The position numbers and the translations under genes are program-made. A stretch of DNA of 64,000 nucleotides from Methanobrevibacter sp. V74 (lineage in GTDB: Archaea; Methanobacteriota; Methanobacteria; Methanobacteriales; Methanobacteriaceae). Shown piece by piece: positions 1-64,000 of the stretch; within the stretch, counting starts at the first letter, position 1; each line of letters starts with the position of its first letter. Where the stretch lies: NCBI RefSeq assembly GCF_963082495.1, contig NZ_CAUJAN010000001.1:62001-126000 (forward strand), in the 5' to 3' direction. The notes under the pieces are model-generated. The model had not been told where the DNA came from. It was given only the letters and a program-made list of their open reading frames with translations, and did no database searches.

Positions 1-1
1 T

Positions 2-421
2 ACTTATCCTAATGTAAGTATTAAAGAAGAGGATAGTGTTGTTATTTTAGAAACAGCATTCCCTAAAAAGAAAGATAAAGCAATGATTGGAACCACAAGA
101 GCACACATTAACAACATGTTAATCGGTGTGACTGATGGTTTTGAATATCATATGAAAATCGTATTTGCTCACTTTCCAATGACTGTAAAAGTCCAAAAAG
201 ATACAGTTTTAATTGACAACTTCCTCGGGGAAAGACACCCAAGAACTGCTAAAATAGTAGGATCTTCTAAAGTAGTAGTGAAAGGTGATGAGGTAACAAT
301 TACTGGTATCAATAAGGAACATGTTGGTCAAACTATGGCTAACCTAGAACAAGCAACTAAAATTAAAGGAAGAGATCCTAGAGTATTCCAAGATGGAATA
401 TATTTAACTAGCAAAGAATAA
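2..421 (+). CDS. rpl6p: 50S ribosomal protein uL6, 5' end missing
   Basis: C-terminal part of ribosomal protein L6, which binds 23S rRNA near the sarcin-ricin loop. The open frame runs in from the left edge (frame 2), so the start lies outside the window; an internal ATG at 83 is not the gene start. The stretches MIGTTRAHINNMLIGV, the FLGERHPRT loop and GRDPRVFQDGIYLT are typical of archaeal L6. It is followed after 11 bases by eL32 with the GGTGATTTAAATG start context seen repeatedly in this operon, so it is part of the spc-type ribosomal operon. Confidence 0.97.
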   Translation, partial: TYPNVSIKEEDSVVILETAFPKKKDKAMIGTTRAHINNMLIGVTDGFEYHMKIVFAHFPMTVKVQKDTVLIDNFLGERHPRTAKIVGSSKVVVKGDEVTITGINKEHVGQTMANLEQATKIKGRDPRVFQDGIYLTSKE

Positions 422-432
422 TGGTGATTTAA

Positions 433-762
433 ATGGCTAATAAAAGATTTAAAAGACAAGAATATGCTCGTTATAAAAAACTTGGAATAAAATGGAGACG
501 CCCTAGAGGTAAAACCAGTAAAATGAGAAGATATGAAGCAGGTAAACCTGACATGCCGGCTATTGGTTACAGAACCCCTAGAGCTATAAGGGATTTACAT
601 CCTTCCGGATATAATGATGTTCTTGTTCACAATATGCAAGAATTAGAAGACTTAAACCCAGTATCTGATGCTGCAAGAATAAGTGCTTCTATTGGTAAAA
701 GAAAAAAAGAGTTGATGTTGAAAAAAGCATCAGAGCTCAATATAAAAGTTTTAAATAAATAA
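433..762 (+). CDS. rpl32e: 50S ribosomal protein eL32
   Basis: Archaeal/eukaryotic-type large-subunit protein L32e, 109 residues. The basic N-terminus (FKRQEYARYKKLGIKWRRPRG), GYRTPRAIRDLHPSGYNDVLVHN and the closing SASIGKRKKELMLKKASEL are the family signature. It is short for the family because it has no N-terminal extension. The start is set by GGTGATTTAA directly before ATG. It lies between uL6 and eL19, the usual archaeal order. Confidence 0.97.
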   Translation: MANKRFKRQEYARYKKLGIKWRRPRGKTSKMRRYEAGKPDMPAIGYRTPRAIRDLHPSGYNDVLVHNMQELEDLNPVSDAARISASIGKRKKELMLKKASELNIKVLNK

Positions 763-778
763 TCATATTTATAAGTTG

Positions 779-856
779 AATCAATTACGGGGCTTTATTT
801 GAATTGATTTGACTAGTTAAATTTCAAAGGGAATTTAGATTTTATCTAAATGGAGG
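779..856 (+). promoter_or_regulatory. Two hairpins in the leader of rpl19e, one touching its ribosome binding site
   Basis: The roughly 100-base gap between eL32 and eL19 is the longest in this operon. AATCAATT (779-786) pairs with AATTGATT (802-809), and ATTTAGAT (833-840) pairs with ATCTAAAT (844-851) around a 3-base loop. The second stem ends exactly where the GGAGG ribosome binding site (852-856) begins, 9 bases before the ATG at 866. A role in translational control or RNA processing is inference. Confidence 0.4.
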
Positions 857-865
857 ATTATATAC

Positions 866-1321
866 ATGAATCTTACAACTCAAAAAAGATTAGCTGCTAG
901 TATCCTCAAAGTAGGTCTTAATCGTGTATGGATTGATCCAGAAAGATTAGAAGAAGTATCTATGGCGATTACTAGAGATGGTGTAAAGCAGTTAATTCAA
1001 GATGGAGCTATTAAAGCAAAACCTCAAAAAGGTATTAGTAGCTACAGATCTAAAAAAATTAAAGAACAAAAAGCAAAAGGAAAAAGAAAAGGTAGAGGTA
1101 GTATAAAAGGGGCTAAAAAAGCTCGTACTCCTAAGAAAAAGGCTTGGATGACTACTATTAGGGCTTTAAGAAGAGATCTCAAAGATATGCGTGAAGATGA
1201 AATCATTGATGCTACCACCTATCGTAAATTATACAAAATGGCTAAGGGTGGCGCATTTAGAAGTAAATCTTACATGAGAAACTACGCCCGTGACCATGAT
1301 TTAATTAAAGGAGAGGAATAA
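866..1321 (+). CDS. rpl19e: 50S ribosomal protein eL19
   Basis: Large-subunit protein L19e, 151 residues. It begins MNLTTQKRLAASILKVGLNRVW, has the basic helix with GISSYRSKKIKEQKAKGKRKGRGS, and ends with the YRKLYKMAKGGAFRSK helix, all diagnostic for the family. A strong GGAGG precedes the ATG by 9 bases. The gene is 2 bases from uL18 downstream, so the two are translated from the same message. Confidence 0.97.
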   Translation: MNLTTQKRLAASILKVGLNRVWIDPERLEEVSMAITRDGVKQLIQDGAIKAKPQKGISSYRSKKIKEQKAKGKRKGRGSIKGAKKARTPKKKAWMTTIRALRRDLKDMREDEIIDATTYRKLYKMAKGGAFRSKSYMRNYARDHDLIKGEE

Positions 1322-1323
1322 AC

Positions 1324-1905
1324 ATGGCACATGGAACTAATTATAAAGTAGCATTCAGAAGAAGAAGAGAAGGTAAAACTGATTATGCGGCTAGAATGAA
1401 ATTAGTTGATTACAACAAATCTCGTTTGGTTGTTAGAGTTTCTAATGCTCATGCTACCGTTCAAGTTATTGATTACGCTCCAGAAGGAGATATCACCATT
1501 GCATCTGCAGTAAGCAAACAATTATCACAATATGGTTACTTAGGTGCTACTGGAAACATTTCAGCATTTTACTTAACAGCATACTTATGTGCTAAAAGAG
1601 CTTTAGAAGCAGGTGTTGAAAATGCAATCTTAGACATAGGTTTAAAATCACCAATTAAAGGTTCTAAAATATTTGCAGCTTTAAAAGGTGCAGTTGATGC
1701 AGGTTTAGAAGTACCTCACGGAGACTTCATTTTCCCAGAAGATGAACGTATCAGAGGAGAAAATATTGCAGAATATGCTGAATCTTTAAATGCTGAAGAA
1801 GTTGCTAAAAAATTCTCAAAGTATTTTGAAAGAGGTCTTAATCCTAAAGATTTACCTGAAAACTTTGATGAAACTGTTAAAAATATCGATGAGGCAGAGG
1901 TATAA
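1324..1905 (+). CDS. rpl18p: 50S ribosomal protein uL18
   Basis: 5S rRNA-binding protein L18 of the archaeal/eukaryotic (L5e) type, 193 residues. Signatures are the start [21 protein letters not shown], then [15 protein letters not shown], the YGYLGATGN region, and [19 protein letters not shown]. The C-terminus is acidic. It follows eL19 with a 2-base gap and a GGAG-type site, and is 2 bases from uS5. Confidence 0.97.
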
Positions 1906-1907
1906 CT

Positions 1908-2549
1908 ATGAGTTTTAATATGAATGAATGGGAACCTAAAACCAATCTTGGTAAATTAGTTAAAGATGGGACCATTATTGATATCGATGAAATTTTTGAA
2001 AAAGGTCTTCCAATTATGGAATTAGAAATAGTTGATGCCTTAATTCCAGATTTAGAAGAGGAAGTAATGGATGTTAACTTGGTTCAAAGGATGCATAAAT
2101 CTGGTAGAAAAGTTAATTTCAGAGTAATTGTTGCCGTAGGTAACAAAAATGGTTATGTTGGATTAGGTCAAGGTAAAGCTAAAGAAGTTGGTCCGGCTAT
2201 CAGAAAGGCTGTTGATAATGCTAAATACAACATTATTAAAGTAAGAAGAGGCTGTGGAGATTGGGGTTGTGTTTGTGGAAGAGAACATACCGTACCTTTC
2301 AAAGTACAAGGTAAAACCAGTAGTGTAAGCGTTACTTTAATGCCGGCTCCTGCAGGAGTAGGTTTGGCAGTTGGAGATGTTGGTAAAACTATCTTAAAAC
2401 TTGCTGGAATTCAAGATGTATGGTCTCAAACTTTCGGACAAACTCAAACCACCATTAACTTTGCTAATGCTGTATTCGATGCTTTAAAAGGATTAAGCAG
2501 TGTTAAAGCTAGCCAAGAAAATCTCAAAAAAATGGGAGTTAACTACTAG
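1908..2549 (+). CDS. rps5p: 30S ribosomal protein uS5
   Basis: Small-subunit protein S5, 213 residues, archaeal form with an N-terminal extension. The double-stranded RNA-binding S5 domain contains [20 protein letters not shown] and [20 protein letters not shown]. The stretch [20 protein letters not shown] carries the Cys-rich insertion typical of archaeal S5, and [17 protein letters not shown] is the C-terminal domain. The start ATG lies 2 bases after the uL18 stop. Confidence 0.97.
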
Positions 2550-2560
2550 ATGGTGATACT

Positions 2561-3019
2561 ATGTTTTTAGTTATTAGAGTTAGAGGAACTACTGGTGTCA
2601 TTAAAAATATTGCAGACACCTTAGACATGTTAAGACTTAACAGAATTAGCCATGCAGTATTAGTAGAACAAAATCCTAGTTATGAAGGAATGCTTCAAAA
2701 AGCTAAGGATTATATCACTTGGGGGGAAATCGATGCTGAAACTGTTGCAGCAATGATTGCTAAAAGAGGAAGACTTCCAGGTAATGTAAAGGTTACTGAT
2801 GAGTATGTTGCTGAAAATTCCGATTGTAATAATATTGAAGAATTGGCTAGTGCTTTAGTTGATGGTAAAGTTAAATTAGCTGATGTGGGTATTAAACCTG
2901 TATTCCGTTTACACCCTCCAAGAAAAGGTTACGAAGATATCCGTTTATCTGTTAAAGAAGGTGGATCTTTAGGTTACAGGGGAGAAGAAATTAAAGATCT
3001 TGCAAAAAGAATGCTTTAA
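2561..3019 (+). CDS. rpl30p: 50S ribosomal protein uL30
   Basis: Large-subunit protein L30, 152 residues, archaeal long (L7-like) form. The start [20 protein letters not shown], the [18 protein letters not shown] helix-strand and the closing [20 protein letters not shown] are diagnostic. GGTGATACT precedes the ATG. It sits between uS5 and uL15 as expected. Confidence 0.97.
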
Positions 3020-3034
3020 ACTCAGGTGTGTAGT

Positions 3035-3472
3035 ATGATTAGAACAAAACGTAAAATCAACAAACAAAGAGGTTCAAGATCCAACGGTGGAGGATGTACC
3101 AAAAAACGTAGAGGTGCAGGTAACAAAGGTGGAAAAGGTAAAGCAGGTATGGGTAAACAACACTGGACCTGGACTGTAATCCACGAGCCTAATTACTTCG
3201 GTAAACATGGTTTCAAAAGACCTCAAAAAATGATTAAAAAAGTCAATGTTGTTAATTTAAATTACTTGGAAGAACAAGCTGACAAATTAATCGAACAAGG
3301 AAAAGCATCTAAAGAAGGAGATGCAATTGTTATAGATGTAACTGAATTGGGTTATGATAAAGTTTTAGCTAAAGGTAAAATCACTAAAGCTTACAAAATT
3401 TCAGCACCTCAATTTTCAGCATCTGCTATTGAAAAAATTGAAGAATTAGGAGGAGAAGCTATAATCTTATAG
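3035..3472 (+). CDS. rpl15p: 50S ribosomal protein uL15
   Basis: Large-subunit protein L15. The frame opens at a GTG at 3026, but that GTG is part of the AGGTG ribosome binding site; the ATG at 3035, giving MIRTKRKINKQRG, is the better start and gives 145 residues. The Gly-rich basic loop (RGAGNKGGKGKAGMGKQH) and GKHGFKRPQK are the L15 signature. It lies directly upstream of secY, the usual order. Confidence 0.96.
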   Translation: MIRTKRKINKQRGSRSNGGGCTKKRRGAGNKGGKGKAGMGKQHWTWTVIHEPNYFGKHGFKRPQKMIKKVNVVNLNYLEEQADKLIEQGKASKEGDAIVIDVTELGYDKVLAKGKITKAYKISAPQFSASAIEKIEELGGEAIIL

Positions 3473-3495
3473 CTCTTCTCTTTTAGGGGAATAAA

Positions 3496-4857
3496 ATGTC
3501 ATCATTAGAAGTTTTAGAGCCAATTTTTAGGTTTATTCCTGAAGTTAAATCTCCAGTTCACAGAGAGGACTTCAATGAAAAACTCAAATGGACTGCTCTT
3601 GTCTTAGTATTATATTATTTTTTAACTTTAATACCATTATATGGTTTAGCTCCTGGGGCTATAGACAGTTTTGCTGCGTTAAGGGCAGTTATGGCTGGAA
3701 GTTTTGGTTCAATTCTCACATTAGGGATTGGTCCAATTGTTACTGCTTCTATTGTTTTACAATTATTGGTTGGTTCAAATCTTTTAGATTTGGATCTTTC
3801 ATCCCATAAAGATAAATCTCACTTCCAAGCAACACAAAAAGTATTATCTATTATCTTCACAATATTTGAAGCTGCTGTTTTAGTATTGACTGGAAATTTA
3901 ATTCCTATTGATAATTCATATACTTTAGTATTAATTGCACAACTTGTTTTAGGCGCATTTATTATTATTTATCTTGATGAAGTTGTTTCCAAATGGGGAT
4001 TCGGTAGTGGTATTGGTTTATTCATTGCTTCTGGGGTTTGTCAATCAATCATGGTTGGTACATTCAGTATTTTAAAAGATACTGATGGATTGCTTGCAGG
4101 TATTATTCCTAAATTCATCCAACAAGCTTCTATGGGATCACCTGACTTTTCTAATTTAATTCCATTATTTGCAACTATTGTTGTATTCTCAGTTGTTCTT
4201 TATGGAGAAGCTATGAGAGTTGAAATTCCAATTTCTCAAGGTAGTGTAAGAGGGCACGGTAGAGTCAGAGGTTCTGTTGGTAAATATCCATTAAAATTTG
4301 TTTATTCAAGTAACATGCCAGTTATTTTAACAAGTGCATTGCTTGTGAACGTAACTTTATTTGCTAATGTTTTCCAAAAAATTGGTTTCCCAATTTTAGG
4401 ACACTTAGATAAAGGTAAAGCTGTTGACGGTCTTGCATGGTTATTATCAACACCAAGCTTGACAATGTTTTATACTGAACCGATACATGTTTTGGTTTAT
4501 GCAGTATTCTTTATTGCATGTTGTATATTATTCTCATATTTATGGGTTGAAATCAGTGGTTTAAACGCTAAAAAGATTTCAGAACAATTATTCAAATCGG
4601 GTATTCAGATACCTGGGTTTAGAAGTAGTAAACGTCAATTATATAAAATTTTGAAAAAATATATTCCTGCACTTACCATTATAAGTGGTGTCTATGTAGG
4701 TCTTATTGCTTTCCTTGCAGATTTAACCGGTGCTTTAGGTGGAGGTACTGGAGTATTGCTTACCGTAGGTATTCTTCATAAATTATACGAAGAAATGGCT
4801 GAAGAACAACTTATGTCTGCAAATCCAATCCTTAGGAAAGTTTTAGGAGGAGATTAA
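3496..4857 (+). CDS. secY: Preprotein translocase channel subunit SecY
   Basis: Sec61-alpha/SecY pore protein of the plasma membrane, 453 residues with about ten hydrophobic segments. The N-terminal amphipathic part VLEPIFRFIPEVKSP, the plug region after TM1, the TM2 stretch GSILTLGIGPIVTASIVLQL, the WGFGSGIGLFIASG motif and the YSSNMPVIL / EISGLNAKKISEQL region before TM10 are family signatures. AGGGGAATAAA precedes the ATG. It is cotranscribed with uL15 upstream and adkA downstream. Confidence 0.97.
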   Translation: MSSLEVLEPIFRFIPEVKSPVHREDFNEKLKWTALVLVLYYFLTLIPLYGLAPGAIDSFAALRAVMAGSFGSILTLGIGPIVTASIVLQLLVGSNLLDLDLSSHKDKSHFQATQKVLSIIFTIFEAAVLVLTGNLIPIDNSYTLVLIAQLVLGAFIIIYLDEVVSKWGFGSGIGLFIASGVCQSIMVGTFSILKDTDGLLAGIIPKFIQQASMGSPDFSNLIPLFATIVVFSVVLYGEAMRVEIPISQGSVRGHGRVRGSVGKYPLKFVYSSNMPVILTSALLVNVTLFANVFQKIGFPILGHLDKGKAVDGLAWLLSTPSLTMFYTEPIHVLVYAVFFIACCILFSYLWVEISGLNAKKISEQLFKSGIQIPGFRSSKRQLYKILKKYIPALTIISGVYVGLIAFLADLTGALGGGTGVLLTVGILHKLYEEMAEEQLMSANPILRKVLGGD

Positions 4858-4893
4858 TCTTCTTCTATTTCATCTTTTAAAAGAGGGATTAAA

Positions 4894-5451
4894 GTGAAAT
4901 TAGTAGTGTTAACAGGAATTCCAGGTTCTGGAAGTACAACTTTATTAAATAAAGCTTTAGAAGAAGTCGATTATGTGCATTTAAATTATGGAGACATAAT
5001 GACTGAAATTGCTATTAAAGAAAATATTGTAGAAGATAGGGATGCTTTAAGAAAATTACCTGCAGAAACTCAAAAAGAGATTCAAGCTAAAGCAGCTAAA
5101 GAAATTAAAGAACGATCTGAAAATGATAATGTTATTGTAGATACTCATTGTACAATTAATACTCCAACTGGATTTTTACCGGGATTGCCAATTTGGGTAT
5201 TGGAACAATTACAACCAAATCAATTTATCTTAATTGAAGCTAATCCTGATGAGATTATTTTCAGAAGATTAAATGATGATACTCGTGAAAGAGACCTTCA
5301 AAAAGTTAACGACATAGATTTACATCAACAAATGAACAGAGCTACTTCAATGGCTTATGCTACATTAACTGGCGCTACTGTTAAAGTTGTTGAAAATCAT
5401 GACAATCATTTAGATTCTTCAGTTAAAAAATTAGTAAATGTATTAAAATAG
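4894..5451 (+). CDS. adkA: Archaeal-type adenylate kinase
   Basis: Converts AMP and ATP to two ADP in the cytosol. Of 185 residues, it belongs to the archaeal trimeric AdkA family rather than the bacterial Adk family. The P-loop GIPGSGSTT is near residues 8-16 and DTHCTINTPTGFLPGLP around residues 87-103. It starts with GTG at 4894, preceded by GAGGGAT. The position between secY and the Oxa1-like gene is conserved in methanogens. Confidence 0.95.
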   Translation: MKLVVLTGIPGSGSTTLLNKALEEVDYVHLNYGDIMTEIAIKENIVEDRDALRKLPAETQKEIQAKAAKEIKERSENDNVIVDTHCTINTPTGFLPGLPIWVLEQLQPNQFILIEANPDEIIFRRLNDDTRERDLQKVNDIDLHQQMNRATSMAYATLTGATVKVVENHDNHLDSSVKKLVNVLK

Positions 5452-5459
5452 GTGATGAT

Positions 5460-6035
5460 ATGGACCCAATGGGAATTATTTATGAAGCGTTGAATGCAAT
5501 TTTCAATCCACTTTTATCAATGGATCCGAATCCAACTAATCCTGCTTTAACTGTGTTAGTTATTGCATTTATTGTTTCATTAATTACAACTATTGCTAAT
5601 AAATATTTAGTTGACCAAGATGAAATGAATGAAATCCAAGCTAGAAAAAAAGCTTTCCAGAAGGAATTACGTGAAGCTCAAAAGAAAGGGGATGGAAAAA
5701 AAGTTGCAGAACTTCAGGCCAAACAGGCTGAAATGATGCAAGATCAGACTAAAATGATGTCTAATTCATTCAAACCTATGATTGTTACTTTTATTCCAAT
5801 TATTCTAATATTCTTTTGGATGAGGACTTCTGCTATTAGTAATTTAGTTATTATATTGCCGCCATCTGTTTATTGGCTTACATTAACTCCATTCTGGCAC
5901 TTCATTGGTGGTTTCTTATATGGTGGTCAGGCTACTATTCCATATGGTATCGGATGGTTATTATGGTATATGATTTGTACTTTTGGTATGAGTCAGATAT
6001 TAAGAAAATTCTTAGGATTTAAACAAGGGTTCTAA
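5460..6035 (+). CDS. EMC3/TMCO1-like (DUF106) membrane protein
   Basis: Archaeal Oxa1-superfamily protein, 191 residues. It has an N-terminal hydrophobic segment (about residues 25-48), a charged coiled-coil hairpin (EMNEIQARKKAFQKELREAQ, then KKVAELQAKQAEMMQ, about residues 55-95), and further hydrophobic segments around 105-135 and 160-180. Family knowledge suggests a role in inserting membrane proteins beside SecY, which fits its place two genes downstream of secY. GGTGAT precedes the ATG, 8 bases after the adkA stop. Confidence 0.9.
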   Translation: MDPMGIIYEALNAIFNPLLSMDPNPTNPALTVLVIAFIVSLITTIANKYLVDQDEMNEIQARKKAFQKELREAQKKGDGKKVAELQAKQAEMMQDQTKMMSNSFKPMIVTFIPIILIFFWMRTSAISNLVIILPPSVYWLTLTPFWHFIGGFLYGGQATIPYGIGWLLWYMICTFGMSQILRKFLGFKQGF

Positions 6036-6143
6036 ATCAACCCTTTTTCCATACATTTATTAATAATGAAAGAGAAATATTATAATATTCTATTTTGAAT
6101 ACGCTATTACACAATTTTATTAAAAATTATTTAAGGTGATTAA

Positions 6144-6410
6144 ATGCCTGCAAATAGGTTTAGATCAAGATCATATAAAAGAGTTCACAAAAACATTCCC
6201 GGTGGGGAAAATGTTTTAAGATATAAAAAGAAAAAACCATCTAAGCATGTTTGTGCTGAGTGTGGTCAAGTATTACATGGAGTTCCTCGTGGACGTCCAT
6301 ATGAAATTGGAAAATTATCAAAAACAGCTAAAAGACCTAACCGTCCATTCGGCGGTTACTTATGTTCAAGCTGTGCTCGTAAACATTTCAAAAACGAGGC
6401 TAGAAAATAA
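6144..6410 (+). CDS. rpl34e: 50S ribosomal protein eL34
   Basis: Large-subunit protein L34e, 88 residues, with a zinc ribbon formed by CAEC and CSSC. Typical stretches are [14 protein letters not shown] near the start, LHGVPRGRP in the middle and [25 protein letters not shown] precedes the ATG. The stop TAA shares its last A with the ATG of cmk (TAATG), so the two genes are translationally coupled. The 108-base AT-rich gap upstream could hold an internal promoter. Confidence 0.96.
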
Positions 6411-6931
6411 TGATAATTACTATCGGCGGATTAGCTGGTACAGGAACCACAACTACAGCTGAGGTTCTCAGTGAAAAGTTAGATGTTCCATATATTTCTG
6501 CAGGTTTTGTTTTCAGAGAAATGGCTGCTGAAAAAGGAATGTCTGTTCTTGAATTTAGTGAATTTGCTGAAGGTAATGATGATATTGATAAGGAAATTGA
6601 TAGAAGGCAAGCTGAAAAAGCTAAATTAGCAGATAACTTAATAATTGAAGGAAGATTGTCAGCATACTTTGTTGACAATGCAGATTTGAGAATTTGGTTA
6701 GTAACTCCTCTTGATGTTCGTTCTAAAAGGATAGCTGAAAGGGAAGATAAAACTGTTGACGTGGCAAAAGACGAAATCAGTATTCGTGAAAAAAGTGAAG
6801 CCTCAAGATACATGGAAATTCATAATATTGATATTAGTAATATGGATATCTATGATATAATCATAAATACTGATACCTTTGATCCTAAAAGTGTATCAGA
6901 AATCATTATTCAAACATTAAAGGTGATTTAA
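6410..6931 (+). CDS. cmk: Archaeal cytidylate kinase
   Basis: Phosphorylates CMP (and dCMP) with ATP. Of 173 residues, it is the short archaeal form. The P-loop GGLAGTGTTT is at residues 6-15, then a NMP-binding region (PYISAGFVFREMA), the LIIEGRLSAYF core and the lid region RSKRIAEREDK. Its ATG overlaps the stop of eL34 by one base and its own stop abuts the eL14 ATG, so all three form a tight unit. Confidence 0.94.
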   Translation: MIITIGGLAGTGTTTTAEVLSEKLDVPYISAGFVFREMAAEKGMSVLEFSEFAEGNDDIDKEIDRRQAEKAKLADNLIIEGRLSAYFVDNADLRIWLVTPLDVRSKRIAEREDKTVDVAKDEISIREKSEASRYMEIHNIDISNMDIYDIIINTDTFDPKSVSEIIIQTLKVI

Positions 6932-7099
6932 ATGGCATCAATTGAAGTAGGTAGAAAATGTATTAAAACTGCTGGTAGAGAAGCAGGTCAAGAATGTGAA
7001 ATTGTTGCAATTATTGATGAAAACTTTGTTGAAGTAAAAGGCGAAGAGGTTAAAAACAGACGTTGTAACATTCAACATTTAGAACCTTTAGCTGAATAA
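6932..7099 (+). CDS. rpl14e: 50S ribosomal protein eL14, short form
   Basis: A 55-residue frame, MASIEVGRKCIKTAGREAGQ onward, ending RRCNIQHLEPLAE. It matches the KOW-like core of archaeal L14e (GR-C-KTAGREAG-C, then RRCNI-HLEP) but lacks the C-terminal helix of longer versions such as those of about 75 residues. The ATG directly follows the cmk stop with GGTGATTTAA as binding site. It is the last gene before a terminator-like hairpin; in related genomes cbf5 usually follows directly, but here 1.95 kb intervenes. Confidence 0.93.
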   Translation: MASIEVGRKCIKTAGREAGQECEIVAIIDENFVEVKGEEVKNRRCNIQHLEPLAE

Positions 7100-7138
7100 T
7101 TCCAGCGACACATTATTTTTATATTAAAATATAATCTG

Positions 7139-7173
7139 AATTCATCTATAAACGATGAATTTAATCTTTTTTT
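7139..7173 (+). terminator. Terminator-like hairpin after the spc-type operon
   Basis: AATTCATC (7139-7146) and GATGAATT (7154-7161) form a perfect 8-bp stem with a 7-base loop, followed within 5 bases by a run of T (7166-7173). It lies 40 bases after the eL14 stop. A U-tract is the known archaeal termination signal; the hairpin contribution is inferred. Confidence 0.55.
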
Positions 7174-7322
7174 AAATTGGGGATGTGACTAGACTTAAAA
7201 TTTCAAAATTTTCTATAATTCATCGCCAAAAGTTTATACCTAACGGATAATAGAGTTACATTCATGGAAAAATGAACTATTAAAAATATATAATTCCTCT
7301 ATTAAAAAACTTTGTTAAACTA

Positions 7323-8126
7323 CTATATTTTTTCAAATTTTCCAATTCTGTTATTTCTAGGTTTTAAAAATATAGATATAATTGTAATAAAAATCGGAGA
7401 ATATCGTTTCATCACATTTGTTAAATTATAATCTCCAGTCATTTTAAACATTGGACAAATCATTTCAAAGTCTTTAGTTTCATTTATACCCCATCTGAAT
7501 ACAGCTCCAGTCTGTTTTACAGTTTCATGTTTCTTTTGATTTTTTACCATCCAATGAGTCATTAATTCTAAAAGCAGTTCAACTTTTCCAAAACTTTCAG
7601 AAATCTTAAAAAACAAATTTTTTACATCTTCTTGAGATAAATACATTAAAAAACCTTCAGCTATAATCAGTACATTATCTTTATTTTCAATTTTATCAAT
7701 CCAACAAAAATCAAGTGCTGAAGTAGGTATGTCTGTAACTCTATCTTTTTTATCTATGAGCTTATCTCTTAATGCAATGATATTTTCAAAATCAATATTA
7801 TACCACTTTATTTTACCATTGTCGACTCTACTAAATCTATCATCCAAACCACATGCTAAATTAACAACAGAACATTCTGGGTTATTTTTAATATATTTAG
7901 AAACCTCATCATCTAATATAATAGTTCTTGCTGCACATCCCCAAAAGTTCATTTTATTTTTAGATTCTTTAAAACGTTCTGCAAAATTATAATCAAGATT
8001 TTTAACAATTTTTGTTGCAGTTTTATCATAGAATGCTGGATTTTTTCTATTGCTTTCTAATGCTCTAGAATATAATGGAACAAGCATTGTTTCACTAACT
8101 CCAGATAAATTTACTTTTTCTTTCAT
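7323..8126 (-). CDS. Leucine carboxyl methyltransferase-family SAM methyltransferase
   Basis: Class I SAM-dependent methyltransferase of 267 residues resembling the LCMT/PPM1 family: CAARTIILDD followed by VVNLACGLDDRFSRV (the SAM-binding G-loop, about residues 89-103), WYNIDFENI (acidic residue after strand 2) and NVLIIAEGFLMYLS. The substrate is unknown; archaeal and bacterial members are often tied to small-molecule O-methylation. GAGGTG precedes the ATG. It is antisense to the ribosomal operon and, with the adjacent dead insertion sequence, sits between eL14 and cbf5, so it was probably acquired at this spot. Confidence 0.85.
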   Translation of the reverse strand: MKEKVNLSGVSETMLVPLYSRALESNRKNPAFYDKTATKIVKNLDYNFAERFKESKNKMNFWGCAARTIILDDEVSKYIKNNPECSVVNLACGLDDRFSRVDNGKIKWYNIDFENIIALRDKLIDKKDRVTDIPTSALDFCWIDKIENKDNVLIIAEGFLMYLSQEDVKNLFFKISESFGKVELLLELMTHWMVKNQKKHETVKQTGAVFRWGINETKDFEMICPMFKMTGDYNLTNVMKRYSPIFITIISIFLKPRNNRIGKFEKI

Positions 8127-8229
8127 AAAAACACCTCTTTATACATGACTTAATTTGACATTATACTATTTTACGTATACCTAAATTTTTAATTCATCTT
8201 ATATAATCTTTTCACCAAAAAAATTCTTC

Positions 8230-8888
8230 GGCTCTTTCAAAAACTTGTGTGATTTTTTCTTTTTCATTTTTCATGTTCCAATAATTTAGTTTTAGTATAA
8301 ATCTTTTTAAAAGACCATTTACTGTTCTCATTGTCTTTTTTATGTCTTTTTGGAATACTTTTTAGAAGATATTCTCGATTTTATTGTTTGTAGGGGGAAT
8401 ATTTTTATTCTCCATCTATATCGTTAATTTTTTAAAGTAATGAATCGTGAATTTGGATCTGTCTGAAATTGTCATGATGTTGTAATGATTTTTTGTAGTT
8501 TTATCAATCTTATTAGTCCTTTTTGTATTCGATATATTCTTTTCATTGATTTTGGTAGGGCATCGTTCTATTATTGGTTCGTGGAATGTTGGGAGTATTG
8601 TAGAATTATTTAGTGTTTTTATTCTTCTTTCTAATTTATTTATTCTTTGTAGGTTTTATCGTGATGGTTTTTGATGATGTGAAATATGCAGAGTGGATGT
8701 TTTATGCAAATTCTTTCTATAATTACAGAATATGCTGGATGTCCATCTGTTATTAGTATTTTTTTAGCTAAACCTTCTAAATGAGTAATTTTATAGAATT
8801 TTCTAAACTTGTATGGCCAAACAGAATTAATGTTAAAAACTATTACAATTAAATTCATACTTTTTAATAAGAGCAAAAAGAAACACAT
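8230..8888 (-). pseudogene. Decayed ISM1-like insertion sequence (transposase remnant)
   Basis: The right edge of a dead element is visible: GGCTCTTTCAAAAACTTGTG at 8230 nearly matches the terminal repeat of the intact element at 45990. On the minus strand, 8888-8640 encodes ILITDGHPAYSVIIERI and IKHPLCIFHIIKNHHDK, matching ITTDLDKKYASIIPKLG and FKHQLCIFHTKKS of that transposase. Towards 8230 frames are interrupted, but LLKRFILKLNYWN and ITQVFERAEEF resemble its C-terminus. The zinc-finger N-terminus and the other terminal repeat are missing. Confidence 0.8.
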
Positions 8889-9050
8889 TTAAAAAACAAC
8901 AAATGCAAATCCAATCTACAAGACAGCTTTTAAAAAATTAAAAAAACCTTAGCTTGACAGCATATCCTCTTTTAATTAAATTTATTTATAATAAAAATCT
9001 AATTTTATATTATACGATAAAATTATATTTTAGCTATTGGAGAATTAACC

Positions 9051-10013
9051 ATGAAAGATTATTTAATTAAGTCAAATGCAGAAACTAATCCTGAATATGG
9101 ATGTAATCCTTATGAAAGACCTATTGAAGAACATATAGCTAAAGGTATAATTAATTTAGACAAACCCTCTGGCCCTACTTCTCATGAAATTGACTCATGG
9201 ATTAAACGTATTTTAAATTTGGAAAAATCTGGGCACGGAGGAACTCTTGATCCTAAAGTTACTGGAATTTTGCCAGTGGGGTTAAATGATGCAACCCGTG
9301 CAATACAACTTCTTTTAACAGCTCCGAAGGAATATGTTTGTTTATTAACATTCCATCAAGATGTTTCACAAGATAGGATTCATGAAGTCTTTGAGGAATT
9401 CACAGGTAAAATATTCCAGCTTCCTCCGGTTAAATCAGCTGTAAAACGTGAAATGAGAACACGTAATATTTACTATTCAACTATTTATGAAATTGAAGGT
9501 CGTGATGTTTTATTCAGAATAGGTTGTGAAGCTGGAACTTATGTTAGAACCTATTGTCATAATATTGGAGAGGCCTTGAGTGTTGGATCTCATATGGCTG
9601 AGCTTAGAAGGACTCAAGTTGGGTTTTTCAATGAGAAAAATCATTTAATGACTCTTCAAGATGTAACTGATGCGTATCATTTTTGGAGAGAAGATGGGGA
9701 TGAATCATTCTTACGTGAAGCTATAATGCCTATGGAGAGGGCTGCGGATTATTTACCAAAAATAATTGTTAAGGATTCTGCTGTTGATGCGATTTGTCAT
9801 GGTGCAGACTTAGCTTGTGGAGGCATTGCTGAGTTAACAGGTAATATTAAAAAAAATGATATTGTGGCAATTGAAACACTTAAAGGGGAATTAATTGGTG
9901 CCGGTCATTCATTATTAACTTCTAACGAGATTTTAGAAGCAGATTCAGGTTTTGCTGTTAATGTTTCTAAAGTGTTTATGAAACCAGATACTTATCCGAG
10001 ATTTTGGAAGTAG
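9051..10013 (+). CDS. cbf5: tRNA/rRNA pseudouridine synthase Cbf5 (TruB family)
   Basis: Archaeal dyskerin homologue, catalytic subunit of H/ACA RNPs that also makes pseudouridine 55 in tRNA. Of 320 residues: N-terminal extension, GIINLDKPSGPTSHEIDSWI (about 32-51), the catalytic Asp in SGHGGTLDPKVTGILPVG, AGTYVRTYCHNIGEALS, and a C-terminal PUA domain from about residue 230 (YLPKIIVKDSAVDAICHGAD). Normally linked to eL14; here it is separated by a methyltransferase and an IS remnant. The upstream TTATATTATACGATAAAATTATATTTT stretch may supply its own promoter. Confidence 0.95.
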   Translation: MKDYLIKSNAETNPEYGCNPYERPIEEHIAKGIINLDKPSGPTSHEIDSWIKRILNLEKSGHGGTLDPKVTGILPVGLNDATRAIQLLLTAPKEYVCLLTFHQDVSQDRIHEVFEEFTGKIFQLPPVKSAVKREMRTRNIYYSTIYEIEGRDVLFRIGCEAGTYVRTYCHNIGEALSVGSHMAELRRTQVGFFNEKNHLMTLQDVTDAYHFWREDGDESFLREAIMPMERAADYLPKIIVKDSAVDAICHGADLACGGIAELTGNIKKNDIVAIETLKGELIGAGHSLLTSNEILEADSGFAVNVSKVFMKPDTYPRFWK

Positions 10014-10223
10014 TGTTTTTATTTTATTTTTTTTTCAGTTTAATGGAATTTAAAAACTTTTAATCATTATTATGCAATAATCTATATTAAAAACCACATG
10101 TTGGTATGGAATAATATTATATGCTAAAATAAAACGCATAACTGCTAAAAAAAATAATAAAAATTAAAAAAGCATTAATTTTAAAAATTCTGTTTTATGT
10201 TCTCAAAAAAAGAAATGGAAAAG

Positions 10224-11990
10224 CTAAAATGCTCCTCCACCTCCACCTCCTGATCCTCCTCCAAGGCTACCGAATCCATCAGAGTCAGATGAAGGATTAG
10301 CCGCACTCTCGCCAGTTATGAATGCAGCACTCATCATACTGTATCCGCCATAATAATGATATCTGAATACATCTTCATCATAGTTGGATATATTTGGTAC
10401 TTGCAGTTTCATGGAGTCATAAACCTTGTCTGCTATTCCAAGAGCCGCACCATAAATCAAGTACTTTTTCCAAACGATTATAGATTCTGGAGGGTATTCT
10501 TTAATTAAACTACTGTCTTCTAAAAATTTCTTCAAATTTTTCCATTTGAGATAGTAGAGTCTACCTTCTTCAGTCCATTTTCCAAAAATATCTTCGTTTA
10601 CTAAAAGAATGGCGATTGAAAATATTAATAGAAATATTCCTCCAATTATGCAATACAGTCCATTTTTAAGTGGGGTTGTAAATCCAAGAATAGCAATTAT
10701 TATACTGAATACAATTCCTATTAATCCAATACCCATAATTATTGTAGAACCAGTATTGTCAAAGTATTTTGCAGGATTTGTTTCATTTTTAACTGATGTT
10801 TCCCAGTCTCCAATTTTCTCCATAAACCATTTAGCATTGTCTTCTGATGATAATTGTTCATTAAGTGCTGAAAGATTCAAGATATTATTTGCCGAAAAAT
10901 GATGTAATGTGTCAAATACAATTTTTTCATTTGTACTTAATTCTTCTTTACTATTAAATGTCAAAAGCAAATCATTTGTTTGGCTGTGAATATCCTCTTG
11001 GGTATCTAAATTAATAGCTTTTTTGTCAATAATGCTCATTATTGAAGCTTCAAATCCTTTCATATTTGGGGTTCCAATATCTGTTCTGTTTTCAATAAGT
11101 GCATTAACAACTTCTGGCGGATCATCAGTTGGCAAATCTCTTTCATAAATTCCATCGTAATTTACTTCAGGTTCTCTACCATATTTTAAATATGTGAATA
11201 TTGCACCAATGGGACTTAAAAGAGATAATAATCCTAGAATTATATAAGCGGTATTCCAAAAGTTACGTCCGTTAACGCTGTCTTCCAAATTTTTCATTAT
11301 CATGTCACGGCCGTTTTGATTCACATGTTTTGCATAAGTTGCATTATTAAAATCACTTAATGGCATTAGGACAAGTAATTCATAAAATTCACCTTTGGGA
11401 ATAGATGAAGTTTGTGCTGTTATTGTATCTCCGTTTATTGATGAGGATTTATTATATTCCTGGGGATTTAAGAAATATTCATTCCCTTTATCTCCAGGCA
11501 GATGTATCTTAGCTGTTAAACTTCCAACACCAACATCCCATTCTTCACCCCAGAGTTTATATTGGAGTTCGCCAACATCATTAAAAAGAGTCACTACATT
11601 AGTGATATCATAACTAATGTAAACTGTCACATCACAATCTTTTATGCCTTGTGTGTGGGCTGCATCAGAGTATAAATAAATCTTTAAATGTTTATAACCC
11701 TTATCATCACTTTCTTTTAAAACAGGATAAGCGCCATTGGCCGAAACTTTAATATTTTCAATCCTTTCTCCGGATTTTAGGGGAATATCCCTATAAATTC
11801 CATTAAAAGCTCCGTCAAATGCATAATCATACTTTTCATCTACATGCAGTAGACCATCATTTCCAACTGTTAAATCTATAAATGCTTGATTTATGGTGTA
11901 ACTTCTATCATCGTCTGCCGATACAAATGTGATTGTTGAAAATAATATTAAAAAAAGTAAGATTATACAAAATGTTTTTTTAACATTCAT
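10224..11990 (-). CDS. DUF2207 domain secreted membrane protein
   Basis: 588 residues. It has a signal peptide (about 1-25, cleavage near VSADD), an extracytoplasmic DUF2207 region with SYTINQAFIDLTVGNDGLLH, YDYAFDGAFNGIYRDIPLK and VVTLFNDVGELQYKLWGEEW, a TM segment near 247-267, a cytoplasmic-type stretch, two TM segments around 425-470, and a Gly-rich tail SLGGGSGGGGGGAF typical of this family. It is 14 bases downstream of lemA, the common DUF2207-LemA pairing. Function is unknown; a cell-envelope role is inferred. Confidence 0.9.
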   Translation of the reverse strand: MNVKKTFCIILLFLILFSTITFVSADDDRSYTINQAFIDLTVGNDGLLHVDEKYDYAFDGAFNGIYRDIPLKSGERIENIKVSANGAYPVLKESDDKGYKHLKIYLYSDAAHTQGIKDCDVTVYISYDITNVVTLFNDVGELQYKLWGEEWDVGVGSLTAKIHLPGDKGNEYFLNPQEYNKSSSINGDTITAQTSSIPKGEFYELLVLMPLSDFNNATYAKHVNQNGRDMIMKNLEDSVNGRNFWNTAYIILGLLSLLSPIGAIFTYLKYGREPEVNYDGIYERDLPTDDPPEVVNALIENRTDIGTPNMKGFEASIMSIIDKKAINLDTQEDIHSQTNDLLLTFNSKEELSTNEKIVFDTLHHFSANNILNLSALNEQLSSEDNAKWFMEKIGDWETSVKNETNPAKYFDNTGSTIIMGIGLIGIVFSIIIAILGFTTPLKNGLYCIIGGIFLLIFSIAILLVNEDIFGKWTEEGRLYYLKWKNLKKFLEDSSLIKEYPPESIIVWKKYLIYGAALGIADKVYDSMKLQVPNISNYDEDVFRYHYYGGYSMMSAAFITGESAANPSSDSDGFGSLGGGSGGGGGGAF

Positions 11991-12004
11991 ATAATCGCCC
12001 TTAT

Positions 12005-12559
12005 TTAAAATTCAACTTGTGGAACTGCTTTTTCTGTTTCAGGAGCTTTAAAAAATTCTTCTTCTTTAAAACCAAATAAACCTGCAATGAGGTTACTTGG
12101 GAATTGCTGACAGGAATTATTGAATTTTAAAACAATATCATTGTAGAATTGCCGTGAATATGCAATTTTATCTTCAGTGTCACTCAATTCCTTTTGTAAT
12201 TGTTGGAAATTACTATTGGCTTTTAAGTCAGGATAACTTTCAGCAACTGCAAAAAGTGATTTTAATGCATCTGTTAATTGGTTATCTGCAGCACTAACTT
12301 CTTCAACAGAAGATGCACTCATAACACTAGCTCTAGCTTTTGTAACTTCTTCTAAAACACCTTTTTCGTGTGAAGCGTAACCTTTTACAGTTTCTACCAA
12401 ATTCGGTATTAAATCATTTCTACGTTTAAGTTGAACATCGATTTGTGAATAACTGTTTTTTACACGGTTTCTAAGTCCAACGAGACTATTGTACATATGA
12501 ATTACTGTTCCTATAATTATGATTACAATCACAATAATTACTATCATTAGTATGTCCAT
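12005..12559 (-). CDS. lemA: LemA family protein
   Basis: 184 residues: an N-terminal TM helix of Ile/Val (about 3-23), then a helical-bundle domain with [54 protein letters not shown] and the closing [36 protein letters not shown]. These are the LemA signature. It precedes the DUF2207 gene in one operon. Biochemical role unknown. The start follows AGGTGAT. Confidence 0.93.
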
Positions 12560-12687
12560 TTTATCACCTACAAATTATATATACTACTTTTGTTTAAATA
12601 TACTTTGTCATTTAAAATTTACACATGATTAAAATATAATTATGTACTGTAATCATTATTTTTTAAAAATCGCACATTCAAGCAAAG

Positions 12688-12698
12688 CTTTATATATG
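12688..12698 (+). promoter_or_regulatory. TATA box for tRNA-Ser
   Basis: CTTTATATATG, a close match to the methanogen TATA element, lies 73 bases upstream of the mature tRNA, preceded by an A-rich BRE-like AGCAAAG. A start about 25 bases downstream would give a 5' leader of some 50 bases removed by RNase P. Confidence 0.6.
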
Positions 12699-12770
12699 TT
12701 AAGGTAAATACATTATTATATCATATTATTCTAGACAATATGATGTGCAGGTATTGCTAACTATTTCAAT

Positions 12771-12855
12771 GCCGAGATAGTCTAGCCTGGTAAGGCGCGA
12801 GACTGGAAATCTCGTGGGCGTTCAGCCCTCCTGGGTTCAAATCCCAGTCTCGGCG
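12771..12855 (+). tRNA. tRNA-Ser (anticodon GGA)
   Basis: Class II tRNA of 85 bases. The acceptor stem is GCCGAGA (12771-12777) with TCTCGGC (12848-12854) and G as discriminator. The anticodon stem CGAGA/TCTCG encloses CTGGAAA, giving GGA at 12805-12807. A long variable arm (GGGC-GTTCA-GCCC) and a T arm with GGTTCAAATCC are present. CCA is not encoded. No intron. It precedes the uS13 gene. Confidence 0.96.
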
Positions 12856-13039
12856 TTTATTAGTTTTTAACTATATTTTTTTGATATTTAATTAAAAATA
12901 CTTGTTAAACTGATATTTATTGCACTCTTAGCTGATATGCTAAGTTTATAACTGTTGAAAAAACTGTGTTTTGTAATTCAAAACATTCGAATCTATATTT
13001 TACGTCTCGTAGGTTCGCTCTATAAATGGAGGTTATTTA

Positions 13040-13489
13040 ATGGAAGACGAATTCAAACATTTAGTACGTATTTCAAGAAAGGACGTTAATGGTAATAAAA
13101 CCATCGAACAAGCTTTAACTGAAATAAAAGGTGTTGGAATATCTTTATCTAAAACTATGTGCCGCATTTTGGACTTAGATTTAGATGTTAAAATTGGATA
13201 CATTGCTGACGAAGATGTTTTAAAAATTGAAGAAATTTTGGAAAATCCTTTAGATCATGGAATCCCAACTTGGATGTTAAACAGAAGAGAGGATTATGTA
13301 ACTGGTGAAAACATTCACTTAATCGAGTCAGACCTTGACATGACTTTAAGGGATGATTTGAACAGAATGAAAAAGACCAGAAGCTACAAAGGTAGAAGAC
13401 ATGAAGTTGGTTTGCCTGTTAGAGGTCAAAGAACCAAGTCTACTTTCAGAAAAAGTTCTTCAGTTGGTGTAAAACGTTCAAGAGGTTAG
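13040..13489 (+). CDS. rps13p: 30S ribosomal protein uS13
   Basis: Small-subunit head protein S13, 149 residues, archaeal form: [40 protein letters not shown] (helix-hairpin-helix), [14 protein letters not shown], and the basic tail [32 protein letters not shown] precedes the ATG. It opens the second ribosomal/RNA polymerase operon of the window; the 180-base gap after tRNA-Ser carries the likely promoter and a small hairpin (CTTAGC/GCTAAG near 12928-12945). Confidence 0.97.
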
Positions 13490-13549
13490 GCAAGAGCTTT
13501 TTTTGTAAATTAAAATATTTAAATTCAATTTTATTAAGGAGATGTTTTA

Positions 13550-14089
13550 ATGGGACAACCTAGAAAATCAAGGAAAAAGTATAATACACCACCACATCCT
13601 TGGAATGCGGAAAGAATTAAAAATGAAAATAAATTAATGACTAAATACGGCTTAAAAAACAAAAAAGAAATTTGGAAAGCTGATACTTTAGTTAGAAGAT
13701 ATAGTAGGGAAGCAAGATTCTTACTTGGTTTCGATACTGATCAAATGGTTAAAGAAAAATTAGAATTATTAGGACACTTAGCTAGAACCGGTGTTTTGCC
13801 AGAAGGTGCAGCTCTTGAAGATATTTTAGATTTAAATGTAGAGGATATCTTAAGAAGAAGATTACAAACTATCGTATTTAAGAAAGGTTTAGCTCGTACT
13901 CCTAAAGAAGCAAGAATGTTTGTTGTACACGGTCACATAGCTTTAAATGGTAAAAAAATCGATTCACCAAGTTATGTAGTATTGGATGGTCAAGAAGATG
14001 ATGTTGGTTTCTATAGTTCTTCACCTGTAGCAAAACAAATTGAAGAGTACAACAACGGTAAGGATAATAAAGCTAATACAGAAGAATAA
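13550..14089 (+). CDS. rps4p: 30S ribosomal protein uS4
   Basis: Small-subunit assembly protein S4, 179 residues, archaeal form. The start [19 protein letters not shown] and the S4 RNA-binding domain with [40 protein letters not shown] are diagnostic. AAGGAGATG precedes the ATG at normal spacing. Confidence 0.97.
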
Positions 14090-14100
14090 AGGGTGTAACT

Positions 14101-14493
14101 ATGGCAAAAGATGAAAAATGGGGTATAGCTAATATTTACTCATCATTTAATAACACTATTATTACTGTAACAGATATTACTGGTGCTGAGACTATTTCTC
14201 AATGGTCCGGTGGTAAAGTTGTTCGTGCAGATAGACAACAAGCTTCACCATTCGCAGCAATGGCTGCAGCAAATAGAATAGCTGATGATGCTAAGGAAAA
14301 AGGTTTTGTTGGATTGCATATTAAAGTAAGAGCTCCTGGTGGAAATGGGCCTAGAAGTCCTGGACCTGGTGCACAAGCAACAATTCGTGCTTTAGCAAGA
14401 GCTGGAATTAAAATAGGAAAAATTGAAGATATCACTCCTATTCCTCACGATGGTACTGGAAGACCTGGTGGTAAAAGAGGAAGAAGAGTTTAA
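14101..14493 (+). CDS. rps11p: 30S ribosomal protein uS11
   Basis: Small-subunit platform protein S11, 130 residues: [59 protein letters not shown] and [20 protein letters not shown] at the C-terminus. GGGTGTAACT precedes the ATG, 11 bases after uS4. Confidence 0.97.
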
Positions 14494-14508
14494 ACAGAAG
14501 GGTTTAAT

Positions 14509-15309
14509 ATGGAGATAGAATTAAAAAGTCAAAGTGATGATGAAATAGTATTCATTGTTCGTGACGCGGAAGTACCTTTTATTAATGCTATTAGAAGAGT
14601 TGCTATGGTCAATGTTCCAAAAATAGCTATTGAAGACGTTAATATTATCAGAAATGATTCTGCAATGTTTAATGAGGTGCTAGCTCATAGGCTTGGTTTA
14701 ACTCCTTTAGTTTCTGATTTAGATGCTCTTGAAGGTTTATCATTGCCTGAAGATGATTATTGGGAAGAGTATTCAAATGGGATCATGTTCCATTTGGATG
14801 AAGAAGGGCCTAAAGTTGTTTACTCTAAGGATTTAATATCTTCAGACTCTAAAATTAAACCTGTTTACGACACTATACCTTTAGTAAAACTTAAAAAAGG
14901 CGAAAAACTCAATATTGAAGCAGTTGCTAAAGTTGGGTATGGTAAAGAACATGCTAAATGGATGCCGACAACTGTTTGTGCATACAAACAATATCCAGAA
15001 ATAACATTTAATGAAGATGTTGAAATAGATTATAATTGTGCTCAAGCATGTCCCAGAGGTATTTTAAAATCAGATAGAAGATCTAAAAAAATCAAAATAT
15101 TGGATATTGAAGATTGTACCATGTGCAAAAGCTGTGTAAGGGCTTCTGACAATGGTTACATTAATGTGGGAGATCGTGAAAATGATTTCATATTTAGAAT
15201 TGAAACTGATGGAGCAATGCCTCCTAAAGAAGTTTTATTAAAAGCTTGTGACGTATTAGGTGAAAAAGCGGATAAGTTTATCAGATTTAGTGAAGAAGGA
15301 GGAAATTAA
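14509..15309 (+). CDS. rpoD: DNA-directed RNA polymerase subunit D (Rpo3)
   Basis: Archaeal homologue of bacterial alpha and eukaryotic Rpb3, needed for RNA polymerase assembly with Rpo11. 266 residues. VPFINAIRRVAMVNVPKIAIEDV is the dimerisation core; LAHRLGLTPLVSDLDAL follows. Residues about 175-215 form a ferredoxin-like insert with CAQACPRGIL and CTMCKSCVRASD, so an Fe-S cluster is likely. It lies in the conserved uS11-rpoD-eL18 order. Confidence 0.96.
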   Translation: MEIELKSQSDDEIVFIVRDAEVPFINAIRRVAMVNVPKIAIEDVNIIRNDSAMFNEVLAHRLGLTPLVSDLDALEGLSLPEDDYWEEYSNGIMFHLDEEGPKVVYSKDLISSDSKIKPVYDTIPLVKLKKGEKLNIEAVAKVGYGKEHAKWMPTTVCAYKQYPEITFNEDVEIDYNCAQACPRGILKSDRRSKKIKILDIEDCTMCKSCVRASDNGYINVGDRENDFIFRIETDGAMPPKEVLLKACDVLGEKADKFIRFSEEGGN

Positions 15310-15311
15310 TA

Positions 15312-15677
15312 ATGGTTAAAAAAGTTGTAAAAACAAATCCTAACCTTATTGAACTTATTAATAAACTTTATGAAAAATCAAGAAGTGACGATGCAGCTAT
15401 TTGGATGGATGTTGCACAAAGACTCGAAAGGTCTAATAGAAGAACCGCTGAAGTTAATTTGTCTGACATTGCAAGACATGCTGAAGCTGGTGAAACTATT
15501 TTAGTCCCTGGTAAAGTTTTATCAAATGGTGATTTAGAAAACAAGGTAGATGTTGTAGCATTGAAATTCTCAGCTAAAGCACAAGAAAAAATTGAAACTG
15601 CAGGCGGAGAATGCATCTCAATTGAGGAAATTATGGAAAGTAATCCTAAAGGATCAAACATAAGGATTATGGAATAG
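15312..15677 (+). CDS. rpl18e: 50S ribosomal protein eL18
   Basis: Large-subunit protein L18e, 121 residues, related to bacterial L15. Features: TNPNLIELINKLYEKSRSDD, AAIWMDVAQRLERSNRRTAE, the loop ETILVPGKVLSNGDL and the VDVVALKFSAKAQEKIETAG domain. It starts 2 bases after rpoD within the same operon. Confidence 0.96.
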   Translation: MVKKVVKTNPNLIELINKLYEKSRSDDAAIWMDVAQRLERSNRRTAEVNLSDIARHAEAGETILVPGKVLSNGDLENKVDVVALKFSAKAQEKIETAGGECISIEEIMESNPKGSNIRIME

Positions 15678-15689
15678 GGGATGTGTGTT

Positions 15690-16115
15690 ATGATGATTAT
15701 TGATGGTGAAGGATGCGTTTTAGGAAGATTAGCTAGTGTAACTAGTAAAAATCTTTTAGAAGGCGAAGAAGTTGTAATTCTCAACGCTGAAAAAATCATG
15801 TTAACTGGTAATAAGGATTGGGCTTATGCTAAATACAAGCAAAGAGTTGACAGGGCAAGTATTTCTAACCCTCGTGACTTAGGTCCTAAATATCCTAGAA
15901 GGCCAGATGATATATTTAGAAGAACTGTAAGAGGAATGTTGCCTTTCAAAAAATCTAAAGGTAAAACAGCATACAAAGGTTTAAAAGCTTTTGTTGGCGT
16001 ACCTGCTGAATATGCTGATGCTGAACTCACTTCAGTTCCTGAAGTAGAATACAAAAATATTAAAAAAGGTATCGAGTTAGGAGAAATCTCCAAACTTTTA
16101 GGAGCTACCTTTTAG
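15690..16115 (+). CDS. rpl13p: 50S ribosomal protein uL13
   Basis: Large-subunit protein L13, about 141 residues. The frame also has an ATG at 15681, but it touches the AGGGG binding site (15676-15680); the ATGs at 15690 or 15693, giving [15 protein letters not shown], have workable spacing. Signatures: [36 protein letters not shown] and [18 protein letters not shown]. It is followed by uS9 as in most archaea. Confidence 0.95.
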
Positions 16116-16132
16116 ACAAGTAGGGTGTAATT

Positions 16133-16534
16133 ATGGTTAAAGTTATTCATACTAGTGGAAAACGTAAAACAGCTATCGCAAGAGGTACTGTTCGTGAAGG
16201 AACTGGTAAAGTTAGAATTAACAAAGTTCCTTTAGAACTTTACTCTCCTGAACTTGCTAACTTAAAATTACAAGAACCATTAACCTTAGCTGGAGACTTA
16301 GCTAATGAAGTGGATATTAATATCCATGTTATCGGTGGAGGAGTAATGGGTCAGGCTGAAGCTGCACGTATGGTAATTGCAAAAGGACTTGTACAATGGT
16401 CTCAAGATATGGATTTAAAAGAAAAATTCATTCACTACGACAGAACCATGTTAGTAGGTGACCCAAGACGTTCAGAACCTAAAAAATATGGTGGTCCTGG
16501 AGCAAGAGCCCGTAAACAAAAAAGTTACAGATAA
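16133..16534 (+). CDS. rps9p: 30S ribosomal protein uS9
   Basis: Small-subunit protein S9, 133 residues. Signatures: [59 protein letters not shown] and the C-terminal tail [17 protein letters not shown], which reaches the P-site tRNA. GGGTGTAATT precedes the ATG. Confidence 0.97.
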
Positions 16535-16581
16535 ACTCTGTAATTTTCATATTTTATTTAAATTAAAAAAAGATGATATAA

Positions 16582-16752
16582 ATGATTCCTATAAGATGCT
16601 TAAGTTGTGGAAAACCTGTTTCAGCTCACTTTGATGAATACAATAAAAGAGTTGCAGCTGGTGAAAATTCTAAAGATGTTTTAGATGATTTAGGTTTGAC
16701 TAGATACTGTTGTAGAAGAATGTTAATTTCTCATGTGGAAACTTGGGAATAG
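16582..16752 (+). CDS. rpoN: DNA-directed RNA polymerase subunit N (Rpo10)
   Basis: A 56-residue protein, [20 protein letters not shown] onward, ending [14 protein letters not shown]. The Zn-binding CLSCG and CCRRM pairs are the invariant Rpb10/RpoN motif. It lies 47 bases after uS9 and upstream of rpoK, the conserved archaeal order. GATGAT serves as binding site. Confidence 0.96.
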
Positions 16753-16828
16753 ATGATTGTAGGGATATTTTTTTAATTAAAAATATAATCTTGGTAAAAT
16801 ATATGCCTAAAAAATGGAAGTAATATTC

Positions 16829-17011
16829 ATGGATGTTGAAAAGAAATTAACAAGGTTTGAAAGAGCTAGGCTTCTCGGTGCTAGAGCAATTCAAATATCT
16901 ATGGGTGCAAAACCTTTGGTAGATATTACTGATTCATTAGATCCAATTGATATAGCATACGAAGAACTCAAAGCTGGAGTTTTACCATTAGATGTTATTA
17001 GGGATGAATAG
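16829..17011 (+). CDS. rpoK: DNA-directed RNA polymerase subunit K (Rpo6)
   Basis: Homologue of bacterial omega and Rpb6. The core [40 protein letters not shown] and [11 protein letters not shown] is diagnostic. Two in-frame ATGs exist, at 16814 (65 residues) and 16829 (60 residues); GGAAG at 16816-16820 is correctly spaced for the second, which also gives the usual family length. Confidence 0.93.
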
Positions 17012-17143
17012 ATTTATTCTATTTATTCTCCAATTACTTAAAAAAAATAAAAAATACCAATATAACTCTATAAAGAAACTTACTAATTTTTTATTAAGTA
17101 TAGATTAATTGGTAACAAATTAAATGACACTGAGGTGTTTTTT

Positions 17144-18388
17144 TTGGATAGTATAATAGAAGATGTCCAAGTTCGCAAGATTTTGGACAGCAGAGGCAAT
17201 CCGACCATTGAAGTGGATGTAATTACTTGGAATGGTTTTGGAAGAGCTGCTGCACCAAGTGGAGCAAGTACTGGTTCAAGAGAAGTAGTACCTTTCCCGG
17301 AAGGTGGAGTTGATATTGTAGTAAGTGAAATGGAAGATTTGATAGCTTCTGAACTTATTGGAATGGATGCTTGTGATGTCATTACAATTGATGAAGTATT
17401 AAAGGAAATAGATGGCACTGATAATTTATCAGCTATTGGAGGCAACACTACTGTAGCTATTTCCATGGCCGTTATTAAAGCAGCCGCATCATCTTATAAC
17501 ATGCCTCTTTATCAATATATTGGAGGTAATTTTGCAAACGAATTGCCATATCCTTTAGGTAATATGATGAACGGTGGTGCTCATGCTGGTGTTAATGCTC
17601 CAGATATTCAGGAATTCCTTGTTGTTCCTATTGGAGCCACTAATATTGTTGATGGAATTTTTGCAAATGCTTCTATTCACAAAAAATTAAAAGAATTAAT
17701 TCAATCTAAAGATTCTGCTTTTACCGGAGGTAAAGGAGATGAAGGCGGATGGGTACCAAACATTACTAATGCTGATGCATTAGAAATCCAAGCACAAGCT
17801 TGTGAGGAAGTTGGTGATGAGATTGGTATTGAAATCAGGCCTGCTTTAGATATGGCCGCATCTGAATTATGGGATGTAAATGAGCAAAAATATATTTATG
17901 CTCAAGATAATATCAAACGAGATACCGGAGATCAAATTGATTTCGTAAAAGATATTATTGATACATATAAAATGTTTTATGTAGAAGACCCATTTGACGA
18001 GTCTGACTTCGAAGGATTTGCTCAATTAACTTCTAAAGTAGGAGATAAATGTCTCATTTGTGGTGATGATTTATTCACCACCAATAGGAAGCTTTTAGCT
18101 AAGGGTATTGAAATGAAAGCTGCAAATGCTATTATTATCAAACCTAACCAAATTGGATGTTTATCTGAAACATTTGCTACTGTTAAATTAGCAAAAGAAA
18201 ATGGTATTGTACCTGTTGTTTCTCACCGTTCTGGTGAAACTACTGATGAAACAATAGCTCACTTGGCTGTTGGTTTTTCATCTCCGATGATAAAAACTGG
18301 AGCTATTGGCGGAGAAAGAATAGCTAAATTAAATGAGCTTATCCGTATAGAAGAAAAACTTCCAAATTCAATAATGGGTGAATTTTAA
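17144..18388 (+). CDS. eno: Enolase
   Basis: Phosphopyruvate hydratase converting 2-phosphoglycerate to phosphoenolpyruvate. The frame opens at a GTG inside the GAGGTG binding site (17132-17137); TTG at 17144, giving [19 protein letters not shown], is 6 bases after it and is the likely start (414 residues). Motifs: [43 protein letters not shown], the metal-binding Asp/Glu in [10 protein letters not shown] and CGDD, and the catalytic KPNQIG and [10 protein letters not shown]. Confidence 0.96.
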
Positions 18389-18410
18389 ATAAGGTTTGGG
18401 GAGAAAGATT

Positions 18411-18605
18411 ATGGCAAAAGTAATTCTCGACTACGATAAATGTGATGGTGCTGACTGTGCAGAATGTGCTGATGTCTGCCCAATGGAAGTATTAGTTCTT
18501 AGTGGGGACAAAATCGAAATTGTTGACCCAGATGAATGTAGTTATTGTGAAGTATGTATGGACGTTTGTCCAAATGAATGTATTATAATTGAAGATGATT
18601 TTTAA
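18411..18605 (+). CDS. 2[4Fe-4S] ferredoxin
   Basis: A 64-residue ferredoxin. ATG at 18411 follows GGGGAG at good spacing; the open frame from TTG 18396 runs through that binding site. First cluster motif: CDGADCAECADVCP, with four residues between the first two Cys instead of two; second: CSYCEVCMDVCP, the classical pattern. It sits between eno and rps2, a conserved place in Methanobacteriales. Electron partner unknown. Confidence 0.92.
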   Translation: MAKVILDYDKCDGADCAECADVCPMEVLVLSGDKIEIVDPDECSYCEVCMDVCPNECIIIEDDF

Positions 18606-18620
18606 ATTGTAGGTGAAAAA

Positions 18621-19223
18621 ATGGTAAATGAAGAACTTTTAATAGACTTAGATAATTATTTAGCGGCTGGTTTACACATCGGAACCCAGCAAAAAACTAG
18701 TGATATGGAAAAATACATATTCAGAGTAAGATCTGATGGGTTATATGTATTGGATATTCAAAAAACCGATGAAAGAATCAGACAAATCGCAAAACTTTTA
18801 GCAAAATATGACCCGGAAGATATTTTAGTAGTAGCTACACGTCAGTATGGTCAAGCTCCTGTTAAAAAATTCGGGGAGTTGACTGGTGCTAAAACTATTC
18901 CTGGAAGATTCATTCCAGGTACTTTAACTAATCCGAATTATGCTAAATTCATTGAACCAAAAATTATTGTTGTAACTGACCCAAGATCAGACGCACAAGC
19001 AATTTTAGAATCCAAACAAAATGGTATTCCTGTAATTGCATTATGTGATACTGAAAACTTACTTAGTTTTGTTGATATTGTAGTGCCTGTAAACAACAAA
19101 GGTAGAAAAGCTATTGCTTTAGTTTACTGGTTACTTGCAAGGCAAATTTTAAGAGAAAGAGGGGACATCCCAGAAGACGGTGACTTAGATATTGATTCTA
19201 CTGAATTCGAACTTAAATTTTAA
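18621..19223 (+). CDS. rps2p: 30S ribosomal protein uS2
   Basis: Small-subunit protein S2, 200 residues, archaeal/eukaryotic (p40) type. Motifs: [76 protein letters not shown] and [30 protein letters not shown] precedes the ATG. Confidence 0.97.
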
Positions 19224-19232
19224 GTGAGTTAG

Positions 19233-20081
19233 ATGTTAAGACAACCTGCTGTTGCTGGTGCATTTTATCCAGCAGATCCAGAAACACTAAAAAAACTTAT
19301 TGAAAGTTGTTTTTTAGATGATGTTGGCCCAGGTTACATTCCTGAGCTTAATTCATTTGATGGAAATGATTATCCTATCAATGTTATGGTTCCTCATGCA
19401 GGTTATCAATATTCTGGTGCAATAGCCTCAAAAGGTTATTGTGAAATCGTTAAAAAAGGTTTTCCTGGAGTTTTTATTATAATTAGTCCTAATCATACTG
19501 GATTTGGTAGTGAAATTTCTGTGTTTAATGAAGGGGAGTGGATTACTCCACTGGGCAATGTAAAAATTGACAAAGAGTTAGCAGAAGCTATTGTTGATGT
19601 TTCAGAATATGCTTCTTGTGATTTTACAGCTCATATTCATGAACACAGTATTGAAGTTCAGCTGCCATTCCTACAATATTTTTCAGCTGACTTTAAAATA
19701 GTTCCAATCACAATGGGAACACAGAATTTTGTAACTTCAACTGATTTGTCAAATGCGATTTTTGAAGCTACAAACAAATTAAACAGATCTTATTGTGTTA
19801 TTGCAAGTACTGATTTATCCCATTTCAATACTCAAGAAAGAGCAAATACAGTTGACGGTTTTGTTTTGGAAGATATTTATGAGATGAATGAATTTAAACT
19901 TTTTGAGGAAGTTGTTCAGTATAATATCACAATGTGTGGTTATGGTCCGGTAATGACTGTGATGTCTTTATCTAAAAGATGTGGCAAGCACACAAGTGAA
20001 ATATTGGCTTATGGAACTAGTGGTGATGTTACTGATGATTTAACATCAGTTGTTGGTTATGCTTCAGGTATTTTTAGATAA
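19233..20081 (+). CDS. MEMO family protein (AmmeMemoRadiSam system B)
   Basis: 282 residues with RQPAVAGAFYPADPETLKKL at the start, VMVPHAGYQYSGAIASKGY, IISPNHTGFGSEISVF, HEHSIEVQLPFLQYF and STDLSHFNTQERAN. These conserved His-containing loops define the MEMO1 family, related in fold to class III extradiol dioxygenases. The enzymatic role is unknown. It lies between uS2 and mevalonate kinase, a conserved arrangement, so it is cotranscribed with isoprenoid genes. Confidence 0.92.
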   Translation: MLRQPAVAGAFYPADPETLKKLIESCFLDDVGPGYIPELNSFDGNDYPINVMVPHAGYQYSGAIASKGYCEIVKKGFPGVFIIISPNHTGFGSEISVFNEGEWITPLGNVKIDKELAEAIVDVSEYASCDFTAHIHEHSIEVQLPFLQYFSADFKIVPITMGTQNFVTSTDLSNAIFEATNKLNRSYCVIASTDLSHFNTQERANTVDGFVLEDIYEMNEFKLFEEVVQYNITMCGYGPVMTVMSLSKRCGKHTSEILAYGTSGDVTDDLTSVVGYASGIFR

Positions 20082-20090
20082 GGTGTTTTT

Positions 20091-21053
20091 ATGATAGCTA
20101 AAGCTTCTGCTCCTGCAAAAACAATATTATTCGGAGAACACTCTGTTGTTTATGATGAACCTGCCATAGCTGGTGCGGTCAATAAGAGGGCTTATGTAAC
20201 AATTAAGCCATCAGAGGATGATATTACTATTTTTAGAGCTCCGGATATAGGATTTGAAGCTGAATTGCTTACTAACTATAAGAAATATGTTTTGCTTAAA
20301 GGAAAACCGGGTATTATTAGATATATTTTAGAAGCTCTTTATCGAGTTCACGACCATACTCCAATTGACATTACTTTAAATTCAAATGTGCCAATTGGTT
20401 CAGGACTTGGTTCCTCGGCAGCTGTTACAGTTGCCACATTGGCGGCATTATACAGATACCATAACATTCGTTTTAATAAACACTCTCTTGCACATGATGC
20501 TCATATGGTTGAGCAGGCGGTTCAGGGAGTTGCAAGTCCACTTGATACTTTAGTTTCAACTTACGGAGGGCTTGTCTATTTGTCAAGAAATAAGCAGGTT
20601 GAACATTTCAAAGTTAATTTTAATGTCCCATTTGTTGTAGGTTACACTACTAAACATGGAAATACAGGTAAAATGGTTAAAGAGGTTAAAAATCTCAAAA
20701 CAAGAAATCCTAAACTTATTAATCCAGTAATTACTTCAATGGGTAATTTAACCAATTATGCAAAACAAGCTATTTTAAAAAGGGATTTTGCAAAAGTTGG
20801 TGAATTGATGAATATTAATCATGGATTTCTAGATGTTTTAGGAGTAAATACATTAGAATTATCTCGTATGGTTTATAATGCAAGAAATGCTGGGGCTATT
20901 GGTGCTAAAACTACTGGTGCAGGTGGAGGAGGCAGTATTATTGCTCTTTGCCCTGATAAAGTTGATGAAGTTGCAAATGCCATTAGTCGTGAGGATAATA
21001 TTTTAAAAATCAGATTTACTCGCAAAGGAGTTTCTTCAAGGGTTTACAAGTGA
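20091..21053 (+). CDS. mvk: Mevalonate kinase
   Basis: GHMP-superfamily kinase phosphorylating mevalonate for archaeal lipid synthesis. 320 residues. ASAPAKTILFGEHSVVYDEP is motif 1, the ATP loop PIGSGLGSSAAVTVATLAAL is near residues 102-121, and motif 3 is AKTTGAGGGGSIIAL near 278-292. GGTGTTTTT precedes the ATG. Start of the run mvk-ipk-fni-rnj-idsA, separated by 3-12 bases. Confidence 0.96.
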   Translation: MIAKASAPAKTILFGEHSVVYDEPAIAGAVNKRAYVTIKPSEDDITIFRAPDIGFEAELLTNYKKYVLLKGKPGIIRYILEALYRVHDHTPIDITLNSNVPIGSGLGSSAAVTVATLAALYRYHNIRFNKHSLAHDAHMVEQAVQGVASPLDTLVSTYGGLVYLSRNKQVEHFKVNFNVPFVVGYTTKHGNTGKMVKEVKNLKTRNPKLINPVITSMGNLTNYAKQAILKRDFAKVGELMNINHGFLDVLGVNTLELSRMVYNARNAGAIGAKTTGAGGGGSIIALCPDKVDEVANAISREDNILKIRFTRKGVSSRVYK

Positions 21054-21057
21054 TTTA

Positions 21058-21858
21058 ATGATTATTTTAAAGATTGGAGGCAGTATATTAACTAATAAAG
21101 ATTCAATGGAAAGTGAAGTTGATTATACTAGTCTTGAGAGAATAGCATCTGAAATAAAAGCTTCAATGGATGTTTGTGAAAAACAGTTAATCATTGTTCA
21201 TGGAGCGGGGTCCTTTGGACATCCTCCAGCAAAAAAACATAAAATTGGTGAGGAATTTGATAAGTCACTATATCCTCAAAAAAGATTGGGTTTTTGCGAA
21301 ATCCAAAATGAAGTTAAAAAATTAAACATGTTTATTTGCGAGGCTTTCATTGAAAATGACTTGCCCGTTATTGCACTTCCAGCTTCTAGTTTTATTTCTG
21401 CAACAGATAAAAGAATAACCAATGGAAATCTTGATTTATTAAAAAATTATCTTGAAAAAGGTTTCATTCCGGTTATCTATGGTGATGTGGTTTTAGATAG
21501 CAGTCTTGAATTTTGTGTAATTTCAGGTGATCAATTAATCCAGTTTTTAGCTAAAAATCTTAATCCTAGTCAGGTTATTTTAGGAACCGATGTTGATGGA
21601 GTTTATAATAAAAATCCCAAAACACATGATGATGCAATATTTTTTGAGAAATTCGCATCACTTGAGGATCTAGACGCCTTAGAAGGAACTACAAATGTTG
21701 ATGTAACCGGCGGTATGGTTGGAAAAATTAAAGAACTTTTATATTTAGCAGATTTAGGAATCGAATCTAAAATAATAAATGCTGAAGTTAAAGATAATAT
21801 TTTCAAAGTACTAGAAAACAGAGAAGTTAAAGGAACTATAATTTCAAGGGGAAATTAG
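21058..21858 (+). CDS. ipk: Isopentenyl phosphate kinase
   Basis: Amino-acid-kinase-fold enzyme making isopentenyl diphosphate from isopentenyl phosphate in the archaeal mevalonate pathway. 266 residues: MIILKIGGSILTNKD, then IVHGAGSFGHPPAKKH (the His near residue 54-60 binds and activates the substrate), VISGDQLIQFLA, ILGTDVDGVYNKNP and VDVTGGMVGKIKEL. It starts 4 bases after mvk; the binding site is weak (GTGATTTA), suggesting translational coupling. Confidence 0.95.
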   Translation: MIILKIGGSILTNKDSMESEVDYTSLERIASEIKASMDVCEKQLIIVHGAGSFGHPPAKKHKIGEEFDKSLYPQKRLGFCEIQNEVKKLNMFICEAFIENDLPVIALPASSFISATDKRITNGNLDLLKNYLEKGFIPVIYGDVVLDSSLEFCVISGDQLIQFLAKNLNPSQVILGTDVDGVYNKNPKTHDDAIFFEKFASLEDLDALEGTTNVDVTGGMVGKIKELLYLADLGIESKIINAEVKDNIFKVLENREVKGTIISRGN

Positions 21859-21861
21859 AAC

Positions 21862-22908
21862 ATGATTTCAGATAGAAAATTAGAGCATTTATTAATTTGT
21901 GAAAATTATGATGTTGAGTTTAAAGACAAAACTACCGGATTTGAAGATATTGAATTAATTCATAATGTTTTGCCTGAAATTGATAAACAGGAAATTGATT
22001 TATCAACTAGTGTTTTTGGTAAAAAATTAGACTCACCTTTATTCATTACAGCTATTACAGGAGGCCATCCTGCAGCAAAGGAAGTTAACAAACAATTGGC
22101 AATTGCGGCAGAAAACAATGGAATTGCTTTAGGTGTTGGTTCTCAAAGAGCAGCATGTGAACACCCAGAATTGGCAGATACTTATAGTGTTGTTCGCGAA
22201 AATGCACCTGATTGCTTGCTTGTTGGAAACATAGGCGCTCCTCAACTTAATTTAGCTCAAAAAGCAGTTGAAATATTGGATGCAGATATATTGGCTATTC
22301 ATTTAAATCCTCTTCAGGAATCTATTCAACCTGAAGGAGACCTGGATGCTAGGGGATACACTGAATTAATTAGCAAAATCACTGATAGCGTTGATATTCC
22401 AGTTCTTGCAAAAGAAACAGGTTGCGGAATTTCAGCCGAATCAGCTAAACAATTAGTTGATGCAGGTGTTGATTTCATTGACATTGAAGGTGCCGGTGGA
22501 ACAAGTTGGGCTGCTGTTGAGACTTACAGAGCTGAAGACAGGTACTTGGGAGAAATATTTTGGGATTGGGGTATCCCAACTGCAATTTCAACAGTTGAAG
22601 TTACTCAAAATGTTAATGTCCCAGTTATTTCCTCTGGAGGGATACGTACTGGTCTTGAAGCTGCTAAAGCTATTGCTCTTGGAGCTGATGCTGTTGGTAT
22701 GGCATTGCCTTTCTTAAAAAATCATGCTTCACAAGAGGCTTTAAACACATTTATTGACAGATTTAATGATTCACTAAGGATTGCTATGTTTTTAGTTGGA
22801 GCAAATAATATTGAAGAATTGAAACAATCTCGTTTAGTCATTCGCGGAAAAACAAGGGAATGGTTAAATGAGAGAGGTATTAACACAAATAATTATTCAA
22901 GGAGATAA
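21862..22908 (+). CDS. fni: Isopentenyl-diphosphate delta-isomerase, type 2
   Basis: FMN- and NADPH-dependent isomerase of isopentenyl and dimethylallyl diphosphate. 348 residues: [74 protein letters not shown] (catalytic loop with the essential Gln), VKET-like [22 protein letters not shown] and [20 protein letters not shown]. It uses AAGGGGAAATT upstream and lies 3 bases from ipk. Confidence 0.95.
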
Positions 22909-22911
22909 AAC

Positions 22912-24255
22912 ATGAGCGTTGAAGTAATCGCTATAGGGGGATATCAGGAAGTCGGAAAAAACATGACTGCTATCCGCATAGGTGAGGATGTCGTTATTTT
23001 TGATATGGGGATTCACCTAGACAGAATTAGTATGCATGAAGACACTGATATTGACAGAATGCATAGTTTAGATTTAATTGAAAGAGGAGTTATTCCTGAT
23101 GATACATTAATGAAGGATGTTGATGGTAAAGTAAAGGGAATAGTTTTCTCTCACGGTCACTTAGACCACATTGGTGCTGTTGCTAAGCTTGCACACAGAT
23201 ATGATGCACCATTATTTGGAACACCATATACTGCTGCTTTAATTGAAAAACAAATTAAAGGGGAACGTAAATTTAAAGTTACAAATCCGATTAAGGTTTT
23301 AAACCCTGGAAGTAAAATTAAACTTTCAAAAGATATTACATTGGAATTTGTACAGTCTACACACAGTATTCCACAAGCAGTATTTCCGGTATTGCATACT
23401 CCTGAAGGAGCTATTGTTTATGCACTTGATTTTAAATTTGATAACCATCAAAAGGTATCTCCGCCACCTGACTATAAAAGATTAAAAGAATTGGGTAGGA
23501 AAGGAGTACTTGCATTAATAGTTGAAACTACTAATGCTAAAAATTATGATGAAGTTAAAACTCATTCAGAAAGAATTGCTAGAAATATCTTAGAGGATGT
23601 AATGAGAGGACCATTACATGAAAAAACAGGTATGATAGTTACTACATTTTCCTCTCATGTGGAACGTGTACAGGCCATTGCCGATATTGCTAAGAAAAGT
23701 CACAGAGAAATATTTTTCTTAGGTCGTTCAATGGAGAGATTCTGCGGTATTGCACAAAAATTAGGAATCTTAAAATTACCTAAAAATGCCAGCATTTATG
23801 GATCTCCTAAAGCTGTTAATCGTGCTTTGATGAAAGCAGATAAAGACCGTGCAAATTACTTACTTGTAACTACTGGTCACCAAGGTGAACCTGATGCATT
23901 GCTTCCAAGAATTGCTAGCAACAGAACTCCTTTCAATATTAAAAAAGGAGACAATGTCATTATTTCAGCACCTATTATTCCAAATCCGACAAATGCTGCT
24001 AATAGGCATATTATGGAAAGAAGATTAAAATTAAATGGTGCGAGAATTTATCCTAATGCTCACGTTTCCGGGCACGCTGGAAGAGAGGATCACAGAGAAT
24101 TCCTACGGATGATAAAACCGCAGCATATTATTCCGGCACACGGAGATTTATCCATGCTTTCAGCTTATGCTGAACTTGCTGAAGAAGAAGGGTATAGAAT
24201 TGGATATGATATTCATATTTTAAGAAATGCTCAAGCACAAGTTTTTAAAAGTTAA
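22912..24255 (+). CDS. rnj: Archaeal ribonuclease J
   Basis: Metallo-beta-lactamase/beta-CASP RNase with 5'-3' exonuclease activity in the family. 447 residues. Motif 2 is FSHGHLDHIGA (about 80-90), HSIPQ is motif 3, ALDFKFDNH motif 4; the beta-CASP part has FSSHVERV and LLVTTGHQGEPDALLPRI, then GHAGREDHREFLRMIKP and IIPAHGD. Its place between fni and idsA is conserved in the order although its job is RNA decay or maturation rather than lipid synthesis. Confidence 0.94.
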   Translation: MSVEVIAIGGYQEVGKNMTAIRIGEDVVIFDMGIHLDRISMHEDTDIDRMHSLDLIERGVIPDDTLMKDVDGKVKGIVFSHGHLDHIGAVAKLAHRYDAPLFGTPYTAALIEKQIKGERKFKVTNPIKVLNPGSKIKLSKDITLEFVQSTHSIPQAVFPVLHTPEGAIVYALDFKFDNHQKVSPPPDYKRLKELGRKGVLALIVETTNAKNYDEVKTHSERIARNILEDVMRGPLHEKTGMIVTTFSSHVERVQAIADIAKKSHREIFFLGRSMERFCGIAQKLGILKLPKNASIYGSPKAVNRALMKADKDRANYLLVTTGHQGEPDALLPRIASNRTPFNIKKGDNVIISAPIIPNPTNAANRHIMERRLKLNGARIYPNAHVSGHAGREDHREFLRMIKPQHIIPAHGDLSMLSAYAELAEEEGYRIGYDIHILRNAQAQVFKS

Positions 24256-24267
24256 GGGGGCAATTAA

Positions 24268-25248
24268 ATGAGTGATGTAAAAGAGGTACTTGGAAGTTAT
24301 TCAGAAGATGTAATTAAAACAATTGAAGAAGATTTATCTGTTATTACACCGAATAATCTTGGTGAAGCATCAGTTTATCTTACTAAAGCAGGTGGAAAAA
24401 TGCTTAGGCCTGCTTTATCTTTAATTGTAAGTGAAGCTGTTGGAGGAAATCGTGAATCTGCTCTTAAAACGGGTGCAGCTATTGAATTAATCCACACATT
24501 CTCATTAATTCATGACGATATCATGGATGATGATGATATGAGGAGAGGAATGCCTTCTGTTCATAAAGTTTGGGGAGAAGATGTTGCTATTCTTGCAGGT
24601 GATACTCTATTCTCAAAAGCATTTGAAATGATTATCACTTCAAAAAACACTACTTCAGAACAGAACAACAAAGCATTAGCTACTGTTGCCGATGCATGTG
24701 TTAAAATTTGTGAAGGTCAAGCTTTAGACATGGGTTTTGAAGAAAGATTTGATGTTTGCGAAGATGAATACATGGAAATGATTTTCAAAAAAACTGGTGC
24801 CCTAATTGCGGCAGCTACAAAAGCAGGAGCTATTATGGGCGGAGCAGATGATGATGTCATTGATGCAATGTATGAGTATGGACGTTTAATTGGTCTTGCT
24901 TTCCAAATTCAGGATGATTATTTAGATCTTGCATCTGATGAGGAAACATTAGGTAAACCTATTGGGTCTGACATTGGCAAAGGCAAAATGACAATTATTG
25001 CAATTAAAGGATTAGCTAGTGACGATTCTGGCAGATTCCTTGAAATCTTAAAAGCTGAAGAAAACTCACAAGAAGAGATATATGAGGCAATTGAGATTTT
25101 AACAAATTGTGGAGCTATAGATTATGCTCGCAATTTCGCACTTGAATCTGTAAATCAAGCTAAAGAAGTACTTGAAATATTGCCTGATTCTTCATTTAAA
25201 AAAGTATTATGTGATATTGCAAATTTTGTACTTGGGAGAAATGCATAA
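24268..25248 (+). CDS. idsA: Short-chain isoprenyl diphosphate synthase (FPP/GGPP)
   Basis: Makes farnesyl and geranylgeranyl diphosphate for archaeal ether lipids. 326 residues: [19 protein letters not shown], the first Asp-rich motif [51 protein letters not shown] and the second motif [23 protein letters not shown] precedes the ATG. Followed by a T-rich stretch (25253-25270) that probably ends the operon. From memory of Methanothermobacter, gltX normally comes next; here it is 17 kb away. Confidence 0.96.
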
Positions 25249-25481
25249 TTCTCTCACTTTTTTTATTTTTTTGTTTGCATTATATTGAACTTTTTTTAGA
25301 ATTTTACTATTTCTAAATTTTCATATTGATTTATATATTCAGATATGCTTTTTTCTCAGATTATTAATGCAATTGCAACATTTTGACAAGAAGTTTCAAT
25401 ATGTTTTATTGTTTCTTTCTGTTGTAATATCTATATTATAAATGAAAACTTATTTTAATATCCTTGCATCAACATACATAT

Positions 25482-26267
25482 ATGAAAGGAATTATTGGAG
25501 CAATAAGTGGAGATATTATCGGTTCAACAAGAGAATTTAAACCAATAAAAACAAAAGAATTTAACCTATTTGAGAAACGATCCCGATTTACAGATGACAC
25601 TATAATGACATTGGCTATTGCAAAATGGTTATGTGATGACAAAACATCTAAAGAGGTTTTAATCAAAAATCTAAAATATTTTGGAAATAAATATCCTCGC
25701 GCAGGTTATGGGGCAAGATTTAACAACTGGTTTGCTCAGGAATCCTGTGAACCATATGGTAGTTGGGCAAATGGATCTGCCATGAGAGTATCTCCTTGTG
25801 CTTGGGTAGCTAATTCCTTTGAAGAAGCTCATAATTTAGCTTATACATCAGCTATTGTTACTCATAATCATCCGGAAGGTGTAAAAGGTGCTCTTGCAAC
25901 TTCAGATGCAATTTATCTTGCAAAAATAGGTGCAAGTAAAGATGAAATTAAAAATCATGTTGAAGTGAGATATGAATATGATTTATCCAGGTCGTTAGAC
26001 CATATTCGTCCATGGTACGATTTTGATGTTTCATGTGCTGGAAGTGTGCCTGAAGCTATAATTTGCTTTTTAGAAGCGGATAGCTTTGAAGATGCCATTA
26101 GAAATGCCATATCTCTTGGTGGGGATTCGGATACACAAGCAGCAATAGCTGGAAGTATTGCATCAGCATATTGGGAAGTTCCTAAAAATATTTCATATAA
26201 AAGCATTCATCGCTTGGATTATTTCTTGCTAAATGTTTTAATTGGTTTTGAAGAGAAATTCATGTAA
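25482..26267 (+). CDS. ADP-ribosylglycohydrolase family protein (DraG/ARH-like)
   Basis: 261 residues. MKGIIGAISGDIIGSTREF and FTDDTIMTLAIAKWL carry the first metal-binding residues, NGSAMRVSPCAWVA follows, then THNHPEGVKGALATSDAIYL and the second metal site SLGGDSDTQAAIAGSIASAYW. The family removes ADP-ribose from proteins or other targets; the target here is unknown. The frame starts at TTG 25464 but ATG 25482 fits the family start. No clear ribosome binding site is visible, so it may be leaderless. It stands alone between two AT-rich gaps. Confidence 0.88.
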   Translation: MKGIIGAISGDIIGSTREFKPIKTKEFNLFEKRSRFTDDTIMTLAIAKWLCDDKTSKEVLIKNLKYFGNKYPRAGYGARFNNWFAQESCEPYGSWANGSAMRVSPCAWVANSFEEAHNLAYTSAIVTHNHPEGVKGALATSDAIYLAKIGASKDEIKNHVEVRYEYDLSRSLDHIRPWYDFDVSCAGSVPEAIICFLEADSFEDAIRNAISLGGDSDTQAAIAGSIASAYWEVPKNISYKSIHRLDYFLLNVLIGFEEKFM

Positions 26268-26743
26268 TATTTTGGTAATACTTTTTTAGAATTTTTTATG
26301 TCTTTGGGTAGTATTAATTTTTATAAAAGTATTACTTATTTTTTCATTATCTTATTTTTGGACAATTTCATCTGGGTCTTAAAATTATTTGGAGTTTTTA
26401 ATTATATTTGATTTATAAGATTTATTCATTGTTTTAATGCCTTAAAATTTGTTTTTTTAAAATTAGGCTACATAATTTTTATTTTGATTTTTTGCCTTTT
26501 TATTATTTTTAATCAATTAAAGACTCAGCACCATTTTTTCACTCTTTAACTCTTTCATTGTCATTATTTTTAATTGGAATCTATTTATATTTTTTTATTT
26601 TTAATTTAGATATCAAAATACGAAATAATAATTTAATAACATTTATATTATTATTACTTTCTATATTAAAGTAGATTATCTAATTAAAGTTTTTAATTCG
26701 ATAATTTTAAGAGTTAAATATTAATAAATAGTTGGGGAGTATA
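26268..26743 (+). other. AT-rich gap, no gene seen
   Basis: About 475 bases of low-complexity AT-rich sequence rich in short T runs. No frame with coding character or RNA gene was recognised. ACATTTATATTATTATTAC near 26650 is a possible promoter for the downstream cluster. Confidence 0.5.
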
Positions 26744-27109
26744 ATGGAAATTTATATGCAAAAAATTGGATTGATTAGGCCAAATTTTAATCCTAAAAAT
26801 GCAACTTTAAATTTGGATATTGACTGGTCAGTTGAATATACTGATACTAATCATGAAGAAATAAATTTTGACATGATTTTAAAATCATGTGGAAATTTAG
26901 ATTTAAGATTTAAAGTTGAAGGGATCGTTGTACTAGAGGTATTTGAAGAATTTATTCATGAAGAGGTTTCTCAATTAATTTTTCATCAAGCATGTAATGT
27001 TCTTATGGATATGATTTCTATCACTCGTGAATCTGTTCATATTTTATCAAGTAAGAAAGAATATTCAAAAATAGGCAGTGAACATTTTCAAAATACTCTT
27101 AAAAACTAA
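26744..27109 (+). CDS. Small protein of unknown function, weakly SecB-like
   Basis: 121 residues from ATG 26744, set by GGGGAG 26732-26737-type site before it. Not recognised with certainty. It is predicted as beta strands (ATLNLDIDWSVEYTDTNHEE, LDLRFKVEGIVVLEVFEEFI) followed by a long helix (HEEVSQLIFHQACNVLMDMI), an order that recalls SecB-like chaperone folds. It is 14 bases before the FdhA/FwdB-like gene and probably in one operon with it. From memory a small flpE gene heads the flp (formate dehydrogenase-like) cluster of Methanothermobacter; this could be its counterpart. Confidence 0.6.
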   Translation: MEIYMQKIGLIRPNFNPKNATLNLDIDWSVEYTDTNHEEINFDMILKSCGNLDLRFKVEGIVVLEVFEEFIHEEVSQLIFHQACNVLMDMISITRESVHILSSKKEYSKIGSEHFQNTLKN

Positions 27110-27123
27110 TTTGGTGATGTATT

Positions 27124-28155
27124 ATGTTAAAAATAAAACATACATTGTGCCCTTCTTGTAGTGTTGGTTGTGGGATTAATGTGGTGTTAAACGAGGGAGA
27201 AATTGTTGGAACATTTCCTTATAAAAGACACCCCATTAATGCTGGAAAAAATTGTTTAAATGGAAAAAATTCAATAGATTATTATTTAAACAAATTCAAA
27301 AAAGCTATTGTATCTAATCATGAAACAGATATTGATACTGCTATATCAGATGTATCTAAAGAATTAAATTCAATTGATTCTTCTTCTGTTACAATACTTT
27401 GTTTAGGTAATAATAGTGTTGAAGAAATTGAAGCTATTAAAAATTTCGCAGAATCTAAAAATTACAATATTGCATTTTATGCTGATGATTTAAAAGATTT
27501 TAAGGAGGTTGCATCTTATGAAGAAGTTGCAAATGCCAGTAGCGTATTTGTAATTGGTGATCTTTTGTATGAAAATCCATTAATTGGAAGAAGAATAGTT
27601 CATGCGAAACAAAAGGGTGCAAAGGTTTATGCTTTAGGTAAAAGCGAAAAGTCAGTCACTTTTAATATTGCAGATGAAACATTCAATTCCTCAGTTCAAG
27701 AATTTTTAAATGCAATTGAGTCAAAAATTGATGAATCCTCTGTAATTGTATTTAATTATGTTGATTCCAAAGAAGACTTGGATAAATTGGAATCAATTAA
27801 GTGCAAAGTTTTGCCGGTATTCAGCAATTCTAACTCTAAAGGAACATTTGATTTTGTTGAATCTAAATCATTAGATGAAATTGTGGAGTTATTGGAAAAT
27901 ACTAAGGCATTATTAGTTTTCGATGATGTTGTTGATAAGTTGGATTATGATTTTACCAGAATATCTAAGCTCATTAGTTTTGCTTGTTGTGAAAACGACA
28001 CTACAAAAATTTCAGACATTGTCATTCCTATCAAAACATGGTTGGAACAAGATGGATCTTTTGTCAATGCAATGGGTGAAGTGCAAAATTTTAGTTCTGT
28101 CATTGAATCTGATAATTTAAGTATAATTGAAATTATTGATAAATTAAATGAATAG
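27124..28155 (+). CDS. Compact molybdopterin-oxidoreductase-like protein (FdhA/FwdB-like)
   Basis: 343 residues, far shorter than a formate dehydrogenase alpha subunit. The N-terminal [4Fe-4S] motif CPSCSVGCGINV...GKNCLNGK is intact; the middle has a Rossmann-like part (SSVFVIGDLLYENPLIGRRI, VHAKQKGAKVYALG); the C-terminus ISDIVIPIKTWLEQDGSFVN plus GEVQN matches the ADVVLPAATWLE-type region. The molybdopterin domain IV is absent and I see no Cys or Sec at a catalytic position. It is followed by FdhB- and MvhD-like genes, an order I recall as flpCBD in Methanothermobacter. It may be an electron-transfer or scaffold subunit. Confidence 0.75.
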   Translation: MLKIKHTLCPSCSVGCGINVVLNEGEIVGTFPYKRHPINAGKNCLNGKNSIDYYLNKFKKAIVSNHETDIDTAISDVSKELNSIDSSSVTILCLGNNSVEEIEAIKNFAESKNYNIAFYADDLKDFKEVASYEEVANASSVFVIGDLLYENPLIGRRIVHAKQKGAKVYALGKSEKSVTFNIADETFNSSVQEFLNAIESKIDESSVIVFNYVDSKEDLDKLESIKCKVLPVFSNSNSKGTFDFVESKSLDEIVELLENTKALLVFDDVVDKLDYDFTRISKLISFACCENDTTKISDIVIPIKTWLEQDGSFVNAMGEVQNFSSVIESDNLSIIEIIDKLNE

Positions 28156-28164
28156 AGGGATAAT

Positions 28165-29304
28165 ATGAGTTATGTTTTAGCAAAATCTCGAAATGATGAC
28201 ATTCTTGATGCAGGTGAATGTGGTGGGGCGGTAACAAGCATCCTTAAGTATTTGCTTGATGAAGGAATAGTTGAAGGTGTTTTAGCATTAAGTCCGCATG
28301 ATGATATTTATGATGCGATGCCTGTGTATATAACTGATTCTAAAGATTTATTAAAAACAGCTGGATCTTATCACTGCGCTCCTACAATGGTGGGGGATCT
28401 TGTTCAAAAATATTTATCTGATAAAAAAATTGCAATTACAGTTAAACCATGTGATATGAGAGCTATTGAGGAACTTGTTATGCGACATAGAATTGATAAG
28501 GATAATATATATTTCATAGGTTTAAACTGTGGCGGAACTGTTTCACCGGTTAGTGGTAGAGAAATGATTGATTTATTCTATGAAGCTAATCCTGATGATG
28601 TTGTTAGTGAAGAAATCGATAAGGGCAAGTTTATCATCAAATTAGCTAATGGATCTGAAGAAGCAGTAAAAATCCATGACCTTGAAAATGAGGGTTATGG
28701 CCGTCGTGGTAATTGTCAAAGATGTGATGTAAAAATCCCAAGAAAAGCAAATATTGCCTGTGGAAATTGGGGTGCAGAAGATGGATGGACATTCATTGAA
28801 ATTAATGATGAAAAAGGTCAGAAATTAATCGATGGTACTAAAAACGCAGGCATTCTTGAAATAAAATCACCTGGTGACGCTGCTGTGGAAGCAAGAGCAA
28901 AAGTTGAAAAAATCATGATTAACATGGCTAAAAAGAATCAACAATCCTCTTATCCGTTAGTCAGTGAAATGGATGAATGGAATCGTTGTATTGGATGTTA
29001 TGCTTGTCGTGATATCTGTCCAGTCTGTGGTTGTTTTGAAAATTGTGAATTAAACAAGTCTTACTTTAATGATGAGGCAACTGTTCCTCCAAGTCCGATA
29101 GCATTTCATGGTGTCAGATTATCTCACATGAGTTTCAGTTGTGTTGATTGCGGTCAATGTGACGATGTATGTCCGATGGATATTCCGGTTTCATTGATTT
29201 TTGATAAATTGCAGAAAAAATACTATGAAAGAACTGGTTATGTTGCTGGAGTTTCTGATGAGGTTAAACCTCCATTATACAGTCCAGAAAAAACAGAATT
29301 ATAA
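28165..29304 (+). CDS. F420-dependent formate dehydrogenase beta subunit-like protein (FdhB/FrhB family)
   Basis: 379 residues. The N-terminal FrhB/FdhB domain ([82 protein letters not shown]) binds FAD and F420. The C-terminal part has two cluster motifs, [16 protein letters not shown] and [12 protein letters not shown]. This is the F420-interacting subunit of formate dehydrogenases. With a truncated alpha partner, it may pass electrons between F420H2 and the MvhD-like protein encoded next. GGGATAAT precedes the ATG. Confidence 0.88.
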
Positions 29305-29318
29305 GGAGGTGGTTTTTA

Positions 29319-29723
29319 ATGTCTGATGATTTAAAAATCGTAGGTTTATTATGTAATTGGTGTTGTTATGGCGGTGCAGATACTGCAGGTACTGCTCGTA
29401 TGCAATATTCGCCAAACATTAGGATTATTCGTGTAATGTGTTCTGGGAGAATAAATCCTTCAATGATTTTTAAAGCATTTAAGGAGGGTGCTGATGGAGT
29501 ATTTGTAGGAGGGTGCCATATTGGTGACTGCCACTATGATGCAGGTAATTACAAATGGTCTAGGAGATCTAAAATTGTTGAAGATATTCTTGAAGAGTTT
29601 GGAATTGAAAAAGAAAGGTTCCGTCACGAATGGATTTCAGCTTCAGAAGGTGAAAAATTCCAAACAACAATGGAGGAATTTCATAAAACATTATCTAAAC
29701 TAGGTCCATTAGAATTAGAATGA
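29319..29723 (+). CDS. mvhD: MvhD-like [2Fe-2S] iron-sulfur protein (methyl-viologen hydrogenase delta subunit family)
   Basis: 134 residues. [38 protein letters not shown] and [19 protein letters not shown] carry the conserved Cys of the MvhD family, which links hydrogenase or formate dehydrogenase to HdrA of the heterodisulfide reductase. AGGAGGTGG precedes the ATG. No mvhG/mvhA follow, so this copy probably serves the FdhA/FdhB-like pair upstream (flpD-like). Confidence 0.9.
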
Positions 29724-29742
29724 TTAAGATATCAAGCCATAT

Positions 29743-29773
29743 GTAAATAGCTATTATTTCAATAGCTATTTAC
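29743..29773. terminator. Hairpin 1 between the MvhD-like gene and mrtA
   Basis: GTAAATAGCTATT (29743-29755) and AATAGCTATTTAC (29761-29773) form a perfect 13-bp stem with a 5-base loop, 20 bases after the MvhD-like stop. There is no long T run on either side, so its class as a terminator is uncertain. The palindromic core AATAGCTATT occurs again at 30016-30025 and 30039-30048. Confidence 0.5.
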
Positions 29774-29789
29774 GCTCACTTCTAATTGC

Positions 29790-29827
29790 CTTTCTAAGAT
29801 TAGTAACTTGTTACTAACCTTAGAAAG
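29790..29827. terminator. Hairpin 2 between the MvhD-like gene and mrtA
   Basis: CTTTCTAAGATTAGTAAC (29790-29807) pairs with GTTACTAACCTTAGAAAG (29810-29827) with one mismatch in 18 and a 2-base spacer, the strongest hairpin of the window. Function unknown; may end or protect transcripts. Confidence 0.45.
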
Positions 29828-29896
29828 ATAGTTAAATAGAGAATGTTTGATTATTTTTCAAATTAATTATATTATGTTGATAAATCATCATTAGCC

Positions 29897-29931
29897 GATA
29901 ACTACCAATACTCAGCATATTGGTAGTTATC
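29897..29931. terminator. Hairpin 3 between the MvhD-like gene and mrtA
   Basis: GATAACTACCAATA (29897-29910) and TATTGGTAGTTATC (29918-29931) form a perfect 14-bp stem with a 7-base loop. With hairpins 1 and 2 it fills the space between convergent operons. The remainder of the 636-base gap (to 30359) holds no recognisable gene. Confidence 0.45.
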
Positions 29932-30359
29932 CTTTCTCTCCATCGATATAAAATAATTAATTAAAATAAAAGAGAGATATATGGAAAATCATATAGGTTT
30001 CTTTTCACTGTCTAGAATAGCTATTTGAGTTTATCTTTAATAGCTATTTTAATTTTTCATGATTATTTTTTATAAAAGCTTATTTTACAATATTTATTAA
30101 TCTAAACCGGGAGAGACATATTTTTGTCATTATGATAATGTAAAGATGTGACTGCTCTTCATTATAGCAATTTGATATTAAAAACTATTGCTGATTTAAT
30201 GATAGTTGATTAGTTAAATTCATTAGTTCTGCTGTAAACTATAGAATAAACAAACTTCAATTTAATTAAAAGTTGTTTTGTCCATGAAATTGTTTCATGT
30301 CTTTGATAACATTATGGTGATGGTTAATAAATTTCCATGCCTTTAAAAATGAAAATATA

Positions 30360-32018
30360 TTATCCTTTTGTTGGGATAATAATTTCCCTTTCACCGGATG
30401 GCATGAATTCTCTTAAGGCACCCTTTGCGATTTCCTTTCTTGGATGTCTAAAGTCAAAGGTTAAATGCGGATCTGCAAATGCAATTTTAATCAACGGATT
30501 TGTACAGAAGGCATCTCCTCTTGCGGCGTGTGGTGCTTGAGCAATACCTGCATATTCAGGCTGGTGACCTACATTCATAGCATAGTTTGGATAGTTCGGT
30601 CCTCTTAATTCATGGATTAAACCTTCATCACTTCTTATTGATAATGAATTGGAAGCACCTGCTTGGTCTTGTAAGTCATATCCATAAAATCCTAACCTTG
30701 AATGAGCTTCTTTATGTAAAATCATACTTAAATACCAACCATTCACACCGGCATTTGAGTTTCCAGTAGCAAATGCAGTTGAACAACCTGCTGCGGCAGA
30801 TATTACAGATGCTCTTTGAGAACCTCCAAAGTGTGTTTCCAAAAGTGTTGGTATTTCATATTGTTCTAATCCGTAAAGTGTCACTTCACTGGCAATGTCT
30901 CTTACAGTTTCCATGTCTAAACTTGCATTACATAAGCCGTATTTTTTATCTACATAATCTTTACCGTAATATGCAAAATCATCTAATATGTCATCTGTAT
31001 ATGTTGCACTTGCATATTGGGTAAATCCTACTCCTCCAGACATATATGATCCAAGCCATACTTGGTCATATAGTACTGCAGCAGCTGCAATAACTTCTAA
31101 AGTTACTTCAACCGGATCATCAGAAATTCTTGAAGTCTGAACCATGTCTGCTAGAGTACCAAATGCCACACCTCCAGGTTCATTAGGGCCTCTTGCACGT
31201 CTGGCTGGTAAAAATGATGCCATTCCAATTACATCTGCATGTTTTGCTGCATATGAGAAATCTGCAATAGCTGCTTCACCTGCACATAATTTATACGCAT
31301 TAATGAAACTCATACCAATTTGCATAGCTGACCATCTGGAAACGGTACCTCCGTCACAAGCCCTTACAACAAGTGTTGGAACTCTACTTACCTGATAAGT
31401 TTTATTTCCAACATATCTTTTTAACATTTCTGCCTGGTCTTCTGGGAATTCTTTGTTAATGTCAATTAAAACTCTTTTATCAAGTTCGTCAGCTAATTCA
31501 TCGTTTCCTGTAAAGATTTTTGCATAGCAATCTTCAGCAAGGCCTGGGTGCACTTCAACCATATGTTCTTGAACAACTGCACCTCCTGGAAGTGCATGGT
31601 TAATGTTTTCCATGTATTCATTGATTGTTTCAGGAGTAACTTCTACACCTAATCTTTCTTGCAATACTGAATGGGCTGTATCCATTCCTACAATGATGGT
31701 TCTTTTAATGTCATCAACCAGTTGCTGAATTGCTGCATTGTTACAAAAGTGTAGGTCATCACCTTCAACATAATCTTCGGTACCTGAAATTTTATATGCC
31801 ATTAATTGCCTTTGGCCTAAGGGCACACCTATGTCCGGATTATAAAATGGCATGTTTCTTTCTTTTGCTAATTTTTCAGCAGCATCATTAAATTCTCTTT
31901 TTCTTTCTGATTGTTTCCATCCCTCAAAACAATAGAAACTGGTGTGATCACTTTCCTGGTCTTCACCTTTAAATTTCTGGTTTAATGCGCTTAAAAACTT
32001 TTTATTCTCCAAACCCAT
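30360..32018 (-). CDS. mrtA: Methyl-coenzyme M reductase II subunit alpha
   Basis: Catalytic subunit of the methane-forming enzyme with coenzyme F430; 552 residues. The ATG at 32018 follows AGGTGA; the GTG at 32027 lies within that site. Active-site stretches: KHADVI (methyl-His), [14 protein letters not shown] (methyl-Arg), [12 protein letters not shown] (Tyr), FGGSQRA (methyl-Gln) and [12 protein letters not shown] (thioglycine region). The residue equal to the S-methyl-Cys of classical McrA is Ala (codon GCA at 30662-30660). It is the last gene of a B-D-G-A operon without mcrC, the isoenzyme II layout. Confidence 0.93.
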
Positions 32019-32019
32019 T

Positions 32020-32814
32020 TTATTCACCTAATTTTTTTTTCAAATCCTTAGAAAATACTCCCATACCATATCCCCCTTCAGTACGTGCAGTGTGAATATT
32101 TTCAATGACTTCAATTGCTTCTTTGTCTTGTCTCATACCAATGTTGTCTTCTCTGTAGATGGTGGTGATTTCTTTTAAATATTCCTCATCTAAAGGGGCA
32201 CCTACATCTATTGTTTCATCTAAAGGACGTCCAACTTGATCTTTAATATAATAAACATGGCCATCTTCTTCATTGTAAATGTATCTTTGAAGACCATCAA
32301 ACATTAATCCGTTTTCATCAAGCCTTAATGAGTGTCCATGTACTGTTGCACCTCTCATACCGCATCTTGCAGGGTCAAAAATATCGGTTTCAACTAGTTC
32401 TTTGGAAATTTTCTCTAAATCTTGTTCTCTTATTTCGATTACTTGCCTTCCGGATAATGTACCTGTATCTACGCCTCTGTATCTCCACATGTATGTTCTT
32501 GCTCTATCATATGGTTGTGCTGGGGCATTATACATTGAATCTGCAAATTGGATATATCTAACACGTATCCCTTCCTTTGCTCCGGGTGTTGGTTCAACGA
32601 TTTTTTTAATTATATCTCCATCATCTTCCATTTCTGCTAAAGGAGGATGTACGGTTTTATAACTTTCACCGGGGTTTCTATGGCCTAGTATTTTAACTAA
32701 ACCTTCATCAGATATTTGCCTAATTTTTTTAAAGTTATGCTCAGGATTCATGTGTTTTCGCCTATTTTCAGCAATTTTTGTTTCACCTGGGCAATATTGA
32801 GCTTTATATTCCAT
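32020..32814 (-). CDS. mrtG: Methyl-coenzyme M reductase II subunit gamma
   Basis: 264 residues: [75 protein letters not shown] and [20 protein letters not shown] are diagnostic for McrG/MrtG. GGTGAATT precedes the ATG. The stop is one base from the mrtA start, so expression of the two is coupled. Confidence 0.95.
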
Positions 32815-32831
32815 AATTCACCAACATAATA

Positions 32832-33326
32832 TTATCTAATAACTTTCACGGTTTCTGCTGTTTTTGCACGTGAATCAACTAAACCAATGTAGCGATCATC
32901 AATAACACTTTCAAAATTGTTTCCATATTTTAAATAGTCAGAAATTGTTGATTTTGTCCTTGTAAAAATACCTACTAATAAATAATAATTGCATGGAACA
33001 TTTTCATCTAAAATCAATTGTAATTCATCCATAAACTCATTAAATTTAGACATGTCTACTGTAATTACAATTTCTCCTACCATCACTCTTAATTCAACAT
33101 CATTTCCATGAACACTTATCTTCTTGCGGTCGGTATGGTTAACGACATGTCCTTTTCCAGGACCGTAAAATACTTTTAAAGGAATTGATGGGCCATGAAT
33201 TAAAACTCTTTGCTGACCTTCGAGCTTATAAATTTCATTTAATATTTTTTCGGCAGTATCCGGTTTCAAATATCTATCTGGGGTAATTTTAATGTCAATA
33301 ACATTAATTTTTTTTGATTCATCCAT
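32832..33326 (-). CDS. mrtD: Methyl-coenzyme M reductase operon protein D
   Basis: 164 residues from ATG 33326 (MDESKKINVIDIKITPDRYL), with AAGGTGTTTTT as binding site; the open frame extends upstream into mrtB but without support. VLIHGPSIPLKVFYGPGKGH and VNHTDRKKI mark the McrD family. McrD binds the reductase and is implicated in its maturation or F430 handling; it is not part of the final enzyme. Confidence 0.93.
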   Translation of the reverse strand: MDESKKINVIDIKITPDRYLKPDTAEKILNEIYKLEGQQRVLIHGPSIPLKVFYGPGKGHVVNHTDRKKISVHGNDVELRVMVGEIVITVDMSKFNEFMDELQLILDENVPCNYYLLVGIFTRTKSTISDYLKYGNNFESVIDDRYIGLVDSRAKTAETVKVIR

Positions 33327-33336
33327 AAAAACACCT

Positions 33337-34668
33337 TTAAAGTTTATTTTTAAGTTCTCCTGCAACTTTAGCCACATTCGGAATTGGATTTCTAAGATTG
33401 TCTATTGTACCATATACAATTCCAATCAATGCTGATGTTCTTTTAACTGAAAACATCTGAGTACCTGCATCCAAACACATTGCTGCTGATGCACAAGGAA
33501 TTGCAGTTCCTTTTGCATGTCTTGTTACTACGTGGTTTCCATGGAATGTACCTGGTCCTCCACCACCATAAATTGAGTGGGAAAAGAAACTGAATCCTAC
33601 ACCAACACCTTCAGTTCTACCATAATCTACGCCTGGAAGTCCAGTTTCATATTCTAGCATGTCATTATAATACAATACTGTTGATGCTACTGCTTGCGCT
33701 GCTCTTGCAGCACCTACATTAACAATAACTGCCGCTAGCAATCCTGCTGCAGCATATGCATTCCATAAAGCCCAGTCTTGAGGTTCATAAATGTTATATC
33801 CTGAAGGCATCTTTTTAGCAACTCTAATAACATTATCTTCAATAGCTCTTCCAACTAATGAACGGATTACAGTTCCAACTGTTCCTTTGCCGTTTTCTTT
33901 TACAATATCGAAAACTAAATTATTAGCATTCAAACCTTGATAGGCCATAGTCAATAAGTGCATTCTCTCAAATGCTCCTGTTGCATCTCCAGTTTCAAAC
34001 ATTGCCGTTTGTTCCATAATTGAGGATAATGCTGCGGCATTTAATGTCTGTTTATTGGTAATTGCTACTACATGGTTTGCCATAACATTTCTTAAACCGT
34101 ATCCTAATCCTTCTAGGAGCACTGGCGGTCCTAAAAGAGCACTGATGTTTGCACCTGAGAGATCCACGGTTCTGGGATATGCTCCCATTACTGCGGTTTT
34201 AATTGTTGATGCATCAAACATATTTATGTCAAAGCTATCTATGATAGATTGAATTGTTGCAGCACCGGTCTGTAGTGTTGATACTGAGTAATCTGCCGCG
34301 ACTTTTAATCGTTCTTCTGGAAGTTGGACAAGCAATTGTTGTCCGTCGTTGATAATATTGACGGTTGTGTCATCATCTTCATTAACCTGAAGAATTTTCT
34401 TAATCTTACTTGCGATAAGTTCAGCATTTTCAACAATCGGCAAGTCTAATTCACGACCTGGAATATATGTGGATTTTCCACCCATTGCTGCTGTTTTTAA
34501 ACCTTTTTCGATACCTGCTAAATTAACAGCAGATGATCTTTTAATATCATAAATCATCTCTTGTATAGCAGAATTTTTAAGGGGACTAATAGATTCAAGA
34601 GGTGCAGATTCTTCTAAAATTTTTCCATCTGGACCATATAAATCTAGATTGTCATCATATATTTTCAT
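33337..34668 (-). CDS. mrtB: Methyl-coenzyme M reductase II subunit beta
   Basis: 443 residues. [80 protein letters not shown] and [19 protein letters not shown] are the McrB/MrtB signature; SIYGGGGPG lies near the coenzyme B site. AGGAGGTTATTA precedes the ATG. First gene of mrtBDGA, reading away from a 1.4-kb AT-rich region. Confidence 0.95.
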
Positions 34669-34746
34669 TAATAACCTCCTTAAAATTCATATTAAAATAT
34701 TCTCGTGAACAATTTCAAGCAATATTTTAATACTACTATTAATACT

Positions 34747-34797
34747 GATTATTTTTGTAAAATAATCATTATTAGTTACAAGTAATAATCATATAAA
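34747..34797 (-). promoter_or_regulatory. Putative mrt promoter with operator-like palindrome
   Basis: On the minus strand CTTTATATG (about 34789-34797) is a good TATA element. GATTATTTT-TGT-AAAATAATC (34747-34767), a perfect 9-bp inverted repeat, lies 25-45 bases downstream, across the expected transcription start. This would leave a leader of about 90 bases before mrtB. Regulation by a palindrome-binding repressor is inference. Confidence 0.45.
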
Positions 34798-34799
34798 GA

Positions 34800-36100
34800 T
34801 TACTATAATTAAAAACACTTATAATTTATTTAAATTGATTTTTTAAGTTTATTCATTGTTAATATTTATTTTTAGATGATTTTTGAGTTTATTTTTACCA
34901 AATGACTTTAAATTTTAAATATCTGATTGAAAGTATTATTTTTAAATTTTTTTTATAATGGTCAAATGGATATTGAAATATTTAATTGGGGCGCTTTTTT
35001 TGAATTTTAATTTAATAGGAGGGCAATGAATTGTTTTTTTCAAGATTGTAATTCATTTATTACATGATTCAACTCAAATAAAAAAGAATAATATTTTTTG
35101 AAAATGTATTAATTATTACATATTTAATTTATATTAAATAATATTTTTTTTATAAATTTTTATCAAATATAATAATATTAGTAATGATAAATTATATAGT
35201 TGATATAAAAATAACTTTTGTTTAAAAAAATAAAAGGTAAATTATAATTTTTATATTAAAATGTTAGTTTTAGGATAAAATTAATTTGTTGATTATCTTT
35301 TTAATGATTATGTAGAAATTGAGTATTTCATTATATTGTTTAAAAAAATAAAAAGTAAATTATAATATTATATCACGTAGGCAAAGTTTGATAATAAAAT
35401 CGATTTACTAATTATTTTTTTAATACTGATGTAGAAATTGATTATTTTGTTATAATAATCAAATAATAGTTAATAGTAATAAGCCTATAAATGTTTCTTA
35501 TTTTAATTATTGTTTAAATTTATCAGTTTTTCTTTTATCATATTATTTACGCTTTTTAAGGTATATGGTAATTGATTTTTTCTTAATTTATTAATTCAAG
35601 TTCAAAATGTGCTTATACTCATTTAAATATTATTTTTAACAATATTTTATTTTTGAGTATTTGAGGTTATTCATTATTAAATTTAAAATAATGAGTTTAA
35701 ATAAGGCATATCTCTGTTAAGTTTCATTTCCTTTTATTTTAACAGTTAATTTTTCTTTTTTTATTTATGTTCGTGTTTTTATTAATTTTTCAAAAAAGTA
35801 ATAATTATTAATAAATTAATAATATTAAATTATTATTTTTTTTAAAAAAAGTATTATTAAAAATCATATAGCTTTTTTTTTATTTTAAGTGTTCTGTTAA
35901 AATTAACGTTTTAATTAACCTGAAGTTAAAAATTACGGGATCATATGGAAGTTGAGCAAAAATTACAAAATCAACTAAAGTCAGTGGAGGCGTATGATCT
36001 TTAAAGCGAATTAACAAAAAAAGAGACTGAACCAGCGAATATCAAATTAAAATTTATTTTGATTTAAGAAAGATTTAAGTAATCTGATAATATAACTATT
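34800..36100. other. Very AT-rich 1.3-kb intergenic region with a possible relic ORF
   Basis: Between divergent mrtB and a secreted protein. It is almost entirely A/T with long T runs, plus a degenerate tandem repeat (35218-35457). At 35945 ATGGAAGTTGAGCAAAAATT begins a 19-codon frame (MEVEQKLQNQLKSVEAYDL) that hits TAA and continues in the same frame for 20 more sense codons, a possible relic of a small coiled-coil gene. Nothing else recognised. Confidence 0.5.
35218..35457. repeat. Degenerate tandem repeat, unit about 110-118 bases
   Basis: TTTAAAAAAATAAAAGGTAA (35221) recurs as TTTAAAAAAATAAAAAGTAA (35339); both are followed by ATTATAAT, then ATAAAAT(T/C)(A/G)ATTT, TTTTTTAAT and finally TGTAGAAATTGA (35321 and 35430). 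The units have several substitutions and small indels. Confidence 0.5.
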
Positions 36101-36114
36101 ATGTGGTTGTTAAT

Positions 36115-37620
36115 ATGAACAATAAAATAATATTTTGTTTTATTATTCTTTTAGCATTATTTTCAACAATTTCGCTAACTTCTGCAAATGAAAATGTCAC
36201 TTGTGATAATTTATCTATAATTGAAGATGACATGCCAATACCTTTAGGCATTAACGATACTTGTAATGTGAATAAATCATCAACCGACATTTCCGCAGAT
36301 AATAAAACTTCATACACTGATTATAGTGATGAATTTAAAGTCACATTAACTTCAAATGGAAGTAGTTTGGCTAATAAATCAATTGTTGTTAATCTAAATA
36401 ATGTTGTCTATAATAAAACAACAGATTCATATGGACAGATAGTTATAAATTTCAAACTTACAACTGGAATTTATAATGTGAGTTATTCCTTTGAAGGTGA
36501 TGAAAATTATACTTCATCAAATGGCACGGCTACAATAACAGTTTATCCGGAGTTGGTTACTTATCTTGATGTTGTAGACAAGGATATTAATTATCGCCAG
36601 GGATTGAAATCCCTGTTTCAGCTTAAATTAGTCGATGTTTATGGAAATCCTGTTTCCTCTAAAAATATCACTATTAAAGTGGGAGGTAAAACTTACATTG
36701 CCAAAACAGATTCTAAGGGCATTGCAACATTTAGTTTAAGTCTAAAAAAAGGAACCTATGTGATTCAATGCTGTTCTTGCGGAAATGGAATTTATTTGAA
36801 TGCATCAGGCACTTTTAAGATATTTGTCAAATCAAAATTATCTAAAGGACATGGATATTGGGTAGATAAATGGAGCATGAAAAAAGTCAAGCTTAAAAAA
36901 CTTGCTAAACTTGGAACAAAGCACATTTTCTTACTTCACACAGTATTTTCAAAATATGGTAAGGGTACCGTTTTGAAATGGATTAAGAAAGCCCATAAAT
37001 ATGGAATGAAAGTTCACATATGGATGGCGGTATTTTATAAAAACGGAAAATTCATACACCCTGTAAGCAAAAAAGGTGTTTATAATTACAAATTCATGAA
37101 TACAATGATTAAAAAGGCAAAATACTATGCTGGTTTGAAGGGCGTTGACGGAATACAATTTGATTATATAAGGTTTGGCGGAAATGCTTATAAATATAAG
37201 AATGCAGTTAATGCTGTTAATTATTTTATAAAAAAAGCCAGTGTTTCTGTTCGAAGCATAAACTCAGAATGTGTCATGTCTGCAGCAGTCATGCCTGAAC
37301 CGTCTTGTATGAAGCATTATTATGCTCAGGATGTTCCTACAATGTCCAAGTATCTGGATGTTGTTGTCCCTATGGTTTATAAGGGAAATTACCATGCAGG
37401 TTCGAAATGGATTAAAAAAACAACTAAAAAGTTTGTAAAACAATCTAATGGGGCTAAAATTTGGTCAGGTATCTTAACTTATAAATCCGATTCCAATATC
37501 AAAAAATTATCCTATAAAGCACTATTTAAAGATGCAAAAAATGCAATGAATGGTGGCGCATCTGGTGTCGTGTTATTTAGATGGGGATTAACTAAGTTCA
37601 TAAACTTTAAAAAACTATAG
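36115..37620 (+). CDS. Secreted protein with Ig-like repeats and a glycoside-hydrolase-like barrel
   Basis: 501 residues from ATG 36115 (the frame opens at GTG 36103). A signal peptide (residues 1-24, IIFCFIILLALFSTISLTSA) is followed by two beta-sandwich repeats (about 50-140 and 145-240) with the YTSSNGTATITVYP and YLNASGTFKIFVK type ends known from methanobacterial adhesin-like proteins. The C-terminal half (GHGYWVDKW, KHIFLLHTVFSKYG, HKYGMKVHIWMAVFY, GVDGIQFDYIRFGG, LDVVVPMVYKG, GVVLFRWG) resembles TIM-barrel hydrolase-like (DUF187/GHL10) domains. Substrate unknown. No membrane anchor seen. Confidence 0.8.
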   Translation: MNNKIIFCFIILLALFSTISLTSANENVTCDNLSIIEDDMPIPLGINDTCNVNKSSTDISADNKTSYTDYSDEFKVTLTSNGSSLANKSIVVNLNNVVYNKTTDSYGQIVINFKLTTGIYNVSYSFEGDENYTSSNGTATITVYPELVTYLDVVDKDINYRQGLKSLFQLKLVDVYGNPVSSKNITIKVGGKTYIAKTDSKGIATFSLSLKKGTYVIQCCSCGNGIYLNASGTFKIFVKSKLSKGHGYWVDKWSMKKVKLKKLAKLGTKHIFLLHTVFSKYGKGTVLKWIKKAHKYGMKVHIWMAVFYKNGKFIHPVSKKGVYNYKFMNTMIKKAKYYAGLKGVDGIQFDYIRFGGNAYKYKNAVNAVNYFIKKASVSVRSINSECVMSAAVMPEPSCMKHYYAQDVPTMSKYLDVVVPMVYKGNYHAGSKWIKKTTKKFVKQSNGAKIWSGILTYKSDSNIKKLSYKALFKDAKNAMNGGASGVVLFRWGLTKFINFKKL

Positions 37621-37628
37621 AGTTTTTT

Positions 37629-38405
37629 TTAACTCTTTTTCTTATTTTTAATTTTCTTCAATTGGTTTATAAACCGGTCATCATAGTTTTTAGCAATATC
37701 TTCGTATTTGTTCCAGATTCCAATAGCTGTTTCGGGAACTACATCAAGCTTATTTTCTGTAAATTTAGTATATGTGTGCATCATCTCTCTTGAATCAGAT
37801 ATGATAACTTTAACAAATGGGATGTCTGCTTTTTGAATAGGTATGTCTTTTTCTCTAAATAATGAAATAATGTCAAATTCTTCATTGTTAATGTAGCAAG
37901 TTGGTGAAGCTAGGATGTTTATTTTCAAATTGGACCTTTTACGAAGTGCTTTTACTAATGCTTCCCCTTCACCTTCAAATAAAAACCCAATTCTCATGTT
38001 AATTGATTTTTTAGCTCTTTTAATGATTTCCAACTCTTGAGCGATAATTTTATCAACTCCATAAATCCTCCAAATTGGGGCTTGGACTTGATTCATGCCG
38101 TTTTCATAAATATTGGTTAGTCTACTTATTCCGTCATCAATTTCACTGTTAAGTCTTTCTTTTTCATGTGTTAAAACTTCAACAGGGGATTTAACATTGT
38201 ATGTCAGTGGACGTCCGCTTTCTATTTCAATAAAATCTTTTTCAGCCAGTCTTTTTAAAACGCCATATATTTTTGATCGTGGTATTTCTGCTTTTTCAGC
38301 TATTTCAACTGCATTTGCTGAAATTAATAATGTTAATGCCAGGTATGCCTGTGATTCATACATTGTTAATCCGATTTTGTTAAGTAGATTTATATTTTCG
38401 TCCAT
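37629..38405 (-). CDS. TrmB family transcriptional regulator
   Basis: About 258 residues. The N-terminal winged helix (GLTMYESQAYLALTLLIS, VEIAEKAEIPRSKIYGVLKR, LAEKDFIEIESGRPLTYNV) is followed by a coiled-coil (EKERLNSEIDDGISRL) and a C-terminal sensor region (RIYGVDKIIAQELEIIKRAK, SINMRIGFLFEGEG). Starts at 38423 or 38405; no ribosome binding site is seen and TTTATATATT lies about 25 bases before the second ATG, which suggests a leaderless message from 38405. It is divergent from hcp and shares an inverted repeat with it. Confidence 0.85.
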   Translation of the reverse strand: MDENINLLNKIGLTMYESQAYLALTLLISANAVEIAEKAEIPRSKIYGVLKRLAEKDFIEIESGRPLTYNVKSPVEVLTHEKERLNSEIDDGISRLTNIYENGMNQVQAPIWRIYGVDKIIAQELEIIKRAKKSINMRIGFLFEGEGEALVKALRKRSNLKINILASPTCYINNEEFDIISLFREKDIPIQKADIPFVKVIISDSREMMHTYTKFTENKLDVVPETAIGIWNKYEDIAKNYDDRFINQLKKIKNKKKS

Positions 38406-38435
38406 GTTTATGAATTGTCTCATGTAATATATAAA

Positions 38436-38478
38436 TTGTTACTTTTCACCATTGAGAAGTGACAAAATCTTTATATAT
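38436..38478 (+). promoter_or_regulatory. hcp promoter with inverted repeat shared with the TrmB gene
   Basis: TTGTTACTTTTC (38436-38447) and GAGAAGTGACAA (38454-38465) form an inverted repeat with 10 of 12 matching positions, placed directly before CTTTATATATA (38468-38478), the hcp TATA element, and beside the TATA of the divergent regulator gene. It is a good candidate for the TrmB operator controlling both directions. Confidence 0.5.
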
Positions 38479-38523
38479 ACTTTAGGTTAAATTTATAATT
38501 ATAAATATTTAGGAGATATTATT

Positions 38524-39834
38524 ATGGCAGATAATGGCTTAGATATGTTTTGTTATCAATGTTCCCAAACCGCTCATGGTACTGGATGTACTATCAGTGG
38601 AGTTTGTGGTAAAAAACCTACCGTAGCAAGATTACAGGATAACTTAATCTTTACTATGAAAGGAATCAGTGCATACAACTACAATGCAAATGTTTTAGGT
38701 AAATACAATCCTGAAATTGATGCATTTTTAACTAAAGGTTTGTATACTACTTTAACTAATGTTAACTTTGATACTGAGGATTTGGTGGCATTAGCTTTAG
38801 AAGCAGGTAAAATCAGTGTTGATGTAATGAGATTACTCAAAGACGCTCACATTGATGCTTACGGCGAACCAAGACCTGTAGAGGTAAAAGTTGGAGCACA
38901 AGAAGGGCCGGCTATTATTGTAACCGGTCACGACTTAAAAGCATTGGAAGAATTATTAAAACAAGTAGAAGGAACTGATATTAAGGTTTACACTCACTCT
39001 GAAATGTTGCCGGCTCACGGATATCCTGGATTAAACAAATATAAAAATTTAGCAGGACAATTAGGTGGGGCATGGCATGATCAAAGAACAACCTTTAAAA
39101 AATACAATGCAGCTATTGTTGGAACCAGTAATTGTGTTTTGCCAGCACTTGATGCATACAAGGAAAGAATGTTCACTATGGATGTAGCGAAACTTGAAGG
39201 AGTTAAAACCATAGAAGATTATGATTTCTCAGAAGTAATTGAATGTGCAAGATCTTTAGGAGGATTGGAGCCTGAAGAATTAACTGCAGTTACAACCGGT
39301 TGGAGTGCAGGAGCTATTGTTGAACATGCTGATACTATTAAAAGATTAGTGGAAGAAGGTAAAATTAGAAGATTCTTTGTAGTAGGTGGCTGTGACAAAG
39401 CAGCAAAACACAATGACTACTACAGAGACTTTGTGCAAAACTTACCTGAAGACACTGTTATTTTAACTTTAGCTTGCGGTAAATTCAAATTCAACGACTT
39501 GGATTTAGGCGACATTGAAGGAATTCCAAGATTATTGGATGTTGGTCAATGTAATGATACTATCGTAGCAGTAGATGTTGCACTTGCTTTATGTGATTTA
39601 TTTGACATGGAATTAAATGAACTGCCATTGACAATTGTTCTCAGTTGGATGGAACAAAAAGCAGTAGCAGTTCTCTGGGCATTACTTTACTTAGGTAAAA
39701 CTGACATGTGGCTTGGGCCTGTGCTTCCTGCATGGTGTAACGATGATATCATAAATGTTTTGGTTGAAAACTATAATTTGACTCCTACTTCTGGCAATGC
39801 TTTAGTCGACATTAAAAGAATTTTAGGAGAATAA
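38524..39834 (+). CDS. hcp: Hydroxylamine reductase / hybrid cluster protein, short class
   Basis: Hybrid [4Fe-2O-2S] cluster protein linked to detoxification of NO or hydroxylamine. 436 residues. The N-terminal [20 protein letters not shown] motif binds the [4Fe-4S] cluster; hybrid-cluster ligands are in [47 protein letters not shown] and GQCNDT. The length of about 430 with a shortened N-terminal helical region fits class III enzymes of anaerobic archaea. AGGAGATATT precedes the ATG; followed 2 bases later by a cupin gene. Confidence 0.94.
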
Positions 39835-39836
39835 TT

Positions 39837-40163
39837 ATGGAAAATTTAAAATCAAAAGCATTGGATATTGAAAATTTAGTGCAGTATGAAAAAGACAGTG
39901 TAGTAAGCCGGGAAGTAATTAAAAAAGAGCTTGGAACAGTAACATTCTTCGCCTTTGATAAGGGTCAAGGATTATCTGAACACTCAGCTCCTTTTGATGC
40001 GATGGTTCAAATTATTGATGGTGAAGCTGAAATAACAATCTCCGGTGAAAAGCACACTGTTAAAAAGGGTGAAATTATTATCATGCCTGCAAATGAACCG
40101 CATGCACTTCAGGCTGAAAATACTCCCTACAAAATGATTTTGACCATGATCAAAAGTGATTAA
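39837..40163 (+). CDS. Cupin domain protein
   Basis: 108 residues with one small cupin barrel: TFFAFDKGQGLSEHSAPFDA (first motif, with His), MVQIIDGEAEITISGEKHTV, KGEIIIMPANEPHALQAENT (second motif). Metal-binding residues are reduced (HS, E, H), as in many small stress-related cupins. It starts 2 bases after hcp and is followed by a rubredoxin-like gene. Function unknown; context suggests redox or nitrosative stress. Confidence 0.88.
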   Translation: MENLKSKALDIENLVQYEKDSVVSREVIKKELGTVTFFAFDKGQGLSEHSAPFDAMVQIIDGEAEITISGEKHTVKKGEIIIMPANEPHALQAENTPYKMILTMIKSD

Positions 40164-40188
40164 ATTCATTATTTGTTGTTAGATATGG

Positions 40189-40215
40189 TGGGCGATTAAT
40201 CGCCCATTTTTTTTT
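40189..40215 (+). terminator. Strong terminator after the cupin gene
   Basis: TGGGCGATTAATCGCCCA (40189-40206) is a perfect 18-base palindrome followed by nine T (40207-40215). It separates hcp-cupin from the rubredoxin-like gene, with the rubredoxin binding site (AGGTGATA) directly after. Confidence 0.7.
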
Positions 40216-40230
40216 ATTAAAGGTGATAAT

Positions 40231-40347
40231 ATGGCATGGAGATGCAAAGTTTGCGATTATGTATTTGAAGGCGATGAACTGCCTGATGATTATGTTTGCC
40301 CTTTATGTGGGTTAGGTCCTGAATATTTTGAAGAAATTAAGGACTAA
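40231..40347 (+). CDS. Rubredoxin-like protein
   Basis: A 38-residue protein, [20 protein letters not shown] onward, with CKVC and CPLC as the Fe(SCys)4 ligands. It is shorter than classical rubredoxin (about 52 residues) and resembles the rubredoxin domain of rubrerythrins. AGGTGATAAT precedes the ATG. Its stop overlaps by 4 bases the stop of the convergent methyltransferase. Probable electron carrier for the nearby redox proteins. Confidence 0.88.
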
Positions 40348-41171
40348 TTTTTTTTATTTTTATTGCACCACCAGATAATTATCCAGTCGGCCTTATCTTT
40401 AATGGTATAGTATTTTTCAGATTCCTCATCATATGTTAAAATTCTTTTTAAATAATCCTTTAACAATTCTTTCTCACTATCCGAGTATAAATCAAGTCTG
40501 AATTTGCCATTGTCCATTGCTTCTTCAATACTTGAATATTTACGGTAATTCTGCAAGTCAAATCTTTCAATATTTGCATAAATTCCCATATTGAACAGTA
40601 TATTGAAGAAATAATTATAGTCTGGAAAATCCTCAGTTTTAATGCCTAATTCTTCATCGAAGTCTTTTTCGATTTTTTTATTTTCAGGTCCAAAAATAGT
40701 TATGAAAACATATTTCTTGGCTATTCTATTCAATTCACATAATACATCTTCAATTGGAATAATGCCATTTAGAGATCTTGAACAGACAACAACATCAACA
40801 TCCCCAATTTCATCATAACTAATCTCTTCAATCGGTTTTAATATAGTTTCTATATTTGAAGCATCTTCATCTCTAGCTCTTTTTTCCAAATATTCCAACA
40901 TTTTCGGGGATGAATCAATTCCAATTACTTTTTTAACTTTTTTAGCTATGGGTATTGTAACAGATCCTTCACCACAACCTACATCTAAGACCGTATCGTT
41001 TTCATCAAGGATTAATCTATCAAATAGTGCATTATAATAGTCTTCCTTTTTTGTTCTTTTAAAAAATCCCGGAGCCGCTTTGTCCCAGTCTTTATCTACT
41101 TTTTTTGATAGCTTTTCAGCCCAAAATTTTGTCCAGTCAACATCATTCGGATTTTCTATGCATTGTTTCAT
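40344..41171 (-). CDS. Class I SAM-dependent methyltransferase
   Basis: 275 residues. Motif I is [20 protein letters not shown] (about 62-81), motif [22 protein letters not shown], then [20 protein letters not shown] and [12 protein letters not shown]. Small-molecule methyltransferase fold; substrate not known. It overlaps the aldo/keto reductase gene upstream by ATGA, so the two are coupled and may serve one pathway. Confidence 0.85.
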
Positions 41172-42175
41172 ATTATTGTCCTCCCTTCTAAAACATCCAT
41201 ATAATCGTCATAGTTTTCTTTTAATAATTCTGGAATGTCCAGTTCATATGGGCAGTTATCAACACATTCATAGCATTCTATGCAATCTAGGGTTTTTTTC
41301 ATAATTTCTTGAGTTTTCTCGTCCAGATTAGGTTCTGTTGGAAATCGCCTAATCCAAAGTGACATTCTAGCACATAAACTGATGTTAATGTCTTCAGGAC
41401 AGGGCATACAATATCCGCAACCTCTACAAAAGTTGTCACCTAATTCTTTTTTATCATTTTCAGTAATTTTTTTAGTTTCATCATCTAAAAGTAAATCGTT
41501 TGGATATGATAGGAACTCTTCAAGTTCACTTAGGCGTTGAATTCCCCATATGGGCAATACATTATCAAATTGGTTAATGTATGCATAACTTGTTTTTGAT
41601 TGTTTCAAAAGCCCACCGCCCATTGCTTTCATGGCAATAAAACCGACATCTAATTGCCTGCATTTTTCAACAAGCTGCAATTCTTCAGCCCCACTTAAAT
41701 ATGAAAAGGGATATTGTAAGGTTTCATAAAGTCCACTATCAAGTGCTTCATGGGCAATCGTGATTTTATGGGTAGTTATGCCGATATGATTAATTTTGCC
41801 CTCTTGTTTGGCTTTTATCATGGCTTTGTATAAATCATCTTCTTCTTTTGGACAAAATGAAATATTGTGGAACTGATAAAGATCGAGATAATCTGTTTTC
41901 AATTCTTTAAGGGATGTTTCCAAATCTCTCCAAAATTCTTCAACACTTTCCATTCCGGTTTTTGACGCAATATAAATATTTTCACGCACATCTTCAAAAG
42001 CACATCCCAGTTTGGATTCGCTATCGGTATAAAAACGTGCAGTATCATAAAAATCAATGCCGTTGTCATATGCGGTTTTCAATATTTCAATAGAATCGGC
42101 ATAATTTCTTCTCTGGATAGGCAGTGCTCCAAATCCATTTTTATTAACTTCCAAATTAGTTTTTCCAAGCTTCAT
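41168..42175 (-). CDS. Aldo/keto reductase with C-terminal iron-sulfur clusters
   Basis: 335 residues. AKR barrel with GFGALPIQRRNYADSIEILK, YDNGIDFYDTARFYTDSESK (catalytic Asp and Tyr), IYIASKTG, LDLYQFHNI and GFIAMKAMGGGLL. The C-terminal part adds CRGCGYCMPCP and CIECYECVDNCPYELDIPEL, so it can carry [4Fe-4S] clusters as in the ferredoxin-type AKR subfamily (methanogen form). Substrate unknown. First gene of a two-gene operon with the methyltransferase. Confidence 0.88.
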   Translation of the reverse strand: MKLGKTNLEVNKNGFGALPIQRRNYADSIEILKTAYDNGIDFYDTARFYTDSESKLGCAFEDVRENIYIASKTGMESVEEFWRDLETSLKELKTDYLDLYQFHNISFCPKEEDDLYKAMIKAKQEGKINHIGITTHKITIAHEALDSGLYETLQYPFSYLSGAEELQLVEKCRQLDVGFIAMKAMGGGLLKQSKTSYAYINQFDNVLPIWGIQRLSELEEFLSYPNDLLLDDETKKITENDKKELGDNFCRGCGYCMPCPEDINISLCARMSLWIRRFPTEPNLDEKTQEIMKKTLDCIECYECVDNCPYELDIPELLKENYDDYMDVLEGRTII

Positions 42176-42275
42176 TTATTTCATACCCATATTATTCTTA
42201 ATGTTTATATATCTTCAATTAAATAAATAATATTACTTATTTTTATAATGGAAATTATTGAATTGTGATGATTAA

Positions 42276-43946
42276 ATGAATGATTTAGAAAAGATTATCT
42301 ATAAACATGCTTTGCTTAATGCAGCTAAACATAAAGGATCTGCAAATCCTGGAGCTGTAATGGGTTCAATCATGTCAAACGAACCTGAACTTAGGAGCAA
42401 GGCTAAAGAAATTAGCCCGATGTCCGGTAAAATTGTAGCACAGGTAAATGCACTTTCACCAGAAGAGCAGGCTAGTGAAATGGAAAAATATGGGGTTGAA
42501 GTTCAAGAGAAAAAACCTAAAGTAAAAGAAACAGGCCTTCAAGAACTCCCTGGAGCTCATGAAAACATTGTATTGAGATTTGCTCCAAACCCAAGCGGAC
42601 CGCTTCATATTGGACACTCAAGAGCAGCAGTGCCAAATGCTGAATATGTCAAAAGATATGGTGGCAAATTGATTTTAAGGATTGAAGATACTGACCCGAA
42701 AAGGATATTCGAACCTGCTTATGAAATGATTCCTGAAGATTTGAAATGGTTGGGGGTCAATCCGGATGAAATAATTTATCAATCTGATAGATTTGAAATT
42801 TATTATGATTATGCTCGCCAATTAATTGAAAAGGGTGCAGCTTATATGTGTACTTGTGACGGTGCAGCATTTAAAGAATTAAAGGACAATTGCAAATCCT
42901 GCCCATGCCGCGACAATGATGTAGGCGAAAACCTTGAATTATGGGATAAATTCGACGAAATGGAAACTGGTGAAGCGGTACTTAGAGTTAAAACAGACAT
43001 TAATCATAAAAATCCAGCTATTCGCGATTGGGTTGCAATGAGGTTAGTTGATGAAGTTCACCCAAGATTAGGTACAGAATATAGAATTTATCCCATGATG
43101 AACTTCTCAGTTGCTGTTGATGACCATTTAATGGGAATGACTCATGTGCTTAGAGGAAAAGACCATTTAGCAAACAGTGAAAAACAAAAATACTTATATG
43201 GCCATATGGGTTGGGACTTGCCGGAATTCATCCATTATGGAAGACTGAAAATGGAAGATATTGCACTCAGCACTTCAAAAGCTAAGGAAGGTATTGAAAA
43301 TGGCACTTACTCTGGATGGGACGATCCAAGACTTGGTACTTTAAGAGCTATTGAAAGAAGAGGAATTCAAGCTAAAACCATTTATGATTTAATCATTGAA
43401 ATTGGAGTTAAAATGGCTGACTCTGCAATTAGCTGGAAGAAGATTTACGGTTTAAATCGCAGTCTTTTAGAACCGATAGCTAATAGATATTTCTTCTGTG
43501 AAAATCCGCAGCTAATCGAAATTGACGGTTACAGTGACGGCAAAGTTGATATTGAAAGACCTTTGCATGCTGATCATATGGACAGGGGAAATCGTCATTT
43601 GCCGTTTGACGGAAAAGCATATCTTGCACAAGGAGATATTGCTGAGGGAATATTTAGATTAATGGATGCGGTTAATGTAAACATCAGTGGTGATGAGGTA
43701 ACCTATCATTCAACTTCATTTGAAGATGCAAGAGAAGTCAAAGCCAGAATTATCCAATGGGTTCCAGTGGAAAACAATGTTAATGTTAAAATTGTTATGG
43801 ATGATGCATCTCTTAAAACAGGTTTAGGTGAAGGTGCACTTAAAGATTTGAAAGTTGGAGACATTGTTCAGTTTGAAAGAGTGGGATTTGCAAGGCTTGA
43901 TGAAATTGCAGGTGATGAATTAATATTTTATTATGCTCATAAATAG
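42276..43946 (+). CDS. gltX: Glutamyl-tRNA synthetase, archaeal type
   Basis: Class I synthetase charging tRNA-Glu, and in archaea also tRNA-Gln for later amidation. 556 residues: N-terminal helical extension, RFAPNPSGPLHIGHSRAAVP (HIGH motif, about 103-122), ILRIEDTDPKR, HVLRGKDHLANSEKQ, the KMSKS-like loop ALSTSKAK, and a C-terminal beta-barrel domain typical of the GlnRS-like archaeal group. GTGATGATTAA precedes the ATG. Recalled neighbours in Methanothermobacter are idsA and dapL; here both are separated from it by insertions. Confidence 0.95.
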   Translation: MNDLEKIIYKHALLNAAKHKGSANPGAVMGSIMSNEPELRSKAKEISPMSGKIVAQVNALSPEEQASEMEKYGVEVQEKKPKVKETGLQELPGAHENIVLRFAPNPSGPLHIGHSRAAVPNAEYVKRYGGKLILRIEDTDPKRIFEPAYEMIPEDLKWLGVNPDEIIYQSDRFEIYYDYARQLIEKGAAYMCTCDGAAFKELKDNCKSCPCRDNDVGENLELWDKFDEMETGEAVLRVKTDINHKNPAIRDWVAMRLVDEVHPRLGTEYRIYPMMNFSVAVDDHLMGMTHVLRGKDHLANSEKQKYLYGHMGWDLPEFIHYGRLKMEDIALSTSKAKEGIENGTYSGWDDPRLGTLRAIERRGIQAKTIYDLIIEIGVKMADSAISWKKIYGLNRSLLEPIANRYFFCENPQLIEIDGYSDGKVDIERPLHADHMDRGNRHLPFDGKAYLAQGDIAEGIFRLMDAVNVNISGDEVTYHSTSFEDAREVKARIIQWVPVENNVNVKIVMDDASLKTGLGEGALKDLKVGDIVQFERVGFARLDEIAGDELIFYYAHK

Positions 43947-43955
43947 GTGATTTAA

Positions 43956-44423
43956 GTGACAGTGTTTACAAATGGATTTTCAACACTTCAAATACCTGAA
44001 GATTTTGAACCGGTTCCCGGAAAGAATGAATTTACTGAGTTATACTTGGTAAATACTAAAATTCCAATGTCAATTAAGTTTTCAACAACACCGACTCTTG
44101 CGGGACTTCCAGAGATTAGGGCGGACATTGAAAAAAATGCGGCCATCAACGATAAGATAGAGTTAATTAATTCAGATTTCATAGCAATAAATGATGATAT
44201 TTATTATATGGTCGTTTCTTCATTTTCAGATGGTGAAAATGAACTAAGGCGTAATGAATTTTTATATGTAAAAGATGATAATCTCTATTTTTTCGAATTC
44301 ACTTATCCTTATGCTGATAGGGAATTGGATGATTTCTATTTAAACATTATACGTTCTTTAAAAATAAGCGGACCAAAATATATTGTTGAAAATGGGGAAT
44401 ATAAAATAAACAATAATGAATAA
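43956..44423 (+). CDS. Small protein of unknown function (PsbP/DcrB-like fold possible)
   Basis: 155 residues starting with GTG at 43956 after GGTGATTTAA. Not securely recognised. It has the pattern FTNGFSTLQIPEDFEPVPGK ... YYMVVSSFSDGENELRRNEF ... LYFFEFTYPYADRELDDFYL ... IIRSLKI, which recalls PsbP/DcrB-like small beta proteins in which a final helix ends with IxxSxKI. There is no signal peptide. It follows gltX by 9 bases and is probably cotranscribed. Confidence 0.65.
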   Translation: MTVFTNGFSTLQIPEDFEPVPGKNEFTELYLVNTKIPMSIKFSTTPTLAGLPEIRADIEKNAAINDKIELINSDFIAINDDIYYMVVSSFSDGENELRRNEFLYVKDDNLYFFEFTYPYADRELDDFYLNIIRSLKISGPKYIVENGEYKINNNE

Positions 44424-44435
44424 AAAAAGATATTC

Positions 44436-45923
44436 TCAATATATCTTTTTAATATCACTTGGTTTAATCATAATATTTTTACGTCTGTACTTAACTGAGA
44501 TATCATCACCGTTTATTGCATAAACTTGGCTTGAATAGGTTTCACCAGCATGGTTGAAGATGATTTCATCACCTTTTTTAAGCACGACTTCATCATTATT
44601 TAATTTAACTTTAATGTTGTCTCTTGCAGGTTTGCTTTTGATTTCAGGTATTTTTTGTTTTGCTACTTCTGGTTCTGGTGAGTTTTTAGCCATATTAAAT
44701 ACACGTTTAGTATTTTCCTGCCTTAATCTTTGATCGTGGTATTCTTCATAGCTTGCATCAAAGTCAACATGGGTTTCATTAATAATTGGAGCATATTCAT
44801 CATACTCATATTCATTAACGGTTCTGATGAACTCGTCCTGCGGTATTTCATCTTGTTTTGGAGGCAATTCCTCTGTTTCACTAGATAATTTGCCTTTGAC
44901 ATTTTGTAAAATTGAAGAGTCTTTAACTTCTTGGAAAATTGTTGATTCCTTAATTTTATTTGTAAATTTATCTAAATCTTTTCTGTAATCTAAATCCATG
45001 CCTTCTTCTTTTTCATCTTCTTTAAATAAATCAACATCATCAATAGAAGCTCCAAGTTCATAATCTTTGGTTTTAACTTTGTTTGGTGTTTTCAAGGCAG
45101 GTTCAGAGATTTTAGGAGCGTTTTGATTTAATAATGAATCAGTAATGTTGTTTTCTTCAGAAACACTTTCAACTTCTTCTTTTTTGCTGTCTCTGGAAGC
45201 GGTATTTATTGCCTCATCAATATCTTTTTGGGATGCAACAGATGGAATTTCGCTTTCTTTTTTATCCTCGTCAATGATGTGTTCAATTGATGTTTCTTTA
45301 TTTTCCTCTTCAGCAATTACTTCTTCGATTAGTGGTTCTTGAGTTTTATTTTTAATGCTCTGTTTAATTTCATCTAATTCAGTGTCATCTTCAATTTTGC
45401 CGATTTTTTGTGATTCTTTTTCTCTTTCACTATCTTTCCTTTTAGATTCCTTGATTAATTCATCGATTGTGAATAAGTCTTTTAATTCGCCGGTGTCTTT
45501 ATTATTTTGAGTCATAATATCCATCTGGTTTTGTTTAATTGGTTCTTGAAATTTTTCAACATTATCATCGTAATTAATAAGTACTTGATTTTCAGAGTGG
45601 TACTCATAATTTGTTAGGTCAGTATTTTCAACTTCCGGAACAATAGGAGCATCATTTGGTTCATCATCATTTCTAAATAAGTTAAGGTTGTTGTCATTTT
45701 GAGATAAACTACTGTGTGTGCTTGGATAATTGTCATTTGTATTTAATTTTTCTTTACCAAAGTTTAATGCATTGTTTATGCTTTCTGTACTTGTCAGTAT
45801 TGATCCTTCTTCGTGTTCTAATTCATCGCCTCGGTAATGTAGTTTAACACTTATTATGGCTATTGCAGCGATTATTGCAATAGTTATCCAAATTAAAATA
45901 GTTATCATATTCATTTTTTTCAA
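44436..45923 (-). CDS. Membrane-anchored acidic low-complexity protein
   Basis: 495 residues, unknown function. One N-terminal TM helix (ILIWITIAIIAAIAIISVKL, about 8-27), then some 390 residues rich in Glu, Asp, Asn, Lys and Ser without predicted globular structure (many EEE, KKE runs), and a small C-terminal beta domain (about 435-495) VKLNNDEVVLKKGDEIIFNH, QVYAINGDDISVKYRRKNIM that looks SH3/Tudor-like. Convergent with the PsbP-like gene. It may tether the C-terminal domain at a distance from the membrane. Confidence 0.65.
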   Translation of the reverse strand: MKKMNMITILIWITIAIIAAIAIISVKLHYRGDELEHEEGSILTSTESINNALNFGKEKLNTNDNYPSTHSSLSQNDNNLNLFRNDDEPNDAPIVPEVENTDLTNYEYHSENQVLINYDDNVEKFQEPIKQNQMDIMTQNNKDTGELKDLFTIDELIKESKRKDSEREKESQKIGKIEDDTELDEIKQSIKNKTQEPLIEEVIAEEENKETSIEHIIDEDKKESEIPSVASQKDIDEAINTASRDSKKEEVESVSEENNITDSLLNQNAPKISEPALKTPNKVKTKDYELGASIDDVDLFKEDEKEEGMDLDYRKDLDKFTNKIKESTIFQEVKDSSILQNVKGKLSSETEELPPKQDEIPQDEFIRTVNEYEYDEYAPIINETHVDFDASYEEYHDQRLRQENTKRVFNMAKNSPEPEVAKQKIPEIKSKPARDNIKVKLNNDEVVLKKGDEIIFNHAGETYSSQVYAINGDDISVKYRRKNIMIKPSDIKKIY

Positions 45924-45989
45924 CCCTTATTTAGTCTGTATATAATTATGTTATATAGATAATTTAAATATTTTCATATATAATTTCTT

Positions 45990-47332
45990 GGCTCTTTCAA
46001 AAACTTTGTTGATTTGAAATTTTTTGATGAAAATTAGTTTGGAATTTTTAATTTTGTCTAAAAATAGTTAAATTTAATAAATAGGTGGAGTAAAAGTTTT
46101 TATTATGCCTAATCAAAAAACAAATACTCCAAATAGTATTTTAGATGTTAAACAATATATATTTTGTGATTTTAATGATGGATTTGTCCTTTCAGATCCT
46201 CGTTTTGTGAAAATTTTTAAATCCTGTCAAAAGGCTCTGAAATCTTTTGATTTGAGTTTTAAGAAGGATGTTCCGTATTTTAAAATGAGTTTAGCTCGAT
46301 GCCCTCATTGTGGAACTCGTCATGTAGTTAAATATGGTTTTACAAAAAGAACATTAGTATTTAAAGAAATAGGCAAAACTAAGGTGAAAGTTCAGCGTTA
46401 TATTTGTAAACGTTGTGGTAAAACCTTTCAAACTGATTTAACAAGTCTTGTTGATAAAAACAGTAATTTTACGAATGAATTGAAAAGTAAATCAGAGCAT
46501 TTAATTTCAGATTATCTGGGAAGCTTGAAAAATGTTTGTAAATCTTTTAAAAAATTCTTTGGAATAACAGTTTCACATCAAACGATTGAAAATTGGCTTT
46601 TTGTTGATGAAAACATTTTAGAATTTGATTTAGGTCGTTGCTCGGGATATTATGTCTTTGATGTAGAATGGATAAAAATCAATGGAGAATGGAAATATCG
46701 ACACACCTTACTTGATTCAATTTCAAATTGCATCGTAGCCGATGCAATTTACGATACTGAAGATGAAAACACTGTTGAGAAGTTTTTAAGAGAATCTACA
46801 GTAAATAAAAATAAAATTGCAATCACAACAGATTTAGATAAAAAATATGCCTCAATTATACCAAAACTAGGTTTTAAACACCAATTATGTATTTTCCATA
46901 CTAAAAAAAGTTTAAATAAACAATTAAAAACTTTTAAAGATAAAAATCTCATTTCTGACGAAGAATATCAAGAATGCCACAAACAACTGAAAATAATCAA
47001 AGATTTATTCGATTTAAATGATTACGATGAATTCAAAAATGAAGTACAATCTTTAATTTATCGCAAAGATGATTTTCATCCAGTTATTTACAAAATAATC
47101 AGAAAATCAATCACTCCTCGATATAAAAGCTTTATTCATCACTTAAAAGATAAACGAATTGAAAAAACAAGTAACAAAATTGAAAATGCCTTCCAAAAAA
47201 CAATGCCAAAATCTAGAAAAAGAACATTCAAGACCAAACGAGGTGTTTTAAAACGAATCTATCGCAGAGATTTAATTTGGAATGACAATCGCAAAAAGGA
47301 TTTTGAAAATCAACAAAGTTTTTGAAAGAGTC
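45990..47332 (+). mobile_element. Intact ISM1-like insertion sequence
   Basis: 1343 bp with terminal inverted repeats of about 26 bases, G(G/A)CTCTTTCAAAAACTTTG continuing TTGATTT (45990-46015 and 47307-47332; one mismatch). The target duplication AATTTCTT is present on both sides (45982-45989 and 47333-47340). One transposase gene fills most of it. The known ISM1 of Methanobrevibacter smithii, as I recall, also has long terminal repeats and an 8-bp duplication but is shorter. A dead relative lies at 8230-8888. Confidence 0.92.
46105..47325 (+). CDS. ISM1-like (ISNCY-type) transposase
   Basis: 406 residues. N-terminal zinc ribbon CPHCGTRHVVKYGFTKRT and YICKRCGKTFQTDL (about 70-115), a helix-turn-helix-like part (FKKFFGITVSHQTIENWL), and a DDE core: Asp in YYVFDVEWIKIN, Asp in IAITTDLDKKYASI with FKHQLCIFHTKKS, and Glu in EKTSNKIENAFQKTMPK. 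GGTGGAG precedes the ATG. The stop TGA (47323-47325) lies inside the right terminal repeat. No frame damage, so it may be active. Confidence 0.92.
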   Translation: MPNQKTNTPNSILDVKQYIFCDFNDGFVLSDPRFVKIFKSCQKALKSFDLSFKKDVPYFKMSLARCPHCGTRHVVKYGFTKRTLVFKEIGKTKVKVQRYICKRCGKTFQTDLTSLVDKNSNFTNELKSKSEHLISDYLGSLKNVCKSFKKFFGITVSHQTIENWLFVDENILEFDLGRCSGYYVFDVEWIKINGEWKYRHTLLDSISNCIVADAIYDTEDENTVEKFLRESTVNKNKIAITTDLDKKYASIIPKLGFKHQLCIFHTKKSLNKQLKTFKDKNLISDEEYQECHKQLKIIKDLFDLNDYDEFKNEVQSLIYRKDDFHPVIYKIIRKSITPRYKSFIHHLKDKRIEKTSNKIENAFQKTMPKSRKRTFKTKRGVLKRIYRRDLIWNDNRKKDFENQQSF

Positions 47333-47567
47333 AATTTCTTTTGAATATGACATTACTATTTTTCAAAATAAAATCTTAAACAACTTAGATTTTAATATAA
47401 CTTTTTTTAAATAATTATTTTTTTCGATATAATTGTTTGGTCTAATTTCTGTTCAAATAATTATTTTCTGATTTAATGTTTAGTTAAAAGGTAATTTTAA
47501 ATAATCATTCATTTTATATATTTCAAAAATCTAATATAGATTAGATTGATATTAATGAGGATTGATC

Positions 47568-48800
47568 ATGGTTGTTAAAATTAATGAGAACTATCTCAAA
47601 TTAAAAAGCAGCTATCTTTTTGTTGAGGTAGCTAGAAGAGAACAAGAATTTGTAAAGAATAATCCTGATGCTGATATAATTAAAATGGGTATTGGGGACG
47701 TTACAAAACCATTGGCGCCTGCTGTAATTGATGCATTCAGAAAAGCGGTTGATGAAATGGAGGATGGTGAAACATTCAGAGGATATGGTCCGGAACAGGG
47801 TTATGAGTTTTTAGCTGAAGCTATTGTAGAGGATTATAAAAAATACGGCGTTTTGCTGGATACTTCAGAAGTATTCATTAGCGACGGGGCAAAATGCGAC
47901 ACTGGAAACATTCAAGAAATCTTTGGAACTGATAATAAAATCGCTGTAACCGATCCAGTATATACAGTTTATGTTGATACTAATGTGATGGCTGGAAGAA
48001 CTGGGGAAATGGCTGATGATGGAATGTATGAAGGTTTAACCTATCTTAAATGTAATGCGGAAAATGATTTTATTCCAGAATTGCCTGATGAAAGTGTTGA
48101 TATAATTTATTTATGCTATCCAAACAACCCAACAGGTACAACATTGACAAAAGATCAATTAAAGGTTTTCGTTGATTATGCAAAAGAAAACAAATCATTA
48201 ATCTTATTTGACGCAGCTTATGAAGCATTTATAAATGAAGATAACGTTCCTCACAGTATTTTCGAAATTGAAGGTGCAAAGGAAGTAGCTATTGAATTTA
48301 AAAGCTTTTCAAAAACCGCCGGATTTACAGGAACCCGTTGCGCATACACGGTTGTTCCCAAACAACTAAAAGGTTATGCTGCAGATGGTGAAGAGGTAGA
48401 AATCAATCCTTTATGGAATAGAAGGCAAACCACTAAATTTAATGGCGCATCCTATCCTGTTCAAAGAGCGGCTGAAGCCACATATTCTGTAGAAGGCCAA
48501 AAACAAATCAGGGAAGTAATTGACTATTATATGGAAAACGCTAAAATTATCCGTGAAAGTTTAACTGATATTGGGTTGGAAGTTTACGGAGGCATTAGCT
48601 CACCTTATATTTGGGTGAAAACTCCAAAAAACATGGATTCATGGGATTTCTTCGATATTTTATTAAATGATGCAAATGTTGTTGGAACTCCAGGTTCCGG
48701 ATTCGGTCCAAGCGGGGAAGGCTATTTGAGGCTTACTGCATTCAATACATTAGAAAATACAAAAGAAGCAATGGACAGAATTTCAAAATTAGAATTTTAG
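47568..48800 (+). CDS. dapL: LL-diaminopimelate aminotransferase
   Basis: PLP enzyme converting tetrahydrodipicolinate to LL-diaminopimelate in lysine synthesis. 410 residues from ATG 47568 (GAGG upstream; the TTG at 47562 is less likely). [93 protein letters not shown] and the PLP lysine in [20 protein letters not shown] are diagnostic. Followed by three small genes in the same direction. Confidence 0.95.
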
Positions 48801-48809
48801 GTGTTGTAA

Positions 48810-49502
48810 TTGAAAAAAATAGAAAAAGCAATAAGTATTGAAGAAGATGATTCATTCAAAACAGTATTGTCCAAATATGGTGCTTTAGGTCTTGACAAAC
48901 AAGAAAATCTATCTGAATTAATTGGCGAAACCGTTGGAGATTTGGACATTGAAAGGGGAACTGTTCGCTTTGGCGAAATAGTATTTCCAGTTCAGATATT
49001 AGGTTTCCATATGCAGGAGTCCAAACAGTGGTCTTGGGCATGGGATAGCGAGGAAATCTTTGGCAGGGATTTAATTCAGGGAGCCCTTGAAATCAAAGCT
49101 ATTGGAGATAAGTTCGGCATTGCCGAGTTCAATACTCCCATTTTAAATTCCACTTATGATGATTGCCATACTTTAGCGGTGGCCTGTGTACCTATCTTAA
49201 AAATGGACGGATATTATGCAGTTTCAGAAGATGGCATCGATATTTTTGTAGCCGTCAAGTCTGATTTGATAAAAGAAAATAATACTGTTGAGAAATTCAG
49301 AAATACTTACTATACTTTCCAAAAGAATTTCAATATTTATCCAAAAATCGCATTTGAAGCATATACCAAACTTAAAGGTTATGAATTCAAACCTCATGAT
49401 GAGTTTTCCCTTGCAAAGATCGGAGAGTCTCGTGTAATGGCGGGATTTACTGATAGGGGAAATGTCACACGGATATTGCTTTTCGGTGACGGGGAAGAGT
49501 GA
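48810..49502 (+). CDS. DUF6882-like protein
   Basis: 230 residues, start TTG at 48810 after AGGTGTTG. The LGFHMQESKQWSWAWDSEEI motif followed by LIQGALEIKAIGDKFGIAEF and CHTLAVACVPILKMDGYYAV fits my memory of the DUF6882 family (a W-x-W-W-W-type core). Function unknown. It lies 9 bases after dapL and just before a DUF6891-like gene, so these proteins may act together. Confidence 0.7.
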   Translation: MKKIEKAISIEEDDSFKTVLSKYGALGLDKQENLSELIGETVGDLDIERGTVRFGEIVFPVQILGFHMQESKQWSWAWDSEEIFGRDLIQGALEIKAIGDKFGIAEFNTPILNSTYDDCHTLAVACVPILKMDGYYAVSEDGIDIFVAVKSDLIKENNTVEKFRNTYYTFQKNFNIYPKIAFEAYTKLKGYEFKPHDEFSLAKIGESRVMAGFTDRGNVTRILLFGDGEE

Positions 49503-49506
49503 TTAT

Positions 49507-50103
49507 ATGGATGCTGATTTAGTTGAAGAGATAGAGTTCATGATAGATTTATTGGCTAAATCAGGATTTTTTTCAGCCGATGAAATCATGGAGATACTTG
49601 AAGATCAGTTTATGGAAGAAGAAATCGATTTTTCGAATTTCAATATTTCCCTGACCGATTCATCAAATAATAACTTTTCCAAACTGGAAAATGCATTTTC
49701 AAGGCTTTCTTCTGAAAATATCGTAGCGATCCACAATTGCGGTTATGATATTGGGGAAGGAGTGGGGGATGCATTTGAATTAAATGTTCATTTGGCTAAC
49801 AACAGGTTTAAGGCCGAAGGGTTTTGCTTCTATACTTTTGAAGATGTGGAAGAGGCAATTTTTGATGAGAAATTAAGGATAACCTTCGGTGATTTTGAAA
49901 ACAATGAAATAAAGGCGCTTGAAATCGGCAAAACCGTATCCAAATATTTAAAAGATGAAGATTTCACAGTCAATTGGGATGAAACAATTAACAGCCAAAT
50001 TGAGATTAATCCTTTCAAGTGGGACAAATTATATGATGAGGATAAGGAATTTGAGATTGAAGGGGCATATGATGTTTTTACAGCTAATCAGGTGTTAGAA
50101 TGA
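49507..50103 (+). CDS. DUF6891-like protein
   Basis: 198 residues from ATG 49507, with GGGGAAGAG upstream; the frame extends to 49462 into the previous gene without support. The core IVAIHNCGYDIGEGVGDAFE, GFCFYTFEDVEEAIFDEKLR, ITFGDFENNEIKALEIGKTV and KDEDFTVNWDETINSQIEIN, PFKWDK matches the DUF6891 pattern as I recall it. Its stop overlaps the next start (ATGA). Function unknown. Confidence 0.7.
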   Translation: MDADLVEEIEFMIDLLAKSGFFSADEIMEILEDQFMEEEIDFSNFNISLTDSSNNNFSKLENAFSRLSSENIVAIHNCGYDIGEGVGDAFELNVHLANNRFKAEGFCFYTFEDVEEAIFDEKLRITFGDFENNEIKALEIGKTVSKYLKDEDFTVNWDETINSQIEINPFKWDKLYDEDKEFEIEGAYDVFTANQVLE

Positions 50104-50693
50104 ATGCACGGTCTTTAAGATTAATTCGCGATGTCATTATCAATTCAGGCAAATGGACTTCAATTGAAGTCTCTCAGGATTCAATCTACATGGAGTTCAG
50201 GGACGTTGAGTTGGGCGGTTCAAAATACAGGGATGAAATGTCTTTAACTGTTCGTTTTGCTGAAGATTCATTTTTCACAGTATTTTACAATAACATCTGG
50301 GATATAGAATTCTTATCTAAATATAATTATAAACACCGATTGCTCAGTGAAGACATATTATTTAAAGTAAAAGAAATAAGATTCATTGATTTTGAATATT
50401 TAAACACGTTTTTCTATAACTTTAAAAGCGAAAAAACAGTTTCTTCAGTTGAGGACTTCAATATCCACAACATCAGAAACGATTTTTTCATGTTGGTTGA
50501 AACTAATGAGGTTGCATTTGCTGCAGGTGGAAATCAGATGGATTTCTTCACACCATTTGAAAGGCTGGATGATTCCTCTTTAAGAGACCTTTCAAATGAC
50601 TGGATGCTTTATTTCTTAAATTATCATTTGAAAAGAAATTTGATTAAAGACCCGATGTGTGAAAATCACCCGTTGATTCATAAGAAAAAATAA
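50100..50693 (+). CDS. Protein of unknown function in the dapL operon
   Basis: 197 residues, not recognised. Mixed alpha/beta: SLRLIRDVIINSGKWTSIEV, IYMEFRDVELGG, LTVRFAEDSFFTVFYNNIWD, then IRNDFFMLVETNEVAFAAGG and a hydrophobic C-terminal helix. No signal or TM segment. ATGA overlap with the DUF6891-like gene shows translational coupling. It is the last gene before a T-rich stretch and purA. Confidence 0.7.
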   Translation: MNARSLRLIRDVIINSGKWTSIEVSQDSIYMEFRDVELGGSKYRDEMSLTVRFAEDSFFTVFYNNIWDIEFLSKYNYKHRLLSEDILFKVKEIRFIDFEYLNTFFYNFKSEKTVSSVEDFNIHNIRNDFFMLVETNEVAFAAGGNQMDFFTPFERLDDSSLRDLSNDWMLYFLNYHLKRNLIKDPMCENHPLIHKKK

Positions 50694-50823
50694 TTGTCTT
50701 TTTTGTTAAATTGTTTTGTTTTGTTATAATATTACAAAAGTTTTTTAAATAATAAAGGATATAATATTAGTGTTATGAAGATTTTTATCATCTTCAAATT
50801 ATTAATGATTAAGGAGTTATTAT

Positions 50824-51843
50824 ATGACTTGTAGTATTTTAGTTGGTGGAGCATGGGGGGATGAAGGTAAAGGAAAATGCATCACTTACCTTTGTGACAA
50901 TGATAAACCTAATATTATTGCTCGTGCAGGTGTTGGACCAAATGCAGGACACTCTGTTGAATTTAACGGAGAAAAATATGGTTTAAGGCTCACCCCATCT
51001 GGTTTTGTACATACAGATGCTAAACTTATGATTGGTGCTGGAGTTTTAGTTAATCCTGATGTATTATATGATGAATTTGAAAACTTGAAAAAGTATGGTG
51101 TTGAAGAAAGGATGTGTATAGACCCTCGATGTGCAATCATTACCGAAGATCACATGAACAGGGATAAGTCATCTAAACATTTATCTAAAAAAATTGGAAG
51201 CACTGGTTCAGGTTGCGGGCCTGCAAACTCAGATAGGGTTCTAAGAACAATTGGCCTTGCCCGTGAAGTTCCGGAACTTGAAGAATACATTACTGATGTG
51301 TCTCTTGAAATAAATGAAGCTATTGACAATGGTGAAGAGGTATTTATCGAAGGTTCACAGGGTTTCGCTCTATCCCTTTACTATGGAACCTATCCATTTG
51401 TAACCAGTAAAGATACTACAGCATCCACATTTGCCGCTGATGTCGGTGTTGGACCAACTAAAGTGGATGAGGTCATTGACGTATTTAAAGCCTATATTTC
51501 CCGTGTTGGAGAAGGACCATTCCCAACCGAAATGACTCAAAAAGAGGCAGAAAGTAAAGGTTTGGAGGAATACGGTGTTGTAACTGGAAGACGTAGGAGA
51601 ATTGGTTACTTTGATATGGAGCTTGCAAAGGAATCTTGCAGAATCAACGGTGCAACTCAAATCGCTTTAACTTGTGTTGACAGATTATTTGACTGTGCTC
51701 GTGTACAGGATTACGGCGAATTGTCCGCTGAAACCAAAGCTTTCATTGAAGATATACAAACTGAAACTGGTGTGCCGGTAACTATCATTTCTACTGGGCC
51801 TGATTTAAAAGACACAATTGATTTAAGAAAAGAATTATTATAA
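50824..51843 (+). CDS. purA: Adenylosuccinate synthetase
   Basis: Makes adenylosuccinate from IMP, aspartate and GTP. 339 residues, the short archaeal form. [19 protein letters not shown] (GTP loop), [57 protein letters not shown] and [15 protein letters not shown] are family motifs. AAGGAGTTATT precedes the ATG; GATATAATATTA near 50758 may be its promoter. Confidence 0.95.
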
Positions 51844-52010
51844 TTCTTTTTTCCACTATTTTTCATTGATTCATGATTATTTGTGAAGATAAGATTATCT
51901 TTTACAAGTCAAACGATTAATTATTGAATAGGCTAATTTTTTAGGAAGAGTCTTATCTTTTCAAGATTCAACAAGAATTCAAAATAATAATCATAGATGT
52001 GATATTATTT

Positions 52011-52220
52011 ATTATGAAGAGTTTCGCCTTCGTATCTGATTATTTAAAATAATTAAGTGAAATTCTAGACAGTACCAAAAACATCAAATAAAGTAGAAAA
52101 TTACTACAGACAAATCAATCCAGAATAAATAAAAATTATACAAAACTAAAAATGGATTTTTGACATTTTTAGACTATTAAATGAAAAATTGGTCTTAAAA
52201 ACACATAAAAAATCAAATAA
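52011..52220 (+). pseudogene. Transposase 3' remnant upstream of the hsd locus
   Basis: Translation of 52015-52075 gives KSFAFVSDYLK and LSEILDST, and 52080-52220 in another frame gives KTSNKVENYYRQINPE then, after stops, KWIFDIFRLLNEKL. The TSNKVENYYRQ stretch resembles the DDE Glu region TSNKIENAF of the ISM1-like transposase. Stops and a frameshift show it is dead. The rest of the 51844-52359 gap holds no recognisable gene. Confidence 0.55.
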
Positions 52221-52307
52221 TTCTATAAAATTTTACAGACTCTTTATTTGAAAAATTAGCTAATATTAATTAATTTAATATAAATATTAGTTGTTATAAA
52301 ATTATTA

Positions 52308-52329
52308 TTAAAAACAATATTGTTTTTAA
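52308..52329. promoter_or_regulatory. 22-bp perfect palindrome before hsdR
   Basis: TTAAAAACAATATTGTTTTTAA is a perfect palindrome lying 30 bases before the hsdR start and 10-30 bases after TTATAAAAT (about 52294-52302), a possible TATA element. It would cover the transcription start, an operator-like position. No regulator gene is seen nearby. Confidence 0.45.
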
Positions 52330-52359
52330 CTTGTAATATTAAATGGAGCTGGTTATATT

Positions 52360-55300
52360 TTGTATAATGAAAATTCCTACGAACAATCAATAATTGAATT
52401 GTTTCAGAATTTAGGATATAATCATTATTATGGTCCAGATATTGAAAGAGATTATACTACTCCTTTATTCAAATCAGATTTGGAAAATTTATATGATATT
52501 AATTTTTCATTAGATGAAGAAGCTGTTGATAAAGCTATTGAAGCTATTCAAGATTTTGGTATTGGATCTTTAGAAGAGAAAAACAATAAATTTATGAATT
52601 TTCTTCAAAATGGTATAAATGTAAATTATTGGAAAAATAATAAAGAAGAGTCTACTCATGTTAAACTTATTAATTTTGATAATTTAGATTCTAATTTATT
52701 TACAATAATCAATCAATGGACTGTTGTTGATAATGAAACTAAAATTCCAGATGTTGTTGTATTTATTAATGGGATTCCTTTAGTAGTTTGTGAGTTAAAA
52801 TCACCTTCTCGTGATGATACTGATACTTCAGAAGCATATACTCAATTAAAAAAATACATGAAAGTAATTCCAAATTTATTTAATTATAATGCTTTTTGTG
52901 TAATGAGTGATTTATCAATATCAAAAGCAGGAACAATAACTGCAAATGAAGACAGATTTATGGAATGGAAAACAACAGATGGAAGTTATGAAACAACACA
53001 ATGGGCAGATTTCACGACTTTTTTTGAAGGGATATTTGAAAAAAATAGATTCATTGATATTTTAAAGAATTTTATTACATTTTCAAATGATTCAACTAAA
53101 AAAATTAAGATTTTAGGTGCTTATCATCAATATTTTGCTGTTAATAAAGCGGTGGAATCTACTATTAAAGCTATTGGAAGTAATCATAAAGCAGGTGTAT
53201 TTTGGCATACTCAAGGAAGTGGAAAAAGCTTATCGATGATATTTTATGTAAATAAACTCCAACAAAGACTTGAAAGCCCCACTTTTGTTGTAATAACTGA
53301 CCGTAATGACTTAGATGATCAATTATTTTTACAATTTAGTAAATGTAGTGACTTTTTAAGACAAACTCCAAAACAAGCATCAAGTATGAAAGATTTAAAA
53401 GCATTGCTAAAAGACAGACAAGCTAATGGCATATTTTTCACAACAATGCAAAAATTTGATGATTATGATGAATCTTTAACTGAGAGGGATGATGTCATAG
53501 TAATTTCTGATGAAGCACACCGTAGCCAATATGGTTTTGAAGAAAGAGTAAATCCTAAAACTGGTGAAATGATAATTGGCGCTGCAAGAAGAATCCGTAA
53601 TGCTCTTCCAAATGCAACATATATCGGTTTTACAGGCACACCTATATCAAAAGCTGATAAAAGCACTAGGGAAGTATTTGGAAATTACATTGATATTTAT
53701 GACATGACTCAATCAGTTGAGGATGGTGCAACAGTACCGATAAGTTATGAAAGCCGTATTGCTGAGGTTAAATTAGATGAAACCATATTGCAAAAAATCG
53801 ATGATAAATATTGGGAGCTACGTGAACAAGCTGAAGAGTATAATATTGAGCGAAGTAAACGTGAATTAAGTAAAATGGAATCGTTACTTGGAGCTCCTGA
53901 AATAATTGAGGATATTTGTCAGGATATTGTACAACACTATGAAAATAATCGAGCTATTGAATTAACAGGTAAAGCAATGATTGTTGCATATTCAAGAGCA
54001 ATTGCAATAAAAATGTATAAAAAAATATTAGAGTTACGTCCAGATTGGGAGGAAAAAGTAAAAGTAGTGGTTAGTGATTATAATAAAGATCCTGAAGAAT
54101 GGTATAATATCATTGGAGGTAAATCTTATAGAAAAGAACTTGAAAACAAATTTAAAGATGATGAAGATCCAATGAAAATAGCTATTGTAGTAGATAAATG
54201 GTTAACTGGATTTGATGTTCCGTCACTTGCGACAATGTATGTCTACAAACCAATGAAAGGTCACAATTTAATGCAAGCAATTGCTCGTGTTAATAGGGTA
54301 TTTAAAGGGAAAGAAGGTGGACTTGTCGTTGATTACATTGGAATAGCATCTGAACTTAAAAAAGCCATGAGTGAATATACTGAAAGGGATAATAAAAATT
54401 ATGGGGATATGGATGTTGATAAAATTGCTTATCCAAAGTTCCAAGAAAAATTAGAAATTTGTCAGGATTTGTTCCATGGTTTTGACTACTCTAACTTCTT
54501 TGGTGAAAGTAATTTAAAGAGATCACAAGTTATTTCTGAGGGAGTAAATTTCATGGAAGATTTATCTCGTGGGGAAACTAAAGATTCATTTTTAAAAGAA
54601 GCATTGATTCTTAAAAAATGGTTATCTTTGTGTAGAAGTAGGGCAAATGAAAAAGAAAGATTTGAAGTTGCATTTTTTGAAGCAGTTAGGACTGTAATTG
54701 TTAAAGTATCTTCTGATAATAAATTATCCTTTAATCAAATCAACAAACAAATTACTGAATTACTTAATCAGTCTATTAAAAGTACTGGAGTAATTAATGT
54801 AATTAATGTTAGTGATGAAGTATCCTTATTTGATTCTGAATTTTTAGATAAAGTACGTGCAATGGAATCATCAAATTTAATAATTTCTCTTTTAGAAAAA
54901 CTACTTAATGACCAAGTTAGTGGTTATAAAACTACAAATATTGTAAAATCAGAGGAATTTTCTGAATTGCTAAAACAAACTATGAACAATTATATTAATG
55001 GTCATATAACAAATGACGAAGTCATTGAAGAGTTGATTAATATTGCAAAACTTTTACATGACGCACATTTAGAGGGAGAGAAATTAGGGTTAACTGAAGA
55101 GGAATTAGCTTTTTATAATGCTATTGCTTTGCCAAAGAACATTCATCAATTTTATGATGATGAAACATTAGTTAAAATTACTCAAGAATTGACTGAGTCT
55201 TTAAGAAATAATCGGACAATTGACTGGCAGAAAAAAGAATCCGCAAGAGCGAATATGAGAAGAACAGTAAAAAGATTACTTAAAAAATATGATTATCCTC

Positions 55301-55371
55301 CAGAGGATATGAATTTTGCTTTAGAAAAAGTTATAGCACAATGTGAATTATGGGTTGATGGAACAGCATAG
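52360..55371 (+). CDS. hsdR: Type I restriction enzyme R subunit (HsdR)
   Basis: 1003 residues. Nuclease domain: KIPDVVVFINGIPLVVCELK (about 127-146, D and ExK of the PD-(D/E)xK site). Motor: HTQGSGKSLSMIFY (Walker A, about 283-296), ISDEAHRSQYG (DEAH, about 381-391), TYIGFTGTPI, then VDKWLTGFDVPSLATMYVYK and QAIARVNRVFKGKEGGLVVD of the second RecA fold; a helical C-terminal domain follows. It starts with TTG at 52360 (GGAGCTGG upstream). First gene of hsdR-hsdM-x-hsdS-hsdS. Confidence 0.94.
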   Translation: MYNENSYEQSIIELFQNLGYNHYYGPDIERDYTTPLFKSDLENLYDINFSLDEEAVDKAIEAIQDFGIGSLEEKNNKFMNFLQNGINVNYWKNNKEESTHVKLINFDNLDSNLFTIINQWTVVDNETKIPDVVVFINGIPLVVCELKSPSRDDTDTSEAYTQLKKYMKVIPNLFNYNAFCVMSDLSISKAGTITANEDRFMEWKTTDGSYETTQWADFTTFFEGIFEKNRFIDILKNFITFSNDSTKKIKILGAYHQYFAVNKAVESTIKAIGSNHKAGVFWHTQGSGKSLSMIFYVNKLQQRLESPTFVVITDRNDLDDQLFLQFSKCSDFLRQTPKQASSMKDLKALLKDRQANGIFFTTMQKFDDYDESLTERDDVIVISDEAHRSQYGFEERVNPKTGEMIIGAARRIRNALPNATYIGFTGTPISKADKSTREVFGNYIDIYDMTQSVEDGATVPISYESRIAEVKLDETILQKIDDKYWELREQAEEYNIERSKRELSKMESLLGAPEIIEDICQDIVQHYENNRAIELTGKAMIVAYSRAIAIKMYKKILELRPDWEEKVKVVVSDYNKDPEEWYNIIGGKSYRKELENKFKDDEDPMKIAIVVDKWLTGFDVPSLATMYVYKPMKGHNLMQAIARVNRVFKGKEGGLVVDYIGIASELKKAMSEYTERDNKNYGDMDVDKIAYPKFQEKLEICQDLFHGFDYSNFFGESNLKRSQVISEGVNFMEDLSRGETKDSFLKEALILKKWLSLCRSRANEKERFEVAFFEAVRTVIVKVSSDNKLSFNQINKQITELLNQSIKSTGVINVINVSDEVSLFDSEFLDKVRAMESSNLIISLLEKLLNDQVSGYKTTNIVKSEEFSELLKQTMNNYINGHITNDEVIEELINIAKLLHDAHLEGEKLGLTEEELAFYNAIALPKNIHQFYDDETLVKITQELTESLRNNRTIDWQKKESARANMRRTVKRLLKKYDYPPEDMNFALEKVIAQCELWVDGTA

Positions 55372-55379
55372 GTGATTAA

Positions 55380-56879
55380 ATGGTAGAAAATAGTAGTGAA
55401 ATAGGATTTGAAAAACAAATTTGGGATGCAGCAGATGAACTTAGAGGTTCAATGGATGCTGCTGAATACAAACATGTAGTATTAGGTTTAATTTTTTTAA
55501 AATATTTATCTGATAAATTTGAAGAAAAATATCAAGAACTTGTCGATGAAGGGAAAGGATTCGAGGAAGACATTGATGAATATACTTCAGAAAACATATT
55601 TTTTGTTCCATCTGAAGCAAGATGGGAAGAAATTGCTAAAAAAGCAAACACGGAAGAAAATGGCCTTACAATAGATAATGCAATGAAAGCTATTGAAGAT
55701 AATAACAAATCTCTTAAAGGAATTTTACCTAAAAACTTTTCAAGACCTGAATTAGATAAAAAGAAATTAGGTGCGGTCATTGATATATTCACTAATGTGC
55801 AGATGTCTGATAAAGGAGATAAAAAAGATATTTTAGGACGTACTTATGAATATTGTTTAAGTATGTTTGCAGAAACTGAAGGTAAAAAGGCAGGAGAATT
55901 TTACACACCAGCATGTGTTGTAAAAACATTAGTATCAGTTTTAAAGCCGTATGATGGAAGGGTTTATGATCCATGCTGTGGTTCTGGAGGAATGTTTGTC
56001 CAATCCAAAAATTTCATTGAAAATCACAGCGGAAATATTAAAAAAATCTCTATATATGGACAAGAATCAAATCCTACTACTTGGAAAATGGCAAGAATGA
56101 ATTTGGCAATACGAGGATTAGAAGCAGACCTTGGAGGACATCAAGAAGATACATTTCTCAATGATTTACATAAAACATTAAAAGCAGATTTTGTAATGGC
56201 GAATCCACCATTCAATCTTAAAAAATGGGGACAAGAACAATTACAAGATGATTTAAGGTGGAAATATGGAATTCCACCAAAAGGAAATGCAAATTTTGCA
56301 TGGATGCAACACATGATTCATCATTTATCTCCAAGAGGAAAAATAGGTCTTGTTTTAGCTAATGGTTCACTTTCTTCTACAAATTCTGGTGAAGGGAAAA
56401 TTAGACAATCTATTGTTGAAGATGATTTGGTAGAAGGTATTGTTGCATTACCAACACAATTGTTCTATACTACAGGAATACCAGTATGCTTATGGTTTTT
56501 AAATAGGGATAAGAAACAAAAAGGTAAAACATTGTTTATTGATGCACGGGAAATGGGAACAATGGTTTCACGCAAATTACGTGAATTAACTGAGGAGGAT
56601 ATTGAATTAATTGCTGATACATTTACTAAATTTGAAGAAGGAACTTTAGAAGATGAGAAGGGGTTCTGTAAAGTAAGTGATTTAGATGAAATTAAAAAAC
56701 ATGACTTTATTTTAACTCCCGGTCGTTATGTTGGATTTAAGCCTGAGGAAGATGATGGAATCCCATTTGAAGAAAAGATGAAAACATTAACTGAGGAATT
56801 GGATGAACTGTTTAAAGAATCCAATGAACTTGAAGAAAAAATTAGGAAAAGTTTAGGGGAAATTGGGTTTGAGTTCTAG
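55380..56879 (+). CDS. hsdM: Type I restriction-modification methylase subunit (HsdM)
   Basis: 499 residues, N6-adenine methyltransferase. N-terminal helical domain (FEKQIWDAADELRGSMDAAE, HVVLGLIFLKYLSDKFEEKY), SAM motif GRVYDPCCGSGGMFVQS (about 190-206), catalytic FVMANPPFNL (about 271-280), KGNANFAWMQHMIHHLSPRG and GRYVGFKPEEDDGIPFEEKM, with a C-terminal coiled-coil. GGTGATTAA precedes the ATG, 8 bases after hsdR. Its end overlaps the start of the next gene. Confidence 0.95.
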   Translation: MVENSSEIGFEKQIWDAADELRGSMDAAEYKHVVLGLIFLKYLSDKFEEKYQELVDEGKGFEEDIDEYTSENIFFVPSEARWEEIAKKANTEENGLTIDNAMKAIEDNNKSLKGILPKNFSRPELDKKKLGAVIDIFTNVQMSDKGDKKDILGRTYEYCLSMFAETEGKKAGEFYTPACVVKTLVSVLKPYDGRVYDPCCGSGGMFVQSKNFIENHSGNIKKISIYGQESNPTTWKMARMNLAIRGLEADLGGHQEDTFLNDLHKTLKADFVMANPPFNLKKWGQEQLQDDLRWKYGIPPKGNANFAWMQHMIHHLSPRGKIGLVLANGSLSSTNSGEGKIRQSIVEDDLVEGIVALPTQLFYTTGIPVCLWFLNRDKKQKGKTLFIDAREMGTMVSRKLRELTEEDIELIADTFTKFEEGTLEDEKGFCKVSDLDEIKKHDFILTPGRYVGFKPEEDDGIPFEEKMKTLTEELDELFKESNELEEKIRKSLGEIGFEF

Positions 56880-57360
56880 AGAATATTCTAAAGAAAAAAC
56901 AATTGATATTATTAATGAAGTATTAAATCAATTCATGGAAAATGATATTATTCTTTTAGATATAGGGGCTAATGAAAGAACAATATCTCATAAGATTGCA
57001 TGTTATTTAGATAAGAAGTTTGAAAATTTGGATGTTGATTGTGAGTACAATCGTGATATAAATAATATTAAAAATATATCTGGAATTTGTAATAACTTCA
57101 ATCATGTTCTTCCAGACATTATTGTTCATAAAAGACTTGAGGATTTTAATCATTTAGTTATTGAAATTAAAAAAGATGCTTCAGAATATGATAAAAAAAG
57201 AGATATTCAAAAGTTAAATTGTTTAAAAAAGAAATTTAATTACAATTTTGCTTTATTTATTTCTTTTGATGCAGAAAAACAAAATCCAGAAATTACATGG
57301 GATTTTGATAGGGAATTTGATGAATTACTTGATATTAATTGTTTTGATGATGAATTATAA
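56869..57360 (+). CDS. PD-(D/E)xK nuclease-like protein inserted in the hsd operon
   Basis: 163 residues, starting with TTG 56869 (GGGGA at 56856-56860; an earlier TTG at 56863 is too close), overlapping the end of hsdM by 11 bases. LPDIIVHKRLEDFNHLVIEI continuing KKDA fits the D...(D/E)xK core of restriction-endonuclease-like folds (Asp near 85, Glu-Ile-Lys near 102-104). Other parts: NERTISHKIACYLDKKFENL, FNYNFALFISFDAE. It sits between hsdM and hsdS, where such a gene is not standard. Whether it cuts DNA or only has the fold is not known. Confidence 0.7.
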   Translation: MSSREYSKEKTIDIINEVLNQFMENDIILLDIGANERTISHKIACYLDKKFENLDVDCEYNRDINNIKNISGICNNFNHVLPDIIVHKRLEDFNHLVIEIKKDASEYDKKRDIQKLNCLKKKFNYNFALFISFDAEKQNPEITWDFDREFDELLDINCFDDEL

Positions 57361-57374
57361 AAAATAAATGATGT

Positions 57375-57391
57375 GATAAATTTGAGTTTAG
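57375..57391 (+). repeat. hsdS start repeat, copy 1
   Basis: GATAAATTTGAGTTTAG, spanning the TTG start of hsdS1. An identical 17-base copy in inverted orientation is at the start of the third hsdS (62255-62271), and a 15-base copy (TAAATTTGAGTTTAG) begins hsdS2. Candidate inversion or exchange site. Confidence 0.5.
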
Positions 57392-58614
57392 AGTTTAATG
57401 AAGATACTTTAATTGATTTATGCGAATTAGTAACAGATGGTTCCCACCATAGTCCACCTTCACAAGTAAAAGGTTATTATATGGCCTCTGTTAAAGATAT
57501 GGGAACATATAAATTTAATTATTCTGATTGTAGAAAAATATCTGAAGAGGATTATAATAAATTAGTTAAATCTGGATGTTCTCCTAAAAATGATGATATT
57601 TTAATTGCAAAAGATGGATCGCCTTTATCAAATATTTTTATTTACAAAGAAGAATATCCTATGGTTCTTTTATCGTCTATAGCAATCATAAGGGCAAATA
57701 AAAACAAGATACTGCCAGAATTTTTAAAATATTATTTAGAAAATCATTCTATTAAAAGATATATTCAAACTACTTATACATCAGGATCAGTTATTCCAAG
57801 AATTATTCTTAAAGATTTTAAAAAATTTCCAATAATTTATCCTAATATGGAGAATCAAAAGAAAATAATTGGAATTCTAAGAACTATTGATAAAAAAATT
57901 GCTATAAATGAAGAAATAAACAAAAATTTTGAAAAAACTTTGAGTGAAATATTTAAAAGTTGGTTTATTAATTTTGAAATTTATGATAATACTGTTGGAA
58001 TGAAAATTGATGAAAATTTTGGTGAAATTCCTAAAATATGGACAGTTGAAATGCTAGATGAATATGTTGATTTTGTATCTGGTATTGAACCTGGAAGTAA
58101 AAATTATCACGAAGAAAAAGAAGATAATTGCATACCATTTATACGTGTAGGGAATTTAGGATCAAGAGATAATATGGTGTATATAGATAAAAATCTTTCA
58201 AAAAATAAAATTTTAGAACCAACAGATATTGTTTTATCTTTAGATGCAACAATAGGAATTGTTAAAATAGGATTGAAGGGTGCATATTCCACAGGTATGA
58301 GGAAACTTGTAATAAAAAATGATAATATAACTAAAGTATTTTTATATTGTCTTGTAAAATCAAAAAGAATTCAAAATATTATTGAAACTTTTGCTACTGG
58401 AACAACTATATTACATGCTGGAAAATCAATAACTCATATGGATTTTGTTTTACCGGATGCTAAAACAATGAAAAAATTTAACAAAATTGGAGAACCAATT
58501 TTCTTAAAAATATTAAAAAATAAAAAAGAAATAACAAAATTAATAAATCTTAGAAATTTACTATTGCCTAAACTAATGTCTGGAGAAATAGATGTGTCTA
58601 GTATAGAATTATAA
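57382..58614 (+). CDS. hsdS: Type I specificity subunit HsdS, copy 1 (expressed position)
   Basis: About 410 residues; TTG at 57382 (MSLEFNEDTLIDLCEL) with GATGTGAT just upstream; GTG 57373 overlaps that site. Two target-recognition domains, each ending in a coiled coil: TRD1 (ITDG-type start LVTDGSHHSPPS, about 10-150) then KKIIGILRTIDKKIAINEEI NKNF; TRD2 (GEIPKIWTVEMLDEYVDFVS, about 215-360) then KEITKLINLRNLLLPKLMSG. Determines the DNA sequence recognised by HsdM/HsdR. It is the only hsdS here with a clear ribosome binding site. Confidence 0.9.
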   Translation: MSLEFNEDTLIDLCELVTDGSHHSPPSQVKGYYMASVKDMGTYKFNYSDCRKISEEDYNKLVKSGCSPKNDDILIAKDGSPLSNIFIYKEEYPMVLLSSIAIIRANKNKILPEFLKYYLENHSIKRYIQTTYTSGSVIPRIILKDFKKFPIIYPNMENQKKIIGILRTIDKKIAINEEINKNFEKTLSEIFKSWFINFEIYDNTVGMKIDENFGEIPKIWTVEMLDEYVDFVSGIEPGSKNYHEEKEDNCIPFIRVGNLGSRDNMVYIDKNLSKNKILEPTDIVLSLDATIGIVKIGLKGAYSTGMRKLVIKNDNITKVFLYCLVKSKRIQNIIETFATGTTILHAGKSITHMDFVLPDAKTMKKFNKIGEPIFLKILKNKKEITKLINLRNLLLPKLMSGEIDVSSIEL

Positions 58615-58643
58615 TTAGTAAAGAATATTCTGAATTAATATTC

Positions 58644-58658
58644 TAAATTTGAGTTTAG
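58644..58658 (+). repeat. hsdS start repeat, copy 2, with adjacent hairpin
   Basis: TAAATTTGAGTTTAG at the TTG start of hsdS2, direct to copy 1 and inverted to copy 3. Directly before it AGAATATT (58622-58629) and AATATTCT (58637-58644) form a perfect 8-bp hairpin. There is no ribosome binding site in front of this start. Confidence 0.5.
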
Positions 58659-59899
58659 AATGGAATGTTACAACTGTTGGGGAATTATGTTCCAATGTTT
58701 CAAGTGGGGGCACACCAAAAAGTACAAATGAAGAATATTATGGTGGAGACATTCCTTGGTTGAATACTAAAGAAGTTAATTTTAATAGAATCTATGATAC
58801 TGAAAAACATATTACAAATGAAGGTTTTGAAAATAGCGCTGCAAAATGGGTTAAAAAAGATTCTGTGATTGTTGCAATGTATGGAGCAACTGCTGCAAAA
58901 GTAGCAATGAACATGGTTGATCTCACTACAAATCAAGCTTGTTGTAATTTAACTATTGATAAATCATTAGCAAATCCGAAATTTGTTTATTATTATCTTT
59001 ATAGCAATTATGAAAAATTATTGAACTTAGCATCTGGTGCTGCACAACAAAATTTAAATTCAAATATAATAAAAGAATTTCCAATCAATATTCCCTCTTT
59101 AAAAGTTCAAAATAATGTTGTTAATTTATTATCTACAATTGATGATAAAATAGAAATCAACCAGAAAATAAACAAAAATTTAGAGAGTATTATAAAAATT
59201 TTTTACAAAAATTGGTTTGAAGATTTTGAACCTTTTAAAAAAATGGAATTTCATAATACTAAGTTAGGTAAAATTCCAAACGGTTGGAATGTCTTACCAT
59301 TGAAAGATTTTATTAAGTTTCAAGAAGGTCCAGGTATAAGAAATTGGCAGTATGTTGATGAAAATGGTGTTAATTTTTTGAACATTAGATGTATTCAAAA
59401 TAATGATTTGATTTTAGATACTGCCAACATGATTTCAAAAGAAGAAGCTGAAGGAAAATATTCTCATTTCATGCTTGAAGAATGGGATCTCGTTATTTCA
59501 TCATCAGGAACATTAGGTAGATATGCAATTGTTAGAAGAGAGCACCTTCCATTATGTTTAAACACAAGCATTATAAGATTTAGTCCAATGCATTCATTTA
59601 ATCATTATTCTTATATTTATTCATATTTAACTTCAAGAGGTTTTTATCATCATCTTTTAACAATGGGTAGTGGTAGTGTTCAATTAAACTTTGGACCAAC
59701 ACATTTGAAAAAAATTGATTTAATTGTGCCTCCAAAATATATTTTAAATGAATATAATGATTTAATTTTTCCTTTAATTAAAAAAAGTGTAACTATAAAA
59801 TCAGAAATTACTAAATTAATTAAGTTACGAGACACATTACTTCCAAAATTAATGTCTGGTGAAATTGATGTTTCAGAGGTAAATTGTGATTTAGAATAG
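58649..59899 (+). CDS. hsdS: Type I specificity subunit HsdS, copy 2
   Basis: 416 residues from TTG 58649 (MSLEWNVTTVGELCSNVSSG). TRD1: GGTPKSTNEEYYGGDIPWLN, YGATAAKVAMNMVDLTTNQA, then NVVNLLSTIDDKIEINQKIN; TRD2: LGKIPNGWNVLPLKDFIKFQ, LVISSSGTLGRYAIVRREHL, closing KLRDTLLPKLMSGEIDVSEV. It lacks a good ribosome binding site and follows hsdS1 by 34 bases including a hairpin. Its last 57 bases before the tail are identical to the third hsdS. It may be a reserve copy or poorly expressed. Confidence 0.9.
   Translation: MSLEWNVTTVGELCSNVSSGGTPKSTNEEYYGGDIPWLNTKEVNFNRIYDTEKHITNEGFENSAAKWVKKDSVIVAMYGATAAKVAMNMVDLTTNQACCNLTIDKSLANPKFVYYYLYSNYEKLLNLASGAAQQNLNSNIIKEFPINIPSLKVQNNVVNLLSTIDDKIEINQKINKNLESIIKIFYKNWFEDFEPFKKMEFHNTKLGKIPNGWNVLPLKDFIKFQEGPGIRNWQYVDENGVNFLNIRCIQNNDLILDTANMISKEEAEGKYSHFMLEEWDLVISSSGTLGRYAIVRREHLPLCLNTSIIRFSPMHSFNHYSYIYSYLTSRGFYHHLLTMGSGSVQLNFGPTHLKKIDLIVPPKYILNEYNDLIFPLIKKSVTIKSEITKLIKLRDTLLPKLMSGEIDVSEVNCDLE
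59836..59892 (+). repeat. 57-bp inverted repeat, left copy (end of hsdS2)
   Basis: Begins ATTACTTCCAAAATTAATGT and ends GGTAAATTGTGATTT. Reverse complement of 61075-61131 without a mismatch. It encodes LPKLMSGEIDVSEVNCDL. Together the repeats enclose the recombinase gene. Confidence 0.93.
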
Positions 59900-60026
59900 G
59901 CATTATCTTCTATTCACTAATTTTTTTTTATCAATTTGGTATCATTATTGATTAATTCCATAGATTTAATAACACTGTTATATTATTTTTAATAAAATAT
60001 AAATCTATTTAATTATCTTTTTAATT

Positions 60027-61013
60027 TTATCCTATGAATTTCCGATGGGCAAGTTTAACATTACTTTGATTAACCATTGCATATTGCATTGTTGTGTCAA
60101 TTTGAACATGTCCTAGTAATTTCTGTACTTGTTCTATGGGCATTCCTTTATCAATGGCATTTGTTGCCATTGTTCGTCTAAATTTATGTGGATGAACATT
60201 ATTTATATTGCATTTTTTACCAAGTTCCCTTAATCTAGTTTCTACTCCATTTATTCCTAGCCGTTTAAATGGTTTATTTAGCGAAACAAATAATGCAGGA
60301 TTTGTGTCAGTCCTTGTTTGCAGATATTCCATTAAATGTATTTTTGTTCGTGCATCGAAATATACTACTCTTTCACTTTCACCTTTACCAAAAACAACAC
60401 ATTCTCTTTCATAAAAGTCAACATCATTTATGTTTAGATTTACTAATTCCCCCACCCGTATTCCAGTTGATATTAATAATTCTACCATAGAAAGATCTCT
60501 TATTTCATCACAGTTGTCTCTTAAAACTTCTAAATTTTCATCGGTCAATACTTCTTTAACAACGCGCCCTGTTTTCACCCGGTGTATTCTTCTAACAGGA
60601 TTTTTAAGTATGTAATCCTCATCCTCTAACCATGAAAAAAAACTTGAGAATATTCGTCTTATATTATCTATGGTTGTTTTTGATGAATTTTTGGCATATT
60701 TATGATCAAAAAGATATTTTCGTAAATCATCAGTTGTAATGTTATAAACTTGTTTTTTTAACTTTAACAACATTTTTTCAATTGTTGATTTATAATAAAC
60801 AATTGTTTTATCAGAACAACCTTCTACTTGCTTTGCTGATAAAAATAATTTCAATAACTTGAAATTATCTGTTTCATTCATTTCATTATTATTATCAATC
60901 AATTCAATATCTTTAAAAGAATTTAATAATGAATTTGTCAATTTTAGATATTGACCTTGATTTAAATAAGGTTTCATTTGGTTTTGTATTTTTGATATTA
61001 TTTTTGTTTTCAT
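60027..61013 (-). CDS. Tyrosine recombinase (XerC/D-like), candidate hsdS invertase
   Basis: 328 residues from ATG 61013 (MKTKIISKIQNQMK), with a strong AAGGAGTGA at 61019-61027, so it can be translated on its own although the frame continues upstream into hsdS3. N-terminal SAM-like domain (FKLLKLFLSAKQVEGCSDKT, IDNIRRIFSSFFSWLEDEDY) and catalytic domain: Arg in LISTGIRVGELVNLNI, Lys in CVVFGKGESERVVYF, HPHKFRRTMATN (H-x-x-R), KLLGHVQIDTTMQYAMVN (His and nucleophile Tyr). Lying inside the 57-bp inverted repeat, it is the likely enzyme for inversions at this locus. Confidence 0.92.
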   Translation of the reverse strand: MKTKIISKIQNQMKPYLNQGQYLKLTNSLLNSFKDIELIDNNNEMNETDNFKLLKLFLSAKQVEGCSDKTIVYYKSTIEKMLLKLKKQVYNITTDDLRKYLFDHKYAKNSSKTTIDNIRRIFSSFFSWLEDEDYILKNPVRRIHRVKTGRVVKEVLTDENLEVLRDNCDEIRDLSMVELLISTGIRVGELVNLNINDVDFYERECVVFGKGESERVVYFDARTKIHLMEYLQTRTDTNPALFVSLNKPFKRLGINGVETRLRELGKKCNINNVHPHKFRRTMATNAIDKGMPIEQVQKLLGHVQIDTTMQYAMVNQSNVKLAHRKFIG

Positions 61014-62291
61014 TTTATCACTCCTTAATATCAAATTTTCACTCTTTTTATATAAAATAGGTGAGATAATTTTCAAATCACAATTTACCTCTGAAACATC
61101 AATTTCACCAGACATTAATTTTGGAAGTAATATGTCCCTTAACTTCTGCAATTTTTTAATTTCTAAATTGTTGTAATAAATTTCTTTAAATAATGGTTCT
61201 GCAATTGCATTGAATTTGGATAAAATGATATCGTCTGGCAAAACAAATTCGATTAGTTTCGTGTCTTTATTATTAATCGCTTGCATTGTTGTTCCAGTAC
61301 AAAAATTATTTTTAAGTGTATCAAATGTGTCAGATAATAAAAATGTCCAAAGATAATAAAAATAATTATCAGAACATTTTAAACCACAAAATCCAGTAGA
61401 AAAAATGTAATTATTCAATAAATCATGGCAGTAATCATCAACCATAATCAATTTCCGTGAATCAATCATTTTTGCAAACCAAATACTTTTTTCAATTGGT
61501 TGCATATTAGCTCTACTAGGTTTATTTTCAATGGTTATTAATGTTTCGTCATTTGTAATAATGGAGTTGTCTACATCGGCAGTAGCAATATAAATCTTAG
61601 AATTATTAAATTCATTAATTCCAGAACCAATAATAAAGCATGATCTTTTACTGCCCAAATAATCAACAACCCAACCTTTTGGTATTAATCCTAATGTAGA
61701 TTCAATAAATTCATCAGATAAATCAAACTGAAAAAACCAATTATCAAAAATTTTTAAAATTTGTTCCTCTAAATTTTTGTTTAACTTTTTATTAATCTCG
61801 ATTTTTCTGTCAATTTCACCTAAAAATGAAGATATTTTCTGTTGTTTATCAATTGAAAAATTAGGTACTGTATAATTTTGAATAGCTTTTTTATCTCCTC
61901 TTGGCATCTTTGTTCCTTTTGCATTTGCCATTACATAATTGAAAAAATCATCTGAGGATAAAACATAGTACAAGAACTTAGAATCATAGTTTTCATTAGA
62001 TCTTAAAACATAAATATCATTAGAACACCCACCTTCCATATCAGAATACCATATTTTTTTAAAGTATGGACGTATGTTATTAATTAATATGTCTTTAGGC
62101 ATATATTCTCTGACAGACTTTGTATCAGGCAATGAGCTAGCTATTGTAATTCCTCCTTTATTTGGGAGCATATTTTCTGTAGAAATATAATTGCTTTCAT
62201 TTATTTCAGATACTTCAATTTTTGAAGATACAAACTTAGCAACATCATTTAATACTAAACTCAAATTTATCGGAAATTTAAAATATGCCAA
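60027..62291 (-). CDS. hsdS: Third HsdS (silent orientation) reading in frame into the recombinase
   Basis: A single 754-codon frame. Residues about 10-415 are an HsdS: TRD1 (SEINESNYISTENMLPNKGG), SSFLGEIDRKIEINKKLNKN linker, TRD2 (LGLIPKGWVVDYLGSKRSCF), and LRDILLPKLMSGEIDVSEVN. No stop follows; about 20 codons later comes the ATG of the recombinase. The frame opens at TTG 62291, but comparison with hsdS1 and hsdS2 points to TTG 62264 (start repeat). No binding site precedes either TTG. So the HsdS part is probably an unexpressed or weakly expressed cassette until inverted behind hsdM. Confidence 0.85.
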   Translation of the reverse strand: MAYFKFPINLSLVLNDVAKFVSSKIEVSEINESNYISTENMLPNKGGITIASSLPDTKSVREYMPKDILINNIRPYFKKIWYSDMEGGCSNDIYVLRSNENYDSKFLYYVLSSDDFFNYVMANAKGTKMPRGDKKAIQNYTVPNFSIDKQQKISSFLGEIDRKIEINKKLNKNLEEQILKIFDNWFFQFDLSDEFIESTLGLIPKGWVVDYLGSKRSCFIIGSGINEFNNSKIYIATADVDNSIITNDETLITIENKPSRANMQPIEKSIWFAKMIDSRKLIMVDDYCHDLLNNYIFSTGFCGLKCSDNYFYYLWTFLLSDTFDTLKNNFCTGTTMQAINNKDTKLIEFVLPDDIILSKFNAIAEPLFKEIYYNNLEIKKLQKLRDILLPKLMSGEIDVSEVNCDLKIISPILYKKSENLILRSDKMKTKIISKIQNQMKPYLNQGQYLKLTNSLLNSFKDIELIDNNNEMNETDNFKLLKLFLSAKQVEGCSDKTIVYYKSTIEKMLLKLKKQVYNITTDDLRKYLFDHKYAKNSSKTTIDNIRRIFSSFFSWLEDEDYILKNPVRRIHRVKTGRVVKEVLTDENLEVLRDNCDEIRDLSMVELLISTGIRVGELVNLNINDVDFYERECVVFGKGESERVVYFDARTKIHLMEYLQTRTDTNPALFVSLNKPFKRLGINGVETRLRELGKKCNINNVHPHKFRRTMATNAIDKGMPIEQVQKLLGHVQIDTTMQYAMVNQSNVKLAHRKFIG
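61075..61131 (-). repeat. 57-bp inverted repeat, right copy (end of hsdS3)
   Basis: Perfect reverse complement of 59836-59892. Sequence outside the repeat differs at once on both sides: after it hsdS2 continues to a TAG two codons later, whereas hsdS3 continues open towards the recombinase. Confidence 0.93.
62255..62271 (-). repeat. hsdS start repeat, copy 3 (inverted)
   Basis: Reads GATAAATTTGAGTTTAG on the minus strand, identical over 17 bases to 57375-57391. In hsdS1 the bases just upstream hold the ribosome binding site (GATGTGAT); here they are TTTCC, so the homology stops at the point where an exchange would join the expression signal. Confidence 0.5.
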
Positions 62292-62599
62292 ATAAAATAA
62301 TAAATTTAAATGTCGGAATTTTTATTTCTCAGATACTTGCTGTGCAGGGAATTCTTCTGATATAACTGTGATTCTATATTTATTGTAGTGTATGTCAGAT
62401 TTTATCAAGTATTACGAATTTGATTGGTAATACTTTTCTTATTTTGTTCAAGTAATAGATTAGTCATCGTTATTTTGATGATCGACTTTAAATATCAAGT
62501 TAAATAAAATAATACGTTTTTAATATAACAATTATTATATTGAACAAAATATTAATTTTATTATCTTTTTTAACTAATTGGGTAAATCATAACTTGGCA

Positions 62600-62662
62600 T
62601 TATTACTTTCCTCCGCTTTTATAAAAAAAAGTAATAACAAACTTATATATTATTATTACTTT
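62600..62662 (+). promoter_or_regulatory. Promoter with three TTATTACTTT boxes before the CooC-like gene
   Basis: TTATTACTTT occurs at 62600-62609, inverted as AAAGTAATAA at 62628-62637, and again at 62653-62662. ACTTATATATTA (62641-62652) between the last two is a good TATA element. The boxes flank it and look like operator half-sites. The 62292-62599 stretch upstream also has an AAGTATTAC/GTAATACTT hairpin (62407-62435) and no gene that I recognise. Confidence 0.4.
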
Positions 62663-62732
62663 TTATAGTAACTTGAGGCATGTTTATATTAGCATGTTTT
62701 AAAAATTATGGGGGGTTTTTACAATACCGAAA

Positions 62733-63485
62733 GTGTTGATTGGCGGACGGGGAGGTAGTGGTAAAAGCACTATTGTTTCATTACTTGCTCGAAAGCTAAA
62801 AAATAATGGAAATAAAATTTTAGTGGTGGATTGCGATGAATCGAATTTAGGATTAAACAAAATTTTAGGTGTAAAAAAATCAAATGAGACATTAATGGAC
62901 AATTTAGGTGGTAAAGAAGTTATTACAAGTAAATTGATTGATATTATTCAAAAAGAGAATAAGCAAATTAATATTTTTGATGAAATGTCATTAGATAGTC
63001 TATCTGGGGAATATGTATCTTGGAATGAGAATTTGGGATTTTTGGAGATTGGTAAAATTGAACATGTAATGGAAGGATGTGCATGTCCAATGGGAGCTGT
63101 CGCACGTGATTTTTTAAATCATATTGTAATTAATGAGGATGAATGGATTTTAGTTGATACTGAAGCGGGCATTGAACATTTTGGAAGAGGTGTTTTAGAG
63201 GGTGTTGATTTTATAATTATCATCGTTGACCCTTCTGAAGATGCAATATTATTAGCAAATAAAGCATTTAAATTGGCTTCTGAAAATAATAAGAATTTCG
63301 GCGCTATTTTAAATAAAATTGATGATAGTATAGAAGAAATATTAAAAAGTAAATTAGATTCTAATATTAATATTTTAGGCATTATTGATTATTCTTCAGA
63401 TATAGCTATGTCAAATCTCAAAGGAAATTCATTAGAAAGTGTTTTCATTGATGGATTAGATGATATTCTAAAGTGTATTAATTAA
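62733..63485 (+). CDS. CooC/MinD-like P-loop ATPase
   Basis: 250 residues. Deviant Walker A GGRGGSGKST (residues 4-13), VVDCDESNLGLNKILG (switch I), EGCACPMGAVARDFL (a CxCP pair as in CooC-type metal-insertion ATPases), WILVDTEAGIEHFGRGVLEG (Walker B/switch II) and GAILNKID. CooC proteins help insert nickel into CO dehydrogenase. The listed start is GTG; in frame upstream, ATA at 62724 (reading PKVLIGG) is 7 bases after GGGGGG and may be the true, rare start. It precedes a flavin reductase gene by 30 bases. Confidence 0.82.
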   Translation: MLIGGRGGSGKSTIVSLLARKLKNNGNKILVVDCDESNLGLNKILGVKKSNETLMDNLGGKEVITSKLIDIIQKENKQINIFDEMSLDSLSGEYVSWNENLGFLEIGKIEHVMEGCACPMGAVARDFLNHIVINEDEWILVDTEAGIEHFGRGVLEGVDFIIIIVDPSEDAILLANKAFKLASENNKNFGAILNKIDDSIEEILKSKLDSNINILGIIDYSSDIAMSNLKGNSLESVFIDGLDDILKCIN

Positions 63486-63515
63486 AAAGAATATTTGTAT
63501 TTAAAGGGTGAATTT

Positions 63516-64000
63516 ATGAAATTAAAAAATTTTAAAAGAGAAAATATGATTCCCTTGCCTGTAACCTTAATATCTACAGCAAATAAAGAAGGAATCAGAA
63601 ATATTGCTCCATATTCATGTGTAGTGACTATATTAAGACCTACAAATCTTGTTTGTATAGCTTCTGCAATGATGAGGGATACATATGTAAATATTGAAGA
63701 GACTGGTGAATTTGTTATTAATATGATATCAACTGACATGGTGGATACGGTTATACCAACTTCATCTCATGTTGCTTTTGATGTAGATGAATATGATTTA
63801 GCAAATTTAGAATCCACAACATCAAAAGAAATAAATGCTCCAGGCATTAAAGGCGCGTATTCTAAAATGGAATGTAAATTAAGAAAAATTTACAAAGATG
63901 AGGATCCGATTGGGATTCCCTATCTGTTAATAATTGGAGAAGTGGTTCATCTTGAAGTTGAAGATGATTGCTTAGATGAGGAATATGGTGTTTTAGATTT
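63516..64000 (+). CDS. Flavin reductase family (FMN-binding split barrel) protein, 3' end missing
   Basis: At least 161 residues, cut by the right edge. MKLKNFKRENMIPLPVTLIS, NIAPYSCVVTILRPTNLVCI and TYVNIEETGEFVINMI are typical of the FMN-binding flavin reductase-like/flavoredoxin family. AGGGTGAATTT precedes the ATG. Probably cotranscribed with the CooC-like ATPase; the electron acceptor is unknown. Confidence 0.85.
   Translation, partial: MKLKNFKRENMIPLPVTLISTANKEGIRNIAPYSCVVTILRPTNLVCIASAMMRDTYVNIEETGEFVINMISTDMVDTVIPTSSHVAFDVDEYDLANLESTTSKEINAPGIKGAYSKMECKLRKIYKDEDPIGIPYLLIIGEVVHLEVEDDCLDEEYGVLD

What the first reader, a model, noticed from the sequence alone, without database searches (positions are those of the whole stretch)
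57373..62291. Invertible type I restriction specificity locus with three hsdS genes and its own tyrosine recombinase
Seen: hsdS1 and hsdS2 forward behind hsdR-hsdM, hsdS3 on the opposite strand, a tyrosine recombinase between them, inverted repeats at both the start and end of hsdS copies. Known: in bacteria, recombinase-driven inversion among hsdS genes switches methylation patterns. Inference: this methanogen locus is a shufflon giving alternative methylomes. Such switching is little described in archaea, so it could be the notable system of this window.
Basis: partly seen in the sequence, partly recalled or inferred. Interest (0 to 1): 0.85.

Follow-up and report, generated by a model that had tools for sequence, protein, structure and literature searches.

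The report
Methanogen DNA-methylation specificity shuffling locus
A methanogen of a genus found in animal guts carries a restriction-modification locus whose three specificity genes look built to be cut and rejoined by their own recombinase, so the archaeon could change which DNA sequences it marks and attacks; this kind of switch is well known in bacteria, and I found no description of it in archaea.

Summary
In detail: hsdR-hsdM, two forward hsdS, one reverse hsdS and a XerA-like tyrosine recombinase, with inverted repeats at hsdS starts, centres and ends. I propose recombination sites TAAA-N6-TTTAG: A (spacer TTTGAG) at the start of all three hsdS, B (CAAAAA) at the centre, C (TTGTGA) at the end. 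The A 15-mer occurs three times in the 2.3-Mb genome, always at an hsdS start. In 12 further loci of the group with a recombinase at 86-94% identity, hsdS lies beside it; target-recognition halves are reassorted (13 pairs share one half, none both); the recombinase faces the other way in 2 of 11; contigs or a gap stop within 3 bp of A or B in three genomes, implying alternative junctions there. Bacterial relatives (mostly 59-66% identity) have hsdS nearby in 59 of 64 loci and repeated TAAA-N6-TTTAG sites in 47. Best reading: an inverting type I restriction-modification system, working like pneumococcal SpnIII/cod but with another site. Inversion in this strain and methylome change are untested. 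Ten literature searches gave no archaeal report. New variant of a known kind.

The parts
52360..55371 (+). hsdR, type I restriction subunit
   Evidence: TIGR00348 597 bits against cut-off 284.55; Pfam HSDR_N, T1RH-like_C
55380..56879 (+). hsdM, type I methyltransferase subunit
   Evidence: Pfam N6_Mtase 378 bits, HsdM_N 107 bits; TIGR00497 194 bits, under its cut-off of 242.75
56863..57360 (+). 165-aa ORF between hsdM and hsdS1; not needed for the mechanism
   Evidence: found in 1 of 67 genus genomes at E<=1e-8; PADLOC PD-Lambda-3_A 103 bits; no Pfam family over its cut-off
57373..58614 (+). hsdS1, hsdM-proximal copy, presumed expressed; start probably TTG at 57382 inside site A1
   Evidence: Methylase_S 82 bits, two stretches; 5-nt Shine-Dalgarno-like match GTGAT upstream
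58649..59899 (+). hsdS2, presumed silent; TTG start inside site A2
   Evidence: Methylase_S 134 bits; no ribosome-binding match over 3 nt
61073..62291 (-). hsdS3, presumed silent, reverse; no stop of its own before the recombinase
   Evidence: Methylase_S 37 bits; PADLOC Specificity_I 192 bits
60027..61013 (-). XerA-like tyrosine recombinase, proposed hsdS invertase
   Evidence: NF040815 258 bits against cut-off 220; presumed catalytic R186, K210, H276, R279, H302, Y311 invariant in an alignment of 15 (roles from general knowledge)
57377..57391 (+). site A1 TAAA-TTTGAG-TTTAG
58644..58658 (+). site A2, identical to A1
62255..62269 (-). site A3, identical, inverted
57917..57931 (+). site B1, degenerate (TAAA-CAAAAA-TTTTG)
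   Evidence: read from the sequence
59169..59183 (+). site B2 TAAA-CAAAAA-TTTAG
61769..61783 (-). site B3, identical to B2, inverted
59880..59894 (+). site C2 TAAA-TTGTGA-TTTAG at the 3' end of hsdS2
61073..61087 (-). site C3, same spacer, right arm TTTGA, at the 3' end of hsdS3
   Evidence: read from the sequence
59836..59892 (+). 57-bp exact inverted repeat, arm 1; ends 3 bp past the C2 spacer
61075..61131 (-). 57-bp exact inverted repeat, arm 2

Best explanation
This is an inverting type I restriction-modification locus. A dedicated tyrosine recombinase recombines short sites TAAA-N6-TTTAG lying at the same three points of the hsdS genes: A at the start codon, B between the two target-recognition domains (TRDs), C before the stop. 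Sites of a class share a spacer and should recombine only with each other, so genes and half genes are exchanged in register. A1 x A3 inversion (57377-62269) would bring hsdS3 behind hsdM; B2 x B3 would swap the second TRDs of hsdS2 and hsdS3; A1 x A2, direct repeats, would excise hsdS1; C2 x C3 would flip the recombinase alone. Only the copy behind hsdM is thought to be translated, because the ribosome-binding site lies outside the movable part while the start codon (TTG) lies inside site A. Three full alleles follow from whole-gene moves, five if B2/B3 also work, up to nine if the degenerate B1 works. Shown: genes, sites, conservation, mosaicism, and assembly breaks at sites in relatives. 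Inferred: enzyme-site match, cleavage in the spacer, silence of hsdS2/3, activity in this strain, methylome change.
For: A 15-mer: 3 of 3 genome occurrences at hsdS starts. All 12 other distinct loci with a recombinase at 86-94% identity have hsdS within 3.5 kb. A-like sites at hsdS starts with unrelated flanks upstream and unrelated cassettes downstream. Exact A 16-mer: 29 hits in 67 genus genomes against 2 for the reversed control; by my reading lie at an hsdS or hsdM, 2 (L109, L112) on an outer flank, 1 (L108) at nothing related. Ribosome-binding match of at least 5 nt at 13 of 15 hsdM-proximal A sites against 2 of 24 others, both tandem second copies. TRD mosaics: of 20 HsdS with both halves, 13 pairs share one half at >=65% (7 first, 6 second), 0 share both, no cross-register match above 32%. 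Recombinase orientation relative to hsdRM: 9 convergent, 2 same direction. Assembly ends: G013 C48 and C46 both stop 3 bases past A, at the end of an 18-bp stretch they share, and G013 C30 stops 1 base beyond B; G016 C98 starts 1 base before B and overlaps C74 by exactly 141 bp; an N run in L050 (G003) starts at base 15 of A. Bacterial relatives: 59 of 64 with hsdS nearby, 47 of 64 with repeated-spacer sites, 0 of 64 in shuffles.
Against: No inverted reads, sister strains or methylation data for this strain; its contig is resolved in one form. The window's hsdM-proximal copy has a weak ribosome-binding match. In L045 and L048 the hsdM-proximal hsdS is itself broken in frame. B identity may partly reflect conserved protein (INKNLE). 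B1 and C3 are imperfect. By the strict rule (identical spacer, exact TTTAG) only 4 of 13 clade rows show a repeated spacer, and of 26 other archaeal rows 9 have hsdS nearby and 0 a repeated spacer, so the site is not shared by the wider archaeal group. G013 is 8% contaminated and draft genomes may mix strains; the N run could be a mask. Most loci run through their sites unbroken. L044, with a 94% identical recombinase, has another hsdM (44%) and no A core.
Confidence: 0.86

Rival explanations
1. A static multi-specificity locus: hsdS copies arose by duplication and gene exchange between species, and the recombinase is a passenger or no longer acts.
For: The window's locus is resolved in one form; B1 and C3 are imperfect; several relatives' hsdS copies are broken in frame, the hsdM-proximal one in L045 and L048; old exchange alone would also give mosaics.
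Against: Contigs and an N run ending within 3 bp of A or B in G013, G016 and G003; recombinase kept beside hsdS in 12 of 12 other loci, though its frame is split in L054; both recombinase orientations present; 57-bp exact repeat between otherwise unlike genes.
Confidence: 0.09
2. Switching occurs mainly by homologous recombination between longer repeats, not by the recombinase.
For: 57-bp exact 3' repeat; pneumococcal spnIII still shuffles on its long repeats without CreX (passages of PMC6620402).
Against: The 57-bp repeat lies 3' of the TRDs of hsdS2 and hsdS3, so its inversion flips only the recombinase segment; the breaks and mosaic joints in relatives fall at A and B, where exact identity is about 15-18 bp.
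Confidence: 0.03
3. The recombinase is the chromosomal XerA that resolves chromosome dimers at dif and merely lies beside the locus.
For: It is the only one of 7 matches in the genome over the NF040815 cut-off; the best-matching solved structure is a XerA.
Against: No relative at E<=1e-10 in 30 of 67 genus genomes, including the single-contig G004 and G008 at 99% completeness; instead tied to hsdS. Whether another recombinase serves dif was not examined.
Confidence: 0.02

Closest known systems
SpnIII / Spn556II (cod) locus of Streptococcus pneumoniae with PsrA (CreX)
   Same: hsdR, hsdM, three hsdS and a tyrosine recombinase; a 15-bp and longer inverted repeats; recombinase orientation flips relative to hsdRM; one active and two unexpressed hsdS (passages of PMC4948785, PMC7096588, PMC6620402).
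   Different: The shared core there is ATTATGGGAA, preceded by CTCTT in two of three repeats; here TAAA-N6-TTTAG in three spacer classes, and ATTATGGGAA has no exact match in the window (one-mismatch hits at chance). The organism is an archaeon. The PsrA protein was not compared.
hsdS-linked tyrosine recombinases of gut Firmicutes and Bacteroidetes (e.g. Streptococcus suis 10581, Faecalibacterium, Ruminococcus, Bacteroides)
   Same: 59-66% identical recombinase, beside hsdM and several hsdS in both orientations, repeated TAAA-N6-TTTAG sites.
   Different: As far as I read the 21 loci, they mostly repeat one spacer class, at hsdS centres and half-gene ends; the archaeal clade has further classes at the start codon and at the 3' end. 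Archaeal recombinases fall on one side of the tree with a single Bacteroidota bin, L125.
SpnIV / tvr locus of S. pneumoniae
   Different: Here direct repeats A1/A2 make excision possible, but excision was not observed.

Membership tests
[quoted passage not shown]
[quoted passage not shown]
   no two of the three window HsdS share a half at >=65%
[quoted passage not shown]
[quoted passage not shown]
   ribosome-binding match at 13 of 15 hsdM-proximal sites against 2 of 24 others; no expression data
[quoted passage not shown]
   assembly breaks at A/B in relatives G013, G016, G003; nothing for this strain
[quoted passage not shown]
   no methylation data held
PsrA/CreX recombinases of pneumococcus | acts on the core ATTATGGGAA | tested here: not met
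   0 exact matches in the window, 15 at one mismatch against 11.9 expected; sequence taken from passages
PsrA/CreX recombinases of pneumococcus | protein homology to PsrA | not tested
   no pneumococcal genome reached (one search failed)
NCBIfam NF040815 recomb_XerA_Arch | score over curated cut-off | tested here: met
   258 bits against 220
chromosomal XerA/dif resolvase | present in nearly all genomes of the group (expectation from general knowledge) | tested here: not met
   37 of 67 genus genomes have any relative at E<=1e-10

The most novel reading that the evidence does not exclude
A register-coded, integron-like cassette system in archaea: three spacer classes (A start, B middle, C end) let one recombinase exchange half-gene TRD cassettes in frame, not only within the locus but between species, with orphan A-to-B half cassettes elsewhere in the genome as a reservoir and occasional capture of foreign genes at the expressed junction.
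Probability: 0.3. Interest if true: 0.78.

Novelty: new variant of a known kind. Interest (0 to 1): 0.6.

Why it matters
If it switches, these methanogens would vary their restriction barrier and methylome within a clone, affecting virus defence, gene transfer and possibly gene expression, as phasevarions do in bacteria. It offers a compact, testable case of programmed DNA inversion in archaea, a proposed site code for a recombinase group shared with gut bacteria, and a practical hint for anyone trying to transform these organisms.

Tried and rejected
Considered and set aside: housekeeping XerA (patchy); homologous recombination as main driver; static duplicates; membership in the PsrA/CreX site family (site differs). 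A search for long repeats near the recombinase in 14 archaeal loci of the wider family, most without hsdS beside it, gave no convincing site. An automatic search for shared 5' motifs in bacterial loci mostly failed, probably because ORF starts vary; an inverted-repeat search worked. Viral-contig relatives (19 loci) looked at first like provirus integrases because several lie at contig ends; all 18 that were tested have hsdS nearby, so many may be host loci at mis-set provirus borders. L217 (G061 C66) looks like bacterial contamination and was dropped. Rows dropped before counts: duplicates L114, L115, L116, L118, L119, L122, L124; L054 and L120 are one locus and both in the 13 clade rows, so I give 12 distinct loci. 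In one search, 27 of the 30 translations were used (two N-filled ones of L050 and L111, a copy of L110, left out); L044, L023 and L048 gave none; where no central motif was found I set the split point by hand. No metagenome scan was available, no structure was predicted, no strain set of one species was available.
Full report
What is there. The window holds hsdR (52360-55371), hsdM (55380-56879), a 165-aa ORF (56863-57360), hsdS1 (57373-58614) and hsdS2 (58649-59899) on the + strand, then, on the - strand, a 754-aa open frame 60027-62291 whose first part is hsdS3 and whose last part is a tyrosine recombinase. The recombinase has an ATG at 61013 behind AAGGAGTGAT, so it is probably made separately. 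It scores 258 bits against a cut-off of 220 for the archaeal XerA family, and the residues that I take as catalytic (R186, K210, H276, R279, H302, Y311; roles from general knowledge of the family) are invariant in an alignment of 15, the window's included. The genomes of the search are unnamed; contig lengths shared between (for example 76,176 bases, G042 C11 and NZ_CACXTS010000011.1) suggest that the genus is Methanobrevibacter, mostly from ruminant guts (inference).

The sites. Their useful core is short. At the start of all three hsdS lies TAAATTTGAGTTTAG, which occurs three times in the 2.3-Mb genome, all here. At the centre of hsdS2 and hsdS3 lies TAAACAAAAATTTAG, and at the 3' end of hsdS2 TAAATTGTGATTTAG, with imperfect partners in hsdS1 (centre) and hsdS3 (end) (read). 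All fit TAAA-N6-TTTAG. In 57341-62310 there are 8 such sites, 5 sharing their spacer with another; 300 dinucleotide shuffles gave 0.39 on average and no shared spacer. A 57-bp exact inverted repeat between the 3' ends of hsdS2 and hsdS3 stops 3 bp past the C spacer.

Relatives in the genus. A protein search found a relative of the recombinase in 37 of 67 genus genomes at E<=1e-10, so it is hardly a housekeeping gene. I read 40 regions around such matches. With one locus from the named collection (L117), 12 distinct loci have a recombinase at 86-94% identity; all have hsdS within 3.5 kb by a profile built here. hsdRM and recombinase are both seen in eleven loci, the window included: in nine they converge, in L050 and L052 they point the same way, as expected of flipped forms. 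A-like sites precede most hsdS, with flanks that belong to the place and cassettes that do not. The 16-mer AAATTTGAGTTTAGAW gave 29 hits in the 67 genomes, 2 for the reversed control; by my reading 26 lie at an hsdS or hsdM, two on an outer flank, one at nothing related. The wider archaeal group does not share this site: of 26 other archaeal rows 9 have hsdS nearby and none a repeated-spacer TAAA-N6-TTTAG.

Which copy is expressed. A ribosome-binding match of at least 5 nt (to a recalled consensus) precedes 13 of 15 hsdM-proximal A sites but only 2 of 24 others, both second copies in tandem. The start codon TTG lies inside A. So moving a cassette to the hsdM-proximal A site would give it a ribosome-binding site. 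In the window the match is only GTGAT; there the 165-aa ORF, found in 1 of 67 genomes, takes the place of the usual leader. In L045 and L048 the hsdM-proximal copy is broken in frame, which may be a silent state or decay.

Mosaic specificity genes. I split HsdS proteins of the clade at the centre: 47 halves from 27 proteins, 20 with both halves. Thirteen pairs share one half at 65% or more: seven the first half only, six the second only, none both; no first half resembles a second half above 32%. For example hsdS1 of the window shares its first half (90%) with L046 and its second half (72%) with L117. This is what exchange at A and B, in register, would leave.

Alternative junctions in relatives. 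In genome G013 the contig with hsdM (C48) and the contig with the outer flank (C46) both end 3 bases past A, at the end of an 18-bp stretch that they share, and the recombinase contig (C30) ends 1 base beyond B. In G016 contig C98 starts one base before B and its first 141 bases are the end of C74, which looks like the overlap of a de Bruijn graph at a branch (inference; no third contig with that stretch is held). In L050 (G003) a run of 1,240 N starts at the last base of A. G061 C57 ends 24 bp and G010 C2 63 bp past their A sites. The other loci run through their sites. A 15-bp repeat alone should not break such assemblies; alternative paths would. Strain mixtures, contamination (8% in G013) or masking may contribute, so this points to alternative junctions, not to switching within a clone.

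Bacterial kin. A scan of named genomes, capped at the best 80 loci, brought relatives at 59-66% identity from Firmicutes, Bacteroidetes and others, and one Bacteroidota bin (L125) at 71%. Of 64 such loci 59 have hsdS nearby and 47 have repeated-spacer TAAA-N6-TTTAG sites, against 0 of 64 in shuffles (20 each); of 18 viral-contig loci 18 and 8. In a quick tree of 116 sequences the 36 archaeal ones and L125 lie on one side of a branch with full SH-aLRT support. The direction of transfer is not shown.

Known systems. The pneumococcal cod/SpnIII locus works the same way (passages of PMC4948785, PMC7096588, PMC6620402), but the core shared by its repeats is ATTATGGGAA, which has no exact match here, so I do not file this recombinase with PsrA/CreX; the protein comparison could not be made. 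The survey of REBASE for inverting systems (one section and passages of PMC7394358; its data sets not read) has no word beginning with 'archae' or 'methano' in its main text; its rule (at least 20 bp, 100%) would miss the A sites but could catch the 57-bp repeat. The review of archaeal tyrosine recombinases (passages of PMC8371274) has no 'hsds', 'invertase' or 'restriction'. A survey by reads found no inversions in six archaeal datasets (passages of PMC5903667). Two Methanobrevibacter papers mention type I systems and have no 'inversion' (passages of PMC10939349 and PMC11366006). My statement that I found no archaeal report rests on searches in an open-access library without preprints, of which I saw the listings, capped at 10 or 20 papers each.

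Verdict. The structure and its shuffling logic are well supported by comparison; activity and methylome change in this strain are not tested. It is a known kind of system in a domain where I found it undescribed, with a different recombination site and three spacer classes.

Noticed in passing
window 56863-57360: 165-aa ORF between hsdM and hsdS1, PADLOC PD-Lambda-3_A-like, found in 1 of 67 genus genomes; it takes the place of the usual leader with the ribosome-binding site.
   Followed up: partly
window 60027-62291: hsdS3 and recombinase share one open frame of 754 aa; L047 has a similar 758-aa frame, and L044, L045 and L051 have 4-nt overlaps of hsdS and recombinase.
   Followed up: partly
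L110:6966-7444, L111, L113:7094-7659: Orphan first-TRD half genes outside the locus, running from site A to the B position and ending in a stop just after it.
   Followed up: partly
L057, L058, L059, L060, L063, L064: A second archaeal recombinase group (67-71% identity) beside hsdS genes of another type I system (HsdM 32-33% in five of the six), with the motif GATTTAGTGGATTT near hsdS starts in five of six, not L063.
   Followed up: partly
L066, L068, L070: Recombinase relatives a few kb from large secreted, adhesin-like proteins (my reading of the translations); no repeated site found.
   Followed up: partly
L044: Recombinase 94% identical to the window's, but with another hsdM (44%) and hsdR (33%) and no A core: the recombinase seems to have changed restriction backbone.
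   Followed up: no
L083-L101: IMG/VR contigs hold this recombinase with hsdS genes, several ending at it; provirus borders may be mis-set there.
   Followed up: no
L125: A contig binned as Bacteroidota carries an archaeal-side recombinase (71% identity to the window's): transfer or mis-binning.
   Followed up: no
L045:11274-11317: Two B sites 29 bp apart in a silent hsdS copy, probably a tandem duplication that breaks the frame.
   Followed up: no
L045 11843-11870, L050 11824-11851, L051 8222-8249: Near-perfect palindrome of two opposed A cores (TAAACTCAAATTTAAATTTGAGTTTA in L050) beside a silent cassette.
   Followed up: no
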